In this document: positions 1 through 35,838 of the stretch, piece after piece
Position numbering within the stretch: position 1 is the stretch's first letter
Layout: each line of letters begins with the position of its first letter
From: a virus
Reading direction: 5' to 3' (one strand)
Length of the DNA stretch: 35,838 nucleotides
IMG/VR virus record: IMGVR_UViG_3300013099_000049
Location: 1 to 35,838 of that record
The notes under the pieces: model-generated
The model's input: the letters and a program-made list of their open reading frames with translations, nothing else
Database searches by the model: none
What the model was told of the DNA's origin: nothing
Translations under genes and position numbers: made by a program

Positions 1-53
1 CTTAATTTTGGTTTTCCACTACACAAATTATATGGTTTAATACTTTCAATCAT
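1..53 (-). CDS. N-terminus of unknown protein, cut by window edge
   Basis: An open frame starts with ATG at 53-51 and runs off the left edge, reading MIESIKPYNLCSGKPKL. Its ATG overlaps the TGA stop of the upstream gene (ATGA), the coupling used throughout this block. Too short to assign a function. Confidence 0.5.
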   Translation of the reverse strand, partial: MIESIKPYNLCSGKPKL

Positions 54-265
54 TGATCTTCCGTCCAATTTTTTAAACATGTGGGGCAATAACATTCTTT
101 CCAATATAGATCATCAGAAGGACACCAATTACCAGTATCACCCTTATTAACACAAATTCGTTTATTATGCTTACATCGTTTTTGATGTTGTCTTAATTCT
201 TCATATAATTTATCAATATCTTGTTTTATTCTATGTGCTTTTAATATGTGGTAAACCCACCACAA
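50..265 (-). CDS. small protein with C-terminal CxxC
   Basis: 71 residues. The N-terminal half is basic and predicted helical (KQDIDKLYEELRQHQKRCKH). The C-terminal half has scattered cysteines ending in CYCPTC, which suggests metal binding. The start overlaps the end of the gene at 241-522 by 25 nt. I do not recognise the family; it is one of the small early-type phage genes packed on this strand. Confidence 0.6.
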   Translation of the reverse strand: MWWVYHILKAHRIKQDIDKLYEELRQHQKRCKHNKRICVNKGDTGNWCPSDDLYWKECYCPTCLKNWTEDQ

Positions 266-522
266 CTTTCAAAAAACTCAATAAAATATGAACGCATTTT
301 TTCATTATCTATTCCATTACTCCAATTTTTAGGTAATTTTATAGTTTTCATTATTTTAACACAAGTTAATGCCTGATTGTTATCAGCAATTATAGGATCA
401 TTGGTATTTTGAGAATTAAATATTTCCCCTATATCACTATTATTTAATAACCAAAACCATGTTTTATTTGTAACACCCAAACAAATAGAATCTTTTTTCT
501 TTGGAATAAATTCAACTGTCAT
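241..522 (-). CDS. hypothetical protein
   Basis: 93 residues, mixed polar and hydrophobic, with no recognised motif. A short aromatic segment (NKTWFWLLNN) lies near residue 20. Its ATG overlaps the stop of the ORF at 519-659 (ATGA), so translation is probably coupled. Function unknown. Confidence 0.6.
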   Translation of the reverse strand: MTVEFIPKKKDSICLGVTNKTWFWLLNNSDIGEIFNSQNTNDPIIADNNQALTCVKIMKTIKLPKNWSNGIDNEKMRSYFIEFFESCGGFTTY

Positions 523-659
523 GATTTTCTCACAATACGCATAATATCTTTCATAGCAGATAACATAATTAAATCTTGTGACATTAATTGAATTTTACAC
601 CAATCTTCTGCCATATTAATAATATATTCTATCCTTTTTATTTTTTCTAAATCTGACAT
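519..659 (-). CDS. small helical protein (46 aa)
   Basis: ATG at 659-657 and TGA at 521-519, 46 residues, starting MSDLEKIKRIEYIINMAEDW. It is methionine-rich and predicted to be one or two helices. It fills the space between its neighbours exactly: it starts just after the stop at 661 and its TGA overlaps the next ATG. That fit is the main evidence that it is real. Function unknown. Confidence 0.55.
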   Translation of the reverse strand: MSDLEKIKRIEYIINMAEDWCKIQLMSQDLIMLSAMKDIMRIVRKS

Positions 660-660
660 A

Positions 661-858
661 TTAACCCCATCCAACCTCTTTACTGGCTGAAACTAATTCA
701 TCATTAGCTAATTGTTTCTTTTTTTCTTTCATGATTTTACTATAATAATCACCAATTTCACCAGAAAAGATTTTATCTTCAAATGAAGCAAATCTCCAAC
801 GATAAAGCAATTGAGAATATGTAGCATTATCAATCCAATCTTTGAAATCTTCCATCAT
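661..858 (-). CDS. small acidic/helical protein
   Basis: 65 residues (MMEDFKDWIDNATYSQLLYR...), predicted mostly helical with a charged C-terminal half. Either of the first two methionines could be the start. The ATG at 858-856 overlaps the TGA of the ORF at 855-1034 (ATGA). Function unknown. Confidence 0.6.
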   Translation of the reverse strand: MMEDFKDWIDNATYSQLLYRWRFASFEDKIFSGEIGDYYSKIMKEKKKQLANDELVSASKEVGWG

Positions 859-1034
859 TTTTCCTTTGGTAATGGCAATTGTGATAAACCATGATTATTT
901 AATACAGTTTGAAAAGCATCAATATAGCAAGATGCAATTAATCTATCAGAAGGCCCGTCAGCATTTTCTTTTTCCTTTCTCCAATATTTAATCAATTTAT
1001 GTATGTTTTTTGTATTTAATAAAGTTTCATTCAT
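855..1034 (-). CDS. small hypothetical protein (59 aa)
   Basis: ATG at 1034-1032 and TGA at 857-855, 59 residues starting MNETLLNTKNIHKLIKYWRK. The start overlaps the end of the Lar-like gene and the stop overlaps the next ATG. The central part (DRLIASCYIDAFQTVLNNHG) resembles the short helical proteins common in T4-like early regions. Function unknown. Confidence 0.6.
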   Translation of the reverse strand: MNETLLNTKNIHKLIKYWRKEKENADGPSDRLIASCYIDAFQTVLNNHGLSQLPLPKEK

Positions 1035-1350
1035 TTCCCTTTTTCCTTTTCCATGTTAATAATAATTCAAAAGTACCTTCTTCAACAATTGATATATCTG
1101 ATTCAAGTATAGCACAATATATATCTTCTTCAATATCAGGTATGCTTTCTCCACTGTATTCTTTTTTTATGATTATCTTTGATAATACTTTGATATATCT
1201 ATTCCATTCTGAAATTGCATCTTCTGCTGTTGTTCTGTAAAGGATATACCCACAATTATCACACCGCATTTGCCATTGTGGATCATCCTTTATATGTTGT
1301 GTTAATGATGGTTTATCTTTACAATGTGGACATGCTACAATTGCTTCCAT
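1027..1350 (-). CDS. Lar-like restriction-alleviation zinc protein
   Basis: Starting from the ATG at 1350, which forms TAATG with the stop of the HD gene, the protein has 107 residues. Residues 7-10 (CPHC) and 30-33 (CDNC), followed by a conserved-type AxxxWN at about 45-50, match the Lar family pattern (CPFCGG... W.VRC..CG...AIxxWN). Lar proteins of phages and prophages counter host type I restriction, as known for Rac Lar. The remaining 55 residues are unlike Lar and may form a separate acidic helical part. The family match rests on the zinc motif and the WN box only, so the function is tentative. An upstream in-frame ATG at 1365 exists but the coupled start is preferred. Confidence 0.6.
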   Translation of the reverse strand: MEAIVACPHCKDKPSLTQHIKDDPQWQMRCDNCGYILYRTTAEDAISEWNRYIKVLSKIIIKKEYSGESIPDIEEDIYCAILESDISIVEEGTFELLLTWKRKKGNE

Positions 1351-1937
1351 TATGGTAAATACCACATTGGATTTGTTAATTCCATTAATTCATTACTTAA
1401 ATTGGCTCTTGCCTTTTTCTCAAAATCTTCCATCATACAATAATTTGTATAATAGATCTGATCTTTATTTAACATTTCAGTAATCCAATTAACCCGACCT
1501 TTATAAAAATCAACATCATGTACTAATGGATATTCCAATCTAATTAATTTACTATTTTTGATATATTGTTCAGGATCAGCAAGTTCCCATAAATCCAAAT
1601 CAATTAATAATTTACTTAATGGTGTTCTCGGAATATGATCATAAGTATCTTGGATCATAAGCATTACACTTGCCCCCAATTCAGCAGGTTTCATAATACC
1701 TTCAAGATTGATCCGATTATTCATTAAATCATCCATAAAGGCTGTAACTGAATCTGCTTCATTTGTATCCGACATTGGATTATAAATGAAATCATGATAA
1801 TAGATACCATACTTCAATTTCATTCTATCGACTTCATCCAAATCATATACAATTGAATTTCTAACCATTTTGGCAATATGTTCAATTGTATGATAATGTC
1901 TATGTGGATGTAGATATTGATCTAAGATATTAATCAT
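1350..1937 (-). CDS. HD-domain metal-dependent phosphohydrolase
   Basis: 195 residues. Histidines at 12, 14, 16 and 20 (HPHRHYHTIEH) and the HD pair H48-D49 (YYHDFIYN) match the predicted HD-superfamily phosphohydrolases of the COG4339 type, which begin with an H-x-x-H pattern. Such enzymes are thought to hydrolyse nucleotides or related phosphoesters using bound metal. The gene overlaps the MazG-like gene upstream by 8 nt and the Lar-like gene downstream by 1 nt, so the three are likely translated together. A role in trimming nucleotide pools or degrading signal nucleotides is inferred; the substrate cannot be read from the sequence. Confidence 0.75.
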   Translation of the reverse strand: MINILDQYLHPHRHYHTIEHIAKMVRNSIVYDLDEVDRMKLKYGIYYHDFIYNPMSDTNEADSVTAFMDDLMNNRINLEGIMKPAELGASVMLMIQDTYDHIPRTPLSKLLIDLDLWELADPEQYIKNSKLIRLEYPLVHDVDFYKGRVNWITEMLNKDQIYYTNYCMMEDFEKKARANLSNELMELTNPMWYLP

Positions 1938-2250
1938 GTTGTTTATCTTTCCATTTTTTTAGTTTTTTAGCAAACATTATTTTTGTTAATATTTGTAATT
2001 CTTCATCTTCATAAGTTAAGTAATTTATAATATCCATCGAAACATTAGTGGTATCACATAATTCTTCAATTACACCCATTATGCTACCCGTTGCACTTTT
2101 AGATTGATTTGATGAATCAATATAAGCTAAATATTCTTGTGATAATTCACCAACTTCTTCTTGCAATTTGATAATCTTTTGATATAGGGGAATATGTAAA
2201 TCATTTTTACTTAATTCTTCAACCCATTTATCATCTATATAATCTATCAT
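1930..2250 (-). CDS. MazG-like nucleotide pyrophosphohydrolase
   Basis: 106 residues with the two acidic helices of the all-alpha NTP pyrophosphatase fold: E31-E32-x-x-E35 (LQEEVGELSQEY) and E62-E63-x-x-D66 (IEELCDTTNVSMDI). These residues bind magnesium in MazG and dUTPase-type enzymes, which convert (d)NTPs to monophosphates and pyrophosphate. Phage MazG proteins have been linked to nucleotide turnover and ppGpp control. The gene overlaps the HD phosphohydrolase downstream, consistent with a nucleotide-metabolism cluster. Which nucleotide is used is unknown. Confidence 0.75.
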   Translation of the reverse strand: MIDYIDDKWVEELSKNDLHIPLYQKIIKLQEEVGELSQEYLAYIDSSNQSKSATGSIMGVIEELCDTTNVSMDIINYLTYEDEELQILTKIMFAKKLKKWKDKQHD

Positions 2251-2252
2251 AA

Positions 2253-2594
2253 TTAATTCCAGTGATACATTTCAACAACACCACATTCACAATCTGTTTT
2301 ATATCGATCTTTGTCTGTAAAAAACTTAATTATACATTCATTCGATCTTAATGTATATCTATCAACACGAATTAATTCTAATTCATGATCTTGAAATACT
2401 ACATTTAACATAGGAAAGATATAATCTATATCAGAATATTGAGTTATAAAAACAATGACGATCTCAAATAAATCAAGTTCAATCATTCCTGCCACATCAT
2501 GACATTTGGAAAAGGTTTTACCTGTTCTCTGTTTCCATATACTTTTATTTCGTTGTTCAACTACTTCATGTAATCGTTCAATATCTGTAATCAT
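2253..2594 (-). CDS. hypothetical protein
   Basis: 113 residues starting MITDIERLHEVVEQRNKSIW. The middle is hydrophobic (DLFEIVIVFITQYSDIDYIF) but too polar at its edges for a clear membrane span. The C-terminus has a CECG pair. It lies between the nucleotidyltransferase and the MazG-like gene with 2-6 nt gaps, so it is in the same transcription unit. I do not recognise the family. Confidence 0.65.
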   Translation of the reverse strand: MITDIERLHEVVEQRNKSIWKQRTGKTFSKCHDVAGMIELDLFEIVIVFITQYSDIDYIFPMLNVVFQDHELELIRVDRYTLRSNECIIKFFTDKDRYKTDCECGVVEMYHWN

Positions 2595-2600
2595 AACATA

Positions 2601-3497
2601 TTATCCATTTATAATCAATGAAATTTGATTTAATTTTCGTACCGCCTCAGTACCTTTATCATCACTGGCATTAATACACCCATCCAATGAACCATAATGA
2701 TGTTCAATACAATTTAACAATAATGTTTTAATTGCATTTTGATCAGGCTTATGTTGAAGTTTACTTGAAATATATAAATCTTCCAATTTCTTTTCTTTAT
2801 TTTCAAAATATTCAGTCAATTTATCCAATGACCATTCGCCTCTACGAATAGCTTTTAATTGTTCACGATTTTGTGTTAAATCCAAATCATGTTCAGTTAA
2901 AATTTGTTCAACTTCATCAATCAATCGAACGACATGATAACCAAATTTTGTCGAATAGCCATGTTTTTCCCAATCTGCTCTACGTGTAGAACCAAATTCC
3001 GGAACTGAATTACGTGCTTTATGTAATTGAGAATAAGCATATCCTTTAAATTTATGCCATGCCCCTTTATGTAAAAACATTTTACGACTTTCACGTACCA
3101 TTTCCCCGACTTGAGTAGAGTATAAAATACACCGTCTTGGTACAAATAATGAATCAATCATATTTGGATTGTTTTCCATACATAATTGAAAATATTTCAC
3201 AATTGAATAAATGGTGAAATCGTATTCAATTGGCTTATTGGGATGCATAATATGATGTTGTTGGTATTGCTCAAACCGTTTGATTTGATTGCCAAAACCT
3301 TGAATTTGCCCTATTGTATGGGGAAATAATTCCGATCTGTCTGGAATACAAAAACCATACACATCAACATCAGATGTATCATTTGAAACACCATAAGCAA
3401 CTGACCCCATAATGACTTCTAATTGAATAGAATGTGGAAGAAATTTTGGTGGTGTAATTACTTTCAATGTTGCTAACTCTTGTACTTTACTCGCCAT
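2601..3497 (-). CDS. predicted nucleotidyltransferase (COG3541 type)
   Basis: 298 residues. The DNA polymerase beta-type active site is clear: G31-S32 followed by the metal-binding pair D43-x-D45 (MGSVAYG...TSDVDVYGF). A long helical C-terminal part contains several conserved-looking basic and tryptophan residues. This fits the predicted nucleotidyltransferases (YcgL/COG3541) found in many T4-like and jumbo phages. Their substrate is unknown; transfer of a nucleotide to a tRNA, protein or small molecule is possible. A strong Shine-Dalgarno (AAGGAAT) precedes the ATG at 3497. It leads the run of coupled genes ending in the HD and Lar-like genes. Confidence 0.8.
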   Translation of the reverse strand: MASKVQELATLKVITPPKFLPHSIQLEVIMGSVAYGVSNDTSDVDVYGFCIPDRSELFPHTIGQIQGFGNQIKRFEQYQQHHIMHPNKPIEYDFTIYSIVKYFQLCMENNPNMIDSLFVPRRCILYSTQVGEMVRESRKMFLHKGAWHKFKGYAYSQLHKARNSVPEFGSTRRADWEKHGYSTKFGYHVVRLIDEVEQILTEHDLDLTQNREQLKAIRRGEWSLDKLTEYFENKEKKLEDLYISSKLQHKPDQNAIKTLLLNCIEHHYGSLDGCINASDDKGTEAVRKLNQISLIING

Positions 3498-3501
3498 TAT
3501 T

Positions 3502-3564
3502 TTATTCCTTATAACTCAATTGTTGACCTTTTGCGATACGTTCAAAATCTTCATTATCTTTCAT
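3502..3564 (-). CDS. possible 20-aa coupled ORF
   Basis: ATG at 3564-3562 lies inside the end of the ORF at 3554-3646 and the frame ends at 3502 just before the nucleotidyltransferase. It encodes MKDNEDFERIAKGQQLSYKE and contains the Shine-Dalgarno of the next gene. It may be a short peptide or simply the leader of the downstream gene. Confidence 0.3.
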   Translation of the reverse strand: MKDNEDFERIAKGQQLSYKE

Positions 3565-3646
3565 TGAGTTTGTCCAAATGTTCTTCCGATAAAATAACAT
3601 CTTTTGCACGTTTCAATAAATCCTTCTTTTCTTGTTCACTTAACAT
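3554..3646 (-). CDS. small ORF (30 aa)
   Basis: ATG at 3646-3644, TAA at 3556-3554, encoding a 30-residue charged helical peptide starting MLSEQEKKDLLKRAKDVIL. It overlaps the end of the 3636-3824 gene by 11 nt. The composition looks coding and no other gene fills this space. Function unknown. Confidence 0.4.
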   Translation of the reverse strand: MLSEQEKKDLLKRAKDVILSEEHLDKLNER

Positions 3647-3824
3647 AAGATATTGTGTAATCCTTTCCATGAAACATTATATATGAATCATCCGAAAATG
3701 TATATGTTGGATAATTCGGTATATATTCATCTTTTTTAATATCAGAACATTCTAATGCTAATCTCATATCATCAACTTTCCAATTATACATATCACCAAA
3801 ATATTCTACTAATGATTCACTCAT
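3636..3824 (-). CDS. hypothetical protein
   Basis: 62 residues starting MSESLVEYFGDMYNWKVDDM, with several aromatic residues and no recognised motif. The start overlaps the stop of the membrane protein gene by 4 nt. Function unknown. Confidence 0.6.
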   Translation of the reverse strand: MSESLVEYFGDMYNWKVDDMRLALECSDIKKDEYIPNYPTYTFSDDSYIMFHGKDYTISYVK

Positions 3825-4144
3825 ATATTATACATCACTAAATAAAAACCCCAACATACTACACCAAAATAAAAAATATTAATTAAGAATAAAATTAAAT
3901 CCATTACATTTTTATGTGCAAATATACCAATAGTGTTTTTTGATGCTAAAATTATTCCAAATAATGCCAACACTTTAAAAACAAAAATCACCCAAATGCT
4001 ATTAAATTGTATTAAGAGCCATTGTTGAATAATATTAAATTCAGCTTCAAAACCATATCTTTCTAATATGATTGATGTTATCGCAAAATCGAAAAGATTC
4101 AATACACTTAAAACTGAAAGTAAAATGATGGTTCTAGTTTTCAT
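3821..4144 (-). CDS. small multi-pass membrane protein
   Basis: Starting from MKTRTIILL at 4144, 107 residues with about three hydrophobic spans: roughly residues 6-23, 48-68 and 80-103. The order of charged residues and the NLFDFAIT motif after the first span resemble the DUF5658-type small membrane proteins. An in-frame TTG start would add six residues, but the ATG has GGA five bases upstream and overlaps the preceding gene. The likely location is the host inner membrane; the role is unknown. Confidence 0.65.
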   Translation of the reverse strand: MKTRTIILLSVLSVLNLFDFAITSIILERYGFEAEFNIIQQWLLIQFNSIWVIFVFKVLALFGIILASKNTIGIFAHKNVMDLILFLINIFYFGVVCWGFYLVMYNI

Positions 4145-4322
4145 ATTCCAATATATCGGCAATTAAATCTTGCCTACCTTCATACCATGCCAAATTTACA
4201 GATATTGCCAAATATTCATCATCAACATCCATCAATTCATTTAATTGTTCATTCAAATCATAAATGAATACTTCGGTTGCCTTGTATTCAGCTTCAAGAT
4301 CATTCAATTTATCAATATTCAT
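4134..4322 (-). CDS. small acidic protein
   Basis: 62 residues, strongly acidic and predicted helical (MNIDKLNDLEAEYKATEVFI...), likely a short coiled coil. It overlaps the membrane protein gene downstream. Function unknown. Confidence 0.6.
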   Translation of the reverse strand: MNIDKLNDLEAEYKATEVFIYDLNEQLNELMDVDDEYLAISVNLAWYEGRQDLIADILEYEN

Positions 4323-4331
4323 TATTTTTCC

Positions 4332-4544
4332 TTATTTTACAATTATCGCTAAACAATCAGGACATGTATATTCTACTAATCCTGAGAAACCAACACCATC
4401 ATGAGCAAATGGATCAGCAAATAGATCATCACTCACATTATCATCATCTTCCAAATTTGGATGTTGACAATTTTCTTGAAGTTGTTCCAATTTTCGTTGT
4501 AATGTAATTATTTCATTTTGTATCTTTTGTGCTTGGTTAATCAT
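4332..4544 (-). CDS. coiled-coil protein with C-terminal zinc knuckle
   Basis: About 70 residues. Helix-forming N-terminus (INQAQKIQNEIITLQRKLEQ), an acidic middle, and cysteines in CQHP and YTCPDC that could bind zinc. The ATG at 4544 is preferred to that at 4550 because an AAAGGG Shine-Dalgarno lies six bases before it. Function unknown. Confidence 0.6.
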   Translation of the reverse strand: MINQAQKIQNEIITLQRKLEQLQENCQHPNLEDDDNVSDDLFADPFAHDGVGFSGLVEYTCPDCLAIIVK

Positions 4545-4794
4545 TATCATCCCTTTGTTTATTCATATAATTATACTCCCAATATTTTGGTTCACAATAT
4601 CTCTTTGTGAATATATCAATATCAGAATCATTTGACTTATATTTTCTAAAAACCATTTCCAACCAAACCCATCTTTGATATTCAATTTTAACAGGATACC
4701 ACGCAAACCATTCATGTAATTGGGTTTTCTGTTCACCCTTTCTAAGATTTCTTTGAATAATAAAAAAGGTGAATTTATTAATATCAATTACCAT
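4537..4794 (-). CDS. hypothetical aromatic-rich protein
   Basis: 85 residues starting MVIDINKFTFFIIQRNLRKG. Tryptophan and tyrosine are frequent (HEWFAWYP, QRWVWLEM, KYWEYNY). It overlaps the next gene's start by 8 nt. A second frame over the same bases is open but lacks the fit to neighbours. No family recognised. Confidence 0.6.
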   Translation of the reverse strand: MVIDINKFTFFIIQRNLRKGEQKTQLHEWFAWYPVKIEYQRWVWLEMVFRKYKSNDSDIDIFTKRYCEPKYWEYNYMNKQRDDND

Positions 4795-4795
4795 G

Positions 4796-4969
4796 TTATT
4801 TATCCATCATTTCTGTTATAAGAGATTCAATCAATTTTGGATTAACATGACCTCTTGTTTTTCGCATCATGATTGTCATTAATTCTTGTTTATCATCAAC
4901 ATAACTATAAAATTCTATTAATTTTTTTAATAGTTCTTTATCTAGTGGTCTACATGCTTGTTCAGACAT
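4796..4969 (-). CDS. small ORF (57 aa)
   Basis: ATG at 4969-4967 and TAA at 4798-4796, 57 residues starting MSEQACRPLDKELLKKLIEF. Basic and helical. It overlaps the ORF at 4962-5132 by 8 nt and ends one base before the ATG of the next gene. Function unknown. Confidence 0.55.
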   Translation of the reverse strand: MSEQACRPLDKELLKKLIEFYSYVDDKQELMTIMMRKTRGHVNPKLIESLITEMMDK

Positions 4970-5132
4970 ATTTTTCTCGACTTTTTACATCATTAATAAT
5001 TTTTACAATGATCTCTTTCCGTCCCCGATCACCATACTTTTTTGCAATTTTTTCCATAATCAAATCAACATCATCTTCAAAATAGTAAGATTCTGCTTCA
5101 TATCTTATTAATAATTTATCAATTGTTTTCAT
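4962..5132 (-). CDS. small ORF (56 aa)
   Basis: ATG at 5132-5130 and TGA at 4964-4962, 56 residues starting MKTIDKLLIRYEAESYYFED, a charged helical protein. It begins one base after the stop of the frame-broken gene at 5133-5491 and overlaps the next ORF. Function unknown. Confidence 0.55.
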   Translation of the reverse strand: MKTIDKLLIRYEAESYYFEDDVDLIMEKIAKKYGDRGRKEIIVKIINDVKSREKYV

Positions 5133-5491
5133 TTAATTCCACTCTGGAAAAACAATACCACATTTATCACATCGGTCATTAGACCAATGTGTTTTACTCC
5201 ATGTACACGGAGCACTTGTTATCATATCGCATTTTTCGGGTCTTTCTTTTGATATTTTATTTTCATCTTGATAATGTTTAACCAATTCTGGACTTTCTTT
5301 TGTTTGTTTGATATCAACTGCTCTACGAATAAAATCATCTTCTTTACTTTCTGAATGATAAAATTCACCAAGTCTCCAAGGAATTTTCGTATGTAATTTT
5401 TATGATAATAGGAATTTACATCAGCCCGATTATCTTCAATAATGATTTGTAATTCTTCATTTTCTTTTTTACTTAACCAATCACTTAACAT
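5133..5491 (-). pseudogene. small zinc-type protein gene with apparent -1 frameshift
   Basis: The first 31 codons from ATG 5491 (MLSDWLSKKENEELQIIIED...) look coding. After the A-run at about 5397-5401 the original frame turns lysine- and isoleucine-rich and ends at 5222. The other frame continues naturally (KLHTKIPWRLGEFYHSES...) to a TAA at 5133 and ends with a cysteine motif CDKCGIVFPEWN. Adding one A to the five-A run joins the two halves into a protein of about 119 residues. The stop then abuts the next gene's ATG, as is typical here. Either the gene is broken or one homopolymer base is missing. No classical slippery heptamer is seen. Confidence 0.6.
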
Positions 5492-5493
5492 AA

Positions 5494-5595
5494 TTATCCT
5501 ACCATCATAGCTAATGCAAAAAATATACCAATATAAGCATTATAAGCAAGGTATAAAAATATACACCAAAATACAATCCATCCTAATATTTTCAA
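5494..5595 (-). CDS. single-span membrane peptide with TTG start
   Basis: A TTG at 5595-5593 overlaps the TGA of the upstream gene and opens a 33-residue frame that is hydrophobic almost throughout (GWIVFWCIFLYLAYNAYIGI). It is predicted to be a single transmembrane span. There is no ATG alternative. The overlap with the upstream stop and the coding look support it; expression is uncertain. Confidence 0.45.
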   Translation of the reverse strand: MKILGWIVFWCIFLYLAYNAYIGIFFALAMMVG

Positions 5596-5834
5596 AATGG
5601 GATATAATCCTGTTCTTTGGGAATAAATTCAAGTTCTTTACCTTGAAACCAACGTTCAAATAATGATGGTCTATTCCACTTTCCAACTATAATTTTATAG
5701 TGTGTAAATGTACCACGATCTGTATGTCCACATTTCGGACATATACCACCTCTATAACACACCTGATTATTTGTTAATTCAATTTCAGTTTCAGGACAAA
5801 CTTTAATATGTGAGAAATTTGTATCTAATTTCAT
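5592..5834 (-). CDS. small zinc-ribbon-like protein
   Basis: 80 residues. Cysteines at CPET, CYRGG and CPKCGH suggest one zinc site in the middle. The C-terminus is aromatic and basic (KWNRPSLFERWFQGKELEF). It overlaps the end of the Dda gene by 4 nt. Function unknown. Confidence 0.6.
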   Translation of the reverse strand: MKLDTNFSHIKVCPETEIELTNNQVCYRGGICPKCGHTDRGTFTHYKIIVGKWNRPSLFERWFQGKELEFIPKEQDYIPF

Positions 5835-7111
5835 AATAATATAATTGCCTCATTTCTTGCTCTGGTGATACCAACATAAATCAATCTGTAAACAGTATCC
5901 ATATCATACCAAGGGTTATTCAAATCAGATAAATCAAGATAGATATTATCAACAGTAGATCCTTGTAATCTATGTAATGTAGAACAGTAATGATATCTCA
6001 CATTGGCATATTTGTTTTTAAGAGCGAAATATTGACCCCATTTTTGTTTACGTTCATTAACATCTTTAGTTGAACTGGCAAGTTTAGCCATTTTATCCAA
6101 ACGTTTTTTAAATTCTGGTTGATCTTCAAAATCCAATACAGGAAAAGCAACGTGTTCAGTATCAATCACATTCCAATATGACATATTATAATAATTATCA
6201 TACATCTTTGTGCAACTGGCAACTTCTACCGTTTCTGAATTAAGATGAATTAATTTCTTACCTTTGAACATAGTATCTTGAAATTCAAGAAAATCCCCAA
6301 CCATTAAACAATCTTTTGGCTTATTTTTAGTTAGATTCCGGACATAATCATTATAACGCTGAACCATATCATTAGTATATGTACCAATCTTTTTATCGGT
6401 ATCATCATCAAAATATTTGGTCATGAATTCTTTTCTACCGGACACAACAGTTAATTTACTGAATAAATCAGCATCAATTGGTGGATAAACTTCATTTTCA
6501 ATATATTCTTTAATGATTTGAGAGGTAGCAATAATAGGATTATCAAGTGATTGTCTTACAATTTCAGTTAATCTATATTCCTGTTCCATCTTAATAAATT
6601 CAGATGTGGTATTATCATCAACGGGTTTAAGTTGAAAAATATCACCAATCATTACAATAACTTTTAAAGTACCCTGTTCAATCTTTTCAACAGCATATTC
6701 TAAAAGTTCATTTGAAACCATTGAACTTTCATCACAATATAAAATATCAATATTTTCATCACCATCATCACCCCATAAATTCTTTGATAGTTTTTGTTTA
6801 CCACTATCATGATCATCTTCTAATTTCAATTTCAAAAATGAGTGAATGGTGCGACTATCAATTTTGGGGCAATTGTTTTCTGTTAAAGTATCAACAATAA
6901 CCTTTACAGCTTTGTGTGTTGGTGCTGTTACTGTTTGTATATATTGATTATTAAAATATTTAATAATTTCAGATAGTAAATATGTTTTACCGACACCTGC
7001 ATAACCATTTAATGCAATTAAAGTAAAATTAGAATCCCCATTGATACCCTTTTGGATATCAGTAGTAATTCGATTGAAAACCTCATATTGGTGATCAGTT
7101 AAATTGCTCAT
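5831..7111 (-). CDS. dda: Dda-type DNA helicase (SF1B)
   Basis: 426 residues from MSNLTDHQ at 7111, close to the 439 of T4 Dda. Walker A is at 36-43 (GYAGVGKT), the Walker B/DEAD-type box is CDESSM, and motif III-like IGDIFQLKPVD follows. The C-terminus holds the motif V/VI region (TLHRLQGSTVD... RLIYVGITRAR). Dda unwinds DNA 5' to 3', helps restart replication and strips proteins from DNA, interacting with gp32, which is encoded at 25516-26454. Two upstream in-frame ATGs (7129 and 7165) would add 6 or 18 residues; GAGG upstream of 7111 supports the shorter form. Confidence 0.9.
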   Translation of the reverse strand: MSNLTDHQYEVFNRITTDIQKGINGDSNFTLIALNGYAGVGKTYLLSEIIKYFNNQYIQTVTAPTHKAVKVIVDTLTENNCPKIDSRTIHSFLKLKLEDDHDSGKQKLSKNLWGDDGDENIDILYCDESSMVSNELLEYAVEKIEQGTLKVIVMIGDIFQLKPVDDNTTSEFIKMEQEYRLTEIVRQSLDNPIIATSQIIKEYIENEVYPPIDADLFSKLTVVSGRKEFMTKYFDDDTDKKIGTYTNDMVQRYNDYVRNLTKNKPKDCLMVGDFLEFQDTMFKGKKLIHLNSETVEVASCTKMYDNYYNMSYWNVIDTEHVAFPVLDFEDQPEFKKRLDKMAKLASSTKDVNERKQKWGQYFALKNKYANVRYHYCSTLHRLQGSTVDNIYLDLSDLNNPWYDMDTVYRLIYVGITRARNEAIILL

Positions 7112-7131
7112 TGTATAATAAATCCTCATTG

Positions 7132-7139
7132 TATAAATA
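7132..7139 (+). promoter_or_regulatory. late promoter TATAAATA
   Basis: A perfect T4 late -10 box on the plus strand, 66 bases before the ATG of the HNH gene at 7206. It lies inside the 5' region of dda on the opposite strand. No other plus-strand gene is nearby, so it most likely drives the mobile HNH gene. Confidence 0.6.
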
Positions 7140-7205
7140 GTATCAGATGGAATGAATCTCGACAATTCAAACCACCTTAATCACATATAACTAATTGGAG
7201 TTAAA

Positions 7206-7845
7206 ATGACTGAATCTATTTATGTTTTTAATAAATATAACACATTGTATCATTCTATAATAACCAATGCTATATCCCAAAATAGATATATTGGTGAAAT
7301 TTATTATGAAAATCATCACATTAAACCAAAATCATTTAATGGTTCTAATGATCCTACCAATTTAGTTCTATTGACAGCAAGAGAACATTATCTATGTCAT
7401 TATTTACTAACAAAATTTACCATAGGTAAATATAAATCCAAAATGTCATTTGCATTTCATTTAATGAATATACCAAATAAAAAACATAAAAGATACATCA
7501 ATTCAAAATTATATAGTGAAATTAAACTTAATATGTCGAATGATACTAAAAATAAAATATCATTATCTCATATTGGTAAAAAACATAGTGAAGAAAATGA
7601 AAAATTCTCAATTAGGTATAAAGAACCACCATTTTAAAGGATATTATATTACCCCCTGGGGTAAATTTGAATCATCCGAAAACCCAATAAATATATCATC
7701 TGGTAGCATGAAATTATGGTGTAAAAATTCAAACAAAATTATTAATAAGAAAAATATATCACATTCTAAATATCTCCAATCTTTAAAAGAATCACCATCA
7801 GGTAAAACCTTTAAAGAAATTGGATTTAATTTTATACCTCAATGA
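7206..7845 (+). pseudogene. HNH homing-type endonuclease, frame-broken
   Basis: The first frame (7206-7637) contains the HNH core YYENHHIKPKSFNGSNDPTN, then LVLLTAREHYLCHYLL, and ends with an unnatural tail after IGKKHSEENEK. The adjacent +1 frame continues in typical style from about 7600 to 7845 (GIKNHHFKGYYITPWGKFES, then a helix-turn-helix-like tail). Removing one A from the AAAAA run near 7604 joins them into a protein of about 212 residues. This is a free-standing mobile endonuclease on the strand opposite its neighbours, with GGAG before the ATG and its own late promoter. It is probably decayed, or one base is a sequencing error. Confidence 0.7.
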
Positions 7846-8614
7846 TTAATTCTTTATCAAAATTGATATTATCTTCATAGTTCTGATAACCTCTTGGATT
7901 TGAAACAACCCTACATCCGTGTATAACATAATCAACTGAGTTATGAACATGCCCATGAATCCACAAATTAGTACGTTTTAGCCATTCATCCATATCATTA
8001 GAGCAATAGGCATATTTGTGATTTTCTCCCCGTGTATAGTAGAATTGGTCTGTTATAGAGGTTTCGGATGGTAAGTGGTGAGTAATAACAACAATTTCAC
8101 GACCATCATCTTTATATTCTTCCAACATATCCCATAAAAATTCTCTTGATTTCTCATTTTCAGCTAACCAATTGGCAATACTAAAAGTTTTATCATTATA
8201 TAATATGTGATTGAAATCATTCATTCCATATTGTGCATTTGACATTACTTGTGGATCATGGTCAAGTAAATTTGTCCATAATGTACAACCTAAAAATATT
8301 GTATCATCTATAATAACCATATCATTATTTAAAAAATGGAAATTTTCATAATCTACATCAATTTCATTAAAATAACCAATATCACGAATTATAGATCCAT
8401 GATTATAATATTCATGATTCCCTGCAACCATAACAACCGATTTAAATCTTGAACACATTTCATATACAAATGCTTTTCCATAACCCTTTGTAATTGGTGC
8501 TAAATCCCCCGCAATTACACAAATTTGTTCTTTTTCATCAGACATAACAGGTAATTCAAATTTCCCATTTGAAAACTCTAAATGTATATCCGACATTATC
8601 CTTAATTTATTCAT
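7832..8614 (-). CDS. calcineurin-like metallophosphoesterase
   Basis: 260 residues with all family motifs in order: D9-x-H11 (SDIHLEF), G-D37 (IAGDLAP), G-N66-H67-E68 (VAGNHEYY), HH (VVITHHLPS) and GHVH near the end (IHGHVHNS). These bind two metal ions in phosphoesterases that cleave phosphomonoesters or diesters. The substrate in the phage is unknown; nucleic-acid ends or nucleotides are possible. It is led by a near-perfect host sigma-70 promoter, so it is probably early. Its 3' end overlaps that of the HNH gene by 14 nt in opposite orientation. Confidence 0.85.
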   Translation of the reverse strand: MNKLRIMSDIHLEFSNGKFELPVMSDEKEQICVIAGDLAPITKGYGKAFVYEMCSRFKSVVMVAGNHEYYNHGSIIRDIGYFNEIDVDYENFHFLNNDMVIIDDTIFLGCTLWTNLLDHDPQVMSNAQYGMNDFNHILYNDKTFSIANWLAENEKSREFLWDMLEEYKDDGREIVVITHHLPSETSITDQFYYTRGENHKYAYCSNDMDEWLKRTNLWIHGHVHNSVDYVIHGCRVVSNPRGYQNYEDNINFDKELIIEV

Positions 8615-8634
8615 ATTTTATCCTATTTCATATC

Positions 8635-8664
8635 AGTATAACATACTTATGATAACTATGTCAA
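8635..8664 (-). promoter_or_regulatory. host sigma-70-type early promoter
   Basis: On the minus strand, TTGACA (8664-8659) and TATACT (8640-8635) are separated by 18 bases, pointing at the phosphoesterase ATG at 8614. This is nearly the bacterial consensus and typical of T4-like early promoters. Confidence 0.75.
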
Positions 8665-8766
8665 TGTTTATTTGATGTTTTAAATACCATTATTTATTAC
8701 CCCTAACCAACCCCTTACTAAGTATATTAAATGGTCATTTAAACGTCAAATAAAAGTACATTTTCG

Positions 8767-8821
8767 TTATAAATCAATGACTTAGAGCATAATAAGAATA
8801 TCCTTATAAATCAATGACTTA
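8767..8821. repeat. two direct copies of TTATAAATCAATGACTTA
   Basis: An exact 18-base sequence occurs at 8767-8784 and 8804-8821, with starts 37 bases apart. Each copy contains TATAAATC, a near match to the late promoter box, and the true late promoter follows at 8838. They may be weak late promoters in tandem or binding sites for a regulator of the divergent region. Confidence 0.7.
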
Positions 8822-8837
8822 TGAAAAGTCTCGGTTT

Positions 8838-8845
8838 TATAAATA
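8838..8845 (+). promoter_or_regulatory. late promoter TATAAATA
   Basis: A perfect late -10 box, 18 bases before the ATG at 8864. A strong Shine-Dalgarno (AGGAG, 8853-8857) lies between, so the box is well placed to drive the 8864-9139 gene. Confidence 0.75.
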
Positions 8846-8863
8846 CTTATTTAGGAGAAAAAT

Positions 8864-9139
8864 ATGAATGATTGGTTAAAAATAATAATACCAATATTAT
8901 TATTATCAATATTAGCATGGGTAGGAACACTATATAATAACGTAGATACAATTAGCCACGTTCAGAGTAAAGGTGAAACATATATAAAACAAATTACTGA
9001 TATGGATATTGATATTGATAAAATGAACAAAGAAATTCATATAATTCAAATAAAAATCAGTAATTTGGAATTAATCCAAAACTTACTGATTAAAAAAGCC
9101 GAAAAAGATAATCCAATATTAATTGAAAATATTAATTAG
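8864..9139 (+). CDS. N-terminally anchored coiled-coil membrane protein
   Basis: 91 residues. One hydrophobic span at about 5-23 (LKIIIPILLLSILAWVGTLY) is followed by a predicted coiled coil (DIDIDKMNKEIHIIQIKISN). This architecture resembles inner-membrane spanins or small lysis regulators but has no diagnostic motif. It is a single late gene on the plus strand, ending 3 bases before the convergent adhesin gene. A lysis or superinfection role is only a guess. Confidence 0.65.
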   Translation: MNDWLKIIIPILLLSILAWVGTLYNNVDTISHVQSKGETYIKQITDMDIDIDKMNKEIHIIQIKISNLELIQNLLIKKAEKDNPILIENIN

Positions 9140-9142
9140 AAA

Positions 9143-12100
9143 TCATAAATCTCCAATTAATGTTTCTTTCTTATTAACAAAATACTGATAATGGTAATCC
9201 CTTCTTACCTGCGATAATGCTTTGTGATAAAAACAAATATCATCAACCCATGTTGGTGAAGCTATTTGACCCAATACATTACCTTGACTATCAGAACCAA
9301 TTGTCATTCTATCTAAACCATATACGGGTGTACCTTGACCACCAGCAAGATTTTTACTTGATTTATATAATTCTGTTATTTCCTCTTGTGTTAATCTATC
9401 ATCATAAAAAGATAATTCATCCATAGTTCCAGAATAATAAATTGGTGAAAGTCTTTCATAAAAATTAATATTACCTGTATTAATTCCAGTTGCACTATTA
9501 AACCATCTATTTGAAGCAGTACCAAATGTATTTGAAGTTGCGGTTAATACTCCATCAATATAAATCAACACCCCTTCTGTATCATCTTGAACAAATACTA
9601 TATGATAAGTTGTATTAGCAGTAAATGTTCTATCAGTTGATCTTGTAAAGTTATCAACACCTGCACTTGCCCCATCCAATTTGAATGTGAATTTAGCATT
9701 AGTTTCATTTATTGTTAATACAAAATCTTGATCATTTGATGCACTATCAGTAAAATATATTCCAACTTCACCACTTGAAGGGAATGTTGCTAAAAATGAA
9801 ACACTACCAACCAATTTAGTTTTTAATTCAGTAATAAATGGTGTAGTTAAACTTGAATATTCATCAACACCATCATAGAATACAGAAGTATTTAAATCAT
9901 TTGTTAATAATCCAGTTGTACCCAAAGCTGGTGAATTTAAATAATCACCATCATAATTACCACCTTCATCAGACATTATTGTTGGATTATCATTCATACG
10001 ATAATATGCTAATGGTGATAAACTATTAACAACCGTTTCATATACTTGACTTGCAGTAGAACTTGAATCATATAAATCAGTAACATTTTGCTGAGTTAAA
10101 TTAGTTGAATAAAATGTTAATTGATCAATAGTAGATTCTCTAAAAGTTGCCCCCGTACCTTCAATAATGGAATTTAATCTCATTGAATCAGCATTTGGTA
10201 ATGAACTCCACCATTTACTATTTGGTGTACCATTTAAAATTGTAGTTGGAGTTAAAACACCATTAATGTAAATTAAACAACCATCAGTAGCATCTTGAAC
10301 AAATACAATATGGTAATTTGTATCTATTGATAATGCACCAGTTGTTTGAATTGCAAAACTATTAACACCATTTGAAGCATTATCAATTTTGATAGCAAAT
10401 AATACACCAGTTTCGCCTACCGCAAATTGAATATAATTTCTTGGTGAATTAGTAGAATTTGATAAACTAAGATAACCACTTCCCCCACTAGGAAATTTAG
10501 TTAAATATGAAATTGAACCAGTTCCATGAGTTTGTAATTCTGCTAATAAATTATTTAATTGTATAGCATCATCGACACCATCAAAGTAAATTGATTTATT
10601 ATCTGTTCTATTATACAATAATCCAGTTTCACCTAATAGTGCATTATCTAAATATGTACCATCATAATTTCCAGTTTCATCAATTAAATTATCCTTTTCA
10701 CCTAAACGATAATATGCTAATGGTATTAAAGCATTATTAGCAATATCATAATCAACAACAGGTATTAACGGATCTAATGTAAGTGAACCTTGTAATACAT
10801 TATCAACATATAAATTGAAAATATTTCCATTCACAATTGTTAATATAACCAAATGCCATTCATTTTGATTTAATGCTGAACTTTCCATATAATATGAATC
10901 ATCTAAAACATAACACTTTAATATGTTCCCTGCTTCAAGTTGGAATTTATAAGAACCTTCACCAATAGTATCATTCCACTCGGAAAGTAATACTGATTGT
11001 GTATGATTTCCGGTAGTTTTAAACCCAAATTCAACAGAACCACCATTATCAACAGGCAATAGTTTATATTCAGTATTAAACATATAGTTATTACCGACAA
11101 CATCCCTATTGATAATAGCAGAGTTTTTATTATAATCAACAGAACCATTAACAGTTAAATCATAATTTGAAATTTCTTCAATTAACTGTTTTCTTAAATC
11201 AAGTGTATAATATGCCATTGGATCATCATACATAATAGCAGATTTTAATGTATTTGAATTATGACCCTTACCTTTGTTAGCCATTTTTTCAAGTTCTTCA
11301 TTTGGAACAGAATATTCAAATATAGAAAAATGTGATATATTAGCATCATCGTTATAAACATTTGCACCATTATATGCATATCCTATTCTACTATCAACAC
11401 GATCAACAACAGCAGAAGCACCACAAACATCATGGCTGAATACTTTACCACCAATGAAAAAGTCATATGTGTTATCAGGATTAATTCTTAATGTGATCAT
11501 TGTCCATGAACCAACTGTTAAACCACCAGTTACCGTTCTTAGAACACTATCACCAACTTCAAATCTCCATGTGTTATCAGTTTCAAATTGGAATACTGTA
11601 ATTACATCATTTGGATTTCCACCAGTTGAACCAAAATGGAATAATGGTGTATTAACTTGTGATATGTTTTTCTTAACCCAAAGATTTACAGTTAATCCGG
11701 TTGAAATATCGGTAAGTAATCCGGTTGAAGGAATTACCAAATATGTTGTATTTGAATGTAAATTTATAGATGATGATTGATCTTCAAAAGCAAGTTCATC
11801 AAGTATATAATCTGAACCAACAAATCCAGTAGCATCATGACTATTACCAGAATTATCCAAAATAGGTAATACTGTTTCATTCGTTGGATAAAATATTAAT
11901 GGTTCAAAATCTAACGTCATATCATAAACTTCTTCACCAACTAACGGTTCTTCTGAGATTTGATCATAGGTAACAGATGTTTGATACGGACCATGAACCA
12001 CAACATTTGATGTAGCATTTTCATCAATAGGTAATGATAATAAATATTTTCCAGTTGAATTGGCAGATTTGGGTAGATTAAATGAAAAATTACCACTTGT

Positions 12101-14407
12101 ATCAGTTAAGTTTGTTTGAATTTTTGCCAACGAATCCGATTCAATTGTGTGAAGATTGCTTTGTATTGGTACACCCTGTAAATATGATGTGCCTGTTATT
12201 TTATGATGATAACCCTGAAACATAAATTCAATCATTGGTTTAAATTGATCCGGATCAAGACCCGTACCATCAGCGAATCCACTCATTATACAAATATCAT
12301 TTATATAATGAGTATCTTCAAAATTAACTGCAAATTCAGATGTAGTACCATCAATTTTATGTGTATAACCAGTTGAATAATATGATTCCAATATACCATC
12401 AATATACAATTCATAATAATCTTCATTACGTGTTAATGTGATCATATGATATCCACCTAAATTTAATTTAGGTGTAGTTGTTGAAAATGAACCATTAAAT
12501 GTATTTTCAAATCGTACTTCAACATTTCCAGGAGAATATTCCCCATTTAATGAATTAGCGAAAAATGATAAATATCTATCTTGTGATCCAGTATAATATC
12601 TATATGACATTAAAATATATGGTGCATCTGTTGTTATTGATTCTGCAAAGAAATTCCATATAAAATTTCTTGTATCTAACATTGTACTACGGTATGATTG
12701 TAAAGATGCACTTGTACCAACCTGACCACGATATGTTGTATTCCATTTATTTAATCTATTTGTATTTGGATCATTGTGTTTGAAAAATTCCATATTACTA
12801 GCATAATAATCAAAACGCATAGCATCATGATTGTATAATCTTCTCATATCATTTTCATTAATTACACAACTTAACCATCCATATAAAACTCCATAATTTT
12901 GTAATAAACTATATAAGATATGTGATTCTGGTGCTTTTAATTGAGCAACTTCATAGGAAGATAATTTGCGTTTAATTAATGCAATTTTACCCAAACTCAT
13001 TGCGGTACTTTTTGGCATCGTAAGAACACTAAAAAAATAATTTTGTGAAAATGTTTGATCAATTGGTGGTGTATATGACGCTGACATTACAGCATAATTT
13101 ATTGTATGTCTAAATGTTTCTTCCGTTGTGTTTTGTTTAAGTTTATACTGTTGTAATCCGGTTCTTCCACATTTTTCCCAAAAAATACCATTTTGGTTAT
13201 AAAAAGTAGACAATTCAGCAGGATTATATGCATTATATTCAATATAACTAGTTTGTAAACTTGTACCAACTTCATTATTTGTATATGTATATATTCTGAA
13301 CTTCCAATCTATAGAAGAATATACATCGAAATAATGTCTACGCCTAAATCTCCATGAATCAAGAGGATCATGATTACTGAATTTAAATGGATACCAATTT
13401 ACATCTGATCTATAGCTACTTGATAATTGTGGCATATTGTAATCAAATATTACATTGGTTGATTCATCCCCAATAAGATTTAATTCTAATATATCAGATA
13501 TAACAAACCGACCATTTTCAGGAAACAATACCTTTTTTTCGCCACTTTCATGTACATCTTCGACAAGTGAAAAATTTTCAAGATCAGCACCAGCCAAATA
13601 ACCATAAATTTGATTTCCAAGTGTACCTTTATTTCTAATAGTGCTACCTTCATTGCGTTCAAAAGATTCAGCAACATTAAAATAATAATCTGGTGCTAAA
13701 TCTAAAAATCTTTCTTCAACATCACGGGTTAAAACATATAATGGTTTAATATCAAAATTTAATGTTTTTGTTGATTTTTGAGTAATAGCTAAATCATTAA
13801 TATAAAAATCTTGTGTCATGGTATATGAATCTTTACCACCTATTAAGAATGGTGAATTGATACCAATTACAGGAACATTAGTAATATTTTTAACGGTTAC
13901 ACCGGAAATATATTGTGAATCACCATTTACATCAATTCTAATTTCATCATCATATATCATAAATGAACAATGATTCCAACGATTATTATATAACACATAT
14001 TCATTATCAATTTGAACTTCAACTAATCCAAAATCTGTTTGAATTTTACCAACTAAAATACCATTTTCAAATCCTAAGAACCATTGATTTTCTGGAAACC
14101 ATTTAGATACAATTGGTTTGATACCAACAATTTGTTCTGGACATTTGAAATTAAATGATATGTGCAATAATTGATTAGAAACTAAATCATTAAGAAATCC
14201 TGTATCGGTATGATCAAGATAACCACCACGCAAATTAATGGATTTATCCCCAAGATTTGAATTGGTTGATCCATCTTCACCAAGAATAGCATTGTGATTG
14301 ATTAGTGTGTTATTACCATAATCATCATATATATTATCACCACCATATTTATCCATTCTCCAAAATGAGATAGGATTTAACAAGCTGATTACTGATTTTA
14401 AATTCAT
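9143..14407 (-). CDS. giant LamG/ConA-type tail adhesin
   Basis: 1754 residues made of serial concanavalin/LamG-like jelly-roll units. Units begin near residues 1, 236, 500, 830, 1058, 1224 and 1458, most opening with a phrase like LAYYRL/SFWRM and containing YIDGVL or DVNG strands. Residues about 726-826 look like a carboxypeptidase-regulatory-type beta-sandwich (GTSYLQGVPIQ...DTSGNFSFNL). The units at 1224-1457 and 1458-1690 are clear tandem duplicates (NYDGTYLDN / NYDGDYLNS; TYHIVFVQD in both). LamG folds bind sugars or proteins, so a tail-fibre or receptor-binding role beside the baseplate genes is likely. No chaperone or trimerisation motif is seen. Confidence 0.75.
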   Translation of the reverse strand: MNLKSVISLLNPISFWRMDKYGGDNIYDDYGNNTLINHNAILGEDGSTNSNLGDKSINLRGGYLDHTDTGFLNDLVSNQLLHISFNFKCPEQIVGIKPIVSKWFPENQWFLGFENGILVGKIQTDFGLVEVQIDNEYVLYNNRWNHCSFMIYDDEIRIDVNGDSQYISGVTVKNITNVPVIGINSPFLIGGKDSYTMTQDFYINDLAITQKSTKTLNFDIKPLYVLTRDVEERFLDLAPDYYFNVAESFERNEGSTIRNKGTLGNQIYGYLAGADLENFSLVEDVHESGEKKVLFPENGRFVISDILELNLIGDESTNVIFDYNMPQLSSSYRSDVNWYPFKFSNHDPLDSWRFRRRHYFDVYSSIDWKFRIYTYTNNEVGTSLQTSYIEYNAYNPAELSTFYNQNGIFWEKCGRTGLQQYKLKQNTTEETFRHTINYAVMSASYTPPIDQTFSQNYFFSVLTMPKSTAMSLGKIALIKRKLSSYEVAQLKAPESHILYSLLQNYGVLYGWLSCVINENDMRRLYNHDAMRFDYYASNMEFFKHNDPNTNRLNKWNTTYRGQVGTSASLQSYRSTMLDTRNFIWNFFAESITTDAPYILMSYRYYTGSQDRYLSFFANSLNGEYSPGNVEVRFENTFNGSFSTTTPKLNLGGYHMITLTRNEDYYELYIDGILESYYSTGYTHKIDGTTSEFAVNFEDTHYINDICIMSGFADGTGLDPDQFKPMIEFMFQGYHHKITGTSYLQGVPIQSNLHTIESDSLAKIQTNLTDTSGNFSFNLPKSANSTGKYLLSLPIDENATSNVVVHGPYQTSVTYDQISEEPLVGEEVYDMTLDFEPLIFYPTNETVLPILDNSGNSHDATGFVGSDYILDELAFEDQSSSINLHSNTTYLVIPSTGLLTDISTGLTVNLWVKKNISQVNTPLFHFGSTGGNPNDVITVFQFETDNTWRFEVGDSVLRTVTGGLTVGSWTMITLRINPDNTYDFFIGGKVFSHDVCGASAVVDRVDSRIGYAYNGANVYNDDANISHFSIFEYSVPNEELEKMANKGKGHNSNTLKSAIMYDDPMAYYTLDLRKQLIEEISNYDLTVNGSVDYNKNSAIINRDVVGNNYMFNTEYKLLPVDNGGSVEFGFKTTGNHTQSVLLSEWNDTIGEGSYKFQLEAGNILKCYVLDDSYYMESSALNQNEWHLVILTIVNGNIFNLYVDNVLQGSLTLDPLIPVVDYDIANNALIPLAYYRLGEKDNLIDETGNYDGTYLDNALLGETGLLYNRTDNKSIYFDGVDDAIQLNNLLAELQTHGTGSISYLTKFPSGGSGYLSLSNSTNSPRNYIQFAVGETGVLFAIKIDNASNGVNSFAIQTTGALSIDTNYHIVFVQDATDGCLIYINGVLTPTTILNGTPNSKWWSSLPNADSMRLNSIIEGTGATFRESTIDQLTFYSTNLTQQNVTDLYDSSSTASQVYETVVNSLSPLAYYRMNDNPTIMSDEGGNYDGDYLNSPALGTTGLLTNDLNTSVFYDGVDEYSSLTTPFITELKTKLVGSVSFLATFPSSGEVGIYFTDSASNDQDFVLTINETNAKFTFKLDGASAGVDNFTRSTDRTFTANTTYHIVFVQDDTEGVLIYIDGVLTATSNTFGTASNRWFNSATGINTGNINFYERLSPIYYSGTMDELSFYDDRLTQEEITELYKSSKNLAGGQGTPVYGLDRMTIGSDSQGNVLGQIASPTWVDDICFYHKALSQVRRDYHYQYFVNKKETLIGDL

Positions 14408-14437
14408 TTATAAAAGTCCAAATAGTTATTATATCAT

Positions 14438-14445
14438 TATTTATA
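14438..14445 (-). promoter_or_regulatory. late promoter TATAAATA
   Basis: A perfect late -10 box read on the minus strand, 31 bases before the ATG of the giant adhesin. It overlaps the last codons of the upstream gene. Confidence 0.7.
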
Positions 14446-15193
14446 ATGTAACAGAACTGATCCCTTTTGGTTGTAGATTATCATCAGATGTGATACCACC
14501 GACCAAAACGTGTTTATTTTGTTCAACTGGATCTTCTTCCATTAACATCATCCAATTTCCATTAATATCTGTTATTGTGCTTTGATGTAATATTAAATCA
14601 ATTTGTTTATATAATAATACAAAACCATCTTGATTGTTTGCTCCATTCACATTCACATTACCCCACACAATTTGATCATCGTACCAAATTGTATCTGAGA
14701 TATACATGGTTACGGGTGAATTATTATTATGATAACCGAAATGATCCCCAACTTTCACAAATTCATTGTATTGTAAAATCGATCCATCATTAATAAAAAA
14801 TTCAATTTTACCATTAGAAATTAATAATTTCATATTATGCCAATGTGAATTTAATAACCAAGGATATATATATTGATCTAAAATAACTGCACTTTCTACA
14901 AATGTTGATATAGTAATCAATTTGATGTTGTATTGTGATAGTTCAATAGCATAACCATTACCCAAATCATCACACCCCAATAAAATTTTAATTGTAAATG
15001 TTGTAACATTTGATGTATAAAACCAAAATGAAAAACCCTCATTAAATTGTCTTGATAAATCCTTCATTATATATGATGGAGCACCAGTAGCAAAGTTCAA
15101 ACTTGGTGAATTATATTTAAATAAAATGCTATCTTCAACCATATTTGATTGTATAGAATAATCTGCTATAGTATATAGTGTATTAATTGACAT
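14441..15193 (-). CDS. LamG-like tail/adhesin protein
   Basis: 250 residues from MSINTLYTIADYS at 15193; the ATG overlaps the gp5-like stop as TAATG. Residues about 1-185 form a ConA/LamG-type sandwich (FNEGFSFWFYTSN, NSHWHNMKLLISNGKIEFFI). Residues about 190-250 resemble a carboxypeptidase-regulatory-type domain (HQSTITDINGNWMML). The same two domain types occur in the downstream giant adhesin, so the proteins may be related or form one fibre. Its position right after the spike gene suggests a baseplate-attached fibre. A longer in-frame start at 15253 inside the upstream gene is unlikely. Confidence 0.7.
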   Translation of the reverse strand: MSINTLYTIADYSIQSNMVEDSILFKYNSPSLNFATGAPSYIMKDLSRQFNEGFSFWFYTSNVTTFTIKILLGCDDLGNGYAIELSQYNIKLITISTFVESAVILDQYIYPWLLNSHWHNMKLLISNGKIEFFINDGSILQYNEFVKVGDHFGYHNNNSPVTMYISDTIWYDDQIVWGNVNVNGANNQDGFVLLYKQIDLILHQSTITDINGNWMMLMEEDPVEQNKHVLVGGITSDDNLQPKGISSVTL

Positions 15194-16137
15194 TAGAAAT
15201 TCATCCCTGGAGATCCACCATTTAAATCTATTCTTGGAGCCTTGATGAAACAATGGTTTCCTGCTCTCATATTATAAACACCACCAACGCTTATACTCAT
15301 ATCCCCTCCAATTTTTTCATTATGATCACCTTTTGTTTCTATATTTGAATCACCATTAACTAGAATGTTAGCATTACCTTCAATTGTGATATTACATTCA
15401 CCTTTAACATGTATATTATCATCACCAAAAATAACTTCATATTTATCATTTTTAATGTGTCTTACTTCCGTACCATCAGCATGAACTTCAACAAACGTGC
15501 CTGCTTTATGATATCTATGATAACGTTCATGTCCTTCTGTATCATCAAATTCTTCAACATGTCCGGATTCTGTTTCCTTTACATGATTATATGGATATTT
15601 TCTACTATCAGGAACGGGTGGTTCACGCCATGTCCCTCTATCTAAAGCTGTTTGAACATCAGATTGTCTATTATCTTTTTTATCTTGAACAATAGTTTCA
15701 GATATTTTTTCACCTCTTGCTAATCTATTAGTATCGGGTTCATTAATAAAATCTTGTTTAGGATATTCACCATTTGGATCATTAAATCCTTTATTTTTTT
15801 GAGCTATTTGTTCCGGAATACCACCAATTGTCCCCATGATGATACCATCTTGTTTATATTCACCATCACGGAAAAATCCTACAACCCAAGTCCCTTCAAC
15901 TATTCCCGTTGGTGATTGTCCAATACCATTCATAGATGAACTATTTGCTGGCATCATTACATTCATCCAAAATAAATCCTCAGATGGTATATCTGTTGTA
16001 TTTTCTGTATGAAATCCAAAACAACGAACTTTTAAACGTCCTAATTTTTTTGGATCAATTCGATCTTCCACAACACCTGTAAACCAAGTAAATGTACCCA
16101 TACTAAATGAAAATGCTGTCTGTTTATTAATATCCAT
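15193..16137 (-). CDS. 5: gp5-like baseplate hub spike, without lysozyme domain
   Basis: 314 residues. The N-terminal OB-fold (FTGVVEDRIDPKKLGRLKVR, PTGIVEGTWVVGFFRDGE, IIMGTIGG) is very like T4 gp5. A linker with ESGHVEEFDDTEGHERYHRY leads to a beta-helix of short repeats (IHVKGECNITIEGNANILVN...). T4 gp5 has a lysozyme domain of about 160 residues between these parts; here it is absent, so this is a VgrG-like spike only. It follows gp27 as in T4 hub complexes. Cell-wall cutting may be supplied by the protein at 21292-23640. Confidence 0.9.
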   Translation of the reverse strand: MDINKQTAFSFSMGTFTWFTGVVEDRIDPKKLGRLKVRCFGFHTENTTDIPSEDLFWMNVMMPANSSSMNGIGQSPTGIVEGTWVVGFFRDGEYKQDGIIMGTIGGIPEQIAQKNKGFNDPNGEYPKQDFINEPDTNRLARGEKISETIVQDKKDNRQSDVQTALDRGTWREPPVPDSRKYPYNHVKETESGHVEEFDDTEGHERYHRYHKAGTFVEVHADGTEVRHIKNDKYEVIFGDDNIHVKGECNITIEGNANILVNGDSNIETKGDHNEKIGGDMSISVGGVYNMRAGNHCFIKAPRIDLNGGSPGMNF

Positions 16138-16142
16138 ATTTT

Positions 16143-16150
16143 TATTTATA
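16143..16150 (-). promoter_or_regulatory. TATAAATA box next to gp5 start
   Basis: A perfect box on the minus strand but only five bases before the gp5 ATG, so a transcript from it would be nearly leaderless and would lack the AGGA at 16152-16155. It may be a chance match or a source of a weakly translated message. Confidence 0.3.
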
Positions 16151-16166
16151 TCCTAATTTCTTTAAA

Positions 16167-17402
16167 TTATATAGATTGATTTAAACGTTTCTTACCAAGT
16201 TCCATTGTAATAGAATATTCATTACCTGTAATGGAATGTTTTATAGCCATTACAACATATTGACCCGTGTAATATTTATCTAAATCATTATCGCTTTCTT
16301 GTGCAGGTAATTCAACTTGTATCATTTTACCTAATGTTTGCCACCAACACACACCTCCAGGAATTTCAACAATTAATCTATTGGTATCAAGTTTAAGTAT
16401 ACTTGAACGTCTTGACCCTTCCCAATTTTTATAATCATCATGAAATGATTTGGATGAAGTCATATCTTCATGAAGTGTCATATATGATATTGCAGAATTT
16501 CCGGTATCATTAAATACCGATCCCTTATATGGTTTACTTGATTTATCGGAAGGACTAAATTGACCATATTTATATTCTTCTTCAACAATTTTTTTATTGA
16601 TAATATCATGAGCAATTGTTTTACTACCAAAAAATCCACTGGCAAGATTTCTCAATCCATCTAATTGTGATACAAATGCATATTTTTGTATTTTTTGAAA
16701 TGAATCTTCATTTTCTTTACCAATACTTTCATTATAATTAGCTTCTTTATGAATTAACTTAAAGTCCCCACCAATACCATCAGTATACATACTATCAAAA
16801 GATTTATATTTATATTTGTTTTCATCTGTCTGGAAAAAGATAAAGTCTGCTTCTTTGTTTTGTTTTTTAGCAAATTTAGATACAAAATTAACAGTTGATA
16901 TTGGTGATAAATTTGGAATAATTATATCATATTTACCTTCTGTTGAATCCGTTTCAACTGACCCCTTCATTTCTTCTTCAATAACATTTTTTACTATTTG
17001 TTCAGCTTTTTTCTTTTTAAATGATTTTGATACACGTTTTTTAAAATCTGTAATTTGTGCTTCATTTACAAGTTTAATATTATATCCATATGTTTCTTTT
17101 TTAAATAATATTTTATCTGATATGGAATGTATAATAAAATTAAACGTTTTTCCCTGAATACCATCACAGGGTTTTCCACCATCAGTTTCAATTTTAATAT
17201 TAACTTTACTACCAACATTAACATTTTGATTTATTTGAATGTTAATACTATCTATTATTACAAGGTTGGCAGTCCATGTTGGAGAAAATATATCTTGAAA
17301 AACATCAAATGCACTAATTAAATTTGATACATCTGAACCATCTATACTAACTGTATAACTATGAAAATCAAATGGCTTAACATGATTTCTAAATACTGAC
17401 AT
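16167..17402 (-). CDS. 27: gp27-like baseplate hub protein
   Basis: 411 residues, near the 391 of T4 gp27. The N-terminus (FHSYTVSIDGSDVSNLISAF, PTWTANLVIID) and the phage late-control/gpD-like core (VNFVSKFAKKQNKEADFIFF) match the tube-like hub fold. The C-terminus ends in a strand-rich YYTGQYVVMAIKHSITGNEY segment, common to this family. gp27 trimers carry the gp5 spike and continue the tail tube. It overlaps the gp53-like gene by one base and precedes gp5, as expected for a hub operon. Confidence 0.85.
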   Translation of the reverse strand: MSVFRNHVKPFDFHSYTVSIDGSDVSNLISAFDVFQDIFSPTWTANLVIIDSINIQINQNVNVGSKVNIKIETDGGKPCDGIQGKTFNFIIHSISDKILFKKETYGYNIKLVNEAQITDFKKRVSKSFKKKKAEQIVKNVIEEEMKGSVETDSTEGKYDIIIPNLSPISTVNFVSKFAKKQNKEADFIFFQTDENKYKYKSFDSMYTDGIGGDFKLIHKEANYNESIGKENEDSFQKIQKYAFVSQLDGLRNLASGFFGSKTIAHDIINKKIVEEEYKYGQFSPSDKSSKPYKGSVFNDTGNSAISYMTLHEDMTSSKSFHDDYKNWEGSRRSSILKLDTNRLIVEIPGGVCWWQTLGKMIQVELPAQESDNDLDKYYTGQYVVMAIKHSITGNEYSITMELGKKRLNQSI

Positions 17403-17941
17403 TACTGCACTCTCTCAACGTTCATTAAATTTTCAAATTCTAATTGAATTTTATCAATATATACATCTGAAATAACTTTTATATTACGTTTTTCATCATT
17501 TAAAGTTATTTCATAATCACGATTTGAAATGGGTTGTATGTATAATGGTAATTCTTCATCAGCATCTATCCTAGCTTGCCATTTATCAGAATTATATCCA
17601 TCTTCTCTTTTTCCACCATTATCGACATTAATAAAATGATGAACACCATATAATTGATCCCCATATTTACTTTCCATAAATGATTCTAATTCTTGTGATC
17701 CTAACATCCAATCATGATACGGATCTACAATATTATTAATAGCAAAAAGAATCCAAGTAAATTTAGAATAACCATATACCTTATATGACACATCTTCTGC
17801 TTTTTCACCATCCAATAAAGTGTAGTAATAATATAATGATGATCCTTTGAATGGTTTATATCTTGCTAATACAGAATTCATTATATTAACAGTATCAACA
17901 CCATTATATTTTACGTTTTCAAAATATTTAAAATATGCCAT
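17402..17941 (-). CDS. 53: gp53-like baseplate wedge protein
   Basis: 179 residues, near the 196 of T4 gp53. The family pattern is present: YYYYTLLDGEKAEDVSYKVY followed by FTWILFAINNIVDPYHDWML, then a late SDVYIDKIQLEFENLM. gp53 locks wedges around the hub in the T4 baseplate. It shares one base with both neighbours (stop/start overlaps), so gp48/54, gp53 and gp27 are translationally coupled. Confidence 0.85.
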   Translation of the reverse strand: MAYFKYFENVKYNGVDTVNIMNSVLARYKPFKGSSLYYYYTLLDGEKAEDVSYKVYGYSKFTWILFAINNIVDPYHDWMLGSQELESFMESKYGDQLYGVHHFINVDNGGKREDGYNSDKWQARIDADEELPLYIQPISNRDYEITLNDEKRNIKVISDVYIDKIQLEFENLMNVERVQ

Positions 17942-18687
17942 TAGAAACTTACACCTGTTTTAATATCGCCACGAAAAACCAATTCATTTTCAGTAAATTT
18001 AATATTTAATACAGTTTCAGCAGGAAATCCATTCTCTAATGTAGCAAAATGACCCTGACCACTATAACTGACTTGAACATCTGTAATAACAGAACGTTTG
18101 AATTTTGGCATCCAATCCATTCCACCTTTAAGATTTAAATAACTGATTTCCATTTCCCCAGGATATCCGATTCTTGGACTATTTTTGCTGTTTTGAAATG
18201 GTAAAGCAACTGCTCGAAATAATTTTACAATATTATCAATTGTTTTACATTCTTCAACATTATGTGGTGTGAATCTAAATTCCATTGCAAATTGTCTAAA
18301 TCCAATAGATTTGAAATTCATTACCATATATGGGTTAGCAATTTCCCTAGTAAGTTGACCCCTTACTGCTTCTGCTTTACCTTGATCAACGTGTGCCATT
18401 GATGCTAAATTCATTCCAGCTTTTTCAAAAATACTTTGAATTGAAACACCATCAGTAGTTGCACCTGCCATTTCAGCACCTATACCGCCCATTGATGCTT
18501 GCTCCCATGATATATTCATTGGGTTATTTAAATCTTTTGGTACAGGCATATAAATACCATCACCAAATTCATTTTTAAATGGAGTTGATGTTTTTGAATT
18601 TTTTCTATCATAAAATTGAAAAATGATTGCTGTAGCACCCCACGTTAAATATTTCATTATATCGTGTGGATACATTAATAAACTCAT
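17941..18687 (-). CDS. 48: gp48/gp54-like baseplate-tail tube junction protein
   Basis: 248 residues. The C-terminal part (WMPKFKRSVITDVQVSYSGQ, FPAETVLNIKFTENELVFRGD) is the tube-fold signature of the T4 gp48/gp54 family that caps the hub and starts tube polymerisation. The middle FRFTPHNVEECKTIDNIVKL is also typical. Only one such protein is seen here, so it could be either gp48 or gp54. It is shorter than T4 gp48 (364) and gp54 (320). It is the first gene of the minus-strand baseplate run. Confidence 0.7.
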   Translation of the reverse strand: MSLLMYPHDIMKYLTWGATAIIFQFYDRKNSKTSTPFKNEFGDGIYMPVPKDLNNPMNISWEQASMGGIGAEMAGATTDGVSIQSIFEKAGMNLASMAHVDQGKAEAVRGQLTREIANPYMVMNFKSIGFRQFAMEFRFTPHNVEECKTIDNIVKLFRAVALPFQNSKNSPRIGYPGEMEISYLNLKGGMDWMPKFKRSVITDVQVSYSGQGHFATLENGFPAETVLNIKFTENELVFRGDIKTGVSF

Positions 18688-18698
18688 AAATCTTTCCT

Positions 18699-18706
18699 TA
18701 TAAATA
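18699..18706 (+). promoter_or_regulatory. late promoter TATAAATA
   Basis: A perfect late box on the plus strand, 29 bases before the gp4-like ATG at 18735. It lies in the short divergent gap between the two tail and head transcription units. Confidence 0.75.
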
Positions 18707-18734
18707 TGTTTAATACTATTTAGGTTTAATTAAT

Positions 18735-19181
18735 ATGGGAAAGTTTCATCAAGGGAAATATGTAGTAAAGAATAAAGATAAATATGTGGGGGATGTGAAA
18801 AATGTTATTTATCGTTCCGGATGGGAAAAGAAAGTTTTTTTACGATTAGATATAAACCCAAATGTATTAAAATGGGGTAGTGAGATATTACCAATTCCAT
18901 ATTTTAGTACGATTGATAATAAAACTCGCAGATATTTTCCGGATTTAATTGTGAAATACAAAAACAAAGATGGTAATATTGTAGTTGATATGGTCGAAAT
19001 TAAACCATTCAAACAAACACAACCACCTAAAAAGGGTGGTGGTAAAAATTCAAAAAGACGTTATATCACTGAATGTTTAACATATAGAAAAAATCAAGAT
19101 AAATGGAATTCAGCAGAAATGTGGTGTAAAAAACAAGGATATAACTTTCGATTAATGACGGAAAATGAGATATACAATTAA
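18735..19181 (+). CDS. 4: gp4-like head completion nuclease
   Basis: 148 residues, almost the length of T4 gp4 (150). The match is close along its length: MGKFHQGKYVVKNKDKYVGD, VIYRSGWEKKVFLRLD, RRYFPDLIVKY, VEIKPFKQTQPPK and ITECLTYRKNQDKWNSAE. The pattern E-x10-20-D-xn-E-x-K is that of TnsA-like nucleases. T4 gp4 (gp50/65) completes the filled head before tail joining. Its ATG is preceded by a late promoter, and its stop shares a base with the next ATG. Confidence 0.9.
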   Translation: MGKFHQGKYVVKNKDKYVGDVKNVIYRSGWEKKVFLRLDINPNVLKWGSEILPIPYFSTIDNKTRRYFPDLIVKYKNKDGNIVVDMVEIKPFKQTQPPKKGGGKNSKRRYITECLTYRKNQDKWNSAEMWCKKQGYNFRLMTENEIYN

Positions 19182-19834
19182 TGGCATTTATAAAAAATTT
19201 AAAAAAATTAACAAATAAGTTCAAAAACATGACTGCTTCTGAACTAAAAAAGGCATCCAAAAAATCAATTAATTGGTTGAAAAAGAATTTAGGTGGTGGT
19301 GGCAAAGATGCTGATACTAAATCAAAAGATCCTAAAAATTGGGTTCCAAGTAATTTAAAAGGACAGGATATTGAATTTAGAAAAGCAATATCTAAAACAG
19401 GATATCCATTGATAGGTATGTTGTATTTCTATACCTATGCTCCAAAACATGCAAAGACACTACCATATTATGATACGTTTCCGTGTGTTATTCCTATCAA
19501 TTATAAAAAGGGTGGTATGTTAGGTATAAACTTTCATTACTTGCCCCCAATATTAAGAGCAACTTTATTAGATGCTTTGCTATCAATTAAAACACATACT
19601 GCTCATAATGGTAGACCAGATGATTATTTTAAAATATCATACGATTATCTTAAAGGGTTTTCAAAATCAAATCTTGTTAAACCAACAATAAAACGTTATT
19701 TATTTAGTCATGTTAGGAGTAATTTTGCTCATATTAGATCCGAAGAATGGGAAAATGCAGTAATGTTACCAGTAGAACAATTTCAGAAAGAAAACAAACG
19801 TACAGTTTGGGCTGATAGTAGGAGTAAGGTTTAA
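19181..19834 (+). CDS. conserved phage protein, possibly gp2-like DNA end protector
   Basis: 217 residues. A basic, lysine-rich N-terminus (about 60 residues) with a GGGG linker precedes a globular domain with DTFPCVIPINYKKGGMLGIN and FHYLPPILRATLLDALL. This last block resembles proteins annotated as DNA end protector gp2 in T4-like phages, from memory only. In T4, gene 2 lies beside gene 4, which supports the idea. A protector of packaged DNA ends against RecBCD would act inside the injected cell. It is tightly linked to gp4 upstream and the tube protein downstream. Confidence 0.5.
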   Translation: MAFIKNLKKLTNKFKNMTASELKKASKKSINWLKKNLGGGGKDADTKSKDPKNWVPSNLKGQDIEFRKAISKTGYPLIGMLYFYTYAPKHAKTLPYYDTFPCVIPINYKKGGMLGINFHYLPPILRATLLDALLSIKTHTAHNGRPDDYFKISYDYLKGFSKSNLVKPTIKRYLFSHVRSNFAHIRSEEWENAVMLPVEQFQKENKRTVWADSRSKV

Positions 19835-20365
19835 ATGTCAAGTTCTCAAATGGGTGTTGATAGATTTATCAGTAATGTAAAAGAAGGTTTAGCTTCCCCA
19901 AATAGATATACCGTTGAATTTAGTAATCCTGCAAATGGTAAACGGGATGATCCAAGTATTTCAATAATGTGTAATGTTGCTCAGTTGCCTGGAAGAAATA
20001 TTAAATCATACACAAATAATCATTACTATTCACCAAAACTGCCCCTAGAAAACGAATTTCAGCCAATTACATTCAGTTTCATAAGCCAAATTGGTTTTCC
20101 GGAACGTAAATGGTTTGAAGCATGGCAGAAACAAGTAATTGAACCTGATACCGATATGATTCATTTCCATGATGATTTTAGTGGTAGTATTATAATTTCC
20201 CATTTAAACCACGAAACGGGCAAACCTGACTATAAAATTAGATTATGGGAAGCATGGCCTTTATCTATTGGTGAAGTGGGTATGGGGTATTCTATGACAA
20301 ACGAAACAATGATACAATCAGTTACCTTTACCTATTGGTATTGGGAAACATTAACATTAGCATAA
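19835..20365 (+). CDS. gp19-like tail tube family protein
   Basis: 176 residues (T4 gp19 has 163). The layout is typical of tube monomers: PNRYTVEFSNPA at the start, then CNVAQLPGRNIKSYTNNHYY, FISQIGFPERKWFEAWQKQV, and a final strand block YKIRLWEAWPLSIGEVGMGY. It may be the main tube protein or a paralogue at the baseplate end. It begins at the base after the previous stop. Confidence 0.75.
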   Translation: MSSSQMGVDRFISNVKEGLASPNRYTVEFSNPANGKRDDPSISIMCNVAQLPGRNIKSYTNNHYYSPKLPLENEFQPITFSFISQIGFPERKWFEAWQKQVIEPDTDMIHFHDDFSGSIIISHLNHETGKPDYKIRLWEAWPLSIGEVGMGYSMTNETMIQSVTFTYWYWETLTLA

Positions 20366-20368
20366 ATA
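20361..20368 (+). promoter_or_regulatory. possible weak late promoter CATAAATA
   Basis: One mismatch to the late box, overlapping the end of the tube gene and 26 bases before the gp26-like ATG. AAAGGAAAAAT supplies the ribosome site. Activity is uncertain. Confidence 0.3.
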
Positions 20369-20393
20369 ATATGACAATAAAAGGAAAAATATA

Positions 20394-21131
20394 ATGGCAT
20401 TACCAACAATTAAAGTACCAAAATTTACACTAACATTACCTGTATCAAAAATGGAAATTAAAGCAAGACCATTTTTAATACGTGAACAAAAAATGTTATT
20501 ACAAGCAATGGAAATTGGAGATAAAAACCAAGTAGTTTTAGCATTGGATGAAATTATGTCTGATTGTACTTTCGGTGAAGTTGATATTGATAATTTATCA
20601 GTACCAGATGTTGAATTTTTAATGCTTCATTTAAGATCAAAATCGGTTGGTGAAGAAATTAAAATGTCTTATACTTGCAATAATACTGTCCAAGATGATA
20701 ATGATGAACCAAGTGTATGTGGTGGTAAAATAAAATTAGCAATTAGTATCAATGATATTAATGTTAAGACATTTAATGATCATAAAAGCCAACTTTTATT
20801 TGATGGTGGAATTGGTATGGAATTACAAGATATACCATATGGAACATACAAACATATATCTACCGACAAAGATTCAGTTGAACGTACAATGAAATTGAGA
20901 AATAGTTGTGTAAAATCTGTATTTGATGAAAATCGTGTATGGTCAAGAAAAGAATTTACGGATGAAGATTTAGATGATTTTGTTGAAAATTTATATTCAA
21001 CTGATTATGATCAGATTGAAGATTTTATTAATACTATGCCAATATTAGAACATGTTATTGAATTAAAATGTCCTGATTGCAGACATAAAGAAAAAATTAC
21101 CCTAAGAGGGTTGGATGATTTTTTAGGATAA
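20394..21131 (+). CDS. 26: gp26-like baseplate hub protein
   Basis: 245 residues. It matches the T4 baseplate gp26 family (PF12322 type): MALPTIKVPKFTLTLPVSKM, then KARPFLIREQKMLLQAMEIG, VPDVEFLMLHLRSKSVGEEI, and a late zinc-like pair KCPDCRHKEKI. A second cysteine pair (YTCNN...SVCGGK) could complete a metal site. gp26 is needed for T4 hub assembly. Its TAA shares a base with the ATG of the small ORF downstream (TAATG). Confidence 0.85.
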   Translation: MALPTIKVPKFTLTLPVSKMEIKARPFLIREQKMLLQAMEIGDKNQVVLALDEIMSDCTFGEVDIDNLSVPDVEFLMLHLRSKSVGEEIKMSYTCNNTVQDDNDEPSVCGGKIKLAISINDINVKTFNDHKSQLLFDGGIGMELQDIPYGTYKHISTDKDSVERTMKLRNSCVKSVFDENRVWSRKEFTDEDLDDFVENLYSTDYDQIEDFINTMPILEHVIELKCPDCRHKEKITLRGLDDFLG

Positions 21132-21295
21132 TGTTCGGTACGGGTGAGCTATTTCAAATGTATCGAACAAATTTCACCTTAATGGATTCATTTAAATACG
21201 ATATCAATCTCTTTGAGAATATGATCCCGTATGAAAAAGAAATATATTTAGCATTATTGCTAGAAAAACTTAATAGAGAGAGAAGTACCCAATGA
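21131..21295 (+). CDS. small ORF coupled to gp26 (54 aa)
   Basis: ATG at 21131-21133 overlaps the gp26 stop and the TGA at 21293-21295 overlaps the next ATG. The 54 residues (MFGTGELFQMYRTNFTLMDS..., MIPYEKEIYLALLLEKLNRE) look like the short chaperone-like proteins that follow gp26 or tape-chaperone genes in contractile tails. Position and coupling are strong; the exact role is inferred. Confidence 0.65.
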   Translation: MFGTGELFQMYRTNFTLMDSFKYDINLFENMIPYEKEIYLALLLEKLNRERSTQ

Positions 21296-23640
21296 CAATT
21301 AGATTTGGTTCAGAAGATCAACAAGCATCTATAAGAGATATAACGTCTGCTTATAAATTGCAACATAATGAATTAGATACTAGTTTCCGTATGGCAGATT
21401 TTGAAAAAGCAATACAGGAAAAATTGCGTGAAACACTTCAAGAGGAAAATAAGGAAAATATCAAAGGTGGTAAAGGTATTCAAGATACCGTTAGTGTAAA
21501 TAATTTTGAAAATGATGAAATAACTAAATTCTATAAAGATGAAATTGGTGATTTAATCGGTAATGTTAAAAACATGAACCGTAGACAATTAAAAACACAA
21601 CAAGCAAGAATGAAAAATTTACTTGCTTCTGTTGATAAATCACAATTAAAAGAATCTGAATTTATTAAAGCACAATTATTGAAATCACAATCATTCTTAG
21701 ATCAGGAAGTTAAAGCACAAAGTAGTTGGACAAAACGCAGTAAAGATGCTATGGATGATGCACTTGATAAGTATGTTGATATACAATCATTGGCATTTGG
21801 TTTAGTTGATAATAATCCATTAGCATCAGTTGCAATTAAAATGGCTGGAAATTGGTATAAAAGAAATAAAGAACAGAAAAAAGAAACTGCTAAAATGCTC
21901 GAAGCTCAAACACATAGAGAGCAAATGGCTCAATATAATGAAGATGAAAAAGCTGAACAATTAAAGCAACAAGAAAAAGATCACGATGAATTACAAAAAT
22001 TACAAAAAGATCAATTTGGTAGTAAAGAAAGTGCTTTACAAGATCAAAATGTCATTAAGAAAGATGAAGATAATACTGGAGTTGATCAACCAAAAGAAAA
22101 TGTTGCTGAACAAATTCAAACTCAGCAACATCAAAAATCTGCATTAAAAGCGGAAAAAAATTATTATCAACAAACAGCAACATGGCAAAAGAAAAATATT
22201 AAAATATTAAGTAATACTTATAAGAAAGTAAACTTGATTGAAAAACATACCAAACAATCACTAAAATTCCAAAAACAAAATGGTGGAAAACGTGGCGGTA
22301 TGATGGGTGGTAAAATGGGTATGGGTATGATGGGTGCGGGTCTTGCTGTTGCTGGTGCTGGTGCAGTTGGATATTTAATCGGGGAAGGTATAAACATGGC
22401 AATTGAAGAAGTTACGGGGGATACAGTGGGAAATAATATATATAACGTTTTTAACGGTTCAACAAAACCGGAAGATTTAAGTGAAGATGAACAGAAAAAA
22501 CATAAGGATCTTAGAATTGATGAAATGTCTTATGATGGTATGGGTACATTAAAAGATAAAATTGAAGATACGGGAGCAGTCGATTTTAATTGGCTCGGAA
22601 ATAGTAAAATCAAGGATGTCGATAAATTAAGAGCTTTATCTAAATTTGAATTGGATTTATTATATAATCATGATGATTGGAGTAAAGAGGATAAAGAAAA
22701 ACTTGAAATGGTTATGATGGAAAAAAATAAAGAATCTGATGATAGATCGAAAGCTATTGGGAAACGAGAAAAAACTAAAAAGAATAATAGAAATAATTCA
22801 TCATTGGGGAGTGTATCAGAAAAATATGAAACTGGTGGAAGGGGAGTAGGAACTATATCAAGTGGAAGGGGAGATCCAGGTGGTGTATCTTATGGTAGTT
22901 ATCAATTGGCATCAAAAACTGGAACTTTACAAAAGTATCTTGAACAATCAGAATTTAAAGATCAATTAAGTGGGGATATAAATTCCGAAGAATTCAAAGC
23001 AAATTGGAAAAAATTAGCAAAAGAAGAACCTGAAAAATTCAAAATGGATCAACATGATTTCATTAAAAAAACTCATTACGATCCTGTATTGACAGAATAT
23101 AAAAAACAAAGTGGTATGAAAGGTGAGATTGATTCGGGTCTTGCTAATGCTCTTTGGTCACAATCTGTTCAACATAGTAAACGTGGAAATGATAAAATTA
23201 TTGCTGAATCATTGAAAGGATTACCGGAAGATGCTACCTCTGAACAACGTATATCAGCGTTATATGGTGCTCGAAGTAATTATGTATCTAAGTTGAATAT
23301 GAATCAAAATACTAAAAATAATGTATTAAATAGATATTCAAATGAGGAAGGGGATGCTTTGGCACTTGCTGGAATTAGTGGAGTTGGTTCAACAGAAGGT
23401 TTAATTCCAACACAACCACAAAGTACAGAATTAACTGCACAAATTGATTCAACTAAAAATGAAATTGATCAAAAAACTAAGGAAACTTCAAAACAACCAA
23501 TAATTGTTAGTCAAGTTGCCAATAATACAACTAATGGTGGAAAATCTCAGGTTGGAAATCCTATTCCATCATCAGCCAGAAATACAGAATCATCTAATCA
23601 AAGGATTACTGATCGCTATATTTCCGGTGGTATGGTTTAA
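21292..23640 (+). CDS. hub/tape-like tail protein with predicted muralytic domain
   Basis: 782 residues. The first 310 are highly charged and helical, probably coiled coil (QKKETAKMLEAQTHREQMAQ). Residues about 333-370 are glycine-rich and hydrophobic (MMGAGLAVAGAGAVGYLIGE), like a membrane-active tape segment. Residues about 506-690 carry EKYETGGRGVGTISSGRGDP followed by GGVSYGSYQLAS, a signature I associate with predicted tail- and T6SS-linked peptidoglycan hydrolases; the glutamate of KYE would be the catalytic candidate. The tail is disordered and rich in Q, N and T. Its place after gp26 matches the hub/tape gene 29 region of T4. Confidence 0.65.
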   Translation: MTIRFGSEDQQASIRDITSAYKLQHNELDTSFRMADFEKAIQEKLRETLQEENKENIKGGKGIQDTVSVNNFENDEITKFYKDEIGDLIGNVKNMNRRQLKTQQARMKNLLASVDKSQLKESEFIKAQLLKSQSFLDQEVKAQSSWTKRSKDAMDDALDKYVDIQSLAFGLVDNNPLASVAIKMAGNWYKRNKEQKKETAKMLEAQTHREQMAQYNEDEKAEQLKQQEKDHDELQKLQKDQFGSKESALQDQNVIKKDEDNTGVDQPKENVAEQIQTQQHQKSALKAEKNYYQQTATWQKKNIKILSNTYKKVNLIEKHTKQSLKFQKQNGGKRGGMMGGKMGMGMMGAGLAVAGAGAVGYLIGEGINMAIEEVTGDTVGNNIYNVFNGSTKPEDLSEDEQKKHKDLRIDEMSYDGMGTLKDKIEDTGAVDFNWLGNSKIKDVDKLRALSKFELDLLYNHDDWSKEDKEKLEMVMMEKNKESDDRSKAIGKREKTKKNNRNNSSLGSVSEKYETGGRGVGTISSGRGDPGGVSYGSYQLASKTGTLQKYLEQSEFKDQLSGDINSEEFKANWKKLAKEEPEKFKMDQHDFIKKTHYDPVLTEYKKQSGMKGEIDSGLANALWSQSVQHSKRGNDKIIAESLKGLPEDATSEQRISALYGARSNYVSKLNMNQNTKNNVLNRYSNEEGDALALAGISGVGSTEGLIPTQPQSTELTAQIDSTKNEIDQKTKETSKQPIIVSQVANNTTNGGKSQVGNPIPSSARNTESSNQRITDRYISGGMV

Positions 23641-23876
23641 CGATTACTGTTCACATAGTCTTGCCAAACATTTTTTTGATGTTTGGCATGTTCAATGATA
23701 TTTTCAAGATCTGCAATGGTTAATGTATGGGTAACGACAGTCGAACCACCACTATAACCATAATCAACTTCAACATCAAAATCTATTTCACCATCACCAT
23801 CGACTTCAATAGTTAATGATCCCATATTTTCCACAAAAAGAACTTCTTTATTATAAAAAACTTCTTCATCATTCAT
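23637..23876 (-). CDS. acidic hypothetical protein
   Basis: 79 residues, very acidic, with a run of strands (GSLTIEVDGDGEIDFDVEVD) and a helical C-terminus. The last 4 bases overlap the convergent tail gene. The start overlaps the gene upstream by 4 nt. Function unknown. Confidence 0.6.
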   Translation of the reverse strand: MNDEEVFYNKEVLFVENMGSLTIEVDGDGEIDFDVEVDYGYSGGSTVVTHTLTIADLENIIEHAKHQKNVWQDYVNSNR

Positions 23877-24106
23877 CTTTTATTACCTTTACATGATATT
23901 GGTTGTGGTGGTAAGTTTACACCATTATCTTTAAACATTTGAACAACTGCAATTGTTTTTGGTCCGGATGCAACAAAAGAATCATCACCCCAAGAGAATA
24001 AATATTCATAACCATTCACACATCTAACCACATATCTTAAATCATCCGAACTCATACCAAATGAATTACTTGATATGATTAATAATATAATAATTAATTT
24101 TTTCAT
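23873..24106 (-). CDS. small exported protein
   Basis: 77 residues. A signal peptide is clear: MKK, then a hydrophobic core LIIILLIISS and a cleavage-like SFG/M at about residue 18. The mature part has two cysteines (VRCVNGYEY and PISCKGNKR) that could pair in the periplasm. A role at the cell envelope, such as superinfection exclusion, is possible but unproven. Confidence 0.6.
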   Translation of the reverse strand: MKKLIIILLIISSNSFGMSSDDLRYVVRCVNGYEYLFSWGDDSFVASGPKTIAVVQMFKDNGVNLPPQPISCKGNKR

Positions 24107-24249
24107 TACATATCCCTGTAATTAATATTACGTTCGTCAAAAAAACCCAATTTGATTCCAAGTTTGGTAAGTCTCGGTAAACGTTTACGAATACGCCAAT
24201 TATTAGCCAAAATATGAATAGCTAAAAGTCTTTTAGCTTGTTTAGTCAT
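24106..24249 (-). CDS. small basic protein (47 aa)
   Basis: MTKQAKRLLAIHILANNWRI... basic and helical. The ATG at 24249 is chosen because GGAG lies eight bases upstream; an ATG at 24288 would add 13 residues with no ribosome site. Its stop shares the base at 24106 with the next ATG. It could be a small nucleic-acid-binding peptide. Confidence 0.5.
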   Translation of the reverse strand: MTKQAKRLLAIHILANNWRIRKRLPRLTKLGIKLGFFDERNINYRDM

Positions 24250-24312
24250 AATTATATCTCCAAAGTAGAAAAATATATTATCCCACAATTAATAATAAAG
24301 ATATATATCCCA

Positions 24313-24579
24313 TTATGGGTATGGTTCCCAATTTTCCAATTTTAAGTATTTTTTAGCATCATTAAATCTATTACTGCCTGCAAACAATACACGATTTGGA
24401 GATTTTTTCCATATACCAATTGAATTTTGATACACCATATTATATAAAATTATATTTTCTCGATCATTGTATTTTTGGTATTCTTTTTCTGAACATTCAA
24501 TCCAATAAGTACCATCGGTATATTTAAATAATATTGGTGGTTCTGTTAATGCACCAATTATAAATTTAAACCAATTCAT
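24313..24579 (-). CDS. hypothetical protein (88 aa)
   Basis: Starts MNWFKFIIGALTEPPILFKY at 24579 with AGGA nine bases upstream, overlapping the previous gene by 14 nt. The N-terminal 15 residues are hydrophobic, then polar and aromatic (DGTYWIECSEKEYQKY). Function unknown. Confidence 0.6.
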   Translation of the reverse strand: MNWFKFIIGALTEPPILFKYTDGTYWIECSEKEYQKYNDRENIILYNMVYQNSIGIWKKSPNRVLFAGSNRFNDAKKYLKLENWEPYP

Positions 24580-24787
24580 TAATAATATTCCTTGCTTCTG
24601 CAAGTGTATTTAATTTACTTTTACATATTCTCAAATCAGATCTACATTCTTTCAATTGATTTTCTAATTCATCATATGTTGGACAACGTATATATTTATT
24701 ACATGAATATTTTCCATTACCCATATCATAAACACCATCCCTACCACAACCACACGTCATATCTACAAATTTATCATTATCATTCAT
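24566..24787 (-). CDS. cysteine-rich small protein
   Basis: 73 residues with CGCGRDG, YSCNKYIRCP and a coiled C-terminus (LENQLKECRSDLRICKSKLN). Possible zinc site in the first half. It shares one base with the start of the neighbouring gene. Function unknown. Confidence 0.6.
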   Translation of the reverse strand: MNDNDKFVDMTCGCGRDGVYDMGNGKYSCNKYIRCPTYDELENQLKECRSDLRICKSKLNTLAEARNIINELV

Positions 24788-25008
24788 TATATTTGTTCCG
24801 TAAAATATTTTGTACTCATATATCCTAAATACGAAATACTTATTAATGCTGTATTATCACAAGCAAAACAATTAGCATATTCTTTTGCCTCTTGAATTAA
24901 TTTTTTTGTTATTTTATCTTTTACTTCATAACCCATATATGTTGTTTTTATTGCATCACCTTCACGAAAACAATAATTGTACCAATATAGTTCTGTATGT
25001 TCATTCAT
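24787..25008 (-). CDS. hypothetical protein (73 aa)
   Basis: MNEHTELYWYNYCFREGDAI..., with CFACDN in the middle. The family is not recognised. The ribosome site AAAGGAAAA precedes the ATG. Confidence 0.6.
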   Translation of the reverse strand: MNEHTELYWYNYCFREGDAIKTTYMGYEVKDKITKKLIQEAKEYANCFACDNTALISISYLGYMSTKYFTEQI

Positions 25009-25023
25009 TGATTTTCCTTTTGA

Positions 25024-25245
25024 TTAAAATGGTACACCATTATGTTCAGATGTATATCTTAATAAAGCAGATAATTCTCTAATTTCTTTTTCGTACATAT
25101 CTGCAATAAATTTATTTTTTTTACTTTCCATACCATAATCACTAATATGATCATTCATTAGTTCAATGGAATTTTGTTTTGATTCTATTAATGCTTGATG
25201 TATTCTATACCACACATCTAGATCAACAGTTTGGATTTTTGCCAT
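25024..25245 (-). CDS. hypothetical helical protein (73 aa)
   Basis: MAKIQTVDLDVWYRIHQALI... mostly helical and charged, ending YTSEHNGVPF. A GGAGG ribosome site about 10 bases before the ATG. Function unknown. Confidence 0.6.
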   Translation of the reverse strand: MAKIQTVDLDVWYRIHQALIESKQNSIELMNDHISDYGMESKKNKFIADMYEKEIRELSALLRYTSEHNGVPF

Positions 25246-25249
25246 AATA

Positions 25250-25438
25250 TTAAACCTCCATATAAAATTCTTTAAAATATTCTGGTGTTACATATTCTCG
25301 ATCTTTACCGTCATGGTTAGTAATCATGCCACCTTTTTCCGGAATTATTGAGGTCGATATATAAATTTTACTCATATCTTCACCATCTTTCCAAGGTCGC
25401 ATTTTTGTTATTCTACATTTACTATAATTCTTATACAT
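25250..25438 (-). CDS. hypothetical protein
   Basis: About 62 residues if started at 25438 (MYKNYSKCRITKMRPWKDGE...). The longer open frame begins inside the gp32 terminator and is rejected. A shorter start at 25375 (MSKIYISTSIIPEKGGM) has GGTG upstream and may be the true one. Function unknown. Confidence 0.45.
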   Translation of the reverse strand: MYKNYSKCRITKMRPWKDGEDMSKIYISTSIIPEKGGMITNHDGKDREYVTPEYFKEFYMEV

Positions 25439-25463
25439 GATATATTTAGTCTTTTTTAAAATA

Positions 25464-25502
25464 AAGAAACCCCACAATAATATACTTATTATGGGGTTTC
25501 TT
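25464..25502 (-). terminator. rho-independent terminator after gp32
   Basis: Perfect 11-bp arms (AAGAAACCCCA / TGGGGTTTCTT) with a 17-base loop. On the minus strand it is followed by TTATTTTAAAA, giving a U-rich tail. It lies 13 bases after the gp32 stop and should end the gp32 transcript. Confidence 0.85.
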
Positions 25503-25515
25503 GTTGGTTTACTGA

Positions 25516-26454
25516 TTATTCAAGTAATGAATTCATAAAATCATCATCATCGGAATCACCATCGGGAGCAGGTTCAGCATCAGGCGTAGCAGGAAGATCT
25601 TCTTTTTCTTGATCTTTCTTTGCTTCCTTAACAGCTTTATCAGCTTTACCTTGACCTAAAACACGATTTAATTGTTTTTCCATTTCAGCAGGATCAGGCT
25701 TAACACTATCACCAGTGAAATCATTTAAACAAAATTCACTTGACCAAATTTTTTCAAGTTCAGCTTCATCTTCTGAAATAGCACTTGGTACATCCCATTC
25801 ACAACGATCATACTTAACTTCTTTGGCTTTATTTTTGTAAACTTTTAGTTTAAAATTACAACCAGTGAATAAGTCTGAAACATCACTTGATTCATCATCA
25901 TCAAATTCAGGGAATAGTTTAGCTTCAATATAACCTTGAATAGTTTTAGGGTATTCAAGTACAAAAACTTTACCTTCATTGTGAGGATTTTTAGGATCTT
26001 TTACGATTAAAACATTGGCAAAGTATTTCAACTTTCTTGAACGATTACGAACGCCTTGCTTAACCGCTGAACTATCAGGAAGTTCTGTAAATTCTAATCC
26101 AGTATCCGCAATGGCATCTGAATTATAAGTACATACAGGACATTCATCACCAAAAGTAGTTGGACAAACGGAATTAAACCATTTACCATTTTGTTTAAAT
26201 TGGTGTTCAAATTTGGAAGTCCAGAAGGGGATTTCATCTTGATCAAGATTTTCATCTTTTGCGATTTCATAATCAATGTCTTTTGAACTTGCTGGTAAGA
26301 ATCTTAAAACAGCACTTGCCATTCCTTTCTTATCAAGTTCATATTGCCATTTACGATCATCATCATATTTGGATTTTTTCTGAGATTCTATACGTTTTTT
26401 TAGAGCGTCCGTATTACCTTTTTTACGCTTCAATATGCTTTTAAAGTTAGCCAT
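25516..26454 (-). CDS. 32: gp32-like single-stranded DNA-binding protein
   Basis: 312 residues (T4: 301). The basic N-terminal LAST-like segment (KSILKRKKGN) is followed by the OB core with RFLPAS. The zinc site is H84, C97, C105, C108, with the same H-to-C spacing as T4 (HQFKQNGKWFNSVCP, ECPVCTY). The block VLIVKDPKNPHNEGKVF matches T4 NILVVKDPAAPENEGKVF. The C-terminus is acidic (DGDSDDDDFMNSLLE), the part that binds partners such as Dda. It covers ssDNA in replication and recombination, and its leader looks like the autogenous operator. Confidence 0.93.
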   Translation of the reverse strand: MANFKSILKRKKGNTDALKKRIESQKKSKYDDDRKWQYELDKKGMASAVLRFLPASSKDIDYEIAKDENLDQDEIPFWTSKFEHQFKQNGKWFNSVCPTTFGDECPVCTYNSDAIADTGLEFTELPDSSAVKQGVRNRSRKLKYFANVLIVKDPKNPHNEGKVFVLEYPKTIQGYIEAKLFPEFDDDESSDVSDLFTGCNFKLKVYKNKAKEVKYDRCEWDVPSAISEDEAELEKIWSSEFCLNDFTGDSVKPDPAEMEKQLNRVLGQGKADKAVKEAKKDQEKEDLPATPDAEPAPDGDSDDDDFMNSLLE

Positions 26455-26525
26455 TGTTTTTAAATTCCTTTTTAGTTTATTTAATATTTTTAGTTTTTTT
26501 TTAGTTTAGTTTAGTATTTTTAAGA
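26455..26525 (-). promoter_or_regulatory. A-rich unstructured leader, likely gp32 autogenous operator
   Basis: Read on the minus strand, the 70 bases before the gp32 ATG are made of ACTAAA-type repeats (ACTAAACTAAACTAAA, then ACTAAAAATATTAAATAAAC) and contain AAGGAAT as ribosome site. T4 gp32 represses its own translation by binding an unstructured AU-rich leader over the start site, and this leader has the same character. No pseudoknot was identified by eye. Confidence 0.6.
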
Positions 26526-26533
26526 TACACTAC

Positions 26534-26541
26534 TATTTATA
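26534..26541 (-). promoter_or_regulatory. late promoter TATAAATA for gp32
   Basis: A perfect late box on the minus strand, 80 bases before the gp32 ATG and just upstream of the A-rich leader. Confidence 0.65.
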
Positions 26542-26666
26542 CAACTGTAATATCACGGATAAAATTCATCCTTTGCACCTCCCATGATTAGTTGTTTGAT
26601 TTTTAGTACACTGAAATGACAATCCGTTGTTATTGAGTCAATCCATTTTTTAACATCTTAACACAC

Positions 26667-26696
26667 ATTATAACATTATATTATAATGTGTGTCAA
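26667..26696 (-). promoter_or_regulatory. consensus sigma-70 promoter inside a 13-bp inverted repeat
   Basis: On the minus strand TTGACA (26696-26691) and TATAAT (26672-26667) are 18 bases apart, a full bacterial consensus, pointing to gp32. The same bases form perfect arms ACACACATTATAA / TTATAATGTGTGT (26661-26673, 26681-26693, loop of 7). The hairpin could also end the tuf transcript, but it lacks a U-tail. Confidence 0.75.
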
Positions 26697-26701
26697 GCTA
26701 T

Positions 26702-27886
26702 TTATTCACTTATTTCTGAAACAATTCCTGCTCCAACAGTCTTACCACCTTCACGAATAGCAAAACGTACACCAACTTCCATTCCAATTGCTTTGAATAA
26801 TTCAAAAGAAATATCACATTGATCTCCAGGATTTGCAGAACCAACATCATTTAAAATTTCGATTTTACCTGTAACATCAGTAGTACCGAAGAAAAATTGA
26901 GGTTGATAACCAGATACTAATGGAGTATGTCTACCACCTTCATCTTTTGATAAAATGAAGATGTGTGCTTTACCCTTAGTGTAAGATTTAATTGAATTTG
27001 GAATAGCCATAACTTGTCCACGTTCAACTTCATTACGTTTTATTCCACGTAGTAAAATACCAACATTCATTCCTGCTCTTGCTTCCGGAACATCTTTACG
27101 GAACGCTTGTGTACCTGTAACAACGATTTCACGATCATCAGACTTTAATCCAATTAGTTCAACCTTATCACCAACTTTTAATACACCACGTTCAACTTTA
27201 CCAGTTACAACAGTACCACGACCTTCAATCGAAAACACATCTTCAATAGGCATCATGAAAGGTGAATCAAAATCACGAACCGGATCAGGAATAGCAGTAT
27301 CTAATGCATCCATTAATTCAGCGATACATTTAACATCTTTACTGTCAATTTCACCACGATCCATTGCTTCCATAGCTTTTAATGCAGAACCGAATACAAA
27401 TGTTACATTTTCATAACCTTGTGATTCTAACTGTTCTTCAATTTCCATTTGAACAAGTTCACCCATTTCAGCACGTTCATCATCATCCAACATATCCATT
27501 TTATTAACGAATACAACAATATTACCAACATTAACTTGTTTTGCTAATAGAATGTGTTCAATTGTTTGTTTTTGTGCTCCATCAGTACCAGATACTAACA
27601 AAATAGCACCATCCATTTGAGCAGTACCCGTGATCATATTCTTAACATAATCAGCGTGTCCTGGGCAATCAATGTGTGCATAATGACGGGTTTCACTTTC
27701 GTATTCAATATGTGAAGTATTAATTGTGATACCACGTTCTTTTTCTTCTTTAGCATTATCAATCTTATCAAAATCTAATGCTTCTCCACCAAATTTAGCA
27801 GATGAAAATTTGCTAATAGCAGAAGTAAGTGTAGTTTTTCCGTGATCAACGTGACCAATAGTACCAACATTAACATGTGTTTTCAT
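26702..27886 (-). CDS. tuf: elongation factor Tu
   Basis: 394 residues, a complete three-domain EF-Tu. GTPase motifs: GHVDHGKT at 11-18, RGITINTSH at 51-59, DCPGHAD at 73-79, NKMD at 128-131, SALK at 167-170. Domain 2 ([19 protein letters not shown]) and domain 3 ([36 protein letters not shown]) are intact. EF-Tu-GTP brings aminoacyl-tRNA, and Ala-tmRNA with SmpB, to the ribosome. It differs from cellular EF-Tu in lacking the usual first ten residues, in AQKQTIEH where bacteria have PMPQTREH, and in a longer acidic segment at 133-160. AAGGAAAAG precedes the ATG. Base composition matches the phage genes, so the transfer is old. Confidence 0.95.
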
Positions 27887-27956
27887 TTTCTTTTCCTTTC
27901 CTTCTAGTTTATATCAATACATTATCGTTTGATATTTTTAATTGTTAATTTAATTT

Positions 27957-27990
27957 TACCCATATTTTTTCCTATTGAATTATATGGGTA
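27957..27990 (-). terminator. hairpin before tuf
   Basis: 9-bp arms TACCCATAT / ATATGGGTA with a 16-base loop, just after the 27980-28111 ORF and 67 bases before the tuf ATG. It has no long U-tail; it could be a weak terminator or a processing site. Confidence 0.35.
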
Positions 27991-28111
27991 TAATCCTTTC
28001 ATTTTTCTGAAAATCTTTTACAATTACTGTATTCCAATCAACCGTTAAATTCTTTGGAATCTTAGAATGTAAATAATATGTTGATGTACTTATTAATATC
28101 CATTTACTCAT
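27980..28111 (-). CDS. small ORF (43 aa)
   Basis: ATG at 28111-28109 overlaps the TGA of the upstream gene (ATGA). The 43 residues start MSKWILISTSTYYLHSKIPK. The coding look and the coupling support it; function unknown. Confidence 0.5.
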   Translation of the reverse strand: MSKWILISTSTYYLHSKIPKNLTVDWNTVIVKDFQKNERIIPI

Positions 28112-28407
28112 AATTGTTCATACTTTCGATCTTCATACTCTGATATTGCTCGTTCATCTTTTTCATCCTGAGCATTTTCAATTACTTGATCAAATAAATT
28201 TTGATCAATAATTGCATAATATTTACCATTATCAGCTATTAAATTATTTAATAATTTATTAATAGCATCATCACCTGTATCCCATTTCCATTCAATTTCG
28301 GCATCCTCGGCAGGATAACAATCTTCTGGTGGGCCAGATATTTTTGCATCACAACCACCATAAAAATTTATAATGTTTATTGGAACACCTTGATATTCAT
28401 AACTCAT
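28108..28407 (-). CDS. hypothetical acidic protein (99 aa)
   Basis: MSYEYQGVPINIINFYGGCD... strongly acidic, with a C-terminal charged helix (ENAQDEKDERAISEYEDRKY). No motif recognised. The gap to the upstream gene is 5 bases. Confidence 0.6.
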   Translation of the reverse strand: MSYEYQGVPINIINFYGGCDAKISGPPEDCYPAEDAEIEWKWDTGDDAINKLLNNLIADNGKYYAIIDQNLFDQVIENAQDEKDERAISEYEDRKYEQL

Positions 28408-28412
28408 AATAA

Positions 28413-29018
28413 TTACCTTTTTATATATTTAAAAAATATGTCTTTAACTTTTCCATTATGTTCAATGCTTATAAATGGATTTAATTTTAATTTCCTTTGT
28501 TTCGATGATTCCCATATTGGATTATCACATTCAACTTTATCCATCCATTTAATTAATCTATGTAGTATTAATAATGTTTCAATAGAAATTAACTTTTGAA
28601 TATATAATCTTTCAATAATTGGCAACGCTTCAACATCCGTGTTGATAAAGACATCCTTGAACTCAATTTGATTATTATATATTACTTGAAAAATACCATC
28701 CATGTCTTTATCAAAGTAATATGATGAATTTTGGATATACTTTTGATGTTCCCAAAATTCATCAACAATATCATCATCTTGAAGATCGCCAACCCAATTT
28801 ACATCATGACCATATAATGAAAATTTTATATAATCCGGATACTGATCTTTATACCGTTTTGCCAAAGTGGTAAAAATTCTTTTATTACTAACCTTTTGGA
28901 AATTTCCCCAACTTGTAGCTTTAATATTGTATCCGTATTTAGCCATATCATATGTGGTATTATAATGCAATTTACATGCCTGATATATTTGCCAAGCATC
29001 AAAAGTATCATAAACCAT
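28413..29018 (-). CDS. hypothetical protein (201 aa)
   Basis: MVYDTFDAWQIYQACKLHYN..., rich in aromatic and charged residues, with YLQKLISIETLLILHRLIKW-like helices near residue 150. No known motif. It ends 5 bases before the next ATG and starts 2 bases after the previous stop. Function unknown. Confidence 0.65.
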   Translation of the reverse strand: MVYDTFDAWQIYQACKLHYNTTYDMAKYGYNIKATSWGNFQKVSNKRIFTTLAKRYKDQYPDYIKFSLYGHDVNWVGDLQDDDIVDEFWEHQKYIQNSSYYFDKDMDGIFQVIYNNQIEFKDVFINTDVEALPIIERLYIQKLISIETLLILHRLIKWMDKVECDNPIWESSKQRKLKLNPFISIEHNGKVKDIFFKYIKR

Positions 29019-29020
29019 TT

Positions 29021-29278
29021 TTAAGTTACAACTAAAACTGTTCCTGCACCAAGAACTTCAATATCTTCAAATAGATTTTTTTCAGTATGCCACCAAACAT
29101 CAATATTTGACCACACACCACATTCATGATTTAATGAAACTAATTGTAAACATCCTTCACTAGTTTCTTTGTAAAATAATCCATTGTGTGTAGCACCCTC
29201 ATAAACAAAAGAAATAATATTTCCTTGTTTTACGGCTGGAATTCTAACTGGTTTATTTTTTTCTAAAAGTTCTAACAT
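29021..29278 (-). CDS. hypothetical beta-rich protein (85 aa)
   Basis: MLELLEKNKPVRIPAVKQGN... with predicted strands and a tail IEVLGAGTVLVVT. It may be an SH3-like small domain, but this is a guess from the strand pattern. Adjacent to the 201-residue gene. Confidence 0.55.
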   Translation of the reverse strand: MLELLEKNKPVRIPAVKQGNIISFVYEGATHNGLFYKETSEGCLQLVSLNHECGVWSNIDVWWHTEKNLFEDIEVLGAGTVLVVT

Positions 29279-29297
29279 TATATATTTACCTTAATTA

Positions 29298-29522
29298 TTA
29301 TTTAAAATTATATGTTTCACAATTACTTTTCATTTCACTACCACTTTCAAAAAATCCATAAGCCCAATAATCTTCAAATCCACATACAGAACATTTTGTT
29401 TTAGCTTCACCAATAAATCCATTAATATAGACTTCCTTTGTAAATTCGTTATATCCTTTACATTTATTGCATGAATCCGGATTGTGATAATCTATCATTT
29501 CATTCCTAATTTGGTGGATCAT
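29298..29522 (-). CDS. zinc-ribbon-like protein (74 aa)
   Basis: Two CxxC pairs: SCNKCKGY near residue 17 and KCSVCGFEDYW near residue 40, a probable zinc ribbon, with a helical N-terminus. Its ATG overlaps the TGA of the small ORF at 29519-29602. Function unknown. Confidence 0.6.
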   Translation of the reverse strand: MIHQIRNEMIDYHNPDSCNKCKGYNEFTKEVYINGFIGEAKTKCSVCGFEDYWAYGFFESGSEMKSNCETYNFK

Positions 29523-29602
29523 TCTGCAAACGTCTTTACAGCGATACTTGTTAATTCAAGTCTAAGTTTGTGCATCACTACCCCATTGAGTAGGCTAGGC
29601 AT
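29519..29602 (-). CDS. possible 27-aa peptide of unusual composition
   Basis: ATG at 29602-29600 with GGGA five bases upstream; the frame ends TGA overlapping the next ATG. It encodes MPSLLNGVVMHKLRLELTSI plus seven residues. The first part is clearly richer in G and C than the surroundings (GCCTAGCCTACTCAATGGGG), so it may be newly acquired or part of an RNA element. Confidence 0.35.
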   Translation of the reverse strand: MPSLLNGVVMHKLRLELTSIAVKTFAE

Positions 29603-29624
29603 TTGATCCCATTCTTATTTAACG

Positions 29625-29918
29625 TTATTTAAGTTTGATTAATATTGTATAATCATAACCATTTTCATCAAGATATGTCCACGGTTCATAACGTTGTACC
29701 GGAACTTCTTGTGGAAATTGTTGAATATATCCTTGACCATCCATGTAATATTGCTGATATTGTGTCAAATCTTGCAATCCACATGTATCATTTGGATCAT
29801 TATTATCAGCCATTGATGCGGTTGATGCAAGTACAAAAAATATTCCTGCTAACCAAACTTTCATTATTTTCTTTGCCATTTTTAATACAAATGGATTTGA
29901 TTGTTTTACTGTTTTCAT
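29625..29918 (-). CDS. exported small protein
   Basis: 97 residues. After a 13-residue polar lead, KKIMKVWLAGIFFVLASTAS with MA/D forms a signal peptide. The start at 29918 is kept because AAGGAAAC sits seven bases before it; MAKKIMK at 29879 is an alternative. The mature part is Q-, Y- and D-rich (TQYQQYYMDGQGYIQQFPQE). It is driven by a late promoter and likely acts in the periplasm. Confidence 0.65.
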   Translation of the reverse strand: MKTVKQSNPFVLKMAKKIMKVWLAGIFFVLASTASMADNNDPNDTCGLQDLTQYQQYYMDGQGYIQQFPQEVPVQRYEPWTYLDENGYDYTILIKLK

Positions 29919-29946
29919 TTTGTTTCCTTTGAGTTAAGTTTATATG

Positions 29947-29954
29947 TATTTATA
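29947..29954 (-). promoter_or_regulatory. late promoter TATAAATA
   Basis: A perfect late box on the minus strand, 29 bases before the exported protein's ATG at 29918. Confidence 0.7.
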
Positions 29955-30011
29955 ATTATACATTATCATATCAGCATTTGCTAATATTGTCTATATCCCA
30001 AAAGAGATATA

Positions 30012-31028
30012 TTATATTCTTAATTCAAATTCTTTATCATCAATGACAACATATATTTTTTTCTTCTGAACATTATTTTTAAATAATGCCTGTTGTAATT
30101 TTTCTGTCATTCCAGTTTTTTGATAATAATCAACATAGCTATTTTCATAATGATTATTAGAAACATTTAAAACAATACATCTAAACACATAATAAGAATG
30201 TTTCATATAATGATAATAATCTGATTGATATTCAAAAATATCACCATCATCAAGTTTTGAATTATCATCTACAATCCGGTATGTGTTTAATATTTTTTCT
30301 ACATTTTGCTTTTTTTTTGAAATGTATGTATTGGGTATATTTATATCATTTTCCCAATTTTTATTATCTTCTTCAACACCATGTTCAATTAACTGAATAT
30401 CTTTTAATGCTGATTTAAGTACATAATCCCCATCTTTTGTTAATAAAATATATCTGCGTTTATTGTTCAAAAAGTTATTATAATAACTATCATCCTTACC
30501 AACTAAATTATAAACACCAAGATATTTTCCTGATTCACCGGAAGTTAATTGTATAATATCACCAATATTAATATCTTTTAATTTTAATCCAGACTTAATA
30601 CATTGTGTAAGTAAATTATAATCTGAATATTCATCTGAATTTGTTGGAAGTAAAAAATTTTGTGAACCATCCCTACACCAAATCAATTCATCTTCAATAA
30701 CACCTTTATTGAATACACATTCTGATATCAAATAAGCCATATTACCGGAAGAAATTTCTAATTCAAATCCCCTTGGATCTTCAATGCGCCAAACAACATT
30801 TGATGTTGACCACCGTCTTACTTCTTTTGAAATTTTAAATCCAGTTAAAGGATTATTATCAATAATTTCAGTAAATTTCTCACCACTTGACCAATCTTTA
30901 ACCGTTTCAATACGTTTTTTAGCTGGTGCATCTACACCATATGGTGTAATAAATGCTAATGGACATCCTTGATTATATTCATCTACTCGAATACCTTTAA
31001 AATGTTGCTCCGGTATATACTTAGCCAT
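30012..31028 (-). CDS. large hypothetical protein (338 aa)
   Basis: MAKYIPEQHFKGIRVDEYNQ... mixed alpha/beta. An SH3-like stretch LKDINIGDIIQLTSGESGKY and later KLDDGDIFEYQSDYYHYMKH may be small beta-barrels. No catalytic motif is recognised. It overlaps the 31021-31233 gene by 8 nt. Its size and clean frame suggest a real conserved phage protein. Confidence 0.65.
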   Translation of the reverse strand: MAKYIPEQHFKGIRVDEYNQGCPLAFITPYGVDAPAKKRIETVKDWSSGEKFTEIIDNNPLTGFKISKEVRRWSTSNVVWRIEDPRGFELEISSGNMAYLISECVFNKGVIEDELIWCRDGSQNFLLPTNSDEYSDYNLLTQCIKSGLKLKDINIGDIIQLTSGESGKYLGVYNLVGKDDSYYNNFLNNKRRYILLTKDGDYVLKSALKDIQLIEHGVEEDNKNWENDINIPNTYISKKKQNVEKILNTYRIVDDNSKLDDGDIFEYQSDYYHYMKHSYYVFRCIVLNVSNNHYENSYVDYYQKTGMTEKLQQALFKNNVQKKKIYVVIDDKEFELRI

Positions 31029-31233
31029 TGATTAATTCCTGTTTAGTTTTTCTAAATTTTAAATTTCTGCGTGAAGCATACCCATATCCACGATTATTAA
31101 CAACATGTTCAAAATTCTTAGTATTTTCATTATATCGTGCTATTGGAATATCACCACAATCAATATATTTACCCTGTTTGTCATATTCTTTAACATCTAA
31201 AATATCTTGATAAATTGTAAATTCATGGGACAT
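31021..31233 (-). CDS. hypothetical basic protein (70 aa)
   Basis: MSHEFTIYQDILDVKEYDKQ... ending in a basic tail (RRNLKFRKTKQELING). It overlaps the next gene by 8 nt. Function unknown. The tRNA array begins upstream of it on the same strand and may share its transcript. Confidence 0.6.
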   Translation of the reverse strand: MSHEFTIYQDILDVKEYDKQGKYIDCGDIPIARYNENTKNFEHVVNNRGYGYASRRNLKFRKTKQELING

Positions 31234-31304
31234 TATTAAAACTCCTATTTAATATACTATAACATTAAACATCATTATATTATATACCCATCATGGGATA
31301 TATT

Positions 31305-31392
31305 TGGTAAGGATGGAGGGGGTCGAACCCTCATGCCCATTACAGGCAGATGGTTCTAAACCACCCGAATCTGCCAATTTCTCCACATCCTC
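31305..31392 (-). tRNA. tRNA-Leu (UAG)
   Basis: Acceptor GAGGATG/CATCCTT (first pair G-U), A73 and encoded CCA. Loop TTTAGAA gives anticodon UAG. The long variable arm (CTGCCTGTAATGGGCAT) is typical of leucine tRNAs. T-arm GAGGGTTCGACCCCCTC. Confidence 0.9.
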
Positions 31393-31401
31393 TTAAATTT
31401 G

Positions 31402-31487
31402 TGTAAATGGAGGGAATCGAACCCACAATCCCCTTTCAGGGAAACTGGTTTTGAACCAGCCGTGTCTACCAATTTCACCACACTTAC
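31402..31487 (-). tRNA. tRNA-Leu (CAA)
   Basis: Acceptor GTAAGTG/CATTTAC, A73, loop TTCAAAA with anticodon CAA, long variable arm. CCA is not encoded (CAA follows the discriminator), unlike its neighbours. Its 5' end overlaps the stop codon of the HNH remnant by 3-4 bases. Confidence 0.9.
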
Positions 31488-31710
31488 AAATTATTATAAT
31501 GTTCTTTTCTATGACAATTGGCACACAAAACAACACATTTATTTATTTCTTCTAAAATTTTATCCTTGTTGCAAAATGATACTAAATTTGATACATCATT
31601 TTCTTTTTTTGATGGATCTCGATGATGAAAATCTAACGTTGCTGGATGATTTTCAGAGCATTTTTCACATTTTAATTTAGTATCATTTTACAGCAAGTAC
31701 AAATTTTCAT
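31484..31710 (-). pseudogene. HNH endonuclease remnant, frame-broken
   Basis: From ATG 31710 the frame reads MKICTCCK then stops after four more codons. The -1 frame continues NDTKLKCEKCSENHP, TLDFHHRDPSKKENDVSN and KCVVLCANCHRKEHYNN to a TAA at 31484, a compact HNH zinc nuclease of about 75 residues. Adding one A to the AAAA run near 31687 restores it (CCKN). It lies between two tRNA genes, has its own late promoter, and its stop is inside tRNA-Leu(CAA). Confidence 0.7.
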
Positions 31711-31737
31711 TTTAAATATACCTTTTAATTATAGATA

Positions 31738-31745
31738 TATTTATA
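31738..31745 (-). promoter_or_regulatory. late promoter TATAAATA (HNH remnant)
   Basis: A perfect late box on the minus strand, 28 bases before the HNH ATG at 31710. The bases form a palindrome TATTTATAAATA, so a plus-strand box (31742-31749) is also present but has no gene to drive. Confidence 0.6.
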
Positions 31746-31779
31746 AATACGAACTTTAAACAATTCATATTCTTATTCT

Positions 31780-31849
31780 TACCCCATGATAGAGTTGAAC
31801 TATCCAAACAAGATTCGTAATCCCATTGCTAAATTCCCTTAGATGGGGT
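31780..31849 (-). tRNA. irregular tRNA, possible Arg (ACG)
   Basis: Acceptor ACCCCAT/ATGGGGT is perfect and the T-arm GATAGTTCAACTCTATC is normal. The D-stem CTAA/TTAG follows the acceptor with no linker, and the anticodon stem TGGGA/TCTTG has three G-U pairs around loop TTACGAA (anticodon ACG). Total is 70 bases, three short of normal. It may be decayed or need special processing. Confidence 0.45.
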
Positions 31850-31850
31850 A

Positions 31851-31939
31851 TGGTAGAAGGTGTGAGACTCGAACTCACGGAACGCTATTAACGTTCACGA
31901 TTTAGCAAACCGTTGCCTTAACCACTCGGCCAACCTTCT
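31851..31939 (-). tRNA. tRNA-Ser (GCU)
   Basis: Acceptor AGAAGGT/ACCTTCT, A73 with encoded CCA, D-arm GGCCGAGTGGTTAAGGCA, loop TTGCTAA with anticodon GCU, and a long variable arm (GTGAACGTTAATAGCGTTC). One base separates it from the Arg-like gene. Confidence 0.92.
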
Positions 31940-31947
31940 GTAACTTA

Positions 31948-32448
31948 TTAAGAATAATTATCTTCAACCCAACCATGCCAATCAAAACCACATGAACACA
32001 GATCAGAATCTTCATAACATTCCGGACAACTTGGAATTTCAACTGTTATTTTAGTTCCAGCAGGATATAAATTGGATGGAAAATCAATATTATCAAGAAC
32101 TTCACTTTGCATATCACCATCCGTTTGAGCTTCCCAATATTTCCTATGCTTGTCCTGTTTCTCACCATCATAACAATCAATTTTAAGTTCAGCCCATGTT
32201 CTATGATTGTATTCGGGTTTATATGTTTTGGTTACACGTTCTTCAATCATATTCAATACTCTTTCATATTCAGGATAATGTGATTCAATAACAACACCTT
32301 TCAATCCCTGTTTTTTGTCATTTATTCTACATGCATGAATATGACTACTAATACTTGAAAGTTCACCTTTTTCCTTATCACTAAGATATTTTTCAACATC
32401 AGAATATTTAATTGTTAAATATATATTTTCACGTTTAAGATCTTCCAT
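31948..32448 (-). CDS. hypothetical protein inside tRNA array (166 aa)
   Basis: MEDLKRENIYLTIKYSDVEK... with a charged helical first half and a C-terminal cysteine cluster (CPECYEDSDLCSCGF) that could bind zinc, ending DWHGWVEDNYS. No family recognised. It lies 8 bases from tRNA-Ser, so the tRNAs and this gene are likely co-transcribed and then processed. Confidence 0.65.
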   Translation of the reverse strand: MEDLKRENIYLTIKYSDVEKYLSDKEKGELSSISSHIHACRINDKKQGLKGVVIESHYPEYERVLNMIEERVTKTYKPEYNHRTWAELKIDCYDGEKQDKHRKYWEAQTDGDMQSEVLDNIDFPSNLYPAGTKITVEIPSCPECYEDSDLCSCGFDWHGWVEDNYS

Positions 32449-32690
32449 AATTTTCCTATTTAATTAGATGTTTATCGGGCATATCAATGGACTTTCTCCC
32501 ATTGTGTTACCCAATAAACAATAGTTAATATTGATATAAGTATCGCTAAACACTTATGTTATATATTGACGCAGTTCTCCGCTTATAACTAACGTTGATT
32601 ATAATATATCAAGATTATAATCCTTGCCACACAATCAATTAAACTTTCCATACTTGATTAACAGATCATTTAATTTATATTAACTAAATT

Positions 32691-32768
32691 TGGTGGGGAT
32701 GGTGGGACTCGAACCCACGGCCATCCGATTAAAAGTCGGATGCTCTAATCCAACTGAGCTACATCCCC
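32691..32768 (-). tRNA. tRNA-Lys (UUU)
   Basis: Acceptor GGGGATG/CATCCCC, A73 and CCA, D-arm AGCTCAGTTGGATTAGAGC, loop CTTTTAA with anticodon UUU, T-arm GTGGGTTCGAGTCCCAC. A textbook tRNA. Confidence 0.95.
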
Positions 32769-32913
32769 AAATATCGACCCTACTTTAAATTTCATTCTAC
32801 TTTTTAACGTTGCTATACAACATCGGACATTTACATAAATTTCAGTAGGTTTCTTACTTATTCTCAAGACACCCTCAAACAGAGATCAGACTTTAATGTT
32901 AGTCCTCAACATT

Positions 32914-32988
32914 TGGCAGGGGATACAGGATTTGAACCTATGACTTCACATTCAAAGTGTGATGTGTTACCAATTATACCAATCCCCA
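32914..32988 (-). tRNA. tRNA-Gln (UUG)
   Basis: Loop CTTTGAA with anticodon UUG, stem TCACA/TGTGA, discriminator G73 and encoded CCA. The acceptor is TGGGGAT/ATCCCCT with a U1-U72 mismatch; an open first pair and G73 are features that glutaminyl-tRNA synthetase tolerates or prefers. Confidence 0.9.
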
Positions 32989-32993
32989 TCAAT

Positions 32994-33254
32994 TTATTCG
33001 TTTAATATATTTAAAGCATTTGGATACTCAGCCAAATATGCCGGATGAACTTCACCGAGTTCATATTCTGAGCCTGATCGGGTATAAACAATCCCGTTTT
33101 TAATTTCTTCAATTGATGATGTGATTATACCACTACCATCTTTACGTGTTGGATGATCATACACATCACCCATTAATGAAGATTTTATTAATTCTGGTGC
33201 TAAATATGGATCATCTATACCGTTTAATACCATTGACCATTTTTCAATTCTCAT
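32994..33254 (-). CDS. hypothetical protein (86 aa)
   Basis: Begins MRIEKWSMVLNGIDDPYLAP at 33254, after AAGGAAAATACAAA. The frame is also open upstream to an ATG at 33287, but that part is the other strand of reading of the ORF at 33244-33411. No family recognised. It ends 6 bases before tRNA-Gln. Confidence 0.6.
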   Translation of the reverse strand: MRIEKWSMVLNGIDDPYLAPELIKSSLMGDVYDHPTRKDGSGIITSSIEEIKNGIVYTRSGSEYELGEVHPAYLAEYPNALNILNE

Positions 33255-33411
33255 TTTGTATTTTCCTTTTAAATCGTTTTTTAGCAAAATAACATCTGAT
33301 CTTCAAATACCAACTTGGAACCCAAAAAGTAAACGTGATAATAGTAATTACCGCACAAATAAGATCTACCCAATTTGATAACCATATTTCAAATCTTATA
33401 CCAATATCCAT
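33244..33411 (-). CDS. small membrane protein (55 aa)
   Basis: ATG at 33411-33409, TGA at 33246-33244. One hydrophobic span at about 15-36 (VDLICAVITIITFTFWVPSW) is followed by a very basic cytoplasmic-type tail (KKRFKRKIQNEN). AAGGAAATATT precedes the start. It overlaps the next gene by 11 nt. Function unknown. Confidence 0.55.
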   Translation of the reverse strand: MDIGIRFEIWLSNWVDLICAVITIITFTFWVPSWYLKIRCYFAKKRFKRKIQNEN

Positions 33412-33553
33412 AATATTTCCTTAATTAAATTTAAATAATGTTGGTTTCCAAGGTGACGATCATACGCCACAAATTACCGTTTCTTTTCCCAAAGACGAAC
33501 TTAATATCTCTCCAAATCAGCATATGATAGTTTGCTGACATTATTTAAAACTT

Positions 33554-33624
33554 GGTGGAGTAGAAGGGACTCGAACCCTTTCATCAGCATTGCAAATGCC
33601 AAGCCTGTTCCAGACAGCAACCCC
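33554..33624 (-). tRNA. tRNA-Ala (UGC)
   Basis: Loop TTTGCAA with anticodon UGC, stem TGGCA/TGCTG, T-arm AAGGGTTCGAGTCCCTT, A73 and CCA. The acceptor GGGGTTG/CTACTCC keeps the G3-U70 pair that marks alanine but has a U-U mismatch at position 6. The D-loop is short. Confidence 0.85.
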
Positions 33625-33629
33625 AAATT

Positions 33630-33704
33630 TGGTGTAAATGTAAGGACTCGAACCTTATCTCAAAGTGCCACAAACTTTGGTGCTAACCCTTACACTTCAC
33701 TTAC
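33630..33704 (-). tRNA. tRNA-His (GUG)
   Basis: Acceptor GTAAGTG/CATTTAC, anticodon stem AAAGT/ACTTT, loop TTGTGGC with anticodon GUG, T-arm TAAGGTTCGAGTCCTTA, encoded CCA. Bacterial histidine tRNAs have an extra G at -1 paired with C73; here the base at -1 is T and position 73 is A, which is odd. Five bases separate it from tRNA-Ala. Confidence 0.82.
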
Positions 33705-33824
33705 ATTATTGGTAGGCTAACACCGTTAATTTAAGTTGGTTACTGTTTTTATCCATTCCACCCATAGGCGAATATACCAACACCCTTTACCGTCAATTTT
33801 AACATGACCAATATTTTTACTTTT

Positions 33825-34079
33825 TTACTTTCCTACTTTTTTAGCATAATGTTCACAATATATCTTATATAACCAATCCCATTGATCATAAGTTAAATTG
33901 TAATTTATATATAATAGTTTTATATATTCATATGCTACTAAAAATTGTAAATACGTTTCACATGATAAAATAACAGATATTGCTTTTCCTATCATTCCAT
34001 CTTTTAAATCAATACTCATTTTGTTCTTCTTTACATTAAAAATTACTTCATCGTCTATCTTTAAAAGATCGTTTTCCAT
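33825..34079 (-). CDS. hypothetical protein (84 aa)
   Basis: Begins MENDLLKIDDEVIFNVKKNK at 34079 with AAGGTG eight bases upstream. An ATG at 34136 would run through a tRNA-like T-arm and is rejected. The second half is helical and aromatic (YEYIKLLYINYNLTYDQWDW). Function unknown. Confidence 0.55.
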   Translation of the reverse strand: MENDLLKIDDEVIFNVKKNKMSIDLKDGMIGKAISVILSCETYLQFLVAYEYIKLLYINYNLTYDQWDWLYKIYCEHYAKKVGK

Positions 34080-34096
34080 AATACACCTTAATTTGA

Positions 34097-34205
34097 AATG
34101 AATAGAAGGAATCGAACCCCCGATCTGTTTTAACAATATTTACAATAATACTCATGATTATTACGATAAATATATCTCGATTAAGCTAAAACCGCATTAC
34201 TCATT
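34097..34205 (-). ncRNA. malformed tRNA-like RNA (T-arm and acceptor recognisable)
   Basis: The ends pair over 8 bases (AATGAGTA/TATTCATT) and the T-arm GGGGGTTCGATTCCTTC is good, but 109 bases lie between the ends. No standard D-arm is seen. The only anticodon-like hairpin, AATAAT-CATGAGT-ATTATT, lacks U33. It may be a tRNA with an insertion, a decayed tRNA, or a tRNA-like stable RNA. Confidence 0.45.
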
Positions 34206-34225
34206 CTTATGCTATTATCCAAGTT

Positions 34226-34372
34226 TGGTAGAAGGACAAGGACGCTACACCTCAATCAATACCCACGCTGGCATCATTCTTGACTACTTTGGATTTACTT
34301 TCTCAACAGCCTTATCATATGTTGACTGTATCTGATTTCATCCGTTTCGTACTCACTTTAAACTACCCTTCA
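34226..34372 (-). ncRNA. tRNA-ended structured RNA of 147 nt
   Basis: The 5' end TGAAGGG and 3' end TCCTTCT-A-CCA pair at six of seven positions, and a D-arm-like GTTT/AAAC follows TA. A T-arm-like TGAGG/CCTTG encloses a non-standard 8-base loop. An internal hairpin TCAACA/TGTTGA is present. T4 has stable RNAs of similar size within its tRNA cluster, so this may be one of that kind. Confidence 0.4.
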
Positions 34373-34375
34373 ATT

Positions 34376-34504
34376 TGGTAGGGTTGTAAGGAATCGAACC
34401 TCTATTATTGTATCAATTCTCGAAAACTAATACAATAATCAATAACACTATTTTAACGATTAAATAAATTTTCGAGATTTATCATCCTCTCACAGTGTAA
34501 CCCA
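34376..34504 (-). ncRNA. second malformed tRNA-like RNA (129 nt)
   Basis: T-arm GAGGTTCGATTCCTT, acceptor CAACCCT, A73 and encoded CCA are recognisable. The 5' side TGGGTTA pairs at five of seven positions and GAGA/TCTC could be the D-stem. The middle has two strong inverted repeats: TCTCGAAAA with TTTTCGAGA (34418-34426, 34469-34477) and ATTATTGTAT with ATACAATAAT (34404-34413, 34430-34439). No anticodon can be assigned. Confidence 0.45.
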
Positions 34505-34573
34505 ATGTTTATAATTTCAACCATCCTTTCCTAGAATTGAATGATCGTTATTATATATTACATCCCTATTGTT

Positions 34574-34658
34574 TGGTGCGAACGGAGGGAGTCGAACCCT
34601 CAATCCCGAAGGCGTGGACGCTTAAAGCCCATGTGCATACCAATTCCACCACGTTCGC
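34574..34658 (-). tRNA. tRNA-Leu (UAA)
   Basis: Acceptor GCGAACG/CGTTCGC, A73 and CCA, D-arm GGTGGAATTGGTATGCAC, loop TTTAAGC with anticodon UAA, long variable arm (ACGCCTTCGGGATT), T-arm GAGGGTTCGACTCCCTC. Confidence 0.92.
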
Positions 34659-34680
34659 TTTTATTCTATAAACAGTATAG

Positions 34681-34688
34681 CATAAATA
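34681..34688 (+). promoter_or_regulatory. possible late promoter CATAAATA
   Basis: One mismatch to the late box, 38 bases before the ATG of the plus-strand HNH gene. The other two HNH genes in the window have perfect boxes in a similar place. Confidence 0.4.
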
Positions 34689-34725
34689 CTTATGAAATAA
34701 CACTATACCAAAATGGATATATATC

Positions 34726-35193
34726 ATGAAATTACACAAATACACATCCGAACAACTTACTTTTGCTGTCAAAAATAATGTCTCTATGAGACAAGTATTA
34801 TTAACTTTGAATGTTTCTCCCTATGGTGGTAATTATGACACCCTTAGAAAAGCACTCAAATATTTCAATTTAGATATCTCACATTTTACTGGACAACATA
34901 GCAATAAAGGACGAACATTTCCAAAAAGACAACGACCATTATCTGACTACCTTTCAAATAAATGTTTCATAACTTCTCATAAATTGAGATTAAGATTGTT
35001 AAGAGAAAATATATTTCAACCAATTTGTTCATCTTGCAAAAACACTGAATGGATGAATAAACCAATTCCACTTGAATTAGATCATATTAGTGGAATAAAT
35101 GATGATAACGATCTATCAAATTTAAGATTATTATGTCCAAATTGCCATGCTCAAACAGATACATATAGAGGTAAAAATATTGGTAAAACTTAA
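34726..35193 (+). CDS. HNH endonuclease within tRNA array
   Basis: 155 residues, intact. The N-terminal half looks like a DNA-binding helix-turn-helix (SEQLTFAVKNNVSMRQVLLT) plus a linker. The C-terminal half has a zinc HNH core: PICSSCKN, PLELDHISGINDDNDLSNLR, LLCPNCHAQT. Such free-standing homing nucleases cut related phage genomes and copy themselves by repair. It lies on the strand opposite to the tRNAs, between tRNA-Leu(UAA) and tRNA-Tyr, which marks it as an insertion. Confidence 0.85.
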   Translation: MKLHKYTSEQLTFAVKNNVSMRQVLLTLNVSPYGGNYDTLRKALKYFNLDISHFTGQHSNKGRTFPKRQRPLSDYLSNKCFITSHKLRLRLLRENIFQPICSSCKNTEWMNKPIPLELDHISGINDDNDLSNLRLLCPNCHAQTDTYRGKNIGKT

Positions 35194-35316
35194 CTATTCT
35201 TTGTATATTATTATATCATTTTGGTTAATAATGTACAACCTTTTTGTTCCTTATTTCTTTACGTTCCTTATTAATGTACCTATAATATTTTGATTTTTTG
35301 TACATTAATCTAAATT

Positions 35317-35406
35317 TGGTGGTTGTGGGTGGACTCGAACCACCGTAGATCCTTTCGGTATCGGGAGATTTACAGTCTCCTGCAATTGCCACTATGCGAC
35401 ACAACC
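35317..35406 (-). tRNA. tRNA-Tyr (GUA)
   Basis: Acceptor GGTTGTG/CACAACC, A73 and CCA, anticodon stem GGAGA/TCTCC with loop CTGTAAA (anticodon GUA), variable arm GATACCGAAAGGATC, T-arm GGTGGTTCGAGTCCACC. It starts 8 bases after a hairpin at the end of the tmRNA coding piece. Confidence 0.93.
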
Positions 35407-35462
35407 TTATAATAGGGTGTTTTGGTTATAATGTACACCCTTTCGGAAACATCAGGTCAAGA

Positions 35463-35504
35463 TTACGCTACTAACGCTACTTCACCATAAACTTCATCAT
35501 TTGC
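35463..35504 (-). other. tmRNA tag reading frame ANDEVYGEVALVA
   Basis: Resume codon GCA at 35504, preceded by TAATC (E. coli has TAGTC there), then 13 codons and TAA. With the alanine from the tRNA part the tag begins AANDEVY, matching the AANDxxY pattern bound by SspB in gammaproteobacteria, and it ends ALVA, close to the LAA end recognised by ClpXP. Confidence 0.92.
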
Positions 35505-35601
35505 GATTAGTTTAAAAGTTTGCTTCTTTAATATCACAGCTTTCACATTGCCGAACGATTTATACCTATTTTAACCCTTGTCGAAACCATGACACCCCCA
35601 T

Positions 35602-35717
35602 CATAAACACTTTACCCATTACGTCATTATGGTGATTTTGATTGGTATTTTACCGCTAAGTTGCATACCCACACATCAGATCTATACTGATATCATGTTG
35701 ACTATAAAGTGTTTATG
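35602..35717 (-). repeat. 13-bp inverted repeat framing the tmRNA spacer
   Basis: CATAAACACTTTA (35602-35614) and TAAAGTGTTTATG (35705-35717) are perfect complements. The stem brings the CCA end and the 5' G of the two tmRNA pieces together in the precursor, as expected for the spacer of a permuted tmRNA that is removed by processing. Confidence 0.9.
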
Positions 35718-35781
35718 GTGGAAGTGACGGGAGTCGAACCCGTGTCCAAAGTGCTTTTTACTATATAAACTTTACGTTGTT

Positions 35782-35838
35782 TTATTTCTTATATTCTTTT
35801 AATTCTTTTAATGTCATTTTACTAACATCAGTAGAATA
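35782..35838 (-). CDS. C-terminus of unknown protein, cut by window edge
   Basis: An open frame enters from the right edge and ends at TAA 35782: YSTDVSKMTLKELKEYKK. The wording looks coding and it stops just before the tmRNA acceptor piece. Too short to name. Confidence 0.5.
   Translation of the reverse strand, partial: YSTDVSKMTLKELKEYKK

Follow-up and report, generated by a model that had tools for sequence, protein, structure and literature searches.

A circularly permuted tmRNA gene at the tRNA array of a T4-type phage, with a conserved spacer-closing helix and small protein genes in the spacers of its phage relatives

We analysed a linear virus record of 35,838 bases (the whole stretch is called the window here) and found at its right end what is very probably a functional circularly permuted, that is two-piece, tmRNA gene of a T4-type phage, whose most likely role is trans-translation during infection together with the host's SmpB. 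ARAGORN called a permuted (starred) tmRNA on the minus strand, 35778-35415, with the tag ANDEVYGEVALVA. The Rfam model RF04321 (tmRNA_permuted) scored 94.1 bits (E 3.6e-17; the cut-off is 47) at 35778-35463 of the same strand and was covered over its full length (positions 1-213 of 213); this E-value is by itself sufficient to settle that the locus is more than chance. The initial annotation, made from the letters alone, had proposed a phage-encoded permuted tmRNA and named Rfam tmRNA models and ARAGORN as the way to check it, and the two agree on exactly such a gene. Its further statement that a two-piece tmRNA in a T4-type phage is not well described has to be withdrawn: two-piece tmRNAs have been published for the phages Melnitz and Pelagibacter phage Mosig (PMC9004378), so the window gene adds to an already known kind.

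The anatomy of the gene is complete, and all of its parts lie on the minus strand. The CCA-bearing acceptor piece is encoded upstream of the coding piece, with an intervening sequence between the two. The acceptor piece (35716..35778; ARAGORN and RF04321) comprises the 5' half of helix P2, the T-arm, the 3' strand of the acceptor stem and an encoded CCA (35718-35716); its T-arm, ACGGG-UUCGACU-CCCGU, has a canonical T-loop (35727..35743; ARAGORN and T-loop comparison). It is followed by the intervening sequence or spacer (IVS) of 116 nt (35600..35715), which is predicted to be removed. The coding piece (35415..35599; ARAGORN, RF04321 and co-folding) starts with GGGGGTG at 35599 and holds the acceptor 5' strand GGGGGUG, a D-like region (AUGGUUUCGAC), the 3' half of P2, the tag frame and a 3' hairpin ending at 35415. 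The tag reading frame (35463..35504; ARAGORN) runs from the resume codon GCA to the stop TAA, both intact. Together the two pieces form the acceptor stem GGGGGUG/CACUUCC, with seven pairs that include the alanine identity pair G3-U70 and, in addition, G4-U69. The order of the pieces with their 116-nt spacer, the full 7-bp acceptor stem with G3-U70, the tmRNA-type T-arm, the 5' GGGG...TTCGAC consensus, the tag frame resuming at GCA and a perfect 13-bp stem closing the spacer had all been read from the sequence beforehand, and each of them is present where it had been placed.

Folding gave a consistent picture. An unconstrained two-molecule co-fold of acceptor and coding pieces yielded the acceptor stem, the T-arm and P2, with P2 alone not stronger than in shuffled sequences (18% reach its strength). 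The coding piece may also form a 3' pseudoknot (TGATGT/ACATTA and AGGGTGT/ACACCCT; 35414..35454, minus strand), which alone is not significant, being equalled in 11% of shuffles. ARAGORN, and Rfam at E up to 1, found no tRNA relic in the window spacer.

The helix that closes this spacer pairs CATAAACACTTTA (5' arm, 35705..35717), which includes C75 and A76 of the CCA, with TAAAGTGTTTATG (3' arm, 35602..35614), which lies within or next to the leader UGAU (35603-35600) preceding the predicted RNase P site. All 13 pairs are perfect, the first two being formed by the CA of CCA, and shuffles of the window spacer reached an anchored helix of at least 13 pairs in 9 of 100,000 cases. We then compared 49 unique phage spacers of at least 50 nt among the matches listed. 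Their register is fixed, with C75 paired to G-3, A76 to U-4 and about 10 further bp inward, and 90.6% of the first 12 pairs are formed, versus 66.9% when partners were swapped between loci (500 trials, SD 1.6, maximum 71.8%). At several positions, four or five different standard pair types are seen, with many compensatory changes, which amounts to strong covariation. The leader is conserved as well in the 49 loci (U at -4 in 47, G at -3 in 40, A at -2 in 47 and U at -1 in 47), counted in loci chosen by their acceptor end alone. Judged from these pairing patterns, the spacer-closing helix is a conserved element of the predicted precursor across the phage relatives. Given its register and pairing, the precursor looks like a single long hairpin, an extension of the acceptor stem in which part of the CCA end is paired. 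The C75:G-3 contact is common to 30 of 34 bacterial permuted tmRNAs; long helices occur in some of the bacterial genes, which overall have a weaker helix and shorter spacers than the phage genes. One 144-nt spacer has an 18-bp closing helix and strong internal structure, without a significant ORF.

By analogy with the tmRNA family, the gene would be read as a single transcript, probably common with the downstream tRNAs, that would fold with its acceptor stem extended by the spacer helix starting on the CA of CCA. Host RNase P would cut between UGAU and GGGGG, 3'-end nucleases would then trim at the CCA, and the spacer would be lost, with the acceptor RNA and the coding RNA held together by the acceptor stem and helix P2. 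Alanine would be charged via G3-U70. EF-Tu (host or phage copy) and host SmpB would bring the alanyl-tmRNA to stalled ribosomes, where the tag would be added to the nascent protein and the ribosome freed, which would be the benefit to the phage during infection. We found SmpB in 1 of 20 records searched (mostly phages with permuted tmRNA, several of them above 150 kb), and that record carries a standard tmRNA. Since SmpB is absent from the other 19, the host protein is the likely partner; its absence from the window itself means little because the window is a 35.8-kb fragment.

The surroundings are those of a T4-type phage, as the initial annotation had held when it placed the gene inside a tRNA array. 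Flanking genes encode a baseplate hub/lysozyme, tail tube cap, baseplate wedge, gp32-like SSB and Dda-like helicase. The minus-strand array has nine tRNAs according to ARAGORN, and the next gene in it, tRNA-Tyr(GTA) (35317..35406, minus strand; ARAGORN and Rfam), starts 8 nt past the tmRNA 3' hairpin. A 24-nt stretch of the tmRNA 3' end (35420-35443) is directly repeated with 83% identity 200 bp downstream (35220-35243), past tRNA-Tyr and adjoining an oppositely oriented HNH endonuclease gene (34726-35193); this repeat is possibly the trace of an insertion or duplication. Between 34100 and 34550 on the minus strand are several T-arm/CCA-like ends that ARAGORN does not call (for example AGGTTCGATTCC...CCTACCA); they may belong to degenerate or unusual tRNAs. 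The baseplate hub/tail lysozyme homologue (15193-16137, minus strand) has just 314 aa, and the PHROG profiles that it matches are mostly longer, several with 640-930 positions. For the neighbouring window protein at 31948-32448, no relatives were found.

The window also encodes a complete EF-Tu of 394 aa (26702..27886, minus strand; TIGR00485, 558.6 bits versus a cut-off of 522.4), up to about 61% identical to bacterial copies and to those on other phage contigs. EF-Tu is the factor that delivers alanyl-tmRNA, and the phage copy may serve the tmRNA. A functional pairing of the two genes was considered and rejected: only 1 of 29 EF-Tu records, many of them maybe bacterial, had a permuted tmRNA above cut-off, which gives no association. 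Three other EF-Tu records gave weak RF04321 matches that ARAGORN calls standard tmRNAs. EF-Tu in large phages has been reported earlier (PMC7162821).

How widespread is this type of gene? A survey from 2021 found 53 unique two-piece tmRNAs in 18,146 phage genomes, 50 of the 53 being aquatic (PMC9004378), and the 2025 tmRNA database, the source of RF04321, gives 79 phage sequences (PMC11915505). We scanned IMG/VR with an acceptor-end pattern, which returned at least 120 stretches (most of those with a tmRNA were permuted according to ARAGORN), and with a coding-piece-start pattern, which returned 94 (71 of the 82 new ones had a permuted call). Both scans together comprise at least 138 viral permuted tmRNA genes. 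Unannotated permuted tmRNAs were also present in the cultured phages Xanthomonas XacN1, Pseudomonas PA_L9 and SM1, Acinetobacter phage BUCT628, Stenotrophomonas phage QDWS359 and Alcaligenes phage QDWS595. Several of these lie beside tRNA genes and most share the UGAU leader of the window and have a closing helix, with other tags and other spacers; XacN1 has two tRNAs with CTA anticodon near its permuted tmRNA. Loci lacking an ARAGORN call were considered as fully split tmRNA genes, an idea we discarded on finding that they were mostly contig ends, standard genes or genes with long spacers, which reached 475 nt.

The published genes of Melnitz (OM43) and Mosig (SAR11) are, like that of the window, permuted tmRNAs of T4-type myophages with the same parts, namely acceptor piece, spacer, coding piece and tag (PMC9004378). 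Mosig, classified in the Kyanoviridae and with its tmRNA already annotated, differs by a GUGCAAC T-loop, a 44-nt spacer and the tag GEDNFALAA. Both published examples carry a glutamine riboswitch, whereas the window gene has a canonical T-loop, a 116-nt spacer and a location in a tRNA array. A sibling phage with this exact tmRNA was not found in our searches; the sole near sibling, a contig of 4.7 kb, lacks the tRNA array. On that contig an EF-Tu 93% identical to the window copy lies beside the same SSB gene.

An inhibitory phage RNA with a tmRNA domain only is known (PMC11915505, PMC4131195). The window RNA might, in the manner of the tag-less tmRNA from mycobacteriophage DS6A, act as a decoy or inhibitor by titrating SmpB or EF-Tu; we consider this improbable, as its tag frame is complete from the resume codon GCA to the stop, and diverse intact tags are kept among the phage relatives. 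It is very improbable that the gene is a decaying passenger of a tRNA array that has other tRNA-like remnants and HNH genes nearby, given that every identity and pairing element is intact and that even the perfect spacer helix, expected to erode early, is still present.

Where phages obtained such genes is a separate question, for which two answers weigh about equally; each is possible and, taken singly, somewhat doubtful. The first is that the phage genes arose by a permutation of their own, which would be the fourth, or belong to a lineage that phages themselves maintain, and were not copied recently from a bacterial permuted gene. In a tree of the tRNA-like domain (67 columns; bacterial permuted references from Alphaproteobacteria and, with two rows, Betaproteobacteria; viral sample chosen for canonical T-loops), the permuted genes of Alphaproteobacteria grouped in a single clade (100/100) that excluded the window and almost all permuted genes of phages. 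This clade has GGCGGUA-type T-loops, which the window lacks. Moreover, phages infecting Pseudomonas, Acinetobacter, Stenotrophomonas and Xanthomonas carry permuted genes, although the tmRNA of these hosts is, as far as is known, in one piece. But on these 67 columns the AU tests rejected no grouping, be it a single phage clade, phage+beta, phage+alpha or window+alpha (p 0.20-0.52 for the last three; p 0.26 for phage+beta, with only two beta rows), and an exact 5' stretch of the window gene, GGGGGTGNCATGGTTTCGAC, is found in beta-type Rhodocyclaceae genes too.

That stretch leads to the second answer, that a phage ancestor took the gene from a bacterium with a beta-type permuted tmRNA. The sole bacterial permuted matches to the exact 5' pattern were two Rhodocyclaceae, and the permuted genes of Betaproteobacteria (RF01850 type; four loci compared) resemble the window gene in their canonical-type T-loop, near-identical 5' domain and ANDE-type tag, some with a closing helix. 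However, tag, spacer length and acceptor all differ from the window; the beta spacers measure 4-43 nt and the beta tags are mostly ANDERFALAA. In addition, the exact 5' stretch matches mostly standard tmRNAs of many phyla and is thus not diagnostic of a beta origin. Since our bacterial-genome pattern was picked to match the window 5' half, counts of nearest neighbours among standard bacterial genes are skewed and carry no weight here.

An alphaproteobacterial origin, as argued for Melnitz, was considered and set aside. Alphaproteobacterial permuted genes (RF01849 type, for example Caulobacter) share the gene order and the C75:G-3 contact of the precursor with the window, but have GGCGGUA or GGCAGUA T-loops, mostly a AGGAUCGAC 5' domain and spacers of usually 5-90 nt. 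The window has GGGTTCGACTCCC where alpha rows have GGGGGCGGTACCC or GGGGGCAGTACCC, and in the free tree its gene lies outside the alpha clade, although the AU test does not reject forcing it in (p 0.52, 67 columns).

The spacers of many phage relatives are not empty. We counted a spacer as coding if an ORF of at least 20 codons begins no further than 20 nt into it and takes up 70% or more of its length. By this measure, 45 of the 97 unique phage spacers of at least 50 nt among the matches listed contain a small protein gene, in 27 sequence clusters. Upstream of the start, 42 of the 45 nested ORFs have a Shine-Dalgarno-like purine stretch, located within the 5' arm of this helix or next to it. 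In 32 of the 45 the stop is the UGA at -4 to -2 (a number biased upwards by our second scan, which fixed the leader TATGAT); in the others it lies just ahead of the 3' arm. After shuffling of the spacer interiors, about 7 of 99 spacers would be expected to be coding; for spacers of at least 160 nt, the comparison is 18 of 21 observed versus 0.2 expected. Among loci chosen by the acceptor end alone, 15 of 50 spacers were coding, including 7 of the 10 with at least 130 nt (matches listed). Six pairs of nested ORFs with enough change had dN/dS values from about 0.08 to 0.73, five of them at or below 0.54; a seventh pair had zero synonymous changes and is hence uninformative.

Some products can be named. 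Three loci (L349, L377 and L396) have an identical spacer encoding an 84-aa thioredoxin with WCGPC (PF00085, E 4e-21); compared with L349, L377 is missing about 70 nt of its coding piece, so the L377 tmRNA may be damaged or misassembled. In another locus, a 475-nt spacer holds a 112-aa ORF weakly like GNAT acetyltransferases. Nested spacer genes were also seen in L017, L035, L118, L036, L361, L372, L390 and others. We found no published account of protein genes in tmRNA spacers in a literature search that fell short of many subscription papers; the accessible part of the 2025 tmRNA database paper names a tRNA and a repeat as spacer contents, and no protein gene (PMC11915505). Spacer-nested protein genes in phage permuted tmRNAs are well supported. 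In the window, the 116-nt spacer has no leading or nested ORF by the same measure. The window gene could tentatively be seen as the empty example of a phage spacer hairpin that nests small genes, in which translation and tmRNA maturation would compete; as both would use the same RNA, levels of the nested protein and of the tmRNA may be coupled.

The window gene thus adds a long-spacer, tRNA-array example to the phages that have their own ribosome-rescue RNA, on a fragment that also encodes EF-Tu. The wider pattern outweighs this single gene: permuted tmRNAs are common in phages and mostly unannotated, cultured phages of Pseudomonas, Acinetobacter, Stenotrophomonas, Xanthomonas and Alcaligenes are among the carriers, the CCA end of the precursors appears to be partly bound in a shared, covarying helix, and in many phages the spacer predicted to be excised holds protein genes. 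With cultured phages, the processing of permuted tmRNAs, and why permutation is favoured, become testable.
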